DNA from: Flavipsychrobacter sp.
Lineage (GTDB): Bacteria; Bacteroidota; Bacteroidia; Chitinophagales; Chitinophagaceae
NCBI GenBank assembly: GCA_024508935.1
Contig: JANINW010000014.1
Location: 81,920-145,919, forward strand
DNA: 64,000 bases
Direction of reading: 5' to 3'
Shown here: positions 1 through 64,000 of the stretch, piece after piece
Position numbering within the stretch: position 1 is the stretch's first letter
How the letters are laid out: each line of letters begins with the position of its first letter
Position numbers and translations under genes: made by a program
Notes under the pieces: model-generated
The model's input: only the letters and a program-made list of their open reading frames with translations
Databases searched by the model: none
What the model was told of the DNA's origin: nothing

Positions 1-1
1 A

Positions 2-88
2 GGTGCCGGTTATGCAGGAGGTATTGTTAGTGCAGCCATAGATGGAGAGCGTTGTGCTGAAATGGCTGTTCAGTTCATTAAGATTTAG
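2..88 (+). CDS. C-terminal fragment of a FAD-dependent dehydrogenase/oxidoreductase (5' end outside window)
   Basis: Frame 2 reads GAGYAGGIVSAAIDGERCAEMAVQFIKI*, resembling the C-terminal FAD-binding end of COG2509-like dehydrogenases; followed by a terminator. Confidence 0.45.
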   Translation, partial: GAGYAGGIVSAAIDGERCAEMAVQFIKI

Positions 89-100
89 CTTTTAAGACAA

Positions 101-130
101 AGCCCCGAATGACTCCGGGGCTTTTATTTT
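101..130 (+). terminator. Rho-independent terminator
   Basis: AGCCCCG-aatgactc-CGGGGCT followed by TTTATTTT. Confidence 0.75.
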
Positions 131-583
131 TTAGGCTTCTGGTACTAATTGTATGGTCATTCCAGGCGTTAACCCTATACACACATCTATATTGCTGAAT
201 TTGAATGATCCCAGTTTAAGTTTATTGCGGTACTCATCTGTGGTCACCAGCATCTTTACCATGGTACCCAGCATAGCTTTGTCTTTATGCTGTTCCATTA
301 TTTCCTGGCGGCGCTCTGCAGATACTTCAGCGGTCTTTTCGAAATGGAAAGTTATATCCGGAGGCAGACCCACGGTTACAGATATGCTGGTCGTTTTATA
401 ACCCATCTCTTCAAGGATGGGGGAGAGTGATATTAGCTCGTTGGTAGTATTGGTTATTTTCTCCTTCGCAGCATCACCCACGCTGCTGATCTTTTCAGTC
501 AGTTTTTCAATGCTGATGCTGTCCATAGCTGCATCCTTCATTTCAGATGCCTTTTCGGTCACTTTATTCAGGAAATCTTTCAT
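131..583 (-). CDS. hypothetical protein (150 aa)
   Basis: ORF 150 aa, no recognised domain. Confidence 0.65.
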   Translation of the reverse strand: MKDFLNKVTEKASEMKDAAMDSISIEKLTEKISSVGDAAKEKITNTTNELISLSPILEEMGYKTTSISVTVGLPPDITFHFEKTAEVSAERRQEIMEQHKDKAMLGTMVKMLVTTDEYRNKLKLGSFKFSNIDVCIGLTPGMTIQLVPEA

Positions 584-614
584 AACGTGTGTTTGTGTTG
601 AGTATAGTAAAGTT

Positions 615-652
615 ACTTAAAACAAAGAGAGCTATCATCACGATAGCTCTCT
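615..652 (-). terminator. terminator downstream of sucC
   Basis: AGAGAGCTATC-atcac-GATAGCTCTCT perfect 11-bp inverted repeat, T-rich on the minus strand. Confidence 0.65.
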
Positions 653-676
653 AAATTATTGGTATAAAGTATATTA

Positions 677-1897
677 TTAATTAGCGCTTACTGCTTTCTG
701 TACCAGTTCGGCAGCTTCGCTCAGCAGGATAGCCGATTGTACTTTCAGGCCGCTGTTTTCTATCAGTTCTTTCGCTACTTCGGCATTGGTACCTTGCAGG
801 CGTACAATGATAGGTATGTTGATGTTGCCCATATTTTTATAAGCTTCAATAACACCTGCAGCAACCCTGTCGCAACGTACGATACCACCAAAGATATTGA
901 TAAGGATAGCTTTTACGTTAGGGTCTTTCATAATAATGCGGAAACCGGCTTCTACGGTTTGTGCATTTGCAGTACCACCTACGTCCAGGAAGTTGGCCGG
1001 TTCACCACCCGCCAGTTTGATCATATCCATGGTAGCCATTGCAAGACCGGCACCGTTTACCATGCAGCCTACGTTACCGTCCAGTTTTACATAGTTCAGG
1101 TTGTGCTCGCCTGCTTCTACTTCAGTAGGATCTTCTTCGTTCTTATCACGCATATCTGCTATATCCGCATGGCGCATCAGGGCGTTATCATCCAGGCTCA
1201 TTTTGCAGTCAACAGCAAATATTTTGTCGTCTGCACTTTTGAACAATGGGTTGATCTCCAGCATAGCGCAATCCAGGCCCACATAAGCATTATACAGGTT
1301 GGTAACGAATTTCACCATGTTTTTGAATGCATCACCGCTCAGCCCCAGGTTGAAAGCAATTTTACGTGCCTGGAAGGCCTGTAAAGCCATATTAGGAGCC
1401 ACCCATTCTTTGTATATTTTTTCTGGAGTATGGTGTGCTACTTCTTCAATGTCCATGCCGCCTTCGGTACTGTACATGATAACGTTCTGCTTTTTAGCAC
1501 GGTCCAGCAGTATAGAGATATAAAACTCTTTACGTTCGCTGGGGCCATCATAATACATGTCTTGTGCAACCAGTATTTTATTTACACGTTTACCAGCAGC
1601 ACCTGTTTGTATAGTTACCAGTGTATTGCCCAGTATGTTTTTAGCAACTGTTTCTACATCTTCAGCACTCTTTACCACTTTCACACCATTTTGTTCCGGT
1701 ACTTCTTTCATAGTACCCTTACCACGGCCACCTGCGTGTATTTGTGCTTTTACTACAGCAAACTTAGTTCCTGTTTCAGAAGCAATTTGTTTGTATGCAT
1801 TCACTGCGTCGTTTACATTCTCAACAGCCATACCGCTTTGAGTAGGTACATTATAACGCTTTAAAAGTTCTTTGGCTTGATACTCGTGCAAATTCAT
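677..1897 (-). CDS. sucC: succinyl-CoA synthetase (ADP-forming) beta subunit
   Basis: MNLHEYQAKELLKRYNVPTQSG... ATP-grasp, GGIVRCDRVAAGVIEA C-terminal CoA-ligase motif. Confidence 0.97.
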   Translation of the reverse strand: MNLHEYQAKELLKRYNVPTQSGMAVENVNDAVNAYKQIASETGTKFAVVKAQIHAGGRGKGTMKEVPEQNGVKVVKSAEDVETVAKNILGNTLVTIQTGAAGKRVNKILVAQDMYYDGPSERKEFYISILLDRAKKQNVIMYSTEGGMDIEEVAHHTPEKIYKEWVAPNMALQAFQARKIAFNLGLSGDAFKNMVKFVTNLYNAYVGLDCAMLEINPLFKSADDKIFAVDCKMSLDDNALMRHADIADMRDKNEEDPTEVEAGEHNLNYVKLDGNVGCMVNGAGLAMATMDMIKLAGGEPANFLDVGGTANAQTVEAGFRIIMKDPNVKAILINIFGGIVRCDRVAAGVIEAYKNMGNINIPIIVRLQGTNAEVAKELIENSGLKVQSAILLSEAAELVQKAVSAN

Positions 1898-2001
1898 AAT
1901 TGCAATAATTTTTTGAAAATACGGGGCGAAGATAATGTTTAATTAGGCAATAACTTAATGATAAGTCCCACCTGACAGGATAATTTAATATATAATTTTT
2001 G

Positions 2002-2907
2002 CTAAAATAAAGTAGCGCCCTGGTCAAGCATTTCAGGGGCATCCAGCTTTGTGCCGCAGTGTTTATTAAGCTGTTCTATTAAGTATTTTATTAATTCGGG
2101 AGAATGCAGCTCTTCATGTTGGTGCATGAAGAAATAACAGGTCTCCAGTCCCGCATTCATCCATTTTTTTATACGCTTCACCCAGTCGTCAATGCGGGTA
2201 TAGTCTGTAGGGTGTAGTGAGTTGCCTACGAAGCGTATAAAACATTCGGGGGTAGACAGGTGCATGTGTACACAATCCCTGCGCCCGGCGGCATCTGTAA
2301 TGATCGTTCCGCGTTTTTTCTTTCGCAGGAAATCAAATAATTCCATATTATATCCCTCTGGTTGATTGTACCATTCGGGGTGCCGCAGTTCAAGGAACAT
2401 AGGCACATCTTTTGGAAAATGCTCTATAAAATGCTCGATACTATCTAATTGTTTAGGCGACACCTGCGGGTTAGGCATCAGGAATATAGGGCCAAGGTTC
2501 TTTTTAAATTCATGTATAGCTTCAAGAAATGCACCTACTTCTACATCCGTATTCTTCAGCCGCTTCAGGTGAGTAACTGTTTGGGGAAACTTTGGACAAA
2601 ACAGGAAATCTTTCGGCACTTTGGCTTTCCACTTCAATACCTGGTCGGGGCTCGGCGATTTATAAAACGTAGCATTGAATTCTATGCAATTGAACAGTTT
2701 GGCATAGTATTCCAGGAAATCTTTTTCTTTTGTGCCCTTAGGGTATAGCTTCCCTACCCAGTCTTTTCTTCCCCATTTGGCGCAGCCTATATAAAACCGG
2801 GTATTGCCTTTGCCCTTTGCCAATACTTCTTTTGTGGCAGGAGGGTCGGGAGGCAGTTTAAAGTCTATATGCTTCAGTTCGTCATCAGTTACCTTTCCAA
2901 ATTCCAT
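2002..2907 (-). CDS. DUF72 domain-containing protein
   Basis: FYIGCAKWGRKDWVGKLYPKGTKEKDFLEYYAKLFNCIEFNATFY is a DUF72 signature. Confidence 0.85.
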   Translation of the reverse strand: MEFGKVTDDELKHIDFKLPPDPPATKEVLAKGKGNTRFYIGCAKWGRKDWVGKLYPKGTKEKDFLEYYAKLFNCIEFNATFYKSPSPDQVLKWKAKVPKDFLFCPKFPQTVTHLKRLKNTDVEVGAFLEAIHEFKKNLGPIFLMPNPQVSPKQLDSIEHFIEHFPKDVPMFLELRHPEWYNQPEGYNMELFDFLRKKKRGTIITDAAGRRDCVHMHLSTPECFIRFVGNSLHPTDYTRIDDWVKRIKKWMNAGLETCYFFMHQHEELHSPELIKYLIEQLNKHCGTKLDAPEMLDQGATLF

Positions 2908-2911
2908 GATA

Positions 2912-3250
2912 TCACTTTTTCTTTTTGCTGGCTTTTGCTTTAGGGTTATAATCCAGGCACAGGTTTATCCAATAATCCAGTTCTGATTTTTTCTTCAATA
3001 CATCTTCATGTACAAAAACGTAACCTTTCATTGGTCTGCCGGTAAAATCCATAGGGCGGGCACCGTGGCGCTTCATGGCATCGTCTTCCGCTTCAGGGTC
3101 TATACGGCACATGATCTCGTCCGCGTTAACACCCATGCACATTTTGCCATCAACCATAAAGCACAGGCCGCCGAACATACGTTTTTCTTCAACGTCGTAG
3201 CTTACCAATGCCTCACGTATGCGGTCGGCTATTTTTTCATTATAAGCCAT
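2912..3250 (-). CDS. TfoX N-terminal domain protein
   Basis: EKRMFGGLCFMVDGKMCMGV... motif of the TfoX-N family. Confidence 0.85.
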   Translation of the reverse strand: MAYNEKIADRIREALVSYDVEEKRMFGGLCFMVDGKMCMGVNADEIMCRIDPEAEDDAMKRHGARPMDFTGRPMKGYVFVHEDVLKKKSELDYWINLCLDYNPKAKASKKKK

Positions 3251-3307
3251 ACGTGAATGTAAGAAATGTTTGATTTTTAAACGCTGACGGAAGCAACAAT
3301 ATTGAAA

Positions 3308-3958
3308 TTATATTGGCTTCATTACCCTCAGCAAGATATCTTTTACATCATCATGCCCAATGCCTGAAATAGTTACAGGTTCCTTGTCTTCAGACATGTC
3401 TACAATAATAAAACCATTGGATGCCAGCAACAGCGCAGCATCATCCATTGCATAGGTTTTCAGGCCATAGGTTTCGTAGGGGTATTTTCGCATAGTCTCC
3501 TGCGAGCAGAAGCTCATGACCATTTTACCTCCTGGTGTCAAAACTCTGTATAGTTCAGCCAGTTCATCTGCAGGTGTATCCCAGAAGTAAATGGCATTGA
3601 CACAAAGTATCTTATCAAAACTATTGTCGTTGAAGGGCAAATGTTTTGCAGCCGCCAGCACCAGTTTCACTTTTTTATCTTCAATGCTATCCGCATTCAG
3701 TTCTGAAGCTTTTTGTAGCATCAGCGGAGAGTGATCTATGCCGGTGTAGTGTAAGCCATCAGCCATTTCCATCAGTTCCCTGATAAAAAAACCATTGGCC
3801 ATTCCTATTTCAAGGAGCTTGTCGTTAGGTTCGGGAGCTAATAATTTGAAAGACCATCGGTTAAGAATGGCGTTGTGCAGGTTCATTTGGGCACTGATCT
3901 GTAAACCAAATTCACCTTCGGGTTTCCGAAGTTGTTCTGAAAGGATTTTATAGTCCAT
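3308..3958 (-). CDS. class I SAM-dependent methyltransferase
   Basis: LLEIGMANGFFIRELM, YTGIDHSPLML, LYRVLTPGGKMVMSF motifs. Confidence 0.85.
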   Translation of the reverse strand: MDYKILSEQLRKPEGEFGLQISAQMNLHNAILNRWSFKLLAPEPNDKLLEIGMANGFFIRELMEMADGLHYTGIDHSPLMLQKASELNADSIEDKKVKLVLAAAKHLPFNDNSFDKILCVNAIYFWDTPADELAELYRVLTPGGKMVMSFCSQETMRKYPYETYGLKTYAMDDAALLLASNGFIIVDMSEDKEPVTISGIGHDDVKDILLRVMKPI

Positions 3959-4235
3959 AAGTGGTGGTTATAGTGTAATGGTGTTCTCTGGTATCCTATA
4001 ATGTGCTAATATACAACCCTTTGCGTTCAAACCGCTTTTGTAAACGGCTTTTTGTTAAGTTTTGTTGTGTATTGAGTGTTTTTTTGCATGTATCGAAGGT
4101 TTTTTAATTGAAAATTGCAGTATTTACGGGCATTTCAGGCTAGGTATTAAACCAAATATTATGCCGTTTTTCCAATGTTAAATTTTAAAGAATCATTTTT
4201 ATATAGCTATTTTACGTTTAATAGATGTTTAGTAA

Positions 4236-4270
4236 AATAAAAAAATCCGGTCACGATTTTATGACCGGAT
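4236..4270 (-). terminator. pgk terminator
   Basis: ATCCGGTCA-cgatttta-TGACCGGAT with T-run on the minus strand. Confidence 0.8.
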
Positions 4271-4293
4271 CATTACTTTACATTAGGTAATGT

Positions 4294-5505
4294 TTAATTT
4301 TTTATTGCGGCTATGCCCGGCAGTTGTTTACCTTCAAATAATTCAAGTAATGCACCACCACCGGTAGATACATAACTTACTTTTTCTGTATAGCCGAATT
4401 TATTTACTGCAGCAACACTATCACCACCACCTACTAAGGAATAAGCGCCGTTCTGCGTAGCTTCTGCTACTGCATCTGCTATGGTTTTGGTGCCATGCTG
4501 GAATTTTTCCATTTCAAATACACCCATCGGTCCGTTCCAAAGAATGGTCTTAGATGCTTTGATAACTTTTGCGAAAGTTTCGCAAGCCATTTGGCCTATA
4601 TCCAGGCCCATCCATCCATTCGGTATTTCAGTATTTACGGCAGATGAGGTATTTGCATCCGCAGCAAATTTATCTGCAATAATGCTGTCTGCCGGCAGGT
4701 GTATACATACGCCTTTTTCATCTGCTTTTTTCAGCAGCTCTTTAGCCGTTTCCAGCCGGTCATCTTCACAGAGCGAATTACCTATTTCACCACCTTGGGC
4801 TTTGTAAAAAGTATAGGCCATACCCCCACCAATAATAATATCTGTAGCAGTGTTCAGCAGGTTCTCGATAATGAGTATTTTATCAGAAACCTTGGCACCG
4901 CCAATAATTGCAGTAAATGGTTTCTTCGTGTTGTTCAATACTTCTTCTGCGGCGGCTACTTCACCTTCCATCAGCAGGCCGAACATTTTTTTATCGGCAG
5001 GGAAGAACTCAGCAATAACAGCGGTAGAAGCGTGTGCACGGTGAGCTGTGCCAAATGCATCGTTTACATACACATCGCCCAGTTTAGACAGTTTTTCAGC
5101 AAATTCCTTATCGCCTTTTTCTTCCTGCTTGTAGTAGCGCAGGTTTTCCAGCAGCAGTACTTCGCCTGCTTTCAGTGCTGCTGCTTTTTGTCCGGCATCA
5201 TCACTTATACAGTCGTCTGCAAATTGCACTTCTTTACCCAGCAGTGAAGAAAGGTGGGCCGCTACCGGCTTCAGCGAAAAATCAGCCATGGTAAGATGCG
5301 GCTTCTTTTCAATGTCTTTGTGCGGACGGCCGAAATGGCTCATCAGTATCACACTACCGCCATCTGCCAGTACTTTTTTAATAGTAGGCAATGCTGCTTT
5401 TATGCGGGTATCGTCGGTTATCTTGCCTTCTTTTATGGGCACGTTAAAATCTACACGTATCAGTGCTTTCTGCCCGCTGAAATTATGTTCTGTGAATTTG
5501 CTCAT
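4294..5505 (-). CDS. pgk: phosphoglycerate kinase
   Basis: [44 protein letters not shown]. Confidence 0.98.
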
Positions 5506-5522
5506 AGTAGGAGTGGTTTAAA

Positions 5523-5555
5523 ATAAAAAGAAACGCCACCCGAAGGTAGCGTTTC
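5523..5555 (-). terminator. gap terminator
   Basis: GAAACGCcACC-cgaa-GGTaGCGTTTC followed by TTTTTATTT on the minus strand. Confidence 0.75.
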
Positions 5556-5571
5556 ATACGTTTATATAAGA

Positions 5572-6585
5572 TTACTTGCTGATTAAACCTGCAAAGTATT
5601 TTACAGTACGAACCAGTTGAGATACATAGCTCATTTCGTTATCGTACCAGCTAACGGTTTTAACCATTTGCGCATCGCCTACAGTCATAACTTTAGTTTG
5701 GGTTGCGTCGAACAGGGAACCGAAAGAAGTACCGATGATATCGCTTGATACGATCTCGTCTTCGTTATAACCAAAGCTTTCGTTTGCGGCAGCTTTCATT
5801 GCAGCGTTAATTTCTTCTGCAGTGGTCTTTTTGCCCAGTATGGTAACCAGTTCAGTAAGAGAGCCGGTGATAGTTGGTACGCGTTGAGCACCACCGTCCA
5901 GTTTACCTTTCAGCTCAGGTAGTACCAGGCCTATAGCCTTGGCAGCACCTGTAGAGTTAGGAACGATGTTGGCAGCAGCAGCACGTGCACGGCGCAGGTC
6001 GCCTTTCGGATGCGGGGCATCCAGCGTGTTCTGGTCGTTGGTATAAGCGTGTATAGTGCTCATCAACCCGGTAACGATACCGAATTTATCATTCAGTACT
6101 TTAGCCATAGGGGCCAGGCAGTTGGTTGTGCATGATGCACAGCTGATAACTGTTTCGCTGCCATCCAGTATATCATGGTTCACGTTGAAAACAACCGTTT
6201 TCAGATCGCCGGTAGCAGGAGCAGATATTACCACGCGTTTAGCGCCTGCAGTAATGTGTGCTTTTGCTTTTTCAGCATCGGTGAAGAAACCTGTACATTC
6301 CAGCACAACGTCTACACCGTGCTGTCCCCATGGAATTTGTGCAGGGTCTTTCTGTGCATATATTTTTATCGTGTTGCCATTTACAACAATTGAATCTTCC
6401 GTATGAGTTACTTCAACATTAAAACGTCCTTGTGCAGTATCATACTTCAGCAGGTGGGCCAATACTTCCGGTTTAGTCAGGTCGTTGATAGCAACAACAT
6501 CAATACCGTCCATGTTGTAGATCTGGCGGAAAGCCAGGCGGCCGATACGGCCGAAACCATTAATGGCAACTTTTACTTTACTCAT
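5572..6585 (-). CDS. gap: glyceraldehyde-3-phosphate dehydrogenase
   Basis: [33 protein letters not shown]. Confidence 0.98.
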
Positions 6586-6690
6586 TTTTTATGGAGTTAT
6601 TTTAAATATAAGATCTGGAAATTTTCAATTTCGCGGCAAAGGTACAGGGTATAGCGGAGAATATAAAATGTAAAATGCAAAATTGATAAT

Positions 6691-7137
6691 ATGAAGCAGG
6701 TTGTAGGGTTACCATCATTCAGATTTTTAAAACATATTTGCGGTATGAAAAACCAGCCGCAAAGGAAATATATTGAAGTATCACCTGCATACCGGTGGAT
6801 AGAGAACGGGCATATATTCCTTTGGCTGATAAAAGATACCTGCTGGGCTATGGAATGGCGCCCGGGTGGTATGTTCATGATCGTACCAACGATAAGTGTA
6901 GCATTCTATATTCTTTGGAAATCGCGCCATATCAGGGCAGAATTGTTTCACAATATTGCCGTATGCTTTTGGATATGTGCGAACTCTGTTTGGATGATCG
7001 GTGAGTTCTTTCATACAGAAGCCAGGCATTACGCGGTAATGCTGTTTCTTTCGGGCTTGGCATTGCTATTGGTATATTATATCTTCTTCTTCCGCAAAGA
7101 CCAGCAAAAAACTAAAGGGTACGAACTGGATAATTAA
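6691..7137 (+). CDS. hypothetical small membrane protein
   Basis: 148-aa ORF with three predicted hydrophobic segments; start may be 6745. Confidence 0.6.
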   Translation: MKQVVGLPSFRFLKHICGMKNQPQRKYIEVSPAYRWIENGHIFLWLIKDTCWAMEWRPGGMFMIVPTISVAFYILWKSRHIRAELFHNIAVCFWICANSVWMIGEFFHTEARHYAVMLFLSGLALLLVYYIFFFRKDQQKTKGYELDN

Positions 7138-8165
7138 TGTATCCCTTTAGCGTTCAATGCTTCCTGGTATAGCCTCGCATTCTTCAAATGGTCGGCCAGG
7201 TTGCTGGCAAAATTATGATAGCCGCTAAAGTCTTCTTTTGCGCAGAAATAGATGTATTTGGTATCAGGCGCATTCAGCACTGCTTCTATACTAGCTTTAG
7301 ATGGTGTGCAGATAGGGCCGGGGGGCAGGCCACCATACATATAAGTATTGTAAGGAGAATTGGTTTGCAGGTGCGCGCCTGTAATACGACGTATGGTAAA
7401 ATCGCCTACAGCAAATTTTACCGTAGGGTCAGCCTGCAGGCGCATGCCCGTTTTCAGGCGGTTCATATACACGCTGGCTATATTCGGTTTCTCATCGTTC
7501 TTATTGGTCTCTTCATCTACTATAGAAGCAATGATGATGGCTTTTTGAGGGGTAAGATTTTTATTTTGAGCCAGTTGTTTGCGCTGTTCGTTCCAGTAAT
7601 TTGTATAGCTGGCGGCAATTTTTTTAAAGGCCTTTCGTGCGCTGGTGTTCCAGTAAAATTCGTAGGTGTCGGGCATGATGGCGCACATAGCGGTATTGGT
7701 ATCGAGGTTATATGCAGCCAGGAAAGCACTGTCGTGCAAGAGCATGTTTATACTATCTGCATTGGCTTCGAGGTTTGCAGATATCAGGTGAATAAGATCT
7801 TGTTTGGTACGCAGTTTATTTATTACCAGTTTCACGGGCGTTTGTGTGCCGCGGCCAAGCATTTTTATCAGGTTATAATTACTCATGCCCGGTGTTATTT
7901 TATATTTACCCGCATGTACGTGTTGCGGTAGTCCCGCCCGTTTGGCCAGCATATCAAAGCTGGTAATATCGGCTACCAGGCTGCTGTCTTTAAGTGAGCG
8001 TTTCACATCGTCGTAGGTAGCGCCTGTGCGGATGTACAAATACCTCGTTTGGGTAAAGCTTGCAGTAGCCGGCCCGAATACTTTGTAGAGCAGGAAACCA
8101 CCGGTAAGTAATAGTATAATGAGTACTGGCAGGAAACGCCTTTTCTTTTTGTTTGATCTGCTCAT
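7134..8165 (-). CDS. mltG: endolytic transglycosylase MltG (YceG-like)
   Basis: ASIVDEETNKNDEKPNIASVYMNRLKTGMRLQADPTVKFA, SPYNTYMYGGLPPGPICTPSKASIEA. Confidence 0.95.
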   Translation of the reverse strand: MSRSNKKKRRFLPVLIILLLTGGFLLYKVFGPATASFTQTRYLYIRTGATYDDVKRSLKDSSLVADITSFDMLAKRAGLPQHVHAGKYKITPGMSNYNLIKMLGRGTQTPVKLVINKLRTKQDLIHLISANLEANADSINMLLHDSAFLAAYNLDTNTAMCAIMPDTYEFYWNTSARKAFKKIAASYTNYWNEQRKQLAQNKNLTPQKAIIIASIVDEETNKNDEKPNIASVYMNRLKTGMRLQADPTVKFAVGDFTIRRITGAHLQTNSPYNTYMYGGLPPGPICTPSKASIEAVLNAPDTKYIYFCAKEDFSGYHNFASNLADHLKNARLYQEALNAKGIH

Positions 8166-8171
8166 TTTGCT

Positions 8172-8207
8172 GCAAAAAAATACCTGCTCAATATTACAGA
8201 GCAGGTA
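8172..8207 (-). terminator. terminator downstream of secG
   Basis: TACCTGCTC-9nt-GAGCAGGTA then seven Ts on the minus strand. Confidence 0.8.
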
Positions 8208-8236
8208 CGGTATTATAAAATGAATTAAGTACTAAA

Positions 8237-8566
8237 TTATTTTTGTTGCTGACCACCGCCTTGTTGCTGGCCACCCTGCTGTTGCTGCTGAGCAGGAGCG
8301 CCTGAGCGCTGTTGCTGTTTTTCATTGCCCAGCTGCTTAGGAGTTTGGTAGAACATAACGCAGATAATGCAAAGTGCTGCTACAATACCCATGCTGGTCC
8401 AGGTACCTTTTTCCATTACATCGGTAGACTGTTTTACACCCATTACCTGGCTGCTCATGCTGCCGAAAGTACCGCTAAGGCCACCCCCTTTAGGGTTTTG
8501 TACAAGTATAAAGAACGCCAGTACTACGCAAACCAATAATATGATGATGGTAATTAATGAGATCAT
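8237..8566 (-). CDS. secG: preprotein translocase subunit SecG
   Basis: VLAFFILVQNPKGGGLSGTFGS; Q/G-rich tail. Confidence 0.92.
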   Translation of the reverse strand: MISLITIIILLVCVVLAFFILVQNPKGGGLSGTFGSMSSQVMGVKQSTDVMEKGTWTSMGIVAALCIICVMFYQTPKQLGNEKQQQRSGAPAQQQQQGGQQQGGGQQQK

Positions 8567-9612
8567 GATTGTTTTTCTTTATGAATTGCTTCAATTTTCC
8601 GGGCAAAATAAGCCTTTTTTTGCGGATTCCGCAAACTTAATTTGCGGTACATTTCAATGGCCTTGTCATATTTGCCCTGTTTAAAGTGTATTTCTGCCAG
8701 CGATTCGCTCACCAGGTCTTCTTCCTTGGCAATAGAGTTTACCGCCATTTCAAATACATTTTCAGGTATTTCTTCATTTTCTTCTTCCAGGGCGGCAGCC
8801 AGCTTTTCTTTCTGCCACATGGTTTTCAGCGCTTTTTGCCCTGTTTCTTCTTCCTGCGCATTCTCCTTTTTGGTTTTGAAATGCATCAGCCATTCAGAGA
8901 AGCTCATGACCACCATCAACGATTGAGGGGCTTCCGTTTTCTTGTTTATCTGGTCTACATCAGCCGGTATCTTGTTTGATACATGCATACCCTGGTGCAG
9001 GAAATAATCTTCTGTATATATAGGCAGTATCAGCGTCTCGTCAGCATCCGGCATTTCATCGTCCTGGATAGGGGGACGCATTACATAAGGAGGTTCCGTT
9101 TCTGCATCAGGTGTTATTTCTTCCTCATCAGCAATGTCTTCCTGTATTTCTTTTTCCTCTTCCTCCTGGTTAACAGTAATAGCCACCGGCTCAGATACTG
9201 TCACGTGCTCAGCAACAGGTACTTCTATTATATTTTCTTGTGGGGCAATTTCTTCTTCAATGGCTGTAGCAATTTCCGGTTCTGGCACAACAGGTGGGGC
9301 CTGCGTTGTTTCTGCTACAGGCTGCGGTTTTTGTGCTTCCTGTGGTTTCAGTTCAACTTCCTGCCCGCCAACAGCTGCCTGTAAAAACTGGCAATACAAC
9401 AGCCAGTTACCCATGTACAATTGCATCATGGCCATCATTGGCGGCGTAAAAGGCTCTTGCTTATGTTTGTTGGCGGCGTCCATATAACGTGCAGGTACAA
9501 AATAAGGATAAGTTTCCGTCAATGCGGTTATGCTATCGTTATCGGCCTGCGAAATATTTTGCGGCTCAGAGAGCATCTGCGTTATATACGGTATGGATGA
9601 TGATGTGATCAT
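8563..9612 (-). CDS. tetratricopeptide-repeat-like hypothetical protein
   Basis: C-terminal TPR-like SLAEIHFKQGKYDKAIEMYRKLSLRNPQKKAYFARKI; acidic low-complexity middle; ATG overlaps with secG. Confidence 0.7.
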   Translation of the reverse strand: MITSSSIPYITQMLSEPQNISQADNDSITALTETYPYFVPARYMDAANKHKQEPFTPPMMAMMQLYMGNWLLYCQFLQAAVGGQEVELKPQEAQKPQPVAETTQAPPVVPEPEIATAIEEEIAPQENIIEVPVAEHVTVSEPVAITVNQEEEEKEIQEDIADEEEITPDAETEPPYVMRPPIQDDEMPDADETLILPIYTEDYFLHQGMHVSNKIPADVDQINKKTEAPQSLMVVMSFSEWLMHFKTKKENAQEEETGQKALKTMWQKEKLAAALEEENEEIPENVFEMAVNSIAKEEDLVSESLAEIHFKQGKYDKAIEMYRKLSLRNPQKKAYFARKIEAIHKEKQS

Positions 9613-9631
9613 GAATCTTAACGGAAAGCTA

Positions 9632-10129
9632 CTACCAATTTACAAATGCTTTATTAAAAATATCATCTGCCAGCTGATTTCCTATGTCTTCTATCAATTT
9701 TCCCTCGGCAGCCTGCAATGTTTGGGTCGCGGCAAAGTCCTGGAAACGGGAGAAGCTTTGTGAAAAATCAGCTTTAGGGTTCTTCCGGTTTTTAAAATCA
9801 ATATTAACGGTGATTGTCAGCCTGTTTTGACTGGCCTGCTGGGTATTTTGTACGCCTGATATGGTTACTTCATAACCTGTAATAGTGCCCGATACATCAT
9901 AATCTGCATTATCTGCCGTTACAGGCGAAAGACCTGTTTGCGACAGGATACGGCTGCGTATTTTGGATGTAAGGGTAGGGCTGAGGGTAGGCACTACATT
10001 CCTTGCCTTATTTTCCAGTACATGCATATTGATGGTCTTGCCTTCTATGTTTGCCCCGGTGAAGCTATAAACACCACAACCGCTCAAACAAATTAAAAAT
10101 AATGGCAATAAAAACAGCAACCTCTGCAT
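9632..10129 (-). CDS. lptE: LPS assembly lipoprotein LptE
   Basis: Lipobox LSGCGVYSFTGANI, LptE-like architecture and conserved neighbourhood. Confidence 0.8.
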   Translation of the reverse strand: MQRLLFLLPLFLICLSGCGVYSFTGANIEGKTINMHVLENKARNVVPTLSPTLTSKIRSRILSQTGLSPVTADNADYDVSGTITGYEVTISGVQNTQQASQNRLTITVNIDFKNRKNPKADFSQSFSRFQDFAATQTLQAAEGKLIEDIGNQLADDIFNKAFVNW

Positions 10130-10221
10130 AAAGCGTAAAAATAATTCAATAAAACGAAACCCTTTCTAAATAATGTATTGCAACATAGGCCTGGCGCTCC
10201 ACTGCGTTAGCATGCCCGCCC

Positions 10222-11487
10222 TTATTCGTTAATGTCGTATTCTTTTATTTTCCGGTATAATGTCCTTTCAGATATGCCCAGTTCATTGGCAGCATCGCGG
10301 CGGCGGCCTTTATGTTTCTTTAAAGACTTGATGATAAATTCCTTTTCCCTGTCTGCCAGCATCAATGATTCTTCCACCTCTTCATGATGGTCTACAGCAT
10401 CGTTATGCGGCAGGTAAACCGGCGTAGCAGCCGGCGGGTTGTACGGTGTTACTACAGGAGCCGGCTCATTATTGCTATAGACCGGCAACAGGTTATCGCT
10501 GATATGCTGTGGTGCAATACCGCCCTGGTGATGTGCCAGGTCGTACAATGCCTGCTTCATATCATTCATATCCTTTTTCAGATCGAAGAACAATTTGTAG
10601 AGTATATCACGCTCTGTTGCTGTCATGTATTCATTACTGCTCCCTGCTGCCGGACTCGGTATCGGCATTCCAGATGCAGGTAACAATGCCAGCCCGCGTG
10701 AATTATTGCCCTGCGGTAAAAATTTCTGCAGTGTTTCCGCCGTAACGGCTTTGTCTGTGGATAGTACCGATACCTGTTCTGCTATATTTTTCAGTTCGCG
10801 CACATTGCCCGGCCAGCTATAGCTTACCAGCAATTGCTGTGCTGCGGCATCCAGTTGTACAGATTGTGTTTTATAGCGTTCAGAAAAATCGGAAGCAAAT
10901 TTGCGAAACAGCAAGGGTATATCTTCCGGTCTGTCGCGCAGTGCAGGCACTCGTATAGGTACTGTGCTGAGACGGTAATACAGGTCCTCGCGGAACTTTC
11001 CCTGCTGGGTATATTCCAACAGGTCGCGGTTGGTGGCGGCTATTACACGCACATCTGTTTTTTGCACTTTCGAAGCACCTACGCGTATAAATTCCCCTGT
11101 TTCCAGTACACGCAGCAAACGCGCTTGTGTGCCGATAGGCATTTCGCCTATCTCATCCAGGAAAATGGTACCGCCATTCACTGTTTCGAAATAGCCCTTA
11201 CGACTATCTACCGCGCCGGTGAAAGAACCTTTTTCATGGCCAAATAATTCGCTGTCGATAGTGCCTTCAGGTATGGCGCCACAGTTAATAGCTATAAAAG
11301 AATTGTGTTTGCGTGCAGACAGGGCATGGATGATATTGGAAAAAGCTTCTTTACCAACACCGCTTTCACCCACTATCAATACTGACAGGTCGGTATTAGC
11401 TACCTGCACAGCGGTATTTAGGGCATGGTTCAGCGCAGGTGAATTACCAATAATGCCAAACCTGTTTTTTATACTTTGAATATCCAT
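10222..11487 (-). CDS. sigma-54 interaction domain AAA+ regulator with Fis-type HTH, no receiver domain
   Basis: GESGVGKEAFSNIIH, SELFGHEKGSFTGA, C-terminal KGRRRDAANELGISERTLYRKIKEY. Confidence 0.9.
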   Translation of the reverse strand: MDIQSIKNRFGIIGNSPALNHALNTAVQVANTDLSVLIVGESGVGKEAFSNIIHALSARKHNSFIAINCGAIPEGTIDSELFGHEKGSFTGAVDSRKGYFETVNGGTIFLDEIGEMPIGTQARLLRVLETGEFIRVGASKVQKTDVRVIAATNRDLLEYTQQGKFREDLYYRLSTVPIRVPALRDRPEDIPLLFRKFASDFSERYKTQSVQLDAAAQQLLVSYSWPGNVRELKNIAEQVSVLSTDKAVTAETLQKFLPQGNNSRGLALLPASGMPIPSPAAGSSNEYMTATERDILYKLFFDLKKDMNDMKQALYDLAHHQGGIAPQHISDNLLPVYSNNEPAPVVTPYNPPAATPVYLPHNDAVDHHEEVEESLMLADREKEFIIKSLKKHKGRRRDAANELGISERTLYRKIKEYDINE

Positions 11488-11530
11488 TACAAAATCAAAA
11501 GTTAAAAGTAAAAGGCCACCTTGTTTTGAA

Positions 11531-13459
11531 TTAGCTTACTACTTCCCCTATTAAAGTAGCACCTGTCGATGCATGCACTTTAACGGTAGCATAGTCGCCT
11601 TTGTTCAGCCCGTGGTCTCCTTTAGGAAATACGACTACTTTGTTCTGGCTGTTGCGGCCACTCCAGTCTTTATCACTGCGCTTACTATTGCTTTCTATCA
11701 GCACTTTGAAGATCTTACCTATATCGCCGCTAAAGCTTTCGCGTGTATGGCTGTTTTGCAACTGTATGATCTCTTCCAGCCTGCGTTTTTTTACATCTTC
11801 CGGTACATCATCCTGGTAGCGGCGTGCTGCCAGTGTGCCGGGGCGCTCACTATAAGAGAACATATAAGAAAGGTCAAAGCGGCATATCTCCATCAGGCTG
11901 AGTGTATCCTGGTGTTCTTCTTCGGTTTCTGTACAAAAGCCGCTGATAACATCGGTGCTCAAACCGCAGTCAGGCATTATCTCGCGTATGCGTTTCACTT
12001 TATTTAAATACCATTCACGGGTATAGGTGCGGTTCATATGCTGCAGTATGCGTGTATTACCGCTTTGTACCGGCAGGTGTATGTATTCGCAAATGTTCTC
12101 GTATTTAGCCATTGTATACAGTACATCATCTGTAATATCTTTTGGATGCGATGTACTGAAACGAACGCGCAGCAGCGGGGAAATAGAAGCTACCATGGCC
12201 AATAGTTTGTCGAAAGTAATAGCCCCCTCCAAACCTCCCCCCAGGGGGGAGGCTTCGTGTTTTTTATTTTTATCTTGAAACCACAACGGTTTGTCTTCCC
12301 TTGTTTTAAGCGCGCTTTCTATTGTTGTAAGCACTTTCGAAAGGTCATTGATCACTTCTTCGTTTGTAAAACGAAGTACTTCAAAACCTAACTCTTTTAA
12401 TGCTTCTGCTCTTACTGCATCGCTCTCTGCATTTTCAGGATGCTGGTGTATTTTGCCATCAACCTCTATTATCAACTGTTTTTTTATACAAATAAAGTCG
12501 GCGATATACTGGGAGATTATATGTTGTCTCCTGAACTTATATTCACCTAATTGTTTTGCCCTTAAACTTTCCCAAAGTATAGATTCCGCTTTGGTTGGGT
12601 TGTGTTTATTTTGTTTTGCAAAATCTTTCAGAAGGGTATATAAAGCCGGGTTAGCAGTTTCATAACCAAATTCACTTTCCTCTACGATGCTTAGATCGTC
12701 CGTCTCGCTTATGGTCTTTAAGCCCTCCCCTTGGGGGAGGGTTTGGGAGGGGCTGTAATAATAACTATCCACATTCTGACCTAACAAGGTCACTTCACGG
12801 TAGCCTTTGTCAAACAGGTCTTTACATTCATTCACAATACTCTCCGCATCGCGGCTACGTTCGCGGCCACGTGTAAAGGGTACTACGCAGAAGGTGCACA
12901 TATTATTGCAGCCCCGCATAATGCTGACAAAAGCCGTAATGCCGTTGCTATCCAGGCGTACAGGCGCAATGTCTGCGTAAGTCTCTTCGCGGCTCAGCAG
13001 TACGTTCACTGTTTTTTGTCCCGTTTCGGCTTCTGTAACCAGGCCGGGCAGGCTACGGTAAGCATCGGGGCCTACTACTATATCTACCAGTTTTTCTTCC
13101 TCCAGGAACTTAGCCTTCAGGCGTTCGGCCATGCAGCCCAGTACGCCTACCAGTGTACCCGGCTTATTTTTCTTCAGTTTTTTAAATTCGGTGAGGCGCT
13201 GCCGTACGGTCTGTTCAGCCTTTTCGCGAATGGAGCAGGTATTAATCAGTATAAGGTTGGCATCTTCTACATTGCGGGTAGCACCAAAACCTTCTTCATG
13301 AAGTATGGAAGCAACTATCTCGCTATCGCTGAAATTCATCTGGCAGCCATAGCTTTCTATATAAAATTTTTTATTGTATTGATTAGGGTCGCCGGCAAAT
13401 GGGGCATAAGCTTCGCCCTGGCGTTGTTCATTTATTTCTTTTTGCAGCAGTTCTGCCAT
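11531..13459 (-). CDS. miaB: tRNA-2-methylthio-N6-dimethylallyladenosine synthase MiaB with an inserted DUF559 domain (ORF open to 13522; likely start 13459)
   Basis: [52 protein letters not shown] ... [16 protein letters not shown]; 178-aa insertion at residues 257-434 of the tracked ORF. Confidence 0.93.
12221..12254. repeat. left palindromic repeat of the DUF559 element
   Basis: AGCCCCCTCCAAACCTCCCCCCAGGGGGGAGGCT. Confidence 0.85.
12721..12754. repeat. right palindromic repeat (inverted copy) of the DUF559 element
   Basis: AGCCCTCCCCTTGGGGGAGGGTTTGGGAGGGGCT. Confidence 0.85.
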
Positions 13460-13555
13460 AATTTCCGATTCGATTGTTCGCAAAGGTAAGCATATTGAGT
13501 CTTTTCTTTCATCAAAATGCACGTTAAAAAAGACTTATAGGCATATAAATGCACA

Positions 13556-13584
13556 AAAAAATGCCCCGGTATCACCGGGGCATT
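13556..13584 (-). terminator. terminator downstream of the M16 gene
   Basis: AATGCCCCGGT-atc-ACCGGGGCATT followed by T-run on the minus strand. Confidence 0.8.
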
Positions 13585-13607
13585 TCCTGTTTTTATGTCA
13601 GTTTCTA

Positions 13608-15692
13608 TTAATTAAACTCCGTATCAGCTATATTTTTATTCACTTCAGCTGATTCTACATTTGCGCTAATGGTCATACCGCCTACCAGCAATTTGATAGA
13701 ATGTGGCATCTTATAGCCATTGCCACCGGTAACCTCTTTATAATTACTGTAATCTGCAGTTTGGCTATTGCCTTGCTCATCAGATTCTACTTTACGAACC
13801 AGAAGTGCAGTTTTTGCATCGTAATACTCTGTAGTTTTCTTGCCTTTAGCGTTTACAGCTTCTACTACATAAACGTCAGCATCATTTACTTTATCCATGC
13901 CTTTCAGGGTGCGCTTGATACCTAGTTTATCGGCATGCAGGTCTGCATAGATATCTGCTTCTTCTTTTACGTCAGCAACGGTTTCTGCATCCATGTCACT
14001 TCTTTTTCCTCCTTGTTCTGTATATCCTTTTGTACCATCGAATACTTGCTTAGAGAATACCATACCCATGCCTTCTGTTACTGTTTTCAACTTGTTGGGA
14101 GCCTTCTTCATTTCAGTAATCGTCAACGGTATTTGCTGGCCTTGCATACTCAGCATGCCCTTGCTTACCGTTTTGATGTCTTTAACGCCTAGTAAAGCTT
14201 TTTCACCACCAATTGCAGCAATGTATTTTTTCATCACCACATCTGCATTAACGCCGGCAGGTGCGGCAGCTACAGTTTCTTTGATAGGCTTACCGTAGTT
14301 ATCTACATAAGCGAGTGTACCATCGCTGTCATATTTAGCCAGGGTTTTAGCCACATCGTCCTTGCTGCCCACTACTACAATATTGGCATTGTTAGGGTTG
14401 ATATACCTTGCCGCCATCGCCTGAACATCTTCTGCAGTCACAGCATTCAGGTTCTTCAGGTAGTTCTGGTAATAATCGGCAGGCATGTGGTAACGCTCAA
14501 TATTAATAGCATATTGGGCTACTGTCTGCGGGCTTTCCAGGCTGATGGCAAATGAACCGGACATATAGGTCAGTACATTCTGCAGTTCTTGTGCGCCTAC
14601 TTTTTCAGATTGCAGGCGTTTCATTTCGTTGATGATCTCACCTACTGAGCTATCGCTTACTACATTGCGGCATTTGGCATAAGCCGTAAAGCTGCCTTTC
14701 AATTCGTCCTGGTTCAGTGAAGAATATGAGCCATAAGTCCAGCCATGTTTTTCACGAAGGTTCAGGAACAGGCGACCTGTAGAACCACCACCCAATATAG
14801 AGTTGGCTACTTTTGCTTTCAATACTTCAGGGGTACCGGGAGCCAGGTCAATGGGGTAGGTTACGTTAATTACGCTTTGTACGGCGCCGTCGCGTGGTAC
14901 AAATACTACATTGGTTTTTGCCGGTGCTGAAGGGTTGCTGTAAGTAGCTACCGGTACTTCTGCTTTCTGCCATCCGCCAAAGTATTTTTCTACCATGGTC
15001 TTTACTTCAGCAGGTGTTACATCACCCACCACGGCCATATAGGCTACGTTTGGACGGAAATATGTGCTGTAGTATTTTTTGCACTGGGCCAGTGTTATTT
15101 TACTTACAGTTGTTTCATCCGCCACTTCACCGTAAGGGTGGCCTGTACCAAAGTTTACTACGGCACTTACATTTTGCAGCATCTGGTCCGGTTCGTTTTT
15201 CGCTGCTTCAAGACCTGAAAGAGTACGTTTTTTGATCTTTTCCAACTCATCCTGTTTGAAATCTGCATTGATGGCTACATCACTCATCAGTACCATCAGT
15301 TTGTCCATATGTTTCTTAAGGCTGTTACCATTAAGACCTGTGCTGGATGCACTGATGTCTGCACCGATATAGTCTATCTCTTTATTCAGTTGCTCGTTAG
15401 AACGTGTTTTGGTACCGCTGGTCAGCAATTCCGACATCATATCCCTGTAGCCGGTCATGTCACCTTCCAGTTCCGGTTTTACATCAAATTGAATGCTGCA
15501 GGAAACCGTAGGCAGTTTGTGTTTTTCTACTACGAAAACACGCAAGCCGTTAGGCAGGGTAAAGCTTTCAGGCTTGCCCAGTTTTACTTCGGGTGCAGGA
15601 CCTGCTTTAGGGCGAACGCTGCGGTCCAGTTTGTCGGCTTGCGCACTAAGTGCCAGGGCCAGTGTGAATATAGAGAGCGTTATCTTTTTCAT
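13608..15692 (-). CDS. M16 family peptidase-like protein (no HXXEH), C-terminal LolA-like region
   Basis: PNGLRVFVVEKHKLPTVS; YRDMMSELL in place of HxxEH; R/Y-type motif LREKHGWTYGSYSS; C-terminal 200 aa resembles an outer-membrane lipoprotein-sorting fold. Confidence 0.88.
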   Translation of the reverse strand: MKKITLSIFTLALALSAQADKLDRSVRPKAGPAPEVKLGKPESFTLPNGLRVFVVEKHKLPTVSCSIQFDVKPELEGDMTGYRDMMSELLTSGTKTRSNEQLNKEIDYIGADISASSTGLNGNSLKKHMDKLMVLMSDVAINADFKQDELEKIKKRTLSGLEAAKNEPDQMLQNVSAVVNFGTGHPYGEVADETTVSKITLAQCKKYYSTYFRPNVAYMAVVGDVTPAEVKTMVEKYFGGWQKAEVPVATYSNPSAPAKTNVVFVPRDGAVQSVINVTYPIDLAPGTPEVLKAKVANSILGGGSTGRLFLNLREKHGWTYGSYSSLNQDELKGSFTAYAKCRNVVSDSSVGEIINEMKRLQSEKVGAQELQNVLTYMSGSFAISLESPQTVAQYAINIERYHMPADYYQNYLKNLNAVTAEDVQAMAARYINPNNANIVVVGSKDDVAKTLAKYDSDGTLAYVDNYGKPIKETVAAAPAGVNADVVMKKYIAAIGGEKALLGVKDIKTVSKGMLSMQGQQIPLTITEMKKAPNKLKTVTEGMGMVFSKQVFDGTKGYTEQGGKRSDMDAETVADVKEEADIYADLHADKLGIKRTLKGMDKVNDADVYVVEAVNAKGKKTTEYYDAKTALLVRKVESDEQGNSQTADYSNYKEVTGGNGYKMPHSIKLLVGGMTISANVESAEVNKNIADTEFN

Positions 15693-15730
15693 ATATAAAT
15701 TCAGTTGAAGCTTTTAAAGTTGTGGTTTAA

Positions 15731-17065
15731 TTATCCTTTCTTTTGTTCTGATTTTGGCAGGTAATAAACCACCAGCCTGTTTTCTTTAGTGAAGTATTTG
15801 TTGGCAGCACGCTTCAGGTCTTCTTTGGTGAGTTTTGTGTAGCGCTCCAGTTCTGTATTTACCAGGTTGGTATTACCCAGGAAGGTATACGAAGTAGCAA
15901 GGTTTTCTACTACGCCCAGTACACGCTGGTTTTGCGAAACGAAATCATTTTCAGCCTGGTTCATCAGTTTGGTATATTCTTCGTCGCTCAGGGTGCCGCT
16001 TTTCACTTTTTCCACTTCAGCCAGCATTGATTTTTCCAGTTCTTCAGGTTTCACGCCTGCATTGGTTATGCCATACATAAAGGCAACACCCGGGTCTTCG
16101 TTAGGTATCATGAATGCACCTACTGCCAGGCCTTTCTGTTGTTTCTCTACGATCTCTTTCTGGAAACGGGAGCTTTTACCTTGTGACAGCATCTGTGTCA
16201 GCAATTGCAGGGCATACCAGTCTGTAGTACCCAGTTTAGGCACGTGGTAGGCCACTACCACTGCGGGCAGTTGCACGTTGTCATAAAACTCGACACGCTT
16301 TTCTGCAGTTTGTACCGGTTCTACTTCGGTAGGACGAGGTATAGCTTTCGTACCGCGCGGAATATCACCGAAATATTTTTCTACAAATGCTTTGGTTTGT
16401 TCTATATCCAGGTCGCCGCCAATAACCAGTGCAGCATTGTTAGGCACATAGAATGTTTTGTAGAAGTTCATGAATTCATCCAGTTTGGCCTGGTCTATAT
16501 ATTGCTCTTTACCAATAGGCGACCAGCGGTAAGGATGCACTTTAAAATCGTTTTCATAAACTACGTTCAGCAGCTGTCCGTAAGGAGTGTTGTCGTAGCG
16601 TTGTTTCTTTTCTTCTTTTACCACTTTGCGCTGCGTCTCAACGCCGGTCATGTCTATTTTGGCATGCAGCATACGCTCCGATTCCATCCACATAGCCAGT
16701 TCCAGCTGGTTAGATGGCAGCACTTCGTAATAGAAGGTACGGTCCTGGGAAGTATTGGCATTCAATTGACCACCGTTGGATTGTACCATTTTCATATACT
16801 CGCCGCGGCCTATGTATTCACTGCCTTCAAACAGCAGGTGTTCGAAGAAGTGTGCAAAGCCGGTACGTTGCGGGTCTTCATTTTTAGAGCCCACGTGGTA
16901 CATTACAGACACGGCAACGATAGGGGTGCTGTGGTCTTCGTGTAATATTACGTGCAGGCCGTTGGGCAGGTCATATTCAGTAAATTTAATATTACCTTCT
17001 GCCTGTGCATTATACGTTAAGGCAGAGGCTCCCAGCAAAAGGGAGAAAAAAGCATTTCGCTTCAT
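15731..17065 (-). CDS. M16 family zinc metallopeptidase (catalytic)
   Basis: GFAHFFEHLLFEGSEYIGRGEY contains HFFEH. Confidence 0.93.
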   Translation of the reverse strand: MKRNAFFSLLLGASALTYNAQAEGNIKFTEYDLPNGLHVILHEDHSTPIVAVSVMYHVGSKNEDPQRTGFAHFFEHLLFEGSEYIGRGEYMKMVQSNGGQLNANTSQDRTFYYEVLPSNQLELAMWMESERMLHAKIDMTGVETQRKVVKEEKKQRYDNTPYGQLLNVVYENDFKVHPYRWSPIGKEQYIDQAKLDEFMNFYKTFYVPNNAALVIGGDLDIEQTKAFVEKYFGDIPRGTKAIPRPTEVEPVQTAEKRVEFYDNVQLPAVVVAYHVPKLGTTDWYALQLLTQMLSQGKSSRFQKEIVEKQQKGLAVGAFMIPNEDPGVAFMYGITNAGVKPEELEKSMLAEVEKVKSGTLSDEEYTKLMNQAENDFVSQNQRVLGVVENLATSYTFLGNTNLVNTELERYTKLTKEDLKRAANKYFTKENRLVVYYLPKSEQKKG

Positions 17066-17204
17066 AGTAGATACATTTTCAGCAAAAATAATTGTTAGCG
17101 GCGGATTGATAAATGTTAATTAAGGCTAATGAGAATAAATTAGTGCAAATTCACCCGAAATTCACCCCGCAGGCAGATATTTGCGTACTGAAACACAGGA
17201 TGAT

Positions 17205-17858
17205 ATGATTAATACAGTGTTGTTTGATATGGATGGGCTCTTATTCGATACAGAGCCGCTTTGGGGAGTAAGTATGTTGCGCGTAGCTGAAAAGCATGGG
17301 ATTCCCATTACACGCGAACGTTTTAAAGACACGAGAGGTTTTCATATATATGAAGTGACCGATTTCTGGTCTGTTAAATATCCATGGGAAGGTAAAAGCT
17401 CAAAAGAAGTAGCCGAAGAGATATTGGATGATATTATTGCGCTATCTAAAACAGATGGCAATGTGTTGCCGGGGGTAGTGCAGGCGCTGAAAATGTTCAA
17501 AGCGCATAAGTTTAAAATAGGGCTTGCTTCTTCATCTCCTGTGCGCATGATACATGCACTGGTAGAGCATTTTGGTATTAAGGAATACTTTGACTGCATT
17601 ACTTCAGCAGACGAAGTGCCGTTAGGAAAACCTCATCCCGGTGTATTTCTGCATTGTGCTGAACAACTGGGCGCTAAATACACGCAGTGTGTAGTGCTGG
17701 AAGATTCAGTGAACGGTATGGTAGCAGCAAAAGCAGCAAGGATGAAAGTGATAGTAGTACCGGAAGCAATGCATTTTGAAGACCCGCGTTTCGCATTGGC
17801 GGATGCTAAGCTCAGTACTATGGAAAGCCTGGATATGGACGTGATAAAAAGACTGTAG
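17205..17858 (+). CDS. HAD-IA phosphatase (HxpB-like)
   Basis: VLFDMDGLLFDTEPLW, GLASSSPVRMI, CVVLEDSVNGMVAAKAARMKVI. Confidence 0.9.
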   Translation: MINTVLFDMDGLLFDTEPLWGVSMLRVAEKHGIPITRERFKDTRGFHIYEVTDFWSVKYPWEGKSSKEVAEEILDDIIALSKTDGNVLPGVVQALKMFKAHKFKIGLASSSPVRMIHALVEHFGIKEYFDCITSADEVPLGKPHPGVFLHCAEQLGAKYTQCVVLEDSVNGMVAAKAARMKVIVVPEAMHFEDPRFALADAKLSTMESLDMDVIKRL

Positions 17859-17859
17859 G

Positions 17860-18579
17860 CTATTTTGTGACGCCAATCATCACGCCAAAATTCCCGTCGG
17901 TTTGTATCCAGTTCTTTTCAGGCAGGTAGGTGCGGGAGACATAACCATCCAGGTAGAGGGCATTCATACAGCCCATTGATTTGAAGTATACGGCAAAGTC
18001 ATAAAAATTTATGCCTGCTTTCGACATGGCGAAAAGCACCGTACCGTTTGGCAGGATACCCACACCATTGCGTATGTTCAGGTTTTTAGAGCCGCGTTTG
18101 AATGCAGGATGTATGCGACCGTCTATGAGCAACATTGGCCCCGATTGTGTAGCATATTTTATTTTGGCTTTCTTGTCAAACTGTTCTGTTTTACAAATAG
18201 CTGCCTGGTTTTTCATGGTGACATAAAACACTCCATTGGGCCTGAGGTAAAAATTACCGGTGGCCCCGGGTTCATTTGATTCATTGAGTGGCATAAATGT
18301 TTGCCCGTTTTCAACGTATAGTCCCAACGGGGAATTATCTGTTTTATACATGCCGCCATTCATAGCAAAAAGCAGGTCCTCGCGCAACACAGTGTCGACA
18401 TAATACTTAAGATTGTTGATGCTTCTTAAAGGCCTGCCGTTCCTGTCTTTCCAAAACATTTCTATTTTATCGGCCTTGCATGTATAAGAGATAATGCTGT
18501 CGTCGTTGCCGCCAAAAGCAAACCTTACTGCTACAAGCAGTAAGGTGCAGGCAATTATTATGGCAGCAAGCTTCTTCAT
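17860..18579 (-). CDS. phosphodiester glycosidase family (DUF2233) protein
   Basis: FAMNGGMYKTDNSPLGLYVENGQ, QSGPMLLIDGRIHPAF, NALYLDGYVSR. Confidence 0.82.
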   Translation of the reverse strand: MKKLAAIIIACTLLLVAVRFAFGGNDDSIISYTCKADKIEMFWKDRNGRPLRSINNLKYYVDTVLREDLLFAMNGGMYKTDNSPLGLYVENGQTFMPLNESNEPGATGNFYLRPNGVFYVTMKNQAAICKTEQFDKKAKIKYATQSGPMLLIDGRIHPAFKRGSKNLNIRNGVGILPNGTVLFAMSKAGINFYDFAVYFKSMGCMNALYLDGYVSRTYLPEKNWIQTDGNFGVMIGVTK

Positions 18580-18580
18580 G

Positions 18581-19150
18581 TTATAGTTTCTTCAGAAATT
18601 CGTCTGTAAAATGGCGGGTACCCTTTTCCTGCGAAAACTTACCGTCATTGTATTCCCTTGATTTGTTACGTGCAATGGACAGTGTTTGCCAATCGCCTGT
18701 TTTATACACTTTAGCTATGTACACGATCTGCCCTACATGATAACTGTAGTGCGCTATCTGGCGGTTGATGGCTTCCAGTATAGAATGGCCTTCATTGCGG
18801 ATATAAATAGTGCGTTCCAGGTCTTCGTCTGTAATGCTGTTGAGTGCATTGAACAGGCATTGCCAGCCTTCTTCCCATTTCTGCATGAGCAATTCGCGGG
18901 TATTGATATCATTATCAAACTCCGCATCCCGCTCACGCCAGGGCTTTTCACCATCGGTGGCCAGGAAATCGGTCCAGCGGCTGAGCATATTGCCCCATAG
19001 GTGTTTTACAATAGTACCTATGCTATTGCTGTCTTCATTGGCCTGGATGAATAATGCTTCATCAGGTACCTGTGCCATTGCTTTTTCTCCCAGTTGTTTG
19101 TACAGCTGAAACTGGCGGATGGCACTGCTTAAGTATGGTATTGTTGCCAT
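18581..19150 (-). CDS. DinB-like / DUF1572 family protein
   Basis: SIGTIVKHLWGNMLSRWTDFLATDGEKPWRERDAEF; INRQIAHYSYHVGQIVYIAK. Confidence 0.85.
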   Translation of the reverse strand: MATIPYLSSAIRQFQLYKQLGEKAMAQVPDEALFIQANEDSNSIGTIVKHLWGNMLSRWTDFLATDGEKPWRERDAEFDNDINTRELLMQKWEEGWQCLFNALNSITDEDLERTIYIRNEGHSILEAINRQIAHYSYHVGQIVYIAKVYKTGDWQTLSIARNKSREYNDGKFSQEKGTRHFTDEFLKKL

Positions 19151-19153
19151 GAT

Positions 19154-19936
19154 CTAATTAATTTGAATATTGCCAATAAGATAAGTTACTGCTTCGCCTG
19201 ATATTTTTACTCTTTCGCCGGCAAGTTCGCAGGTTAGTTTTCCAACTCTTTTTGAAAGTTGCAGGCAGGTGAATTTATTCTTGTTCATTTGCTCAGCCCA
19301 ATAGGGTGTAAGGCTGGTGTGTGCCGAGCCGGTAACAGGGTCTTCATCTATACCACTTTGCGGCGCAAAGAATCTAGATACAAAATCTACTTCGTTGCCG
19401 GGTGCTGTGATAATAATACCTCTCACCTTCGTGAGTTGCTTAATTGCTGCCAAGTCAGGTATTATGGTTTCTATATCTTTTTGCGATGGAAAAACGAACA
19501 TGTAATCTGTTTTGCCTATGTAAACCGCTATAGGCTTCACTGAAAAACAGTTACTAAGCTCAGGGGTCAATTCCACCGGATTTAACTTGTCCGCAGGGAA
19601 GTCAAGCGTCAGTTGGTTCCCGTTTTTAGTAACCGTCAATATGCCGCTACGGGATTTAAATTTTAGTTTGTTCCCCTGGTAGCCTATGTGGTTGAAGAGT
19701 ACATGCGCTGCAGCAAGCGTAGCATGACCACACAAGTCTACTTCTACCACCGGGGTAAACCAGCGGATATGATAATTGTCACCGTCGGGAACAAAGAAAG
19801 CAGTTTCAGCGAGGTTGTTCTCGAATGCTACACTTTGCATGAAAGCATCGTCAGGCCATTGTTCCAAAGGGTATACAGCGGCCGGGTTGCCGGAAAAAAG
19901 CCTGTCTGTGAAAGCATCGACGGTATATATTTTCAT
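19154..19936 (-). CDS. PhzF family isomerase
   Basis: VDAFTDRLFSGNPAAVYPL, LCGHATLAAAHVLF, DEDPVTGSAHTSLTPYWAE. Confidence 0.93.
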   Translation of the reverse strand: MKIYTVDAFTDRLFSGNPAAVYPLEQWPDDAFMQSVAFENNLAETAFFVPDGDNYHIRWFTPVVEVDLCGHATLAAAHVLFNHIGYQGNKLKFKSRSGILTVTKNGNQLTLDFPADKLNPVELTPELSNCFSVKPIAVYIGKTDYMFVFPSQKDIETIIPDLAAIKQLTKVRGIIITAPGNEVDFVSRFFAPQSGIDEDPVTGSAHTSLTPYWAEQMNKNKFTCLQLSKRVGKLTCELAGERVKISGEAVTYLIGNIQIN

Positions 19937-20403
19937 TATTGTGCGAGGTTTTGAATGTCTCCATATATGGCAGGGCGGCTTATTTCCATAAAACGCCCGG
20001 GGTTGGTCATGCGCACAAAGCCGAACTGCTCGTAAAGACCGTGAGCATCCAGCGTAGCCAGCATTATCTTCCTAAGCCCTTTCATCCATTCCTGTTCCAT
20101 TACAAGTTCCAGCATTTTTTTGCTCAGGCCCTGCCCGCGGTGTGGTTCCTCTACATACACATCGGCCATATAAGCAAAGCTGGCATAGTCGGTTATAAAG
20201 CGGCCATAGGCTACCTGCACGCCATCTTTTATTGCGGCGAAGCAGAAAGAATTGTCAAATGCCCGTTTCACCAGATCGAAGGGAATATGCTTACTCCAAT
20301 AAGACTCTTCTGACAGCCATTTATGTATGTGCTCCGGCTGCATCAGGCTTTTATCAGTAGTGATGATATAGCCCTTGTATGCTAAATGGATAGGTGTGGT
20401 CAT
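19936..20403 (-). CDS. GNAT family N-acetyltransferase
   Basis: YMADVYVEEPHRGQGLSKKMLELVME. Confidence 0.88.
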   Translation of the reverse strand: MTTPIHLAYKGYIITTDKSLMQPEHIHKWLSEESYWSKHIPFDLVKRAFDNSFCFAAIKDGVQVAYGRFITDYASFAYMADVYVEEPHRGQGLSKKMLELVMEQEWMKGLRKIMLATLDAHGLYEQFGFVRMTNPGRFMEISRPAIYGDIQNLAQ

Positions 20404-20407
20404 ATTC

Positions 20408-21457
20408 CTATATTATATAGTTCCAGTTATGGTTGTCCGGCGCATTACCATGGCGGATATCGTATAGTTCTTTTTGCAGTTGGTACATCATAGCGTCTTC
20501 GGCTATGTAGCAGGTATACTCTTTACCGTCAATTGCAATCGTTTCTATAGGTGCTATTACGGCAGCTGTACCTGCACCAAATGCTTCTATCTTCTGGCCT
20601 GCTTCAAGTGCCTGTTTCAGCTCATGTACATTTACAGGGCGCACCTCCATTTGCAATCCCTTGTCTTTTGCTATGGCCAGTAACGAATCGCGCGTTATAC
20701 CATCCAGTATAGTGCCTGAAAGCGGTGGAGTGACCAATGTGCCATTTATTACAAACATCAGGTTCATGGTGCCCGATTCTTCAATCAGCTCATGGGTTTT
20801 GCTGTCGGTCCATATTACCTGGTCGTAGCCGGCCTCTCTTGCCAGTTGTGTAGGGTAGAATGCACCACCATAGTTGCCGCCGCATTTTGCAAAACCGGTA
20901 CCACCGTCTGCCGCGCGTGAATAAGTGTCTTCTACTTTTACTTTTAGTGGTTTGGCATAATACTGGTAGGCAGGGGTAGCTACTATCATAAATAAATATT
21001 CATCTGCCACCTTTACACCCAGTCTTTCTTCGCTGGCTATCATAAACGGGCGTATGTATAAAGAACCATCAGCTTCTTCGGGTATCCATGCACCGTCCAG
21101 CTGCACCAGTTGGTGCAATGCTTCCATGAAAAGACTTTTGGGCACCTCCGGCATGCACATACGGTCGAGTGATTTTACAAAGCGGTCGTAGTGCTTATCT
21201 GGACGGAATATATTTATGCGGCCATCTTTGGTATGAAAGGCTTTCATGCCTTCAAATACTGTCTGGCCATAATGCAGGCACAGTGCAAAAGGACTCATTG
21301 TCAGCTCAGCGAAAGGCACGATACGGCTGTTTTGCCATTGTCCGTCTTTGTATTCACTGATGAACATGTGTTCGGTCGGCTGCTTGCCGAAAGGAATAGA
21401 CTTGGTGTCTTTCACTTGTCTTTCTGACTGCGCAGAAATGGAGATCGGATATGCCAT
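20408..21457 (-). CDS. ilvE: branched-chain amino acid aminotransferase
   Basis: HYGQTVFEGMKAFHTKDGRINIFRPDKH, QVIWTDSKTHELIEESGTMNLMFV. Confidence 0.93.
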   Translation of the reverse strand: MAYPISISAQSERQVKDTKSIPFGKQPTEHMFISEYKDGQWQNSRIVPFAELTMSPFALCLHYGQTVFEGMKAFHTKDGRINIFRPDKHYDRFVKSLDRMCMPEVPKSLFMEALHQLVQLDGAWIPEEADGSLYIRPFMIASEERLGVKVADEYLFMIVATPAYQYYAKPLKVKVEDTYSRAADGGTGFAKCGGNYGGAFYPTQLAREAGYDQVIWTDSKTHELIEESGTMNLMFVINGTLVTPPLSGTILDGITRDSLLAIAKDKGLQMEVRPVNVHELKQALEAGQKIEAFGAGTAAVIAPIETIAIDGKEYTCYIAEDAMMYQLQKELYDIRHGNAPDNHNWNYII

Positions 21458-21473
21458 AATAATCTTGTTTTTA

Positions 21474-22442
21474 TTATTTGGAATCGGTTTCTATTACTGG
21501 CAATGCCGACAGGTCGTTATCGCCAAAATCTGTTTCAAGTTTTTGTTTTTGTTGTTTTCTGTAACCATAGTTAACACTGTATACACCGGCTACTACTGTA
21601 AGAAAAGCTAATGCCGTGAACCAGGTCAATTGTTCATTCAGTATAAAATATCCCAGTATTACCGCAACCAATGGATTGATATATGCGTAGAGGGTAACAA
21701 TGCCGATGGGCAGTTCTTTCAGCGCATATATATAAGCGGTGTACGCGGCAATAGAACCCAGGGACACGAGGTATATCATAGGCCATATCACGTCTATTTG
21801 CCAGAAGTTCAATCCTGCGCTATAATCATCTATGGCTGGGCTGGCTATAAAAAGGAATATGCCGCCAAACAGTAGTTGCAGGCCCGCATTGAATACGGGG
21901 TTTACCTGGTTGTGCCTTTTTTTATTGATGACGCTGCCCAGTGCCCAGCTGGTGGTTGCGCAAAAGATACCCAGCATGCCCAGCAGGTAAGATGGATTGG
22001 CCAGGTCAGCAATATTGTCTTTGAAAATAAGTGCTATACCGCAAATGCCCAGTACCATACCTATTATAATAGGCAGGTTTATTTTTTCGTTCTTTGATGA
22101 TACCAATCCTATGATAACAGTACATAGTGGCATCATAGAACAGATAAGGGCAGCAGCACCGCTGGGTACAAAACGCTCCCCCCACGATACAAGGCCGTTA
22201 CCAACCGTTATCAGCAGGAAGCCCACTATAGCCTGGTGCAGCAGGTTGCTTTTTGAAAAATCCAGTTTGCGGTTCATGCCGTAGCCTATGGCCATAATAA
22301 CAGCGGCAGATATTACCTGCCTGATGGCTGCAAATAAGAATGCGGGAAAATGCTGTACTCCTACCCGTATTACAAGGTAAGTCGTTCCCCAAATGATGCA
22401 GATAAATATGAGTGCCAGATATGCTTTGGTGTGCCGGGCCAT
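21474..22442 (-). CDS. EamA/DMT family transporter
   Basis: ALIFICIIWGTTYLVIRVGVQHFPAFLFAAIRQ; about 10 TM segments; start refined to MARHTK. Confidence 0.9.
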   Translation of the reverse strand: MARHTKAYLALIFICIIWGTTYLVIRVGVQHFPAFLFAAIRQVISAAVIMAIGYGMNRKLDFSKSNLLHQAIVGFLLITVGNGLVSWGERFVPSGAAALICSMMPLCTVIIGLVSSKNEKINLPIIIGMVLGICGIALIFKDNIADLANPSYLLGMLGIFCATTSWALGSVINKKRHNQVNPVFNAGLQLLFGGIFLFIASPAIDDYSAGLNFWQIDVIWPMIYLVSLGSIAAYTAYIYALKELPIGIVTLYAYINPLVAVILGYFILNEQLTWFTALAFLTVVAGVYSVNYGYRKQQKQKLETDFGDNDLSALPVIETDSK

Positions 22443-22539
22443 TAATGGTGATTTATATAAGAACAATGCAAAAGTCCAGAGATTATTTCAAACAAAACAG
22501 ATACAATTTTCGTAATTTCGACCAGAACAGTTTATTGTT

Positions 22540-23970
22540 ATGTTAAAAGATAATAACGAACACCTGTACATGAATGTTGCATTGACCATTGAGCAACAGA
22601 TATTAAATAATACTTTGAACATTGGTGACAAGCTGCCCAGCGTGCGTATGCTCAGTAAACAGCACGGCATCAGCATGAGCACAACGCTCCAGGCATATTA
22701 TCATCTTGAAGCAAAAGGACTGATAGAATCGCGCCCGCAATCGGGTTATTATGTAAGGTTTAACCCTACGCGTTTCCCGCAGAAGGTGGAGAAGAGCAAC
22801 CCGGTACAGGCAGTTAAAACCAAGAATGTAGAAGCCATCATATCAGAAGTGTACGATGATTTCATTATGCCGAACACCACGCGCTTTTCCCTAAGCGTGC
22901 CGGTACCGGAAATATTGCCACTGGCCAAGCTGAATAAGGCCATGATGCAGGCCATGCGGGAACTTCCTGCCAATGGTACCTCTTACGAGAGCCTGGCAGG
23001 AAATGAAATGCTGCGGCGGCAGATAGCACTATGGTCTATCAACTGGGGCGGGCGTTTGCATGCTGATGAGATTATTACCACCGCGGGTTGCATGAATGCA
23101 CTGGCCCTCTCCCTGCATGCTATTACCAAACCGGGAGATACTATTGCCGTAGAAAGCCCGGTGTACTTTGGTATGCTGCGTTTTGCAAAGAGTATAGGGC
23201 TGAAGGTATTAGAACTGCCTACCGACCCCGATACAGGTGTAGACCCCGATGATGTAAAAAAGGCTTTGCAAAAGCATAATATTAAAGCCTGCACTTTCGT
23301 TACCAATTTCAGTAATCCATTGGGCTATTGCATGCCCGATGAGAAAAAGAAAGCACTGGTAAAACTATTATCACTGCACGGTGTACCGTTGATAGAAGAT
23401 GATCTGTACGGCGATATGTATTTTGGCCGCAAGCGACCTATTGCCTGCAAGAGTTTTGACGAAGAAGGTATTGTGCTATGGTGTGGTTCTGTTTCTAAAA
23501 CTTTAGCTCCCGGTTACAGGGTGGGCTGGGTGGCCCCGGGCAAGTATTATGAAAAAGTAAAGCAGCTTAAGTTATATCAAAGCATCACCTCTGCGACGGC
23601 GCAGCAAGCAGCAGTAGGTAATTTCCTGGCTACGGGGCGCTATGAACATCACTTGCGTAAACTGCGGCAGACGCTGCATTCCAACAGCCTGCATTTTACC
23701 CGGGCTATCTGCGATTATTTCCCTGATAATACAAAACTAACCAGTCCGCAGGGTGGCTTGGGCATGTGGGTAGAACTGGATAAACGTATAGACACCTACC
23801 AGCTATACCAGGAAGCCATACAGCAAAAAATAAGCATTGCGCCGGGTAGTATGTTCACCCTGCAGGAACGGTACCAGAATTGTATGCGCCTGAGCTATGG
23901 CATGGTTTGGACACCGCAGGTTGAAAAGGCATTAAAAAAGCTGGGCGGCATTGTAAAAGATATGCTGTAA
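22540..23970 (+). CDS. PLP-dependent aminotransferase / MocR-type GntR regulator
   Basis: N-terminal GntR wHTH (LPSVRMLSKQHGISMSTTLQAYYHLEAKGLIESRPQSGYYV) plus aminotransferase I (CGSVSKTLAPGYRVGW). Confidence 0.93.
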   Translation: MLKDNNEHLYMNVALTIEQQILNNTLNIGDKLPSVRMLSKQHGISMSTTLQAYYHLEAKGLIESRPQSGYYVRFNPTRFPQKVEKSNPVQAVKTKNVEAIISEVYDDFIMPNTTRFSLSVPVPEILPLAKLNKAMMQAMRELPANGTSYESLAGNEMLRRQIALWSINWGGRLHADEIITTAGCMNALALSLHAITKPGDTIAVESPVYFGMLRFAKSIGLKVLELPTDPDTGVDPDDVKKALQKHNIKACTFVTNFSNPLGYCMPDEKKKALVKLLSLHGVPLIEDDLYGDMYFGRKRPIACKSFDEEGIVLWCGSVSKTLAPGYRVGWVAPGKYYEKVKQLKLYQSITSATAQQAAVGNFLATGRYEHHLRKLRQTLHSNSLHFTRAICDYFPDNTKLTSPQGGLGMWVELDKRIDTYQLYQEAIQQKISIAPGSMFTLQERYQNCMRLSYGMVWTPQVEKALKKLGGIVKDML

Positions 23971-24001
23971 CAATGCGTCTTTTGTAAATTTACTATTACC
24001 T

Positions 24002-25573
24002 ATGAAGGCCTTTTTTCTTTTTTTATCTGTTATTCTCTTTTGCAGCACGCAAAAAACCGGTGCTGCTGTAGCAGTTACGCCCGGTAAGGAAGAGACGGTA
24101 AATTATACGGTGGTATTGTTTGAAGTACCACGCCGTGCAGATGTAGATAGCTATGCTTTTGAAATGCGCCTGGCTGATGTGACCAAAGGCAAGGGTAAGC
24201 TATTGCTGAAAGACCGTAAGAATTATTTCCTGGTAAAAGATGCGCTTGATTTTGGTAAGACCTACCTCTGGCGGTATATGTATTACGACAGGGCCGGCAA
24301 AGAAATATTTGCATCCGAAGACAATATCCTGAACATAAAGGGCAGCAAGCTTACTAATTATTTACTTTATGAGAACCGGGTAAGCCGTTTCGGGTCTGGG
24401 ACAGAATTGGATGGTTATATAAGCCTGGACCACGGCATAATAACTGACAGGCAAGGCAGGGTGGTATGGAGTTTCCCCGATGATAAATATGAGGCGGTGC
24501 GCGACCTGAAACTGAACAAAGATGGTAACCTGACTTTTATTTATGGCCCTTATGGCTACGAAACCGATCTTAAAGGCAATATCCTTTGGCGTTCACCGGA
24601 TACTATAAATGGCTATAAAGTGCTGAATGTGCACCATGAACTGCGTAAGCTGGATAATGGCCATTTTTTGGCAATAGGAGAAAGGCGCAAGGACAATAAG
24701 GAGAATGGCAGGATGTATTCTTTTGTATTTGAAGTGGACCGCGATAATAAACTACAATGGGTATGGGATGAAGAAAAAGCGTTTGCACATGATAGTGTTT
24801 ATAGGGAAGCGCACCTGAACGCAGCCTATTATAATGAGAAAGAAAAAATGCTGTATATATCTAACCGTGACCTGAACTCGATAGCCAAAATAGATGTGCG
24901 GTCTGGTAAGATAGTCTGGTCTGTTGGATATGATTATAAAGATGGCAGCATCTATTATCCGCAGGATTTCTTTTATGCGCAGCACGCTATCTCCGAATTG
25001 CCCGATGGGAATATCCTGTTGTTCAATAACGCTAAGCCACAGACACCATCTTCAGTGCAGATCCTTTCGCAGCCTACAGCAAAAAAGGCACCTGTAGTGG
25101 TATGGGAATACGTTTTCAATTTTGACAACCCTTTTGATAACTACGTAACCAAAATGGGCGATGTGCAGCCACTCCCCAACGGCGACCTGCTGATGTGCAT
25201 GGGCGGGAATGGCAAAGTAGTTGAAATAGACATGGACAAAAAGCCGGTATGGGCCTTATCGTCTGTATTAATAAACCCGGGCACCATACCGCCATCCCCT
25301 TTAAAGCTCGGTTACCGATCTGATTTCACGCCGTCCTTGTACCCCTGCTATTTTATGGCCTATACCGAAGCAGGCAAACTGGTAATAGAGAACGGCGGCA
25401 GTGAAACAGATAGCTATACCTGCCGTTTTATGAAGAACGGTGAGGTTGTGAAAACAATTGATGTTAAGCCCTTGGATGCAGGCACTCAATACAAACTCAA
25501 AATACCGGATGCTGATGAGGTGGAGATCACATCAAATACTACCAAGACATCGAATAGGATATTGAAACTATAA
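24002..25573 (+). CDS. aryl-sulfate sulfotransferase-like (ASST, beta-propeller) secreted protein
   Basis: Signal peptide; DHGIITDRQGRVVWSFPDD, HHELRKLDNGHFLAIGERR, repeated propeller motifs. Confidence 0.7.
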   Translation: MKAFFLFLSVILFCSTQKTGAAVAVTPGKEETVNYTVVLFEVPRRADVDSYAFEMRLADVTKGKGKLLLKDRKNYFLVKDALDFGKTYLWRYMYYDRAGKEIFASEDNILNIKGSKLTNYLLYENRVSRFGSGTELDGYISLDHGIITDRQGRVVWSFPDDKYEAVRDLKLNKDGNLTFIYGPYGYETDLKGNILWRSPDTINGYKVLNVHHELRKLDNGHFLAIGERRKDNKENGRMYSFVFEVDRDNKLQWVWDEEKAFAHDSVYREAHLNAAYYNEKEKMLYISNRDLNSIAKIDVRSGKIVWSVGYDYKDGSIYYPQDFFYAQHAISELPDGNILLFNNAKPQTPSSVQILSQPTAKKAPVVVWEYVFNFDNPFDNYVTKMGDVQPLPNGDLLMCMGGNGKVVEIDMDKKPVWALSSVLINPGTIPPSPLKLGYRSDFTPSLYPCYFMAYTEAGKLVIENGGSETDSYTCRFMKNGEVVKTIDVKPLDAGTQYKLKIPDADEVEITSNTTKTSNRILKL

Positions 25574-27697
25574 TCACTTCTTTTTCTTCTTCGGCTGTTC
25601 TGTATACTTCTTCCTGACTACTACCCAGTCTTCCAATTCTACATTAAAAGGCATACGGCCTATCTGTACTATGGCGCGCTTATCACGCACTTCGGTAACA
25701 GTGCCTATCTGATGGTTTACTTTATTACGTACCAGGTCGCCCACCTTGGCTTCGCCACCCAGCACATCGTAGTTCTTATCGGCTTTTTTTGCCGCCGCGG
25801 CATTGCCTTGTACCTGCTTCTTTTTGAAGAGCACATTTTCGGCAGCCTGTATCACTTCCTGTTTGTTATCTGCTTTTTTCCAGTCCTGTATTATCTGCTT
25901 GAATTTGCGCTCCATATCGCGCAGGTAGTCCAGTTCTTCCTTCTTTATTTTGTTTTGCAGCTTTAGGGTGTTGTAGTGCTGCTCCTTTCTTTCCTTGTCT
26001 ATTACTTCTTCAAATTCTTTTTTCAGCTCGCTGTTTTTCTTCAGCAGCTTATCCAGTTCTTTTTCTTTATTGGCCAGTTTCTGGTGCTGCTGCTCAGTTT
26101 GGTGCAGCATCTTATCCAGCTTAAAATGCCCGCGCTCTGTAAGCTGCCTGGCGCGGTCTATAATGGCAGGCGGCAGGCCACTGCGCTGCGCAATGGCAAA
26201 AGTGTAGGAGCTGCCCGGCTTACCGGTAGTAAGTTGATATAGTGGTTCCAGCTTGGCTTCATCAAAGGCCATAGCACCGTTGAATATGCCCGGCACTTTA
26301 CCCGCCATTACTTTCAGGTTCAGGTAGTGGGTGGTAATAATGCCTATGGCATGTTTGCGGGCCAGGTCTTCTACAATGGCTTCGGCAAAGGCACCACCCA
26401 GGTTAGGATCAGAGCCACTACCCAATTCGTCTATAAAGAACAGCGTTTTACCGTTGGCAAAATCCATGAAGTATTTCATGTCGCGCAGGTGCGCACTATA
26501 AGTACTCAGCTCATGTTCTATAGACTGTGTATCGCCTATATGTATCATCAGTTGTTTAAAGATGCCTATCTCCGAATTAGGATCTACCGGTACCAGCAGA
26601 CCTGCTTGGGTCATTAACTGCAGCAGACCCACAGTTTTCATCGATACCGTTTTGCCGCCCGCATTGGGACCGCTTATTATAAGTATACGCTGGTTTTTAT
26701 CCAGTGTTATATGCAGCGGAATAGTAGGCTTATTATTTTGCTTATTATGCAGATATAGCAGGGGGTGTACTGCCTTTACCAGTTGCAGGCCGGGGTGTGC
26801 GCTCAGGCGCGGCATTTCTGCATTCATATCCAGCGCCAGCAATCCCTTTGCGCGTATAAAATCGAGCAAGCCGGTAAGATGATAATACGCATCCAGCTGT
26901 GGCTGGTAGGCAGAGAGGCTGGCAGTGGTCTGCGCCAGTATGCGGTGTATCTCTTTCGATTCCGCCCGCTCCAGCGAGAATATCTCGTTGTTCAGCTCTA
27001 TGGTTTCTTCCGGTTCTATAAACACCGTACGCTGCGAATCGCTTTCGCCATGCAGTATACCTTTTACAATACGCTTATGCTCGGCAAATATGGCTACAAC
27101 CCTGCGGCCATTTAAAAATCCTTCAGCTATGTCGGCCAGGTAGCCTTGCTTGTTCAGCTTACGCAATATGCTTTCAAACAGCTTGCGCAGGTCTTGCCGG
27201 CGGCTGGCCAGTTCGGCACGTATAGACATCAGCTCGCGCGATGCATTATCGCGCACATTGCCCATATCGTCTACCACTGAACCTATGATGGTACTGATCT
27301 CTTTTTCGTAAGTGATACGTTCGGTAAGTGCGCGCAGGTTATTGAATATGCCCTCGTGGTTTTTAAACCAAAGCAAAATATCCCTGATAGTTAAAGCCAG
27401 TTTCTGGATGGAGAGCAACTGGTCGCCTCCTAATACTGCCCCGGGTACTGCCAGCAGTTTCAGTTCTTTTTGTATGTTCTGCGTAAAATCATTGGGAAAA
27501 TAATCGCTGCCACGCAGTATATTCTTAAACTCGTTGGTTTGTAAAAGGGCTTTTTCTACATATTCTATACGGGTATGAAAGCGCATTTGCTCCACGCGTT
27601 CGCGTGCAGCATCGGTGCGGCATTTCTGTTTCAGTAGCTGTGTTACCTTATTAAATTCTAAAGCATCTGCGGCATGTGCCGGGTACAATTGCATCAT
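25574..27697 (-). CDS. mutS2: MutS2-family endonuclease/ATPase, Smr domain not evident
   Basis: ILIISGPNAGGKTVSMKTVGLLQLMTQAGLLVP; FFIDELGSGSDPNLGGAFAEAIVE; STYSAHLRDM. Confidence 0.92.
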   Translation of the reverse strand: MMQLYPAHAADALEFNKVTQLLKQKCRTDAARERVEQMRFHTRIEYVEKALLQTNEFKNILRGSDYFPNDFTQNIQKELKLLAVPGAVLGGDQLLSIQKLALTIRDILLWFKNHEGIFNNLRALTERITYEKEISTIIGSVVDDMGNVRDNASRELMSIRAELASRRQDLRKLFESILRKLNKQGYLADIAEGFLNGRRVVAIFAEHKRIVKGILHGESDSQRTVFIEPEETIELNNEIFSLERAESKEIHRILAQTTASLSAYQPQLDAYYHLTGLLDFIRAKGLLALDMNAEMPRLSAHPGLQLVKAVHPLLYLHNKQNNKPTIPLHITLDKNQRILIISGPNAGGKTVSMKTVGLLQLMTQAGLLVPVDPNSEIGIFKQLMIHIGDTQSIEHELSTYSAHLRDMKYFMDFANGKTLFFIDELGSGSDPNLGGAFAEAIVEDLARKHAIGIITTHYLNLKVMAGKVPGIFNGAMAFDEAKLEPLYQLTTGKPGSSYTFAIAQRSGLPPAIIDRARQLTERGHFKLDKMLHQTEQQHQKLANKEKELDKLLKKNSELKKEFEEVIDKERKEQHYNTLKLQNKIKKEELDYLRDMERKFKQIIQDWKKADNKQEVIQAAENVLFKKKQVQGNAAAAKKADKNYDVLGGEAKVGDLVRNKVNHQIGTVTEVRDKRAIVQIGRMPFNVELEDWVVVRKKYTEQPKKKKK

Positions 27698-27787
27698 ATC
27701 TATTCCAGTCTGGGCGCAAATTTACATATAACAAAGCTTTATGCCTGCAGTGTTCATATTTCCGTTATATTGCGTTAGGCGAAAATT

Positions 27788-30700
27788 ATGAATAATTACG
27801 ACTGGCTTATATCCCGGCTTGATGGTTTTATACGGAAATACTATGCCAACCAATTATTGCGTGGTGCATTGGTATTGCTGATATGTTTACTGCTATATAT
27901 ACTTACGGTAAGTGTAGGTGAGTATTATTTATATATGCCGGTATGGCTGCGCGTATTTATTGTTTCTGCATTTGTATTACTGGGAGGTGTGGCGCTGGTG
28001 ATTTGGGTTATCATTCCTTTTGCAAAAATGTCGCGCCTGGGCAAGGTTATCAGCCATGAACAGGCCGCTGCCATAGTGGGTACACATTTCCCGGAGATCA
28101 GCGATAAGCTGCTGAACATACTGCAACTGAAGAAGCAAACAGAAGGACAGGGCAGTATGGAACTCATAGAAGCCAGCATCAACCAGAAAGCTGCCCAGAT
28201 ATCAGTAGTGCCCATTGCCAATGCAGTAGACCTATCGAAGAATAAGAAGTACCTGCCTTTTTTATTGCCCCTGGTATTGGCGGGCGTTTTCATATTGGTA
28301 GCTGCGCCCAATGTTTTTAAAGATGCATCTGAAAGGTTATTGCAGCCTACCAAAACTTTTGAAAAGCCGGCACCTTTTAAATTCATAGTTAAAAACACTT
28401 CCATGCAAGCTGTGCGAAACGGTGATTTTGTTTTGGAAGTGAGTACAGAAGGTAATGCGCTGCCGGCAGAGATGGCTGTGGAAACAGGCACCGACCGTAT
28501 GCCCATGCAATCGAAGTCAAAGAACAGTTTTGAATATGCCTTTCGCAATATTACCGAGCCAGTCAGTTTCCGTCTTTTTGCTGCAGGGTTTTACTCGCAA
28601 CCCTATACCATACAGGTAGCACAAAGGCCGGTGTTGAAAGCATTTAAAGTAAGCCTGGATTATCCTGAATATATAGGCAGGAAAGATGAGGTGCTCAGCA
28701 GCATGGGTGATATGACGGTACCTGCCGGTACGCATGTAAGCTGGGGTTTTGTGGCCGATTATACAGACGAAGCTTCTATAAGGCTGGGTGACGGTAATAC
28801 GATGGCCCTGCCTAAGCAGGTAAATGTTTTCGCAGCGCAATATCGCTTCCTGCGCGATACCAGCTATACGCTTATCCTCGGGAACAGGCAATCGAATGTG
28901 CGCGATAGCTTCCACTATTTTGTAAAAGTGATCCCTGACCAGTACCCTACCATCCAGCTGGAAGAGATACGCGATACCGTATCAGGCAAACAAATATTAC
29001 TTACCGGTACTGCGGGAGATGACTATGGTATATCGCGTGTACTGTTTCACTATGCTGTAGCTGATGGTAACAATAAAACGATAGTAGATAAAAGCATACC
29101 GCTAAAGACAAGTACAGGCACCCTGTCATCTTTCCAGCATTATTTTGATGCAGGGGTGCTGAACCTGCAGCCGGGCCAGAAACTCACTTACTATGTAGAA
29201 GCATGGGATAATGATGGGGTACAGGGCAGCAAGGCATCGCGCAGCGAGGTGATGAGCTACCAGATGTACAATGCCAAGCAACTGGACTCTGCTATCAATG
29301 AAAATGCGGAACAAATAAACAGCGGCCTGAGCAATAGTGCAGAACAAACCAAAGAACTGCAAAGCCAGTACCGGGATCTGCAAAGCAAAATGCTGCAGTC
29401 AGAAAGTATGAGCTGGGAGCAGCAACAGTCCCTGCAGGAGGTGTCAAAGCAGCAAATGGAACTTCAGAATAAAATGGAGGCCATTAAGAAGCGCTTTGAA
29501 GAACAAATGCAGCAAAGCCAGCAAAAGCAATATAGTGATGAGGTAAAGGATAAACAGGAAGACCTGAAAAAGCAAATGGACAACCTGCTGAACAATGAAC
29601 TGAAAGAGCAAATGAAGAAGCTGGAAGAACTGATGAAGAAACTGAATAAAGATCAGGCTTTCCAGACGATGAAACAGCTGGAGCAGGACAACAAACTCTT
29701 CAATATGGACCTGGAGCGCATGCAGGAACTGATGAAGCAACTGGAAATGCAAATGAAGCTGGAGGACCTGTCCAATAAGATGAGTGAACTTGCTAAAAAA
29801 GAACAGGACCTGAAGCAGCAGACAGATAAAGGATATAAAGACAATAAGGAGCTGGCCCGCAAACAGGATGATTTGAAGAAAGAACTGGATAAGGCAATGA
29901 ACGAGGATATGAAGAACCTGGATGAGCTAAATAAGAAAATGGAGCAGCAGCAGGAGATGAGTAAGCCTAAAGAAGCAGGAAAGAAAGCAGCTGACAAGAT
30001 GCAGGATAGCAAAGAAGAGCTAAGTAAGAATGAGGGTAGTAAGGCCAGCCAGTCGCAAAGCCAGGCCGCACAAAACTTGCAGGAAATGTCTGAAAGCCTG
30101 AGCAATATGGCCGGGGGTATGAATGTGCAGCAGATAGATATAGATATTAAAGCTACGCGGCAGGTGCTTACCAATCTTATGCGCCTTTCATTCGATCAGG
30201 AGCAGCTTATAAAAAATGTTCAGAATACGCCTATCGGCAGCCAGTCCTACGTAGGCAACCAGCAGGAGCAGGCGCGGCTGTACGGAAATTCGAGGATGAT
30301 ACGTGACAGCTTATTTGCTTTGAGCAAGCGTGTGTCGAAACTGGCACCTACCATCAATAAAGAAACAGCAGAACTGGAGAAGAATATGGCAGCAGCCACC
30401 GAAGCTATGCAAAACAGGTATGTGGGGAATGTAATGAGCAGGCAGCAATATGTAATGATGCATACCAATAACCTGGCACTGTTGCTGAACGAAACCTTGT
30501 CGAACCTCATGCAGATGAAGGCCAATGCCCAAAGCGGTAAGAAAGGTAGTTGTAACAAGCCCGGAGGTAAAACACCTAAGCCGGGCCCCGGTAAGCAGTT
30601 GAGTGATATCATTACACAACAAAAGCAGTTGGGCGATGCCATGCAGCAAATGCAGGATGCCCAGAATAAAAACGGACAGCAGCCGGGGCAGCAACCCGGC

Positions 30701-31201
30701 AACAAACAGGGCGGTCAGCAAGGCCAGCAGCAAGGAGAATCGGGCAAACAGGGTGAATATGGAGACCCTGAAAAACTGGCCCGTCTTGCAGCACAGCAGG
30801 CAGCATTACGCCGCCAGTTGCAAGAACTCAACAGCCTGCTAAATAGCAAGGGCATGGGCAATGCACGCGAAATGAAAGAGATACAGGACAAAATGGATCG
30901 TACGGAAACGGACCTGGTGAATAAAAGATTAAGCAGTGAATTGATGATGCGCCAGAAGGAGATCCTGACAAGATTACTACAGGCAGAGAAATCGTTACGC
31001 GAGCAGGAGCAGGATGATAAACGCAGTTCGAAAACAGCGGATGATATCAGTCGCCCTATGCCGGCAGAGCTGCAAAAGTTTATGCAGGAACACAAAGATC
31101 TTATTCAGCAATACAAGACAGTTCCACCTCAATTGAAACCTTATTACCGCAGTATGGTAGAGCAGTATTACCAGGCTATAGGCAACTCAAATAATAAGTA
31201 A
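27788..31201 (+). CDS. DUF4175-like large membrane protein with coiled-coil/Q-rich C-terminus
   Basis: Two N-terminal TM segments, beta-rich region, long K/E/Q/M-rich helical region. Confidence 0.8.
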   Translation: MNNYDWLISRLDGFIRKYYANQLLRGALVLLICLLLYILTVSVGEYYLYMPVWLRVFIVSAFVLLGGVALVIWVIIPFAKMSRLGKVISHEQAAAIVGTHFPEISDKLLNILQLKKQTEGQGSMELIEASINQKAAQISVVPIANAVDLSKNKKYLPFLLPLVLAGVFILVAAPNVFKDASERLLQPTKTFEKPAPFKFIVKNTSMQAVRNGDFVLEVSTEGNALPAEMAVETGTDRMPMQSKSKNSFEYAFRNITEPVSFRLFAAGFYSQPYTIQVAQRPVLKAFKVSLDYPEYIGRKDEVLSSMGDMTVPAGTHVSWGFVADYTDEASIRLGDGNTMALPKQVNVFAAQYRFLRDTSYTLILGNRQSNVRDSFHYFVKVIPDQYPTIQLEEIRDTVSGKQILLTGTAGDDYGISRVLFHYAVADGNNKTIVDKSIPLKTSTGTLSSFQHYFDAGVLNLQPGQKLTYYVEAWDNDGVQGSKASRSEVMSYQMYNAKQLDSAINENAEQINSGLSNSAEQTKELQSQYRDLQSKMLQSESMSWEQQQSLQEVSKQQMELQNKMEAIKKRFEEQMQQSQQKQYSDEVKDKQEDLKKQMDNLLNNELKEQMKKLEELMKKLNKDQAFQTMKQLEQDNKLFNMDLERMQELMKQLEMQMKLEDLSNKMSELAKKEQDLKQQTDKGYKDNKELARKQDDLKKELDKAMNEDMKNLDELNKKMEQQQEMSKPKEAGKKAADKMQDSKEELSKNEGSKASQSQSQAAQNLQEMSESLSNMAGGMNVQQIDIDIKATRQVLTNLMRLSFDQEQLIKNVQNTPIGSQSYVGNQQEQARLYGNSRMIRDSLFALSKRVSKLAPTINKETAELEKNMAAATEAMQNRYVGNVMSRQQYVMMHTNNLALLLNETLSNLMQMKANAQSGKKGSCNKPGGKTPKPGPGKQLSDIITQQKQLGDAMQQMQDAQNKNGQQPGQQPGNKQGGQQGQQQGESGKQGEYGDPEKLARLAAQQAALRRQLQELNSLLNSKGMGNAREMKEIQDKMDRTETDLVNKRLSSELMMRQKEILTRLLQAEKSLREQEQDDKRSSKTADDISRPMPAELQKFMQEHKDLIQQYKTVPPQLKPYYRSMVEQYYQAIGNSNNK

Positions 31202-31461
31202 TATTATCTAAAAAAACAAATTATTTTTCTAACAGATGTATTTGTTACAACAACGTTTGTAGCTACTGTTTAACTGTTGGTTAATCTATTCATTTTCACT
31301 GTTTTGTGACAAACCTTAGCACGGTTTTTGGTGTCTATATAAGTAGAGGATGAAAGGTGTACTGTATAACCTTAAACAGCCCTTGCGGCAGTGAAAAATT
31401 ATACTTAACTTTCATATTATTTAGTTCTTTTTAACAGTTCTTTAACCAAAAACATGCGCTT

Positions 31462-31932
31462 ATGATTTTTTCAAGAACTTACAGGTACCATTCTAAAATG
31501 CCAATTGACGATATAAAAGGTCGCCTGGTTGGTAAGCATGTAAAAGTGCACAATATGGATTTCGAGGTTTCCGAGAAAGACCGTGTACTTCGCGTTATTC
31601 CTCACGCAGAACAAGAGAGGAACATCAAAACTTTGCCAATAACCCATGTTCAGCTCAATGGCAAAGGGGATAAGACCCAGGTTGTTATTAATTCAAAGAT
31701 GCGTAAGATCGATTCAGGCGGGCCTATGCTGATTGTTATCTTCTGCTTCTTTATGTTAGTAGCTGCGGTGCTGTTTTTACTATTTGGGGCTGAAGAATAC
31801 CTTTCCTTTACCTATACGATGGGCGGCATAGCACTGGCCATATTTGGTATCTTCTGGATACGTATGGAAGCCGGTTACTTCGACTATGTACGCAAGATCA
31901 GGGATTATATAAAAACACAAAGCGTAGCCTAG
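31462..31932 (+). CDS. hypothetical membrane protein
   Basis: 156 aa with two TM helices. Confidence 0.7.
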   Translation: MIFSRTYRYHSKMPIDDIKGRLVGKHVKVHNMDFEVSEKDRVLRVIPHAEQERNIKTLPITHVQLNGKGDKTQVVINSKMRKIDSGGPMLIVIFCFFMLVAAVLFLLFGAEEYLSFTYTMGGIALAIFGIFWIRMEAGYFDYVRKIRDYIKTQSVA

Positions 31933-31982
31933 GCCACGCTTTATCTTTTTATTACGGTGTCCTCTGTTGGGCACCGTTTTTT
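31919..31982. terminator. two consecutive terminator hairpins between convergent genes
   Basis: AAAGCGT...ACGCTTT followed by atctttttatt; then ACGGTGtCC-tctgtt-GGgCACCGTTTTTT. Confidence 0.75.
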
Positions 31983-32535
31983 ATTGTATGTACGGTTTAA
32001 GAGAGTCTATCGGCGTATCTCCCGCAAATGTTTTTATCAGCTTGCGGTCCTTATCATACACATTTATTTGTGGTAATGTTTGATAGGTAAATGTTTTGGT
32101 AATGTAATCATTGCTATCCAAAGTTACCTGCAGGGTAGGGAACTCTTTTATCTTTACGCTATTCTCAAAAAACTCAAGATGTGGTTTCATAACCGGTGCG
32201 GCTATTAAAACGATCTTTGAATTTTTAAAAAGGAAAATATTCTCTTTCAGGCGTATGGTCTCCTCCTGGCAGTGGTCGCAGGTAGGGTTGAAGGTCATAA
32301 CTAATAAATTATAATCATTGGCCAGGTCGGCATTGGTAATGATCTTATTATCTTCTGTTACAAGTTTCAGCTGAGGCAATGGAGCGCCCGGCGTGCGGTA
32401 ATCTATTTGTAGTTTAGGTTCTACATTTGCTGCTGCAACTGCAGGAATCTTCTCTTTGTTTATTTTCCTCTTTTTTTGGCCGAAAGCAATATACACGGTG
32501 CTTAACAGGCAGGTAATGATTAGTAACTTGCGCAT
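31981..32535 (-). CDS. thioredoxin-like (redoxin/AhpC-TSA) secreted protein
   Basis: Signal peptide; NLLVMTFNPTCDHCQEETIRLKENIFLFK with CDHC. Confidence 0.85.
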   Translation of the reverse strand: MRKLLIITCLLSTVYIAFGQKKRKINKEKIPAVAAANVEPKLQIDYRTPGAPLPQLKLVTEDNKIITNADLANDYNLLVMTFNPTCDHCQEETIRLKENIFLFKNSKIVLIAAPVMKPHLEFFENSVKIKEFPTLQVTLDSNDYITKTFTYQTLPQINVYDKDRKLIKTFAGDTPIDSLKPYIQ

Positions 32536-32578
32536 GGAGCGAATTTAGGTAATTAGTTTAAAACAGATTGCTAATATT

Positions 32579-33850
32579 ATGACAGCAAAATCCCAGATTC
32601 CGTTGGCTGAGCGGATGCGCCCCAAGAGCCTGGAAGAATTTATAGGACAAGAGCACCTGGTAGGAAAAGGAAAGGTATTGGAGCAGATGATCCACAACCG
32701 AAAGGGACATTCTATTATCTTCTGGGGCCCTCCGGGTGTAGGTAAAACAACACTTGCGCAGATCATTGCCCGCTCATTAGACCTGCCTTTTTTTACGCTT
32801 AGTGCTATAGACAGCGGGGTAAAGGATGTAAGAGCTGTAATAGAGCAGGCGCGCAAAGCCGGGCACGCTATATTATTCATTGATGAGATACACCGCTTTA
32901 ATAAAGCACAGCAGGATAGTTTGCTGGGGGCTGTAGAGAAAGGCATCATAACGCTTATAGGCGCTACTACTGAAAACCCTTCATTTGAAGTGATAGGGGC
33001 TTTACTAAGCAGGTGCCAGGTATATGTATTGAAGCCGCTTACTGAAGAGCATCTCAAAGCCCTGGTACACCAGGCTATGGAAAATGATGCCTGGCTGAAG
33101 GAGCAACAGATAACTATCGAGGAATGGGATGCATTATTGCAGTTAAGCGGAGGCGATGCACGCAGGTTATTGAACCTTTTAGAGTTGGTAGCCTCCTCTA
33201 TGCCTGCAGGTGTTAGCGGCGTTCCCAATGATATTGTAGTAGATGTAGTGCAAAGTAAAATGGCGCTCTACGATAAAGGCGGCGAACAGCATTACGATAT
33301 CATTTCTGCTTTTATTAAATCACTGCGCGGCAGCGATCCTAATGCCGCCGTGTACTGGCTGGCACGCATGATAGAGGGTGGAGAAGATCCAAAGTTTATT
33401 GCCCGCCGTATGGTGATACTTGCCAGTGAAGATATTGGTAATGCAAATCCTAATGCCTTGCTGCTGGCTACTACTACCTTCCAGGCAGTAGAAATGATCG
33501 GGTACCCTGAATGCCGCATTATACTTTCGCAATGTGCCACTTACCTGGCTTCTTCGCCCAAAAGCAATGCATCGTATATGGCAATAAATCATGCGCAATC
33601 ACTGGTAGATAAAACCGGCGACCTACCGGTGCCATTGCCTATCCGCAATGCGCCTACCGGGCTGATGAAAAACCTGGATTATGGAAAGGGATACAAGTAT
33701 GCACATGACTACCCGGACAATTTTGTAGACCAGGAGTTCTTACCGGAAAAAATAGCCGGTACTAAATTGTACGAACCGGGTAATAATGCAGCAGAAGCCC
33801 GCCTGAGAGATTATCTCAAACATTGCTGGAAGGAAAAGTATGATTATTGA
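32579..33850 (+). CDS. rarA: replication-associated recombination AAA+ ATPase RarA/MgsA
   Basis: PLAERMRPKSLEEFIGQEHLVG, FWGPPGVGKTTLAQII, LFIDEIHRFNKAQQDSLL. Confidence 0.96.
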   Translation: MTAKSQIPLAERMRPKSLEEFIGQEHLVGKGKVLEQMIHNRKGHSIIFWGPPGVGKTTLAQIIARSLDLPFFTLSAIDSGVKDVRAVIEQARKAGHAILFIDEIHRFNKAQQDSLLGAVEKGIITLIGATTENPSFEVIGALLSRCQVYVLKPLTEEHLKALVHQAMENDAWLKEQQITIEEWDALLQLSGGDARRLLNLLELVASSMPAGVSGVPNDIVVDVVQSKMALYDKGGEQHYDIISAFIKSLRGSDPNAAVYWLARMIEGGEDPKFIARRMVILASEDIGNANPNALLLATTTFQAVEMIGYPECRIILSQCATYLASSPKSNASYMAINHAQSLVDKTGDLPVPLPIRNAPTGLMKNLDYGKGYKYAHDYPDNFVDQEFLPEKIAGTKLYEPGNNAAEARLRDYLKHCWKEKYDY

Positions 33851-34041
33851 GCTTGCTTAAGAATAGTAAGTGCTTTTTCTACCTGTAGTTTTATGCCGCC
33901 CCACACAAGTCCTAAAGATGGGCGTAGCGTATTAATATTTTCATCTGCTATATAGCAAGGGACGCCTTCATTCTCAAGGCGTCCCTTTACTATATAAGCT
34001 TCAGTAATGTCTGAAAAAGTACATACTGTAATTAGCTGCAT
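33844..34041 (-). CDS. DUF2007 domain protein
   Basis: TFSDITEAYIVKGRLENEGVPCYIADEN. Confidence 0.8.
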   Translation of the reverse strand: MQLITVCTFSDITEAYIVKGRLENEGVPCYIADENINTLRPSLGLVWGGIKLQVEKALTILKQAQ

Positions 34042-34051
34042 AGTTTATGCT

Positions 34052-35023
34052 TTATGCAGGTATCTCTACCAGTGTTTTTTCTACCTTATTGTGTACCGGT
34101 TTTACGGTTTGCAGGTAGCGGTAAATTGCTTTCAGGTTATTATCGCTCATGCGTTTGAACGGCCCCCAGGGCATAGCACTATGCCTGATAGCTTTGCCGC
34201 CGTGCAGCCTGTTGATGAATGCCTGTTCTGTCCATCCGGCCAGTCTACCTGTTTCAGGGTCTGGTGTAAGATTGGGTGTTACGCATTTGTATTTTGTCGG
34301 TTCTACTATCGATTCCATTTCAAACCCGCCGGCAAACTCCGGCCCTATAAACGCGCCGGTCATAAGGTCGCGTTTGGTATGGCATCCGCGGCAGTTGGCC
34401 ACACTATTGGCCAGGTACTTGCCATATTCTACTGAAGTATCTTCTTCCACTACTTTCGGTACATCACCGTCGGGTCCTACCGGTTTTATCAGGAACGCCT
34501 TTACCACTTTACCCAGCAGGTTCAGTTTAGACTGGGGTACTTCGTGCTTCACCGGCTGCATAGTTTTCAGGTAAGAGAATATAGCGCTCATATCCGCATC
34601 GCTGGTATTGTGGAAGGGCATGAAATCAAATACGACAGACCCGTCAGGTTTTACCCCGTAGCGCAGCGCTCTTGCCAGTGCCTTGGTCTCAATATTACCG
34701 ATACCGGTTTCCTTATCCGGTGTTATGTTAGGTACATACACCGTACCTACCGGTAGGTTGAATTGATAGCCCCCTATAAGCGGTACTATATCGCCATTTT
34801 CTTTGGCTTCCATCATATCAACCTTTCCGTGGCAGTCGGCGCAGTGGCCGGGGCCATATACCAGGTATTCTCCTCTTTTAAGTGTGGCAGAATCTGTAGA
34901 TAGTGCGATGTCGGGATAGGGGGCTTCGTATTTCAGGTTTTGGCGCATTGCCACAGTTACAGACAATGCTACTACCAGTACAAGCAAACCTATGCCTGTC
35001 CATTTCAGGATTTTCTTAATCAT
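34052..35023 (-). CDS. diheme cytochrome c family protein
   Basis: Two CXXCH motifs (CADCH, CRGCH); N-terminal TM; start refined to MIKKILKWTG. Confidence 0.9.
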   Translation of the reverse strand: MIKKILKWTGIGLLVLVVALSVTVAMRQNLKYEAPYPDIALSTDSATLKRGEYLVYGPGHCADCHGKVDMMEAKENGDIVPLIGGYQFNLPVGTVYVPNITPDKETGIGNIETKALARALRYGVKPDGSVVFDFMPFHNTSDADMSAIFSYLKTMQPVKHEVPQSKLNLLGKVVKAFLIKPVGPDGDVPKVVEEDTSVEYGKYLANSVANCRGCHTKRDLMTGAFIGPEFAGGFEMESIVEPTKYKCVTPNLTPDPETGRLAGWTEQAFINRLHGGKAIRHSAMPWGPFKRMSDNNLKAIYRYLQTVKPVHNKVEKTLVEIPA

Positions 35024-35267
35024 AATAATTTGGGTGGTGTTATGAGTGCAAAAATAATAGATAAATTTTCTTAATGTCAAGCCTGGGCTAGTCTATTATG
35101 AAAACTACCAGTATAATAAAACGTATTTTCAGCGGGTTACCCCTATATATTCGTGTTCCATGTGGTATGATTTTTCATAAATTTGCAGCACTGAAACCCT
35201 GTTACAAAGCCTGTTTGCGACAGAAAAGTACCTTGGCAAAGAAAAAATTAAAAATTCCTTCAAAATA

Positions 35268-35300
35268 TTTTGCCTGTTTAAAAACTACTCATTACCTTTG
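35268..35300 (+). promoter_or_regulatory. candidate Bacteroidota sigma-A promoter for the S10 operon
   Basis: TTTG (35268-35271), 21-nt spacer, TAccTTTG (35293-35300), matching the TTTG/TAnnTTTG consensus. Confidence 0.65.
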
Positions 35301-35338
35301 CAGTCCCAAATTTTACGGGTTAGAAGATATTTATAAGT

Positions 35339-35644
35339 ATGTCACAGCGTATCAGAATAAAGCTTAAATCTTACGATCACAGCCTGGTTGATAAATCAGC
35401 AGAGAAAATCGTTAAGACTGTGCGCAACACAGGAGCAGTGGTAACAGGCCCTATTCCTTTGCCTACAGAGAAGAAGATCTTTACAGTATTGCGCTCACCG
35501 CACGTTAATAAAAAGTCACGTGAGCAGTTCCAACTTTGCACCCACAAGCGCTTGTTGGATATCTATACTTCTTCTTCACGTACAGTCGACGCTCTTTCGA
35601 AGTTAGACCTTCCGAGTGGTGTTGAAGTAGAGATCAAAGCGTAA
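35339..35644 (+). CDS. rpsJ: 30S ribosomal protein S10
   Basis: [39 protein letters not shown]. Confidence 0.98.
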
Positions 35645-35767
35645 CAGATAACAATATCTGTATCTCCCGCAAGGGCATACAGAATGGTTCTTAACAATAT
35701 AGATAAAACGGCTAATCCCGGTCCACACAATTAAAGGCATCCGGGCGCTTGGCTAAAATATTATAAA

Positions 35768-36385
35768 ATGAAAGGTATTATTGGTAAAAAAATCGGCATG
35801 ACCAGCATTTTTGAGCCGAATGGTAAGCAGACAGCCTGCACCATTATCGAAGCTGGTCCTTGTGTGGTTACTCAAAAGAAAACCGTGGATACCGACGGTT
35901 ACAACGCATTGCAAATTGCGTTCGGAGAAGCAAAGGAGAAAAACACTCCCAAAGCACTCCTCAATCACTTCGCTAAGGCACAAACGTCGCCTAAGTCAAT
36001 CGTAAAAGAACTTCGTAATTGTTCCATTGATAAACAAGTTGGTGAAGCTATTACTTGTGAAATATTTACCGAAGGAGAAAAAGTAAGTGTTATTGGCACT
36101 ACTAAAGGTAAAGGTTTCCAGGGTGTAGTAAAACGTCACGGTTTCTCTGGTGTGGGTGAAGCATCCCATGGCCAGCACGATCGTCAGCGTGCCCCGGGTT
36201 CTGTCGGTGGTTCATCATATCCCAGCCGTGTATTTAAAGGTATGCGTATGGCCGGCCGTATGGGCGGAGACCGCGTAAAGGTTAAAGCACTGCGTGTTGT
36301 AAAAGTATTCCCTGAACAAAACTATATTTTGATTAGTGGTTCTGTACCGGGACATAATGGTTCAATTGTTTTAATTCAGAATTAA
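35768..36385 (+). CDS. rplC: 50S ribosomal protein L3
   Basis: [22 protein letters not shown]-like region [14 protein letters not shown]. Confidence 0.98.
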
Positions 36386-36393
36386 TTTTAGTC

Positions 36394-37032
36394 ATGCAAG
36401 TTGACGTATTAAATAGTAAAGGTGCTAAAACCGGCCGTTCAGTAGAACTGCCTGACGAGATATTCAATATCGAGCCGAATGATCATTGCATTTACCTTGC
36501 TGTAAAGCAATATCTGGCAGCACACCGCCAGGGTACGCACAAAACCAAGACCCGTGCAGAAGTGCATGGTTCTTCTAAAAAGCTGCACCGCCAAAAAGGT
36601 ACAGGTGGTTCCCGTAAAGGTAACATCCGCAACCCTTTATATAAAGGTGGTGGTACAGTAAATGGTCCTTTGCCACACGGTTACGATTTCAAGCTGAACC
36701 GTAAAGTAAAAGACCTGGCTAAAATGTCTGCCCTGTCTTACAAAGCACGCGAAAACAAAATAGTAATAGTTGAAGACCTGAAACTGTCTGCTCCTAAAAC
36801 TAAAGACTTCGCTTCTATGCTGGGCAGTCTGCAGGAAGGTACTCCGAAATCACTGTTCATTATACCAGAACATGATACCAATACTTACCTGAGCAGCCGT
36901 AACCTGGTAAGGAATAAAACAATAGTGCTGAGCGATATGAATACATACGACCTGGTAAATGCACAGGTAGTAGTATTTACAGAGTCTGCCGCTAAAATGT
37001 TCAATGAAGAACCTGCTGCTGCAGAAGCATAA
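36394..37032 (+). CDS. rplD: 50S ribosomal protein L4
   Basis: HKTKTRAEVHGSSKKLHRQKGTGGSRKGNIRNP. Confidence 0.98.
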   Translation: MQVDVLNSKGAKTGRSVELPDEIFNIEPNDHCIYLAVKQYLAAHRQGTHKTKTRAEVHGSSKKLHRQKGTGGSRKGNIRNPLYKGGGTVNGPLPHGYDFKLNRKVKDLAKMSALSYKARENKIVIVEDLKLSAPKTKDFASMLGSLQEGTPKSLFIIPEHDTNTYLSSRNLVRNKTIVLSDMNTYDLVNAQVVVFTESAAKMFNEEPAAAEA

Positions 37033-37074
37033 TTAAAGAAAAAGATTTTTCGTAAACCGAAATAATATTAGAAA

Positions 37075-37371
37075 ATGAAACTCACTGACGTTTTAGTAGA
37101 ACCGGTGGTTACTGAGAAAGTAAATAGCCAGATGGAGCGTTCGGGTCGCTACACTTTCGTAGTAGACAAGAAAGCAAACAAACTGGAAATCAAGAAGGCT
37201 GTAGAAGAATTCTACGGTGTGAAAGTACAGGGTGTTAATACCATTGTAGTACCTGGTAAATCTAAATCACGTTTTACTAAAGGCGGGTTTATACAAGGTG
37301 TTAAGTCTTCTTACAAGAAAGCGGTGGTAACACTGGCTGAAGGTGAATCAATAGATTTATTCTCAATGTAA
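37075..37371 (+). CDS. rplW: 50S ribosomal protein L23
   Basis: VVTEKVNSQMERSGRYTFVVDKKANKLEIKKAVEEFYGVKV. Confidence 0.97.
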   Translation: MKLTDVLVEPVVTEKVNSQMERSGRYTFVVDKKANKLEIKKAVEEFYGVKVQGVNTIVVPGKSKSRFTKGGFIQGVKSSYKKAVVTLAEGESIDLFSM

Positions 37372-37392
37372 ATCTGAAAAAAGAATTAGAAA

Positions 37393-38241
37393 ATGGCATT
37401 ACGTAAATACAAACCGGTAACAGCCGGTACACGTTGGAGAATAGGTAACGCATACGCAGAAGTTACTACTAACGAGCCTGAAAAGAGCTTGTTGGAACCA
37501 TTGAAATCTACAGGTGGCCGTAACGCTCAAGGTCGTCGCTCTATGCGCTACATTGGCGGTGGTAACAAAAAAATGTACCGTAAGATAGATTTCAAACGCG
37601 ATAAAGCTAATGTACCTGCTACTGTAAAGAGCATTGAATACGATCCTAACCGTTCTGCATTCATCGCCCTGCTGGTATATGCTGATGGTGAAAAACGTTA
37701 CATCCTTGCTCCTCAAGGCCTGGAAGTAGGTGCTACTATCGTAAGCGGTACAAACGTTGCTCCTGAACTGGGTAATGCACTGTTGCTGAAAAATATGCCT
37801 TTGGGTACTGTTGTTCACAATATCGAACTGCAGCCTGGTCACGGTGGTGCTATGGCACGCTCTGCAGGCACTTATGCACAACTGAATGCCAAAGAAGAAA
37901 AATATTGCGTAATCAAAATGCCTTCTGGTGAGCTGCGCAAAGTGCTGAGCACTTGTATGGCGACCGTAGGTACTGTATCTAACAGCGACCACGCACTGCA
38001 GTCAATGGGTAAAGCAGGCCGCAACCGTTGGAAAGGTATCCGTCCGCGTAACCGTGGTGTTGCAATGAACCCGGTAGATCACCCGATGGGTGGTGGTGAA
38101 GGCCGCTCTTCTGGTGGACACCCACGCAGCCGTACTGGTAAATACGCTAAAGGTGAAACAACACGGAGCACAACCAAGGGTAGCAACAAGTTGATCATCC
38201 AGCGCCGTAACGGTAAAAAACTTTCAGGTAAATACAAATAA
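37393..38241 (+). CDS. rplB: 50S ribosomal protein L2
   Basis: [24 protein letters not shown]. Confidence 0.99.
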
Positions 38242-38279
38242 TAAACAGGGAATATCCTGACAATAAAATATAACGAAGA

Positions 38280-38546
38280 ATGGCTCGTTCAATTAAAAAA
38301 GGACCGTACGTAGATGCAAAGCTGGACAAAAAAGTACTGGCTGTAAACGATGGCAAGGCAAAAAGGGGAGTTCTGAAAACCTGGAGCCGCCGCTCTACCA
38401 TCACGCCTGATTTTGTAGGTCATACATTTGCAGTGCATAACGGTAACAAGTTCATACCGGTATATGTAACCGAATTCATGGTAGGCCATAAACTGGGCGA
38501 ATTTGCACCAACACGCAACTTCAAAGGCCATAGTGGCACTAAATAA
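38280..38546 (+). CDS. rpsS: 30S ribosomal protein S19
   Basis: [35 protein letters not shown]. Confidence 0.99.
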
Positions 38547-38607
38547 TTAACAATAAAATTCAGGCCGTTATCTTCTGGTGCGGCCACTATAAGAAATAAA
38601 TAATAAA

Positions 38608-38964
38608 ATGGAAGCTGTAGCTCGTTTACGTAACTATCCTACATCGCCGCGCAAAATGCGCCTGCTGGCCGATCTGATACGTGGCCTGGATGTAGAAAAA
38701 GCGCTGAATACTTTAAAATTCAGCACTAAGCACCCTTCAGTGCCTTTGGAAAAACTGTTGCTGAGTGCAATTGCAAACTGGAGAGTAAAGAATGAAGGTG
38801 TGGACGTTGCCGGAGCAAACCTGTATGTAAAAACCATATTTGTGGACGGTGGACGTACGCTGAAACGTATGAATCCCGCTCCGCAAGGCCGTGCTTACAG
38901 GCTTCGCAAGCGTAGCAACCACGTTACAATCATTGTGGATAGCAAAGCAACCGTAAACGCATAA
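38608..38964 (+). CDS. rplV: 50S ribosomal protein L22
   Basis: [51 protein letters not shown]. Confidence 0.98.
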
Positions 38965-38995
38965 TTTTTAAACATTCAACTTAATAATATAACGA

Positions 38996-39823
38996 ATGGG
39001 TCAAAAAACTAATCCTATAGGTAACAGGTTGGGCATCATCCGCGGATGGGACTCAATGTGGTATGGTGAAAAAAAGGATTTCGGTCAGAAACTTGTTGAA
39101 GACCATAAAATCCGCACTTACCTGAATGCACGTATTAACAAAGGTGGTATCTCACGTATTGTTATAGAGCGTACACTGGGTAAACTGATCGTAACTATAC
39201 ACACTTCTAAGCCTGGTATCATCATAGGTAAAGGTGGTGCAGAAGTAGACCGTATTAAGGAAGAGCTGAAAAAGCTTACCGGTAAAGATGATGTTCAGAT
39301 CAACATCATGGAAATACGCCGTCCTGAACTGGATGCACAGATAGTAGGTGAAACAATTGCCCGCCAGTTGGAAAGCCGTGTTAGCTTTAAGCGTGCCATC
39401 AAAATGGCTATCTCTACAGCTATGCGTATGGGCGCTGAAGGTATCAAAATAAAAGTAGGTGGCCGTTTAGGTGGTGCTGAAATTGCCCGTTCTGAAGAGT
39501 TCAAACAAGGACGTACACCATTGCACACTTACCGTATGGACATCGACTATGCTTCTGTGTTCGCACTGACAGTATATGGTAAAATAGGTATCAAAGTATG
39601 GATCTGTAAAGGTGAAGTACTGGGCAAGCGTGACCTGAATCCTAACTTCTCTGCTAACTCTGACCGTCGTGGTAACGAAGGTGGTGGCCGTCCTGAAGGT
39701 GGCCGTCCGGGTGGAGACCGTGGCGAACGCCGTGGTGGTGGAGACCGTGGCGGTGACCGCCGTGGTGGTGGTGGCCGTGGTGGCAACCAGGGTGGTGGCG
39801 CAGCACGTGGTGGCCGTCGCTAA
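38996..39823 (+). CDS. rpsC: 30S ribosomal protein S3 with RG-rich C-terminal extension
   Basis: [25 protein letters not shown] domain [14 protein letters not shown]; tail of [10 protein letters not shown] repeats. Confidence 0.98.
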
Positions 39824-39865
39824 TTAATAAATTTTTGTAGAGCAACTTTTTAAAATATTGTAACA

Positions 39866-40288
39866 ATGTTACAACCGAAAAAAACGAAACATCGTAAAGC
39901 GCATAAAGGCAGAATAAAAGGTAACGCACAACGCGGCGCTACTGTAGCCTTTGGTTCGTTTGGTTTGAAAGCTTTGGAACCTAAGTGGATAACAAACCGC
40001 CAGATAGAAGCTGCACGTCAGGCTATGACCCGTCATATGAAGCGTGAAGGTAATGTTTGGATCCGTATATTCCCTGACAAGCCGATTACCCGCAAACCAG
40101 CCGAAGTACGTATGGGTAAAGGTAAAGGTAGCCTGGAATTCTGGGCAGCTGTGGTAAAACCTGGTATGATCATGTTTGAAGCGGAAGGTGTGCCTATGCA
40201 GGTAGCAAAAGAAGCTTTGGAACTGGCAGCACAGAAACTGCCTATCAAAACCAAGTTTGTGGTACGTCACGACTACGCAGGACAATAA
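39866..40288 (+). CDS. rplP: 50S ribosomal protein L16
   Basis: [38 protein letters not shown]. Confidence 0.99.
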
Positions 40289-40356
40289 TTAATAAATAAA
40301 AAAGAAGATTTCTGGTTTTTAGCCGAATCATAAATCAATCGTAAATCATAGATAAA

Positions 40357-40572
40357 ATGGCAAAAGCAAAAAAAGCGAACAAGGTTGAAGATTACCGCTC
40401 GCTGGACGACCAGGCACTGGTTTCGAAGATCGGTGAGGAGGAAGTGCGCTTGAAGAAAATGCACTTCAGCCATGCGGTAAACCCAATTGAAAACCCGCTT
40501 ACTATTCGCCAGCTGCGCCGCACAATTGCGCGTATGAAAACTGAACAGCGCAGGAGAGCATTAGGTTTCTAA
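40357..40572 (+). CDS. rpmC: 50S ribosomal protein L29
   Basis: Position and [22 protein letters not shown]. Confidence 0.95.
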
Positions 40573-40585
40573 TAAAATTATTAAG

Positions 40586-40852
40586 ATGTCAACAACGACT
40601 GAAAGAAAACGCAGAAAAACCCGTATCGGGATAGTGAACAGCAACAAGATGACTAAAACCATCACTGTAGCTGTAGAACGTAAAGTGAAGCACCCGATAT
40701 ATGGTAAGTTCGTTAAAAAAACGACCAAATTCCACGCGCACGATGAGTCTAACACCGCTGGTGTAGGTGACGTAGTACGCATTATGGAAACACGCCCGCT
40801 GAGCAAAACAAAACGCTGGCGCCTGGTAGAAATTATTGAAAAAGCTAAGTAA
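40586..40852 (+). CDS. rpsQ: 30S ribosomal protein S17
   Basis: [32 protein letters not shown]. Confidence 0.98.
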
Positions 40853-40864
40853 TCTTATTTAAAG

Positions 40865-41233
40865 ATGATACAACAAGAATCCCGTCTGAATGTAGCTGAC
40901 AACAGCGGTGCCAAAGAAGTGCTTTGCATCCGTGTGTTGGGCAATTCCGGACAAGATTATGCCGGTATTGGCGATAAAATAGTGGTGTCTGTAAAAGACG
41001 CACTTCCCGGTGGCGGTATTAAAAAAGGTACTGTTTCTAAAGCAGTAATCGTACGCACTAAAAATAAACTGCGCCGCAGGGATGGTTCATACATCAGCTT
41101 TGACGACAACGCTGTTGTACTGCTGAACGCTGCTGATGACCCTCGTGGTACGCGTATTTTCGGGCCGGTAGCACGTGAACTGCGTGACAAAGGCTATATG
41201 AAAATAGTTTCATTGGCACCTGAAGTATTGTAA
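40865..41233 (+). CDS. rplN: 50S ribosomal protein L14
   Basis: [26 protein letters not shown]. Confidence 0.99.
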
Positions 41234-41301
41234 AAAATATGTTGTACCTTTGCAGCCCGTTTAAAAATGGGACAAAGCTCAACGCTTAATTCATAGTAAC
41301 T

Positions 41302-41640
41302 GTGAAAAAGAGATTTCAACCAAAGTTCAATATTAAAAAAGGCGACAACGTGATAGTTATTGCCGGCGACGATAAAGATCGCAGCAAATCACGTAAGGTA
41401 CTGGCCGTTTACCCGCAAAAGAACCGCGTTCTTATTGAAGGGGTGAATATGGTGACCAAACACCTGAAACCTAATGCGCAAAACCCACAGGGTGGGATAG
41501 TGCAGGAAGAGGCGCCAATAGCTATCTCAAACGTAATGTTGTGGGATGCTAAAGCTAAAGCACCCGTACGTATCAAACGCGAACGTAAAGAAGGTGGTTT
41601 TGTTCGTATATCTAAAAAAACCGGTGAGGAGATTAAATAA
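41302..41640 (+). CDS. rplX: 50S ribosomal protein L24
   Basis: [46 protein letters not shown]. Confidence 0.98.
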
Positions 41641-42215
41641 TGAAAAGTACTACATACATCCCTCGTTTACAGAAAAAGTATTCTGAAGAAGTAGTTCCGG
41701 CTTTGATGAAAAAGTTCGGTTACTCTACTGTGATGCAGTGCCCGCGCCTGGTAAAGATATGCCTGAACCAAGGTGTGAAAGGATCTGTATCTGATAAGAA
41801 AATGATTGACGATGCAGTGAATGAAATGACCATGATCTCTGGTCAGAAAGCTGTACCGACTCTTTCTAAGAAAGATATCTCAAACTTCAAGCTGCGTAAA
41901 GCTATGCCTATCGGCTGCCGTGTTACGCTGCGTGGTGTTAATATGTATGAGTTCCTGGACCGTATGATATCTGTTACGCTGCCACGTGTACGTGACTTTA
42001 AAGGTATAAACGATAAGTCTTTCGACGGCCGTGGTAACTATACAATGGGTGTTACAGAGCAAATTATTTTCCCTGAGATAAACATTGACAAGATCACCCG
42101 TATCAGCGGTATGGACATCACTTACGTGACTACTGCTAAAACAAATGAAGAGGCTTATGAACTGTTGAAAGAACTGGGTATGCCTTTCAAAAACATTAAA
42201 AAAGACAACAACTAA
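41640..42215 (+). CDS. rplE: 50S ribosomal protein L5
   Basis: [45 protein letters not shown]. Confidence 0.98.
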
Positions 42216-42221
42216 TAATAA

Positions 42222-42491
42222 ATGGCAAAAGAATCAGTAAAAGCCCGCCAACGCAAACGCGAACGCATGGTTGCCAAATTCGCTGAAAAGCGTGCTGCAT
42301 TGAAAGCTGCCGGAGATTACGCTGCTTTGGATAAACTTCCGAAGAACTCTTCTGCGGTTCGCCTGCACAATCGCTGCCAGCTTACCGGCCGTCCTAAAGG
42401 ATATATGCGTCAGTTTGGTATCGCCCGCGTAATGTTCCGCGAAATGGCATTGGATGGCAAAATACCAGGTGTACGTAAAGCAAGCTGGTAA
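42222..42491 (+). CDS. rpsN: 30S ribosomal protein S14 (zinc-free form)
   Basis: 89 aa; [30 protein letters not shown]; no CXXC pairs. Confidence 0.98.
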
Positions 42492-42572
42492 TTCAACGTT
42501 TCAAGGTCGGGCATACAATGATGTAGCCTGAAACCGGAGGCAATTATTATTTACAAAACTTTAAAAAAGAAA

Positions 42573-42971
42573 ATGGTAACAGATCCTATTGCAGATTTCC
42601 TGACCCGTATTCGTAACGCACAAATGGCGCGTCACCGTATTGTGGAAATTCCTGCTTCAAACGTAAAAAAGCGTATCACAGAGATCCTTTATGATAAAGG
42701 TTATATCCTGAAATACAAGTTTGAAGACGACAATAAACAAGGTATCATCAAAATAGCACTGAAATACGATGCCCAAACTAAAGAACCAGCAATTAAGTCT
42801 TTAGAGCGCGTAAGCCGCCCGGGTCTTCGCCAGTATGCTAAACCTGATGAGATCCGCCGCGTAATGAGTGGTCTGGGTGTCGCTATCATTTCTACTTCTA
42901 AAGGCGTGATGACTGACAAAGAAGCCCGCGCTCAGAATGTAGGTGGTGAGGTGATGTGCAACATATATTAA
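42573..42971 (+). CDS. rpsH: 30S ribosomal protein S8
   Basis: [38 protein letters not shown]. Confidence 0.98.
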
Positions 42972-43093
42972 TATCAGGAATCGGCTTTCGGGCCGATTAC
43001 TATATATGCTGATAATCTCAAGTTTTTCTATACGGAAACTGAAAACAGCGAAAACAGAAACAATTTTTTAAACTTATTTGAATTTAATTTACC

Positions 43094-43648
43094 ATGTCTC
43101 GTATAGGTAAAAAAGTTATCACGGTTCCAAGTGGCGTTACAGTTACTGTATCCCCTTCAAATGAAGTAACCGTAAAAGGCCCTAAAGGCGAACTGAAACA
43201 AGCGATAGACCGCGACATCAAGATCGAGATCGCTAATAATGAACTGACAATCGTACGTCCTACAGACCAGATCCGTCACCGCGCACTGCATGGTTTATAC
43301 CGTGCCATCGTTGCCAACATGGTAACAGGTGTTACAGAAGGTTTCAAAAGGGAACTGGAACTGGTGGGTGTAGGTTATCGTGCTGCAGTAACCGGCCAGC
43401 AAATTGACATGGCTTTAGGTTTCTCTCACAATATCATTATGGAATTGCCTAAAGAAGTAAAAGCTACTTCTACTGCAGAAAAAGGCCAGAACCCGAAAAT
43501 ATTCCTGGAATCTATCGATAAACAATTGTTAGGACAGGTAGCTGCTAAAATACGCAGTCTGCGTAAACCAGAGCCTTACAAAGGTAAAGGTGTTCGTTAC
43601 AGCGATGAAATCGTTCGCCGTAAAGCAGGTAAGGCAGCAGGTAAATAA
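43094..43648 (+). CDS. rplF: 50S ribosomal protein L6
   Basis: [33 protein letters not shown]. Confidence 0.98.
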
Positions 43649-43656
43649 TCATAGTT

Positions 43657-43692
43657 ATTATCATCGCGCTTCCGGCGCGATGATAATTCTTT
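43657..43692 (+). terminator. terminator-like hairpin between rplF and rplR
   Basis: ATTATCATCGCGC-ttccg-GCGCGATGATAAT (13-bp perfect stem) followed by TCTTTTT. Confidence 0.6.
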
Positions 43693-43762
43693 TTATAAAT
43701 TTTGTAAACACTCCGGTAGCCACCTTTCGAAAAGCAGGGTGAGCCCGTAAAAACTAAATAAT

Positions 43763-44122
43763 ATGTCAGTTGATCAAAAAGTAATGCGCCGCCAGAAATT
43801 GCGTTGGCGTGTACGCGCTAAAGTAACCGGTACTGCACAAAAACCACGTTTGTCGGTTTTCCGCAGCAACAAGGATATCTATGCGCAATTGATAGATGAT
43901 ACTACAGGCGTTACTTTAGCTGCTGCTAACTCTCGCCAGAAAGATATCGCCGCCCAAAGCGGTACCAAAACAGAGAAATCTGTAATGGTAGGCAAGGCTA
44001 TTGCTCAGAAAGCAACAGCACTGGGCCTGGAAACATGTGTGTTTGACCGTGGCGGATACCTGTATCATGGCCGTGTGAAAGCTGTAGCTGAAGGTGCACG
44101 TGAAGGCGGACTGAAATTCTAA
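43763..44122 (+). CDS. rplR: 50S ribosomal protein L18
   Basis: [48 protein letters not shown]. Confidence 0.98.
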
Positions 44123-44159
44123 TAAAACTTTTAATTAACTCTTTTCTATTAATACAATA

Positions 44160-44678
44160 ATGGCGAACTCACAATTAAATCGCGTAAAAGCCGGAGACCT
44201 GGAACTGCATGAAAAAGTAGTTGCCATCAACCGTGTGGTAAAAACCACAAAAGGTGGCCGTGCTTTTAGTTTTTCTGCACTTGTGGTGGTAGGTAACGGC
44301 CAGGGCGTAGTAGGCCATGGTCTTGGTAAAGCTAAAGAAGTACAGGAAGCTATTACTAAAGGTATAGATGACGCTAAGAAGAACCTGATAAAAGTACCTG
44401 TAATGAACGGTACTATACCTCACGAACAATTTGCTAAAGAAGGTGCTGCAAAAGTACTGATCAAACCAGCCGCCCACGGTACCGGTGTGATAGCAGGAGG
44501 CAGCATGCGTGCTGTATTGGAAGCTGCAGGTGTTACAGACGTGCTGTCTAAATCTTTAGGTTCTGCAAACCCTCACAACGTGGTGAAAGCTACTTTCTCT
44601 GCGCTGGGCCAGCTGCGTGAGCCGGTATTGGTTGCAAAGCAACGCAATATCAACCTGAAAAAAGTATTTAACGGGTAA
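44160..44678 (+). CDS. rpsE: 30S ribosomal protein S5
   Basis: [44 protein letters not shown]. Confidence 0.98.
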
Positions 44679-44739
44679 TAAACCCGCTCTTTTCGGGCTT
44701 TTTGAAACTGAATTTTAACTATTGAATTTATATAGCGTC

Positions 44740-44925
44740 ATGGCTAAGATTAAAATTACTCAAACTAAAAGCGGTATTGACCGTGCTGAGCGCCAAAAGC
44801 GTACGCTGAAGGCCCTGGGCCTGCGTAAAATGCACGCTACAGTAGAAGTGGAAGCTACTCCGCAGATCCTGGGTATGGTGAAAGCAGTTCACCACCTGGT
44901 AAAAGTAGAAGAAGTAAAAGCTTAA
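44740..44925 (+). CDS. rpmD: 50S ribosomal protein L30 (start refined from 44722)
   Basis: [30 protein letters not shown]. Confidence 0.96.
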
Positions 44926-44983
44926 TTATTTAATCAATTTGCGAGCGGTTTTACATTCCGCGCAAGTTCAAAAATTGTAACAT

Positions 44984-45430
44984 ATGCAATTGCACAATCT
45001 AAAACCGGCAGAAGGTTCAGTACACAAAAGGAAACGTATAGGCCGTGGTGAAGGTAGTGGTCATGGTGGTACCGCTACAAAAGGTAACAAAGGCCAGCAG
45101 GCACGTACCGGTTATCAAAGGAAAAATGGTCACGAAGGTGGTCAGATGCCAATACAGCGCCGCATGCCAAAACGTGGTTTCAAGAGCCTGAACCGCGTTG
45201 ATTATAAGGTCTTTAACATCGGTAAACTGGATTTCCTGATCGACAAATACGAGATCAAGGAATTTTCACTGGACAACCTGTATATCAATGGTTTGATCAG
45301 CCGCACCGATGTAGTTAAAATATTAGGTAACGGCGAAATGAAAACTAAAATGGTTTTCAAAGTAAACGCTGTCAGTGAAAAAGCAAAGCAGGCAATTGAA
45401 GCTGCCGGCGGCTCAATAGAACTGATTTAA
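44984..45430 (+). CDS. rplO: 50S ribosomal protein L15
   Basis: MQLHNLKPAEGSVHKRKRIGRGEGSGHGGTATKGNKGQQAR. Confidence 0.98.
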   Translation: MQLHNLKPAEGSVHKRKRIGRGEGSGHGGTATKGNKGQQARTGYQRKNGHEGGQMPIQRRMPKRGFKSLNRVDYKVFNIGKLDFLIDKYEIKEFSLDNLYINGLISRTDVVKILGNGEMKTKMVFKVNAVSEKAKQAIEAAGGSIELI

Positions 45431-45447
45431 TTAATACCCGTATTGGA

Positions 45448-45476
45448 AAGACGCATTTGGATAAATGCGTCTTTTA
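45448..45476 (+). terminator. terminator-like hairpin between rplO and secY
   Basis: AAGACGCATTT-ggat-AAATGCGTCTT then TTA. Confidence 0.55.
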
Positions 45477-45516
45477 TCGTTTATTCGCATTTCATTTTTG
45501 ATCAATTTCAGTTCCA

Positions 45517-46869
45517 GTGAAGAAACTTATAGACACGCTTAAAAATATCTGGAGTATCGAAGAACTCCGTAAGCGTATATTGTTTACATTATTGCTCGTA
45601 ACCGTTTACCGTGCAGGATGTTACATTACCTTACCCGGTATCAACCCTAATATGCTGGTGCTGGAAGGCAGCCAGGATGGTTTGTTAGGCTTATTCAATA
45701 TGTTTGCCGGCGGTGCATTCAGCCGTGCATCTATATTTGCGCTTGGCGTAATGCCATATATCTCCGCGTCTATCTTTATGCAGCTTGCAGGTATTGTTAT
45801 ACCACAAATTGCTAAAATGCAGCGTGAGGAAAGCGGGCGTAAAAAGATCAACCAATACACACGTTATCTTACTGTACTTGTAACTGCATTCCAGGCGAGC
45901 GCTTACGTGGCTTACCTGCGTACACAAACTGCAGCTGCTATCGTGCCTGATTTCAGCGCATTCCTGTTCTGGTTATCTACAGTAGTAGTACTTACAGCAG
46001 GTACCCTGTTTGTAATGTGGATGGGTGAAAGGATAACAGAGAAAGGTATTGGTAACGGTACATCTCTTATCATCATGGTAGGTATCCTTGCCCGTTTGCC
46101 ACACTCTTTAGGCCAGGAATTTGACGCTAAGAACCTTGGCGGCGGTGGTGGCCTGTTGATATTCCTGATAGAAATAGCCATATTCATAGCTGTAATAGTG
46201 GGCCTGATACTGCTGACACAAGGTATCCGTAAAATACCGCTGAACTATGCACGCCGTATTATTGGCAGCAACAACGCAGCACGTGAAGTAGCAGGTGGCG
46301 CCCGCGATTTTATTCCTCTGAAAGTAAACTCCGCAGGTGTAATGCCAATCATCTTTGCGCAGGCTATCATGTTTATCCCTGCTACCATTGCGGGCTTTAC
46401 AAACAACGAAAGCGCACAAGGTTTTGTACGTGCTATGTCAGATCACACATCCCTGTGGTATAATGTGATCTATGCGGTACTGGTTATTGCATTCACTTAT
46501 TTCTACACGGCGTTGATCTTCAACCCTACAGAAATGGCTGATAACCTGAAACGTAATAACAGCTTCATCCCTGGCGTAAAACCAGGCGAGCCAACTGCTG
46601 ATTATATTGCTACTATCATGGACCGTATTACCTTACCCGGTGCCGTGTTCCTGGCTGTAGCAGGTGTTTTGCCGGGTATAGCAGCTTTACTGGGTGTTAC
46701 CAGCGGTTTCTCTTCATTCTTCGGCGGTACTTCTATGCTGATAGGTGTAGGTGTAATCCTGGATACATTGCAACAGATAGAAAGCCATTTGCTGATGCGC
46801 CATTACGATGGCCTGATGCAAACAGGCCGCATCTCAGGCCGCCAGCCGGCAGCAGGTGCATCTGTATAA
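45517..46869 (+). CDS. secY: protein translocase subunit SecY
   Basis: GVMPYISASIFMQLAGIVIPQIAKMQREE; NSAGVMPIIFAQAIMFIP. Confidence 0.98.
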   Translation: MKKLIDTLKNIWSIEELRKRILFTLLLVTVYRAGCYITLPGINPNMLVLEGSQDGLLGLFNMFAGGAFSRASIFALGVMPYISASIFMQLAGIVIPQIAKMQREESGRKKINQYTRYLTVLVTAFQASAYVAYLRTQTAAAIVPDFSAFLFWLSTVVVLTAGTLFVMWMGERITEKGIGNGTSLIIMVGILARLPHSLGQEFDAKNLGGGGGLLIFLIEIAIFIAVIVGLILLTQGIRKIPLNYARRIIGSNNAAREVAGGARDFIPLKVNSAGVMPIIFAQAIMFIPATIAGFTNNESAQGFVRAMSDHTSLWYNVIYAVLVIAFTYFYTALIFNPTEMADNLKRNNSFIPGVKPGEPTADYIATIMDRITLPGAVFLAVAGVLPGIAALLGVTSGFSSFFGGTSMLIGVGVILDTLQQIESHLLMRHYDGLMQTGRISGRQPAAGASV

Positions 46870-46877
46870 TAGAACTT

Positions 46878-47708
46878 GTGAACATGATACATATCAGAAG
46901 CAAAGACGAAATTGAATTAATCAGAAAAAGTGCTTTAATGGTCACTGCCACCTTAACCGAGGTGGCAAACTTTTTAAAGCCCGGTATCACTACGCTGTCT
47001 ATAAATAAAATGGCTGAGACCTTTATCAGGGACAATGGCGGTGTACCGTCTTTTAAAGGGTATAACGGCTTTCCTGCATCACTCTGCATATCGGTAAACG
47101 AAGTAGTAGTTCACGGTTTTCCCAGCGATTATATACTGAAGGATGGAGACATTATTTCAGTGGATTGCGGGGTGTTCATGAATGGCTATCACGGAGACCA
47201 TGCCTATACCTTTGCTATAGGAAATGTACAGCCAGAAGTTTTGAAGCTGATGCGTGTAACTAAGGAAGCACTGGCGCGTGGGGTAGCACAGGCATGCGAT
47301 AATAACCGTGTGGGGGATATTTCCTTTGCTATTGAGAATTATACAGCGCGTGAACACGGTTACGGTGTTGTACGCGAGCTAGTGGGGCACGGAGTAGGAA
47401 AGAAGCTGCATGAAGACCCGCAGGTACCGAATTATGGCCGTCGCGGCGACGGTAAGCGCCTTAAAGAAGGTATAGTGCTGGCTATTGAACCAATGATAAA
47501 CCTGGGCAAAAGAGATGTATATACGCTTGATGACGGGTGGACCGTGGTAACTATGGATGGAAAGCCTTCTGTGCACTACGAACATACTACAGCAGTAAGG
47601 AAAAATAAAGGTGAGGCATTATCCAATTTTGCACCTATAGAAGCTGCAGAAAGAGCGAATGCCGAATTGAATACAGGACATTTAGTAACAACAGAGCCGG
47701 TTGCATAG
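46878..47708 (+). CDS. map: type I methionine aminopeptidase (GTG start, or ATG at 46884)
   Basis: IRSKDEIELIRKSALMV; SVNEVVVHGFPSDYILKDGDIISVDCGVFMNGYHGDHAYTF. Confidence 0.96.
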   Translation: MNMIHIRSKDEIELIRKSALMVTATLTEVANFLKPGITTLSINKMAETFIRDNGGVPSFKGYNGFPASLCISVNEVVVHGFPSDYILKDGDIISVDCGVFMNGYHGDHAYTFAIGNVQPEVLKLMRVTKEALARGVAQACDNNRVGDISFAIENYTAREHGYGVVRELVGHGVGKKLHEDPQVPNYGRRGDGKRLKEGIVLAIEPMINLGKRDVYTLDDGWTVVTMDGKPSVHYEHTTAVRKNKGEALSNFAPIEAAERANAELNTGHLVTTEPVA

Positions 47709-47723
47709 CAGCCGGTTTTTTTA
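47698..47723 (+). terminator. map terminator
   Basis: CCGGTTGC-ata-GCAGCCGG followed by seven Ts. Confidence 0.75.
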
Positions 47724-48818
47724 TTCTATTACTACTTCTTTTCCGGCAGCCAATATTTTCATAAGCACTGTTTCTTCCGGTGTATGACCCGTAACATCAT
47801 TGCAGTTGGTAGCATCAATCTGCTTTAGGTATTTGTCTAAGGTGCCATTCGTATAATGTTCGAGCAGGGAAGGATGCACATAGTATTTTTTACAGACGGT
47901 ACGAGTATTGCCCAGGTGACCGGCTACAATATCCAGTATCTCTACAATGCGCTTCTTAGCTTCTGTTGCGGATGATGCCGGTGGAGTATCTTTCAATGTT
48001 TCCAGTGCCTGCAGGCTGCCCGCCCATGTACGGAAATCTTTAGCGGTAAAATTGCCACCGCTTATTTCTTTGATATAGTTGTTGACCATGCCTGAATCGA
48101 TGGACTTCCTTTCTCCGTCCGAGGTATAGTACTGGAATAATTCCTTGCCGGGTATGTCCCTGCATTGCTGCACTATTTTTGCCAGCTTTTTGCTCTTCAG
48201 CGTTATGTTGTGATAAACGCCTTTCTTGCCTTTAAAGCTGAAAAACGCTTTGCCTTTGTCGAAGCTTACATGTTTATCTTTTAGGGTTGTGAGCCCGAAT
48301 GAACCATACAGCTTTTCGTATTCATTACTGCCTATGCGTATGCAGGTGCATTGCATGATTGATACTACGGCCGCCAGCACTTTTTCTAATTGTAAGCCGG
48401 GCAGCGAAAGCCCATGCTGTAGTTTCTTTCTTATGTCGGGTAATGCCTTCCCGAATTCATATAGATGAGCATATTTCGTTTGGCTTCTCAGGCTGCTCCA
48501 AAGTGCATGGTATTTATATTGTTTCCTGTTTTTTACATCGAAACCTGTGGCTTGTATATGTCCGTTGGGAATGGGGCTGATCCAGACTTTTTCCCAGGCC
48601 GGCGGAATGACCAGTTTTTTTATGCGCTCCAGTGTTTCTTTATCTGTAACCTTTTTATTGTTGAAGTAATAAACAAAATCATCCTGTCCTTTTACCCGGG
48701 TGATGCCGGGAATAGAATCATTTACATATTCAAGATTTACAGCCTCGGCACTTTTTACACTATTGGCCGCCAGGTGGTTGAGCTGCTTCCGTGCTATCCT
48801 TACTGCTGCTACTTCCAT
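47721..48818 (-). CDS. DNA topoisomerase IB (poxvirus-like)
   Basis: KKLVIPPAWEKVWISPIPNGHIQATGFDVKNRKQYKYHALW; NFTAKDFRTWAGSLQALE; C-terminal YTNGTLDKYL. Confidence 0.92.
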   Translation of the reverse strand: MEVAAVRIARKQLNHLAANSVKSAEAVNLEYVNDSIPGITRVKGQDDFVYYFNNKKVTDKETLERIKKLVIPPAWEKVWISPIPNGHIQATGFDVKNRKQYKYHALWSSLRSQTKYAHLYEFGKALPDIRKKLQHGLSLPGLQLEKVLAAVVSIMQCTCIRIGSNEYEKLYGSFGLTTLKDKHVSFDKGKAFFSFKGKKGVYHNITLKSKKLAKIVQQCRDIPGKELFQYYTSDGERKSIDSGMVNNYIKEISGGNFTAKDFRTWAGSLQALETLKDTPPASSATEAKKRIVEILDIVAGHLGNTRTVCKKYYVHPSLLEHYTNGTLDKYLKQIDATNCNDVTGHTPEETVLMKILAAGKEVVIE

Positions 48819-48859
48819 GGAAATCAATAAGTAAAATTTCATGCCCGGCAGCCTGCTTA

Positions 48860-48905
48860 AAAAGCGAAAACCCCGCCGGATCGCTCCGGTCGGGGATTTT
48901 CGCGC
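48860..48905 (-). terminator. strong terminator downstream of the repeat-rich secreted protein gene
   Basis: GCGAAAAcCCCGcCGGA-tcgc-TCCGGTCGGGGATTTTCGC long hairpin; T-run on the minus strand. Confidence 0.75.
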
Positions 48906-48920
48906 ACAACATTCTTATTA

Positions 48921-50261
48921 TTATCTTCTGCCTCTTGGCCCTTCATTGCGTGGTGCCTGCTCCATGCGTTGTGGTTGTTCCATTCTTTGCGGTTGCGGGC
49001 GCTCCATGCGTTGTGGTTGTTCCATTCTTTGCGGTTGCGGGCGTTCCATACGTTGTGGTTGTTCCATTCTCTGCGGTTGCGGGCGCTCCATACGTTGTGG
49101 TTGTTCCATTCTCTGCGGTTGCGGGCGCTCCATACGTTGCGGTTGCTCCATTCTCTGCGGTTGGGGGCGTTCCATACGTTGTGGTTGCTCCATTTGCTGT
49201 GGCTGCATGGGCCTTGCTTCCTGTTGCCTGTTCCACCTTTCCTGCCTTGCCTGTTCTATGCGTTGCTGCTGGGCGGCACGTTCTTGTGGCCTTGCCTGTG
49301 GCATATCCCGCTGCCTGTCGGGTATTACGGTACGTGGGGCTTCCTGTGCAGGCTGGCGTTGTATATTACCCCGGCCGTTACGATCTATAGTGTTCTCATT
49401 AAGGTTGCCTCCGCGTTCTAATCGTTGAGGTTTGTCTATAGTTTGTGGCGGCCTGCTATTGATAGCGTGTTGGGCGTTTACAGCTCTTTCCGGTCTTACA
49501 TTACCGCTACGTGGTCCTGATACCTGCGGCCTGTATATATTCAGCGTGTTGTTGCGTACTGTAGTACGTTCAGGACGGTTAATAGTATTTACACGATATA
49601 CATTTACACGCTGGCCGGTACGGCTTTGAAACTCGTTGCTGCGCGGGCCATATACATATGTCCTCCGGTTGTTTACATACGTATTATTAATGATGGTGGT
49701 ATTATTAATAATAGTTGTGTTATAACGTGGTCCCCTATAATAGCTGTAAAAACGCGGGCTGTATAAGTGCTGGCAGGGAATGAATACCCACCAGTCGTTA
49801 GGCACATAATAACTTGGCCCAAATGATAAGGAAATGCTGATGCTTGGACGTAAAGGTGCCCAGCCATAATAGCCACCACCGTCGCGCCAGCTTACCCATG
49901 CAGGTCCCCATTCGGTATCGGGTACCCATATCCAGCCGTAATAATTATCGTAGGTCCAGCGCCCATAGTGAAATGGCGCCCAGCCCCATGAATAGTTAGA
50001 TACCCATGTATTACCGTACTCGGTCATGGCCCAGTAACCGTCTGTATAATAGGGTCTGAAACCTGCATCTACATCAGGCACCCATACATAACCATAGTTC
50101 GGGTCGTCTATCCATTGTCCGTAAGGAGATAATTCATCGTAAAATGTCTGGAAAGAAACTGATACACCCGGCTGAGCTTTTGCCTTAGGTGCACCGGTCA
50201 GCAGTGCTACAAATAGCAGCAATACTGTAGTTATTCCAAACCTGTTAAATAAGCGTTTCAT
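48921..50261 (-). CDS. secreted YXWGXW/DUF6600-like protein with P/Q/R/M tandem repeats
   Basis: Signal peptide; DELSPYGQWIDDPNYGYVWVPDVDAGFRPYYTDGYWAMTEYGNTWVSNYSWGWAPFHYGRW; C-terminal RMEQPQRMERPQPQ repeats. Confidence 0.85.
   Translation of the reverse strand: MKRLFNRFGITTVLLLFVALLTGAPKAKAQPGVSVSFQTFYDELSPYGQWIDDPNYGYVWVPDVDAGFRPYYTDGYWAMTEYGNTWVSNYSWGWAPFHYGRWTYDNYYGWIWVPDTEWGPAWVSWRDGGGYYGWAPLRPSISISLSFGPSYYVPNDWWVFIPCQHLYSPRFYSYYRGPRYNTTIINNTTIINNTYVNNRRTYVYGPRSNEFQSRTGQRVNVYRVNTINRPERTTVRNNTLNIYRPQVSGPRSGNVRPERAVNAQHAINSRPPQTIDKPQRLERGGNLNENTIDRNGRGNIQRQPAQEAPRTVIPDRQRDMPQARPQERAAQQQRIEQARQERWNRQQEARPMQPQQMEQPQRMERPQPQRMEQPQRMERPQPQRMEQPQRMERPQPQRMEQPQRMERPQPQRMEQPQRMERPQPQRMEQPQRMEQAPRNEGPRGRR
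48961..49200. repeat. 42-bp tandem repeat, about 5-6 units, within the CDS
   Basis: Unit approx. ctccatacgttgtggttgttccattctctgcggttgcgggcg, encoding MERPQPQRMEQPQR. Confidence 0.9.
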
Positions 50262-50335
50262 TTTTATCGTTTTTTATTGTCTTACAGTTAGTAAGACAAA
50301 ACAGGTTCCTGTTTTTCACAAGAAAATGTTAATCG

Positions 50336-51469
50336 TTATTTAGCATAGGAAATGCGGTATATAACATTGGCAAAATCATCAGATACCAAAAGCGATCCGT
50401 CCTGCAATTGTAGTATGTCTACCGGCCGGCCCCAGGCCTTACCATTTTTTAACCAGCCTTCGGCAAATGGCTCATAGCTTATTGCTTTGTTGCCGTCCAG
50501 TTTTACCAGCATTAACCTATAGCCAATCGGTTCGCTGCGGTTCCAGGAGCCGTGTTCGGCAATAATTACCTGGTTTTTGTATGCGACAGGAAACATATCG
50601 CCCGTATAAAACTTCATACCCAGTGCTGCCGTATGCGGTGCCAGTTTTTGTACGGGTGGGGTAAAGTCGGTACAGGGGTGGCGGTCCCCGTATTCAGGGT
50701 CTTTTATATCGCCTGCATGGCAATACGGGTAGCCGAAATGCATGCCGGGTTTAGGTGCGTTGTTCAATTCATCGGGTGGGATATCGTCCCCCAGCATATC
50801 GCGACCGTTTTCTGTAAACCATAATTCTTTTGTTTGCGGGTGCCAGGCGAATCCTACTGTATTCCTTATACCGCTTGCAAATACTTCAAAACTACTGCCA
50901 TCGGCATTCATACGCGTGATAGATGCGTAGCGGTTATCTTTTTCATTATCGTCGCAGATGTTACAGGGGGCACCTACGGGTACATATAATTTGTTATCCG
51001 GTCCGAACGCAATGTATTTCCAGCCATGGTGTTTATCGGAAGGGTAATTGTCGCTTACCAGTACAGGTCGCGGCGGATTGGCCAGCCTGTTCTCAATATC
51101 ATCAAACCGCCATATTTTATCTATTTCGGCTACATATAATGCTCCTTTATGAAAGGCAACGCCATTAGGCATATTTAAGCCTTTAGCTAATATGTACTTT
51201 TTGTCTGCGGTCCCGTCATTATTTTCATCCACCAGGGCATACACCTTATCCCCGCTACGGTTGCCTACAAATACAGTTCCTTTATCTCCCAAGGCCAGCG
51301 ACCTGGCATTGTCAATAGTATCGGCAAACAAACTAATGTGGAAACCCGGCGGTAATTTGATATCATTCAGCCTGGGGTCTGCTGCCTTTTCCAAAGCTTT
51401 ATTCTTGCATGCAGCGGTGGATATCCCAAACAAAAGGCATATCCAAATAATATGGAAGGAAGACCTCAT
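50336..51469 (-). CDS. PQQ-dependent sugar dehydrogenase (sorbosone dehydrogenase-like) lipoprotein
   Basis: IKLPPGFHISLFADTIDNARSLALGDKGTVFVGNRSGDKVYAL; FTENGRDMLGDDIPPDELNNAPKPGMHFGYPYCH. Confidence 0.88.
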   Translation of the reverse strand: MRSSFHIIWICLLFGISTAACKNKALEKAADPRLNDIKLPPGFHISLFADTIDNARSLALGDKGTVFVGNRSGDKVYALVDENNDGTADKKYILAKGLNMPNGVAFHKGALYVAEIDKIWRFDDIENRLANPPRPVLVSDNYPSDKHHGWKYIAFGPDNKLYVPVGAPCNICDDNEKDNRYASITRMNADGSSFEVFASGIRNTVGFAWHPQTKELWFTENGRDMLGDDIPPDELNNAPKPGMHFGYPYCHAGDIKDPEYGDRHPCTDFTPPVQKLAPHTAALGMKFYTGDMFPVAYKNQVIIAEHGSWNRSEPIGYRLMLVKLDGNKAISYEPFAEGWLKNGKAWGRPVDILQLQDGSLLVSDDFANVIYRISYAK

Positions 51470-51650
51470 GACTTATTGTGTTTATTGATGAACTAAATAT
51501 GTAAAAACCATGCCGTATAAGGCATACAGCGTGTTTTCGCTGGAAGTTATTAAAGTTTAGCTGGTTAATTGAGCGTTAACCGGTTGCAAAAATGCAGTTA
51601 ACAGGGGTTTAAAATTTCCCTGTGGTAATATGCCGCCGCATCTTTGTGTC

Positions 51651-51720
51651 ATCAAACGAACAAACAAGAAATAAACAACAAACAATAACAACAAAAAGTA
51701 AACACACAAAACAAACAATC
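51651..51720 (+). promoter_or_regulatory. A/C-rich, G/T-poor 5' leader
   Basis: atcaaacgaacaaacaagaaataaacaacaaacaataacaacaaaaagtaaacacacaaaacaaacaatc directly before ATG; cATcTTTG -7-like element at 51639-51646. Confidence 0.55.
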
Positions 51721-52269
51721 ATGAAAAAAATCATCATCGCAGCAGCATTCGTTTCTTTCGGTTTCGCAGCAAACGCTCAAACTACCACTAACGCTCAACA
51801 GACAGTAAACCTGGCCCTGACAGATGCTATAGAACTGACCTTTACCGGAAGCGGTACTGCTACAGGCGCTTCTGTAACCCTGCCATTCACCACCGTTAAT
51901 GATTATGCAAACGGTGTTACTTCAGCAGCACAGCAACTGAAAGTACGTTCTAATAAAAACTTTACCGTAGCCGTAAAATCAAACGCAGCTAACTTCACTT
52001 ATACCGGTTCTACCACACCTGCCCCTGTAATGCCTGTAGCATCAGTACTGGGTGTAATGGTAAGCGCTAACGGTACCGGCGGTACAATAGCATCACCGTT
52101 CTCTGCCAGCACTTATTCAACCCTGACAGCTACTAACCAGAGCCTGATCACCAACGGTACACGCGGTGGCAACCAGACTTTCTCTGTACAGTACCAGGGT
52201 ACACCGGGTTTTGCATACCCCGCAGGTAACTATGCAGTAGATGTAGTATACACTGCTACTCAACTCTAA
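51721..52269 (+). CDS. secreted beta-rich protein, hypothetical (start refined from 51622)
   Basis: MKKIIIAAAFVSFGFAANAQ signal peptide; T/S/A-rich mature region; own terminator. Confidence 0.85.
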   Translation: MKKIIIAAAFVSFGFAANAQTTTNAQQTVNLALTDAIELTFTGSGTATGASVTLPFTTVNDYANGVTSAAQQLKVRSNKNFTVAVKSNAANFTYTGSTTPAPVMPVASVLGVMVSANGTGGTIASPFSASTYSTLTATNQSLITNGTRGGNQTFSVQYQGTPGFAYPAGNYAVDVVYTATQL

Positions 52270-52293
52270 GAATTATTCAAATATATATATTGT

Positions 52294-52317
52294 AGCCCCG
52301 CAGAAGCGGGGCTTTTT
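52294..52317 (+). terminator. Rho-independent terminator
   Basis: AGCCCCGC-agaa-GCGGGGCT TTTT. Confidence 0.88.
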
Positions 52318-52349
52318 GTATTTATCAGCCCGCATCTTATCTTCATTGC

Positions 52350-53030
52350 ATGGAAAGTTTATTACTGCTGCATGGTGCAATAGGCGCTGGCGACCAGCTA
52401 AAACCACTGGCGGAAAAATTGAGTGATAAATATGAGGTCCATACTTTGGATTTCTCAGGGCACGGTGGCAGGGCTATTGTGGCTAATTATACCATAACCG
52501 GGTTTTGCGAGGATGTAATTGCTTACATGGATGAAAAACGCCTAACCGATATTTCTGTTTTCGGCTATAGTATGGGCGGGTATGTGGCCATGTACCTGGC
52601 AAAACACCACCCGAACCGCATAAAGAAGATAGTGACCCTGGCAACCAAATTTCACTGGGATAAGGACACTGCTGAAAAAGAAGTAAAAATGCTGGATGCG
52701 GACAAAATAATGGCCAAACTGCCCGCATTTGCAGAAACACTGGAGAAAAGACATAGCCCCCAGGATTGGAAGGCGGTGCTCGGCGCTACGGTAGCTATGA
52801 TGTTGGAAATGGGTAATGATAACCCGTTGAAACCGGAAGATTACAGCCATATATATACGCCATCATTATTATTGCTGGGAGACAGGGATAAAATGATAAC
52901 CCTGGAAGAAACCCTGGCTGTTTACCGGGCTTTACCCAATGCCGAAATGGGTATGCTACCAGCTACGCATCACCCTATAGAGCAGGCTAATCTCCGGCTG
53001 CTAGCAGAAATGATCAGGTACTTTATCTGA
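52350..53030 (+). CDS. alpha/beta hydrolase
   Basis: LLLHGAIGAGDQ; VFGYSMGGYVAMYLA (GXSXG); THHPIEQ. Confidence 0.9.
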   Translation: MESLLLLHGAIGAGDQLKPLAEKLSDKYEVHTLDFSGHGGRAIVANYTITGFCEDVIAYMDEKRLTDISVFGYSMGGYVAMYLAKHHPNRIKKIVTLATKFHWDKDTAEKEVKMLDADKIMAKLPAFAETLEKRHSPQDWKAVLGATVAMMLEMGNDNPLKPEDYSHIYTPSLLLLGDRDKMITLEETLAVYRALPNAEMGMLPATHHPIEQANLRLLAEMIRYFI

Positions 53031-53158
53031 TAGCTGTTATAGCTAAGTTGTTATTGGTATTATAAAAGATTGCAGGGGAAGCAATTATCTTCCCGGGCCG
53101 TTATAAGGTGTTCAGTCTTTTCTATTACCTTTGGCAGCAACATATTTTTGCCTCGTTC

Positions 53159-54154
53159 ATGAAGAAAAACATTGCTTTACTGGCCGGTGGATATTCCGGG
53201 GAGTACGTTATATCGATACAAACAGCCAAAACTATAGAACAAAATATAGATGGTGATTTGTATAATACGTATAAGATACTTGTAACACGCGATGGCTGGT
53301 GGCATGAAACAGCAAAGGGACAAAAAATAGCGGTTGATAAAAATGATTTTTCCCTAACGATAAACGGGCAGAAAATAAACTTCGATGCGGTATTTATAGC
53401 CATACATGGTACACCGGGGGAAGATGGACGTATACAGGGCTACTTAGATATGATACAGGTGCCTTATACAACCTGTAATGCTATCGTATCTGCACTTACA
53501 TTCAATAAGAGCTATTGTAATAAGGTGGTAAAGGCCTTCAATGTGGTTAATATCTCTAATTCTGTACACCTGATAAAAGGAGAGCCTTATTCAGTGGGTA
53601 CCATATTGGAGCAATTACAATTGCCAATGTTTGTTAAACCCAATGAAAGTGGCTCGAGCCTTGGGGTAAGTAAAGTGAAATCGGTAGAAGAATTGCTGCC
53701 GGCTATAGAAAAAGCTTTTAAGGAAGATAACCAGGTACTGATAGAAGAATTTATTGAAGGCAGGGAACTGACGATAGGGGTGTATAAAGTAAACGGATAC
53801 CTGCACACACTCCCTCCAACCGAGATAGTGAGCAAAAACGAGTTTTTTGACTACGAAGCTAAATATACCCCCGGTGTTACCAGCGAGATAACACCGGCCC
53901 CTATACCGGAAGCCATACGCGAGCAATTGGAAACAAAAGCGGCACAACTGTACCGCCAGCTCAACTGTCGTGGGGTAGTGCGGATGGATTTTATATTGCA
54001 GACAGGTACCAATAAACTGTTTTTCCTGGAAGTGAATACCATGCCGGGGCAGAGTGAGAACAGCATTGTTCCGCAACAAGTCAGGGCATCTGGTTTATCA
54101 TTAAAAGAATTTTACGGTGCGCTGATAGAGGATTGCCTGAATAATGCAGGATAG
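53159..54154 (+). CDS. ddl: D-alanine--D-alanine ligase (start refined from 53108)
   Basis: NIALLAGGYSGEYVISIQTAKTI; KPNESGSSLGVSKVK; FLEVNTMPGQSENSIVPQQ. Confidence 0.93.
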   Translation: MKKNIALLAGGYSGEYVISIQTAKTIEQNIDGDLYNTYKILVTRDGWWHETAKGQKIAVDKNDFSLTINGQKINFDAVFIAIHGTPGEDGRIQGYLDMIQVPYTTCNAIVSALTFNKSYCNKVVKAFNVVNISNSVHLIKGEPYSVGTILEQLQLPMFVKPNESGSSLGVSKVKSVEELLPAIEKAFKEDNQVLIEEFIEGRELTIGVYKVNGYLHTLPPTEIVSKNEFFDYEAKYTPGVTSEITPAPIPEAIREQLETKAAQLYRQLNCRGVVRMDFILQTGTNKLFFLEVNTMPGQSENSIVPQQVRASGLSLKEFYGALIEDCLNNAG

Positions 54155-54175
54155 TTCGTACATTTTGATTAAGAT

Positions 54176-55048
54176 ATGATTGCTATAAGAGAAGATCTGA
54201 AAAAGTCATTTTGGTTCAACCTGTTGCTGGTGGTATTGCTGGCTGCAGGGTTTTATATTTTGTTTTTTACCAGCCTCAGCTGGATCACCCGTCATGGTAA
54301 AGAGGTAAAAGTGCCTGATATTACTGCACAGGATGTGAAATTAGCTGTTGGGAAACTGGAACAAATGGGCTTTGAAGTAGATATTGACTCTGCCTACGAG
54401 CCCAAGCAAAAAGCATACGTGGTACTATCACAAATACCCGAAAAAGGTGCAGTGGTGAAGAACGGCCGTACTATATTCCTTACCGTAAATAAAGCACAGC
54501 CTCCGCTTACTCCTATGCCTAACCTGCTGAACTTGTCTTTTAGGAGTGCCGAGATGATCCTGAAAAGCAATAAGATGATATTGGGTGATACTACTTATCG
54601 TCCTGATATAGCGAAAGGTGCCATTCTGGAACAATTATATAAAGGACAGCCTATAAGACCAGGCCAGATGATACCGCAGGGCAGTCGTATAGACCTTGTT
54701 ATAGGCGATGGCTTAGGTAATACTCAATTTAATGTGCCGGATGTAATTGGAATGAGCTATGTAGAAGGTGTTGCCATGCTGAATGGTAATGGCCTGATTT
54801 TTACCGCTATTTGGGAAGGGCAGATCAGTGACTCGGCTACGGCGATCATATATAACCAGACGCCTAAAAGTATAAATGAAATAGGTACACCAAACCGCAT
54901 TAAAGAAGGGGATATTGTAGATATCCGTATCAAACAAAACCCGACACCGGAAGAAATAGAAGGCAATAGAAATGCACACAGCGGAGTTAATAATGATGGC
55001 AATGGTAACACCGATAACAGCAATAAAGGAAACGACGATTACCAGTGA
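54176..55048 (+). CDS. PASTA domain-containing membrane protein
   Basis: One TM segment; PDITAQDVKLAVGKLEQMGFEVDIDSAYEPKQKAYVVLSQIPEKGAVVKNGRTIFLTV and further PASTA repeats. Confidence 0.9.
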   Translation: MIAIREDLKKSFWFNLLLVVLLAAGFYILFFTSLSWITRHGKEVKVPDITAQDVKLAVGKLEQMGFEVDIDSAYEPKQKAYVVLSQIPEKGAVVKNGRTIFLTVNKAQPPLTPMPNLLNLSFRSAEMILKSNKMILGDTTYRPDIAKGAILEQLYKGQPIRPGQMIPQGSRIDLVIGDGLGNTQFNVPDVIGMSYVEGVAMLNGNGLIFTAIWEGQISDSATAIIYNQTPKSINEIGTPNRIKEGDIVDIRIKQNPTPEEIEGNRNAHSGVNNDGNGNTDNSNKGNDDYQ

Positions 55049-56898
55049 TTGTAAATAAAAAAATATACGGCCTGTTTATACTGCTGTGCGCAGCCCTGTG
55101 GGGGTATGCGCAAGAGCAGGTTGCGCCGGTATATTATAACCCAGTTGTAAAAAATAAGAATAAACTGTTTCCCTCTGCTTCAAAAGCTACGGCCCTGAGC
55201 CTGCCTTTTTTTGAAGATTTCACCACTTATTCTCCAACACCTGATGCTGCAAAGTGGACAGACCGGCAGGTATATATAAACAATACCATGTGCGTAAACC
55301 CCGTAAGCAGGGGAGTGGCCACTTTTGATGGCTTAAGCGCTAACGGGCTGCCTTACAATGTACAGAATGCAAATACTTTGTTGTATGCAGATAGCCTCAC
55401 CTCTCAGCCAATAGACCTGAGTGGCAGAACGGCAGCTGACAATATTTATTTTAGTTTTTTATACCAGCCACAAGGCAATGGGTTTTCTCCTGAAACCCAG
55501 GATTCCCTGGCGCTTTATTTTAAAAAGAACGGCGGGGGTAACCCCTGGATAAGGGTATGGGCCGTTGCTGGCTCTGGTGTACAGCCATTTAAGCATGTTA
55601 TAGTGCCTGTAGATGATACAATATTCCTTTATAATGATTTCCAGTTCCGGTTTGTGAATAAAGCTTCACTAAACACCAATGACGATGTGTGGAATGTAGA
55701 TTACATCCGGCTGGATGCTAACCGTAATTCAGGAGATACAGCTATCAATGACATTGCATATACTGTTGAGCCCACCGGTTTGCTGAATGATTATGTATCT
55801 ATGCCTTATAGCCAGTTCCTGAAAAATGCAGGAGGAGAATTAGCTTCTCAACACCAGGCTGCTATACGTAACAATACGGGTTCTTCCCAGACAGTTACTT
55901 ACGGCTATGTAGCCCGTGAGAAAGCCACGAATACCCCGCAATTCAGCTCGCCAACCAATTCATTGACATTAGCATCCGGCACAGAACAAACGGTCACTTT
56001 CCCTGTGTACAATATTACCTTTCCGCAACCTGCAGGTGTACATGAATGGGTAGGGCTGGAGCAGAAATATTATATACAATCATCTGGCAGCACCGGTAAT
56101 ATTACCAATGATACCATTGTACATGAGCAGGTATTTCATAATAACCTTTCTTATGATGACGGCACTGCTGAAAAGAGCTATTACCTGAACCTGTTTTCTA
56201 CTTTACCAGGCAAGCTAGCTATTGAGCATCATCTCAATCATGTGGATACCTTAAAAGGGATAGCTATCTATTTTGGCAGACAAGTACCGCTAGGCTATCA
56301 GAAATATTTTTCGGTATTTGTGTACAGCGATCTTGGAATAAACGGAGGTTCAGAGCAGGTGATCTATCACCAGGACTTATTGAGCCCGGGGTACCTGGAT
56401 GTCAACAATTTTTGGGTATATAAATTTGACGATCCGGTTGTGTTGCCTGCAGGTACATTTTACATAGGTACTACCCAGCCGGCACTTAGCAACAGTGATA
56501 GCCTGTATATAGGCCTGGATGTGAACAGGGTAGGTGGTAACCATGCATATTTTAACGTGCTGGGCTATTGGCAATCTTCTACTGTATCAGGAGCTCTGAT
56601 GATGCGCCCGATATTCGGACCGATAATTTCTACTCATGTAGGTGATGTGCCGGTGGCTGTAAAAGGGGCAACGTGGTCTCTTAGCCCCGACCCGGTAAAC
56701 GACAATGTGCAATTTCACTTTGTGGCTGATAAACCGGCAACATACGAAGTCTTTGATATGCAAGGGCGGTGCGTAGCAAAAGGAAAGACAGCTTCTGAGG
56801 AATCTGTAGATCTGTCCCGTCTTACTGCGGGTATCTATTATGCCAGGTTAACTATCAATGACATAATCTGTACACCACAAAAAATAATTAAACTGTAA
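55045..56898 (+). CDS. secreted protein with T9SS type A C-terminal sorting domain (GTG start overlapping upstream TGA)
   Basis: Signal peptide LFILLCAALWGYAQ; C-terminal WSLSPDPVNDNVQFHF...YEVFDMQGRCVAKG...LTAGIYYARLTINDIICTPQKIIKL. Confidence 0.88.
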   Translation: MIVNKKIYGLFILLCAALWGYAQEQVAPVYYNPVVKNKNKLFPSASKATALSLPFFEDFTTYSPTPDAAKWTDRQVYINNTMCVNPVSRGVATFDGLSANGLPYNVQNANTLLYADSLTSQPIDLSGRTAADNIYFSFLYQPQGNGFSPETQDSLALYFKKNGGGNPWIRVWAVAGSGVQPFKHVIVPVDDTIFLYNDFQFRFVNKASLNTNDDVWNVDYIRLDANRNSGDTAINDIAYTVEPTGLLNDYVSMPYSQFLKNAGGELASQHQAAIRNNTGSSQTVTYGYVAREKATNTPQFSSPTNSLTLASGTEQTVTFPVYNITFPQPAGVHEWVGLEQKYYIQSSGSTGNITNDTIVHEQVFHNNLSYDDGTAEKSYYLNLFSTLPGKLAIEHHLNHVDTLKGIAIYFGRQVPLGYQKYFSVFVYSDLGINGGSEQVIYHQDLLSPGYLDVNNFWVYKFDDPVVLPAGTFYIGTTQPALSNSDSLYIGLDVNRVGGNHAYFNVLGYWQSSTVSGALMMRPIFGPIISTHVGDVPVAVKGATWSLSPDPVNDNVQFHFVADKPATYEVFDMQGRCVAKGKTASEESVDLSRLTAGIYYARLTINDIICTPQKIIKL

Positions 56899-56901
56899 AT
56901 A

Positions 56902-57231
56902 ATGCAAAATATTACTGTTGAAGAATTACAACAACGCTCGGCCTCCGGAGAGAAACTAAATGTGATAGATGTTCGTGAACCTGCTGAGTATACTGAATAC
57001 AATATTGGCGCCAAGCTCATTCCGCTTGGCAATATTATGAATATGCAGGTAGATGAACTGGAAGACCTGAAGCATGAAGAATTGATAGTGCATTGCAAAT
57101 CGGGTGCACGCAGTATGCAGGCTGGTATGATGCTGGAACAAATGGGTTTTACCAACGTTAAGAATGTGGTAGGTGGAGCACTGGCCTGGAAAGAAAAATT
57201 TGGTGACGAAAAACTGCAAGGAACAGTTTAA
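56902..57231 (+). CDS. rhodanese-like domain protein
   Basis: LNVIDVREPAEYTEYNIGAKLIPLGNI; IVHCKSGARSMQAGMMLEQMGFTNVKNVVGGALAWKE. Confidence 0.93.
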   Translation: MQNITVEELQQRSASGEKLNVIDVREPAEYTEYNIGAKLIPLGNIMNMQVDELEDLKHEELIVHCKSGARSMQAGMMLEQMGFTNVKNVVGGALAWKEKFGDEKLQGTV

Positions 57232-57803
57232 TGCATGAGATAGAGCCATATTACAATTGGCGGCACTTATATACTGCTGAAGAAGATGAGAATTCTCCTT
57301 TTTATGGCAGGGAATATAGCGAGTTTGAATTTTCTAATACTGTTTACAATTACTACATACATCCGCAATGGGATGAGTTTGGCTCACGTACATTGTACAT
57401 GAAATTGCTGTACGTAGACTATGATTATAATTACGCGATCATAGAACTGCTGGGAGAATGGAATGATGCTGTGGAAAATGATATCATGCAGCTAAAGCGT
57501 GGTATTATTGATCTTATGGTGGCCAAGGGCATTTACAAATACATTCTCATCACTGAAAATGTCCTTAATTTTCATAGTAGCGACCAAGACTATTACGAGG
57601 AATGGTATGAAGATATTAAAGACGAAGGCGGGTGGATCGTATCTATAAATATGCCCCAGCAGACCCAATATGATTTTCAGCGTTCGCATATAGACAGGTA
57701 TATAAAATTATTCGATATAGAGCAGTGGCGCACCTTTCAGCCCCAGCATTTCTTTCAAATGGTAGATAATAAGATGCTGCGCCTTGATAGTCAAGGCGAA
57801 TAG
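57231..57803 (+). CDS. conserved-looking hypothetical protein, W/Y-rich (190 aa)
   Basis: ORF start overlaps the rhodanese stop; no recognised domain. Confidence 0.75.
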   Translation: MHEIEPYYNWRHLYTAEEDENSPFYGREYSEFEFSNTVYNYYIHPQWDEFGSRTLYMKLLYVDYDYNYAIIELLGEWNDAVENDIMQLKRGIIDLMVAKGIYKYILITENVLNFHSSDQDYYEEWYEDIKDEGGWIVSINMPQQTQYDFQRSHIDRYIKLFDIEQWRTFQPQHFFQMVDNKMLRLDSQGE

Positions 57804-57816
57804 TTTACAATGCTGC

Positions 57817-57847
57817 TTGTACCTTTAGTTATAGAGAATTATCTTTG
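57817..57847 (+). promoter_or_regulatory. candidate sdhCAB promoter
   Basis: TTG (57817-57819), 20-nt spacer, TAtcTTTG (57840-57847). Confidence 0.65.
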
Positions 57848-57891
57848 TGGCACTTTTTACAAAACGATTACAAATAACATAGCCGGATATT

Positions 57892-58560
57892 ATGTCTTGG
57901 AAAAATTATTTCAGCACCTCGATCGGTAAGAAAATTCAAATGTCGCTTACGGGGTTGTTTCTCATTTTGTTCCTCATAGTCCACTGTTACATTAATGCCC
58001 AGATATTCTGGAACGATGGTGGAGAAAAATTTAAAGAGGCCGCGCATTTCATGGGTACCAATTTTGTTATCCGCACTATTGAAATCGGCCTTTTTGCATT
58101 TTTAATACTTCACATGGTACAGGGCCTGCTATTATGGTCGAGGAACAGGGCGCGTCGTAATACACGTTATGCAGTATCTGCCGGTAATGCTACCAGCAAA
58201 TGGTATAGCCGTTCTATGGCATTGCTGGGTACGCTCATCCTGCTTTTCCTGGTGGTACACCTTAATGCATTCTGGGGCCCTAACCGTTTATCTCAAACCA
58301 CGGGACATGGGGAACTGGACCTGTACGTAATGATGCGTGATGAATTCCAGAGCGTAGGGTTTGTTGCCATTTATGTATTTGGATGCATTTCGCTGGCATG
58401 GCACCTGGTACACGGGTTTTACAGCTCTTTTCAAACGCTGGGCCTTACTACCAATAAATACAAAACCATCATTCACGGTGTGGGTATAGGCTTTTCTATC
58501 ATAGTGCCTTTGATATTTGCACTGATGCCTATTGCATTCTTTATGGGTTGGATATCTTAA
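57892..58560 (+). CDS. sdhC: succinate dehydrogenase/fumarate reductase cytochrome b subunit
   Basis: SIGKKIQMSLTGLFLILFLIVHCYINAQIF; adjacent to sdhA/sdhB. Confidence 0.95.
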   Translation: MSWKNYFSTSIGKKIQMSLTGLFLILFLIVHCYINAQIFWNDGGEKFKEAAHFMGTNFVIRTIEIGLFAFLILHMVQGLLLWSRNRARRNTRYAVSAGNATSKWYSRSMALLGTLILLFLVVHLNAFWGPNRLSQTTGHGELDLYVMMRDEFQSVGFVAIYVFGCISLAWHLVHGFYSSFQTLGLTTNKYKTIIHGVGIGFSIIVPLIFALMPIAFFMGWIS

Positions 58561-58597
58561 TAAAATTAAGTCTACAAAATAATCTCATCGGTTATAT

Positions 58598-60574
58598 ATG
58601 GCACTGAATTCAAAAATACCTGCAGGAGAACTGGAAGCTAAGTGGGAGAAATATAAATCTACTTGTAAACTGGTAAACCCTGCCAACAAGCGCCAGCTTG
58701 AAGTGATCATAATAGGTACCGGTCTTGCCGGTGCATCTGCTGCCGCTTCATTGGGTGAACTGGGTTATAAAGTAAAAACATTTTGTTTCCAGGATAGTCC
58801 GCGCCGAGCACACTCTATTGCAGCACAGGGCGGTATCAATGCGGCAAAGAATTATCAGAATGACGGTGACAGTACTTTCCGTCTTTTTTATGATACAGTA
58901 AAAGGGGGTGACTACCGTGCCCGCGAAGCGAACGTTTATCGTTTGGCCAGCGTTAGCGCAAACATCATAGACCAATGTGTAGCGCAGGGTGTACCTTTTG
59001 CCCGCGAATATGGTGGTTTGCTCAGCAACCGCTCATTTGGCGGTACACAGGTACAACGTACATTTTATGCTGCCGGCCAAACAGGACAGCAGCTGCTGAT
59101 AGGCGCTTACCAGGCGTTGGAAAGGCAGGTGGCCCTGGGTAATGTTACCCAATACAGCCGTCATGAAATGCTGGATGTGGTAACTATAGATGGTAAAGCA
59201 CGTGGTGTAATAGTGCGTAACCTGGTTACAGGTGAATTGGAGCGCCATTTTGGCCATGCCGTTTTGATATGCAGTGGTGGTTATGGTAACGTTTTCTACC
59301 TGTCTACAAATGCAATGGGCAGCAACGTAACAGCTGCATGGAAAGCCCATAAAAAAGGTGCTTATTTCGGTAACCCTTGCTTTACACAGATACATCCTAC
59401 CTGTATACCGGTAAGCGGCGACCACCAATCTAAGCTAACCCTGATGTCTGAATCATTACGTAATGATGGACGTATATGGGTACCGAAAAAACAAGGAGAT
59501 ACACGCAAACCGAACGATATACCGGAAGAAGAACGCGATTACTACCTGGAAAGAAGGTATCCTGCCTTCGGTAACCTGGTGCCGCGTGACGTAGCCAGCC
59601 GTGCAGCTAAAGAGCGTTGCGATGCCGGTTATGGTGTTGGCGCTTCCAAACAAGCTGTATACCTTGATTATGCTTCTGCTATCCAGCGTTATGGTAAAAT
59701 AGAAGCCAACAAGCAAGGGCTTACAAATGCAGATGCCGCTACCATTACCCAATTAGGTAAGGATGTGGTAAAAGAGAAGTATGGTAACCTGTTTGAGATG
59801 TATGAAAAGATCACAGCAGAGAACCCGTACGAAGTACCGATGCGTATTTACCCGGCAGTACACTACACAATGGGTGGCCTGTGGGTAGACTACGAACTGA
59901 AAACAACAGTTGACGGCTTATATGCGCTGGGTGAAGCTAACTTCAGTGACCACGGTGCCAACCGCCTGGGTGCATCTGCATTGATGCAAGGCCTGGCAGA
60001 TGGTTATTTTGTAATACCATACACACTGGGTAACTATCTCGCTGACGATATTCGTACAAAATCAATCCCTACAGATCATCCTGCGTTTGTAGAAGCAGAA
60101 AAGGCCGTACGTGACAGGATAGAAAAGCTCATGAGCATTAAAGGCTCGGAAAGTGTTGAAAGCCTGCACAAGCGCCTGGGTAAGATCATGTGGGATAAAT
60201 GTGGTATGGCGCGTAATGAACAGGGCCTGAAGGAAGCTATAGAAGAGATACGTGCACTGAAAAAAGAATTCTGGAGCAATGTGCGCATACCGGGAGAAAT
60301 AAATGAATTTAACCCTGAGCTGGACAAAGCCAATCGTGTAGCGGACTTTATAGAACTTGGCGAGCTGATGTGTATGGATGCATTGCACCGTAATGAAAGC
60401 TGCGGTGGCCACTTCCGTGAAGAATACCAGACAGAGGAAGGTGAAGCACTGCGCCAGGATGATAAATATATGTATGTAGCTGCATGGGAATACAAAGGAG
60501 ATAGCCAGTTTGAAATGCACAAGGAAGACCTGGTCTACGATATTGTGCACCCGACACAGCGTTCATATAAATAG
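58598..60574 (+). CDS. sdhA: succinate dehydrogenase/fumarate reductase flavoprotein subunit
   Basis: [60 protein letters not shown]. Confidence 0.98.
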
Positions 60575-60600
60575 TAGTTAACTAAGAAAATATTCCGTTA

Positions 60601-61377
60601 ATGGAACATAATAGCATGAACCTTACCTTAAAGGTTTGGAAACAAAAAAACAAAAACGAGAAAGGCCGTTTTGAAACATACCAGGTAAAAGGTATTTCTT
60701 CTGAAATGTCTTTCCTCGAAATGTTCGATGTATTGAACGAGCAGCTGATAGCAGAGGGTAAAGAGCCTATCGCATTCGATCACGATTGCCGTGAAGGTAT
60801 ATGCGGCATGTGCAGCATGTACATCAACGGCCGTGCGCATGGCCCATGGCACCATACCACTACCTGCCAGCTGCATATGCGTGAATATAAGGATGGTGAT
60901 ACGATTGTAGTAGAACCATGGCGCGCCAGTGCCTTCCCGGTTATTAAAGACCTTGTAGTAGATCGCCAGGCTTTCGACCGTATCATACAGGCAGGTGGTT
61001 ATGTATCTGTAAATACCGGTAATGCGGTAGATGCGAATGCTATACCCATAGAAAAGCATAGTGCTGATGAAGCATTTGCTTCTGCAGCATGTATAGGTTG
61101 TGGTGCGTGTGTAGCAGCCTGCCCTAATGCTTCTGCGATGCTGTTTGTTTCTGCCAAGGTTTCGCACCTGGCTATGCTGCCGCAGGGCGATCCTGAGCGT
61201 AAGATACGTGCGGTAAATATGGTGCAGCAAATGGATAAAGAAGGCTTTGGTAGCTGTACAAATATCGGCGCCTGTGAGGCTGAATGCCCTAAAGGCATCT
61301 CACTGGAAAATATTGCCCGTCTCAACCGCGAGTACCTGGGCTCTATGTTATCAGGAGGCTCTCAAAACTCGATTTAA
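60601..61377 (+). CDS. sdhB: succinate dehydrogenase/fumarate reductase iron-sulfur subunit
   Basis: [52 protein letters not shown]. Confidence 0.98.
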
Positions 61378-61402
61378 TATTGTAATAAGCATATTATTAT
61401 AC

Positions 61403-61436
61403 AAGGCTGCCCTTCATAAGGCAGCCTTTTCTTATT
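61403..61436 (+). terminator. sdhB terminator
   Basis: AAGGCTGCC-cttcataa-GGCAGCCTT TTCTTATTTT. Confidence 0.82.
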
Positions 61437-61445
61437 TTGCGCCTC

Positions 61446-62591
61446 ATGTTCAGGAAATTATATCTACTTATCGCCACACTTTTGTGCTTTAATACCGTTT
61501 TTGCGCAAGAAGATAGCAGTCATTTACGCATCAGCCTGCTTACCTGCGGGGTAGGCGATGAAATATGGGAAACGTTCGGTCATACAGCTCTCAGAGTTAC
61601 AGATAGTGTAGCCGGTACCGATAATGTATATAACTATGGCACTTTTGGTTTCGATAATGATTTCGAAATAAAATTTATGCGTGGTAAGTTGTTGTATTAC
61701 GTCTCCTATTATCCTTTCAGTTCTTTTATGGAAGAATATGTAGAAGCAAAACGTAGTGTGCAGGAGCAGGTATTATTGCTGAGCGGGGATAAAAAAATAG
61801 AATTATATAATTTCCTGATAGAAAACGCTAAGGACGAAAACAAATACTATAAGTACGATTTCTTTTTCGACAACTGCGCTACCCGTATTCGCGATGTATT
61901 TCCACGTTCACTGGATGGCCAGTTTAAGTTTGCCCAAGTATTGCCGCCCGGGCATAAACTAACCTTTCGCGATATCATCAACCAATATTTTTATAAAGTA
62001 CATTTCGAGCGTTTTGGTGTAAACCTGCTGCTGGGTAGCAGGATAGATAAGGTGATGACCAACGAGGACATTATGTTCCTGCCCGATTTTTTGCGCGATG
62101 GTATTACCCATGCAACACTCAATGGTAAACGTATCTCTACAGACCCGGTATTGCTGGAGCCCGGTTCTGAATTTAAGCCGGCAGGTACCAACTGGATGCT
62201 GGTAATGACATTTATTACAGGCTTACTCACTATCATTGGTTTGGTATATAAACCCTTGCTTCCGTTAGGCAAAATAATGAGCTTCCTGATGCTGCTGGTC
62301 ACCGGCTTGCTGGGTTGCCTGATGCTGGTTATGTGGTTGGGTACCGACCACCAGGGTTGCCAGAACAATTACAATGTACTATGGGCACTTCCCACCAATC
62401 TTTTCCTGGCTTTTGCACCCAAAAGAAATAAAAGCCGGTATGCAGTGCTTGCAATTATATTGATGGGTATAGCGTTAGTGTTGCATATTCTGAATGTACA
62501 GGCGTTACCATTATATGAACTATGGCCCTGGTTACTGGCATTATTGTTTATATATGGTAGTATTTACAGGAAGGGTAAACTAAAAGCATGA
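61446..62591 (+). CDS. DUF4105 (Lnb-like periplasmic) membrane protein
   Basis: LLTCGVGDEIWETFGHTALRV; YNYGTFGFDNDFEIKFMRGKLLYYV; YDFFFDNCATRIRDV. Confidence 0.88.
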   Translation: MFRKLYLLIATLLCFNTVFAQEDSSHLRISLLTCGVGDEIWETFGHTALRVTDSVAGTDNVYNYGTFGFDNDFEIKFMRGKLLYYVSYYPFSSFMEEYVEAKRSVQEQVLLLSGDKKIELYNFLIENAKDENKYYKYDFFFDNCATRIRDVFPRSLDGQFKFAQVLPPGHKLTFRDIINQYFYKVHFERFGVNLLLGSRIDKVMTNEDIMFLPDFLRDGITHATLNGKRISTDPVLLEPGSEFKPAGTNWMLVMTFITGLLTIIGLVYKPLLPLGKIMSFLMLLVTGLLGCLMLVMWLGTDHQGCQNNYNVLWALPTNLFLAFAPKRNKSRYAVLAIILMGIALVLHILNVQALPLYELWPWLLALLFIYGSIYRKGKLKA

Positions 62592-63424
62592 CGGAGACCA
62601 TAAAAATAGAGACAGGATTATTCCCCTTGCTTACCTACAACAAGGCGGGGACCGGTAACGCAATAGTACTGCTGCATGGCTTCCCCGAAAGCCGTAAACT
62701 ATGGGATAAGGTAGTGCCTTCATTAGCGGATTATTTCAAGGTTATAGTACCAGATATACCCGGTAGTGGAGAGAGCGTGTTTAAAGGAGATGACGTGAGC
62801 ATGGAGCAACTGGCAGAGAGTATAGCCCTGGTGCTGGAACATGAGCATATTGAGGAGGTAGTAATTGCAGGCCATTCAATGGGAGGGTATGTAGCATTAG
62901 CATTTGCGGAGCGTTATAAACAAAAAGTTAAAGGTCTTTGCCTGATACACTCCAATGCATCAGCAGATGATGATGCGAAAAAGGAATTAAGACGTAAATC
63001 CATAGAACTGATAAAGAAAGGCGGAAGGGACGCATTTATCCGGCAGATGATACCCAATCTTTTTTCCGGAGCCTTTAAAACACAGCATCCTGAACTATTG
63101 GAAGCCAATATTAGCGAAGGTTTAAAGCTGGAAGGCCGGTCGCTCATTGCTTTTTACAATGCGATGATAAACAGGCCTGACAGGCTTTGTATCTTAGAGA
63201 GTGCCGCTTTCCCGGTACAGTGGCTGGCTGGTAAAGAAGATACCATAGCTCCACCGTCCAAAATGTTGCAACAATCTATGCTCGCAAGCATTAACTTTGT
63301 ATCAGTGTACCCCGGGGTTGCCCATATGGGCATGCTCGAAAATCCCGAAAGGATGAGCGGGGATATACTGGAATTTGCGGCATATTGTTTTAGTAATAAA
63401 CCGAAACATGTAGATGCTAAATAA
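62588..63424 (+). CDS. alpha/beta hydrolase
   Basis: IVLLHGFPESRKLWDKVVPSLADYFKVIVPDIPGSGES; VIAGHSMGGYVALAFAERY. Confidence 0.92.
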   Translation: MTETIKIETGLFPLLTYNKAGTGNAIVLLHGFPESRKLWDKVVPSLADYFKVIVPDIPGSGESVFKGDDVSMEQLAESIALVLEHEHIEEVVIAGHSMGGYVALAFAERYKQKVKGLCLIHSNASADDDAKKELRRKSIELIKKGGRDAFIRQMIPNLFSGAFKTQHPELLEANISEGLKLEGRSLIAFYNAMINRPDRLCILESAAFPVQWLAGKEDTIAPPSKMLQQSMLASINFVSVYPGVAHMGMLENPERMSGDILEFAAYCFSNKPKHVDAK

Positions 63425-64000
63425 GCGCTTATATTTATTTATTGGGTTCCTGCTGCTTTCAGTAGTATGCTCAACCCATGTATATGCTACGCATATAGTG
63501 GGAGGGGAGCTGACATACAAATGCCTTGGCGGGGATAAGTACCAGGTAACACTGGTTATTTATGAAGACTGCCTGAACGGTGAACCCGATGCCATAGCCC
63601 AGGATACCCCCGCTTATATTGGTATTTTTACCAAGAACGGTGGCCTCACCCAATATTCGTCCGACTCCATCCGGCCATCATCTAATGTATTGGTACCGCC
63701 CAATTTTAGTAATAGCTGTGTAAACAATCCGCCGGCTACCTGCCTGAGAAGGGTCACATTCAACAAAACGTATACCTTGCCTGCCAATGGTGTGGGATAC
63801 AGGGTAATATATGTGCGATGCTGCCGTAATGCCAGTATCCTGAACCTGAACCGCCCGAGCGAAGTGGGGGCAACTTTCTTCTGCGATATACCACCTACAC
63901 CATCAGGACAATGTAATAACAGCGCCTATTTTAAAAATACGCCACCGCAGATCATTTGTATTAATAATCCGCTGGTATATGACCATTCTGCAACTGACCC
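63414..64000 (+). CDS. N-terminal part of a large secreted/gliding-motility-associated surface protein (truncated by window end)
   Basis: MLNKRLYLFIGFLLLSVVCSTHVYATHIVGGELTYKCLGGDKYQVTLVIYEDCLNGEPDAIAQDTPAYIGIF...; open to window end, hence absent from the ORF track. Confidence 0.75.
   Translation, partial: MLNKRLYLFIGFLLLSVVCSTHVYATHIVGGELTYKCLGGDKYQVTLVIYEDCLNGEPDAIAQDTPAYIGIFTKNGGLTQYSSDSIRPSSNVLVPPNFSNSCVNNPPATCLRRVTFNKTYTLPANGVGYRVIYVRCCRNASILNLNRPSEVGATFFCDIPPTPSGQCNNSAYFKNTPPQIICINNPLVYDHSATD

Follow-up and report, generated by a model that had tools for sequence, protein, structure and literature searches.

Rickettsia palindromic elements (RPEs) are palindromic repeats that lie in frame within unrelated genes and are translated (PMC10969869, PMC3733652). 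They belong to a class tagged by CGTC, for which no dedicated transposase has been reported (PMC3733652, also the source of the definition of this tag for the REP superfamily). REPtrons (REPIN–RAYT or TnpA-REP systems) are composed of a gene for an HUH Y1 transposase placed between inverted, GTAG-tagged REP hairpins, with enzyme-free inverted pairs elsewhere in the genome. Vsr-like homing endonucleases of the EDxHD family (named as in PMC6083498), such as I-Bth0305I, insert recurrently, at one site per host gene. In inteins, nucleases are inserted in frame in housekeeping proteins. In fungal mitochondrial rps3, homing nuclease genes sit directly in a protein gene, with no intron around them; these organellar nucleases are of the LAGLIDADG type, they usually duplicate the displaced 3′ end, and they are not known to have palindromic ends.

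Here we present a palindrome-bounded nuclease element within the miaB gene of Flavipsychrobacter sp., located in a 64-kb window (the whole stretch of DNA that was analysed; its genome is termed G000). Like RPEs, its non-autonomous relatives, solo 39-nt palindromes, lie in frame in unrelated genes, and they support the RPE precedent invoked in a preliminary description of this DNA; unlike RPEs, the complete element carries a nuclease gene, and its tag is C-rich, CGTC being absent. To our knowledge, RPEs encode no enzyme. The REPtron arrangement recurs, with an enzyme gene between inverted hairpins and enzyme-free inverted pairs elsewhere in the genome, but the enzyme is a DUF559 protein instead of an HUH Y1 transposase, the tag is not GTAG, and its copies frequently lie within genes, in frame. 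The element shares its predicted fold with I-Bth0305I and, like it, has entered host genes repeatedly, at one site in each; however, it is palindrome-bounded, lies outside any self-splicing intron or intein, and encodes a putative cleaving enzyme. It resembles inteins in occupying housekeeping proteins in frame, but no Hint splicing domain was found and the residues at its edges depend on the host. With the rps3 insertions it has in common a homing-type nuclease gene that lies in a protein gene with no intron around it, the palindromic ends being particular to the element described here. Each feature has a precedent (RPE palindromes, REPtron architecture and EDxHD nuclease), and none of these systems combines them. 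We found no prior account of in-frame DUF559 insertions, or of an association between DUF559 and palindromes, in the open-access literature.

The insert within miaB

The miaB frame is open on the minus strand from 13522 to 11531, and its likely start is the ATG at 13459. Its parts are as follows.

11531–13459, minus strand: miaB open reading frame with internal DUF559 element; ATG at 13459
12755–13459, minus strand: N-terminal part of MiaB (UPF0004 and first part of the radical SAM core)
12719–12757, minus strand: left REP-like end, a C-rich tag and then hairpin CCCTCCCCCAAGGGGAGGG (model E = 7.3e-9; the match takes in 3 nt of host)
12221–12754, minus strand: palindrome–nuclease–palindrome element, 534 nt or 178 codons
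12308–12628, minus strand: DUF559 nuclease domain; conserved residues E, D, EVDG and H intact
12218–12256, plus strand: right REP-like end, an inverted copy, AGCCCCCTCCAAA and then hairpin CCTCCCCCCAGGGGGGAGG (model E = 2.4e-10; the match takes in 3 nt of host)
11531–12220, minus strand: C-terminal part of MiaB from ITFDKLL (remaining radical SAM core and TRAM)

The preliminary description had claimed a 178-codon insert that lacks Met and stop codons and encodes an intact DUF559 domain. All of this holds: excising the 534 nt fuses SYYY and ITFDKLL in frame, both kinds of codon are absent throughout the insert, and its match to PF04480 (115.1 bits, E = 1.8e-33, against a curated cut-off of 20.6) covers positions 4–108 of 109. 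Pfam recognizes UPF0004, radical SAM, TRAM and a complete DUF559 in the whole open reading frame, and the NCBIfam miaB model TIGR01574 matches two stretches on either side of the insert, well above its cut-off. The edges are inverted palindromes, as had been proposed (12221–12255 and 12720–12754 are 80% complementary), each end consisting of a C-rich tag (AGCCCCCTC.. / CCTCACCCC..) and a GC hairpin. They form the sole significant full-length pair within the window under the palindrome model, which is partly derived from the right end of this very element.

Uninterrupted MiaB orthologues, suggested earlier as a check, are common. Among 60 relatives, only G010, a second species of the same genus, aligned to the insert-bearing MiaB over its full length (82%), and the insert is absent from the other 59; a third copy at the identical site came from a different genus (G361) in a search of 396 genomes of the family. 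The 28 of these 59 relatives that were inspected in detail have at this site a variable linker of about 3–18 residues between GQNVDSY and [VI]TF..LL, except G028, in which an inverted palindrome pair without a nuclease occupies the linker site in frame (locus L029). Thus, the flanks are near-contiguous in ordinary MiaB, as described, but the insert replaces a variable linker and is no clean addition to it, for which reason no target-site duplication is visible.

In a predicted structure of the fusion the MiaB fold is retained (7MJZ, E 2e-45; overall confidence moderate, pLDDT 67), and the nuclease appears as a separate folded domain with low-confidence linkers. The nuclease modelled alone (pLDDT 81) is closest to NGO0050 (3HRL; TM 0.89), a DUF559-like protein by sequence, and also resembles the catalytic domain of the homing endonuclease I-Bth0305I (TM 0.76, E 1e-4). 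The models predict a Vsr-like nuclease fold, its acidic and His residues are conserved, and both fold and residues suit a homing endonuclease.

A family of in-frame elements and their palindromes

The MiaB insert, used as a query against the 396 genomes of the family (Chitinophagaceae), found matches in 176, and most of the best family matches lie in frames of 400–1300 residues; about 90 DUF559 loci were fetched and read. At the family level, in-frame DUF559 elements occur in at least 12 unrelated host families identified by HMM, namely MiaB, methionyl-tRNA ligase (MetRS), leucyl-tRNA ligase (LeuRS), the fused mutase IcmF, methionine synthase (MetH), chorismate synthase (AroC), CinA, adenine deaminase, tryptophan 2,3-dioxygenase, acetate-CoA ligase, an M23 peptidase protein and a DUF5522 protein. 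Of 296 genomes from the phylum Bacteroidota, 127 contain a relative, the closest again within long frames, and hosts assigned by reading the flanks in named genomes elsewhere in the phylum include IleRS and RecG, among others. The in-frame phenomenon extends phylum-wide in Bacteroidota, and DUF559 domains bordered by similar edge peptides, which the preliminary description had led us to expect inside unrelated proteins, are present there both in the family and beyond it. The MiaB insert belongs to a large and apparently undescribed family of palindrome-bounded elements in unrelated, often essential proteins.

For several hosts one site is reused across several genera, and LeuRS and IcmF have two insertion sites apiece. 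The residues at the element edges vary from host to host, and the edge peptides are one palindrome translated in different frames. A Met near the domain start is absent in 44 of 92 DUF559 domains, MiaB's included, and present in 48, so internal translation starts may occur across DUF559 loci in general. Of note, a single LeuRS open frame (L127, G258:C152) holds two DUF559 elements, and the IcmF loci L084, L088, L099, L102 and L110 carry extra palindromes, several of them solo, near the DUF559 element. A second, weak DUF559 match in the window's own genome (contig C18) was set aside as a different protein, of 279 residues, with a nuclease-like domain.

The best inverted-repeat score between the flanks beats shuffled sequences at 74 of 91 family DUF559 loci and at 37 of 48 DUF559 loci from named genomes. 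Compared with 1222 control windows drawn from the family loci themselves, 59 of 90 pass the 99th percentile. About a third of the family loci fall below the 99th-percentile control, some of them plausibly through divergence of their ends. The hairpin sequence varies among genomes, yet it usually matches across the two ends of one element. Four standalone DUF559 loci of Bacteroidaceae (L148, L154, L156 and L159) share an end that is longer, almost the same in all of them, and contains two hairpins (AGACCCCCTCTGCCC..GGGCATCTCCCCCTCTATGGGGAGA).

The palindromes also occur without the nuclease. A first model of mixed hairpin lengths, with no single structure, was replaced by an equal-length subset, and the counts obtained with it therefore refer chiefly to a single type of palindrome. 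The covariance model of the ends (R1) has matches in 128 of the 396 family genomes, and palindrome-positive and DUF559-positive genomes are associated across all 396 (odds ratio 8.5, p = 6e-20), an association that partly counts the elements themselves since R1 was built from their ends. Long open reading frames contain 36 of the 40 top-scoring palindrome blocks examined; a coding density near 90% puts many random positions in genes, and the telling part is that these frames remain open on both sides. Such blocks are mostly solo 39-nt units, in genes that read from their sequence as CarB, AlaRS, ArgB, GcvP and others. As with RPEs, the palindromic unit is present in frame in many unrelated genes. 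One solo palindrome (SGPLQTSPEGGGL; L233, G113) lies in a protein that we read as MtaB, a paralogue of MiaB, right after EIVLTGVNLGDF, in a region that corresponds by sequence to the MiaB insertion region and has similar flanks. The window's own genome contains two intergenic inverted pairs whose ends resemble the MiaB element's (G000:C19:122779-122844 and G000:C18:274337-274409), one of which directly precedes a frame that reads as nuoD.

Movement, a putative partner enzyme and rival explanations

The DUF559 tree has most of the standalone copies on one side, and in-frame copies make up the rest. Within this rest the hosts are mixed: LeuRS copies are nested in the AroC clade several times, copies from MetRS, CinA and adenine deaminase are interleaved, and the three MiaB inserts are monophyletic. 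DNA similarity between elements of different hosts spans palindrome, nuclease and palindrome and stops near the palindromes, as between an AroC element (G415) and a LeuRS element (G410), which are 73% similar over 454 nt. Tree and alignments indicate that the elements jump between host genes. In same-host pairs, insert dS is mostly similar, broadly, to host-gene dS, so that short-term inheritance is mainly vertical, with the host gene. Insert dN/dS is 0.02–0.14 in those same-host pairs in which dS is unsaturated; the nuclease protein is therefore under purifying selection. Its catalytic residues are kept in 103–104 of 104 in-frame copies and in 13 of 13 standalone copies. One IcmF pair (L102 in G248 and L110 in G354) differs from most, its inserts being 93% identical at the amino acid level against 79% for the host protein, and a recent conversion is possible there.

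At the MiaB site itself, the tree of MiaB with the insert left out places G010 as sister to G011 with full support, and G000 and G361 elsewhere. G010 and G011 are sister species whose miaB genes are 93.6% identical, and G011 has the ordinary linker. Their divergence is 11.7% over the 240 nt immediately upstream of the insertion and 5.0% outside this tract (p = 3e-4; the tract was chosen after the profile had been viewed), and the corresponding ratio in six other pairs is 0.76–1.45. The tract fits, suggestively at most, a gene conversion from an insert-bearing donor. Divergence of the insert between G000 and G010 is not below that of the host, so that an old insertion followed by repeated losses is possible as well.

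The best explanation, which we consider probable, is a homing-like, palindromic mobile element that encodes a nuclease and is maintained as an insertion in a protein, translated along with it and left unspliced. The selfish, homing-like element of the preliminary description is strengthened by the family, the in-frame state and the palindromic edges; homing and the lack of processing are the parts of it that we infer. Its main rival, unlikely in our estimation, is that the palindromes owe their movement to something else, be it a RAYT/Y1 transposase or the repair system of the host, with DUF559 as cargo kept for another reason. Y1_Tnp genes are indeed common (302 of the 396 family genomes), and 29 genomes are palindrome-positive without a DUF559 match; however, the association of palindromes with Y1_Tnp is weaker than that with DUF559 (odds ratio 4.8), whereas the latter persists within Y1-negative genomes (odds ratio 10, p = 9e-4). 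RAYT was rejected as the palindrome-flanked mobility gene, since R1 has 0 matches across 20 Y1_Tnp loci, against 55 across 20 DUF559 loci. No Y1_Tnp match was obtained in the window's own genome, although the element and palindrome pairs occur there. Moreover, DUF559 genes of other phyla bear comparable ends: C-rich inverted palindromic ends flank 8 of 10 plasmid DUF559 genes from Cyanobacteria, Alphaproteobacteria and Deinococcus, and in the six plasmid records with controls 0 of 450 windows attain the score of the DUF559 locus. The DUF559–palindrome association thus reaches beyond Bacteroidota. Among these plasmid loci (L234–L243) are palindrome-flanked standalone genes from Cyanobacteria, Azospirillum, Sinorhizobium, Deinococcus and Sphingomonadaceae. 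Because the Y1 loci lack R1, the genome itself lacks Y1 and plasmid DUF559 genes have such ends, DUF559 is favoured as the putative partner enzyme of the palindromes.

That DUF559 is an old domain fusion, useful to MiaB and its other hosts and inherited as an ordinary domain, seems improbable. Purifying selection, an intact active site, the reuse of the same site in several genera and several hosts, and the monophyly of the three MiaB inserts would all be expected of it, but no shared function is apparent among its hosts, its presence is patchy (G010 with the insert, its close sister G011 without), and its ends are palindromes like those of mobile elements. Nuclease-free versions at the MiaB site (L029) and in a paralogue with similar flanks (L233) also speak against it. 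A fusion common to all relatives, with edges devoid of repeats, had been named as an outcome that would overturn the preliminary reading; instead, 59 of 60 relatives lack the insert and its edges are inverted palindromes. We give still less credence to removal of the insert before MiaB acts, by intein-like splicing, an RNA intron or translational bypassing. Conserved housekeeping hosts combined with a homing-type nuclease fold recall inteins and introns, and strong GC hairpins stand at the insert bounds. However, in keeping with the preliminary description, no intein machinery was found: neither Pfam nor NCBIfam returned a Hint/intein family, and an Rfam search of 11500–13600 gave no group I or II intron, its sole match being unrelated and below threshold. 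Edge residues differ between hosts. RNA splicing or bypassing would do without a preserved frame, yet the in-frame loci keep it across both junctions. The MiaB product is most likely one unspliced chain. An assembly or chimera artefact, or a frame break at the junctions, is negligible as an explanation, given identical junctions in G010 and G361 and the same architecture at scores of other loci.

A proposed mode of persistence

In the mobile-element reading, one branch of the elements would have turned into an internal, translated protein domain, its palindromes read through as flexible linkers rich in Pro, Gly and Ser. Because they can be translated in this way, the element would need no promoter, start or stop of its own, and the host gene would supply its expression. 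It would persist at in-frame landing sites within loops or linkers of proteins that are expressed and often essential, where the sole tolerated way out would be a precise in-frame deletion. The nuclease is most likely tethered as a separately folded domain on the unspliced host chain. Being Vsr/EDxHD-like, it would most likely cut either DNA that carries the palindrome or the allelic site that is still empty, and repair of the break would copy the element, giving homing within a gene and occasional jumps between genes. The nuclease would in this way drive mobility, and it may also copy nuclease-free palindromes in trans.

The chances are about even, in our judgement, that a large class of transposase-less bacterial palindromic repeats owes its mobility to DUF559 nucleases, as the enzymes hitherto missing, with one Bacteroidota branch as an autonomous element that lives as an unspliced translated domain in essential proteins, a lifestyle undescribed before, and with non-autonomous relatives that rewrite host proteins by 13 residues each time. 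In-frame palindromes of Rickettsia and transposase-less REPs have been reported without a known mobility enzyme, and a palindrome-bounded nuclease, which occurs inside and outside genes in several phyla, makes that question testable. For annotation, DUF559 fusions are not necessarily functional domain combinations. A selfish gene could survive without promoter, start codon or splicing as a domain of an essential protein, and core enzymes would thereby acquire new loops and domains from DUF559 elements.
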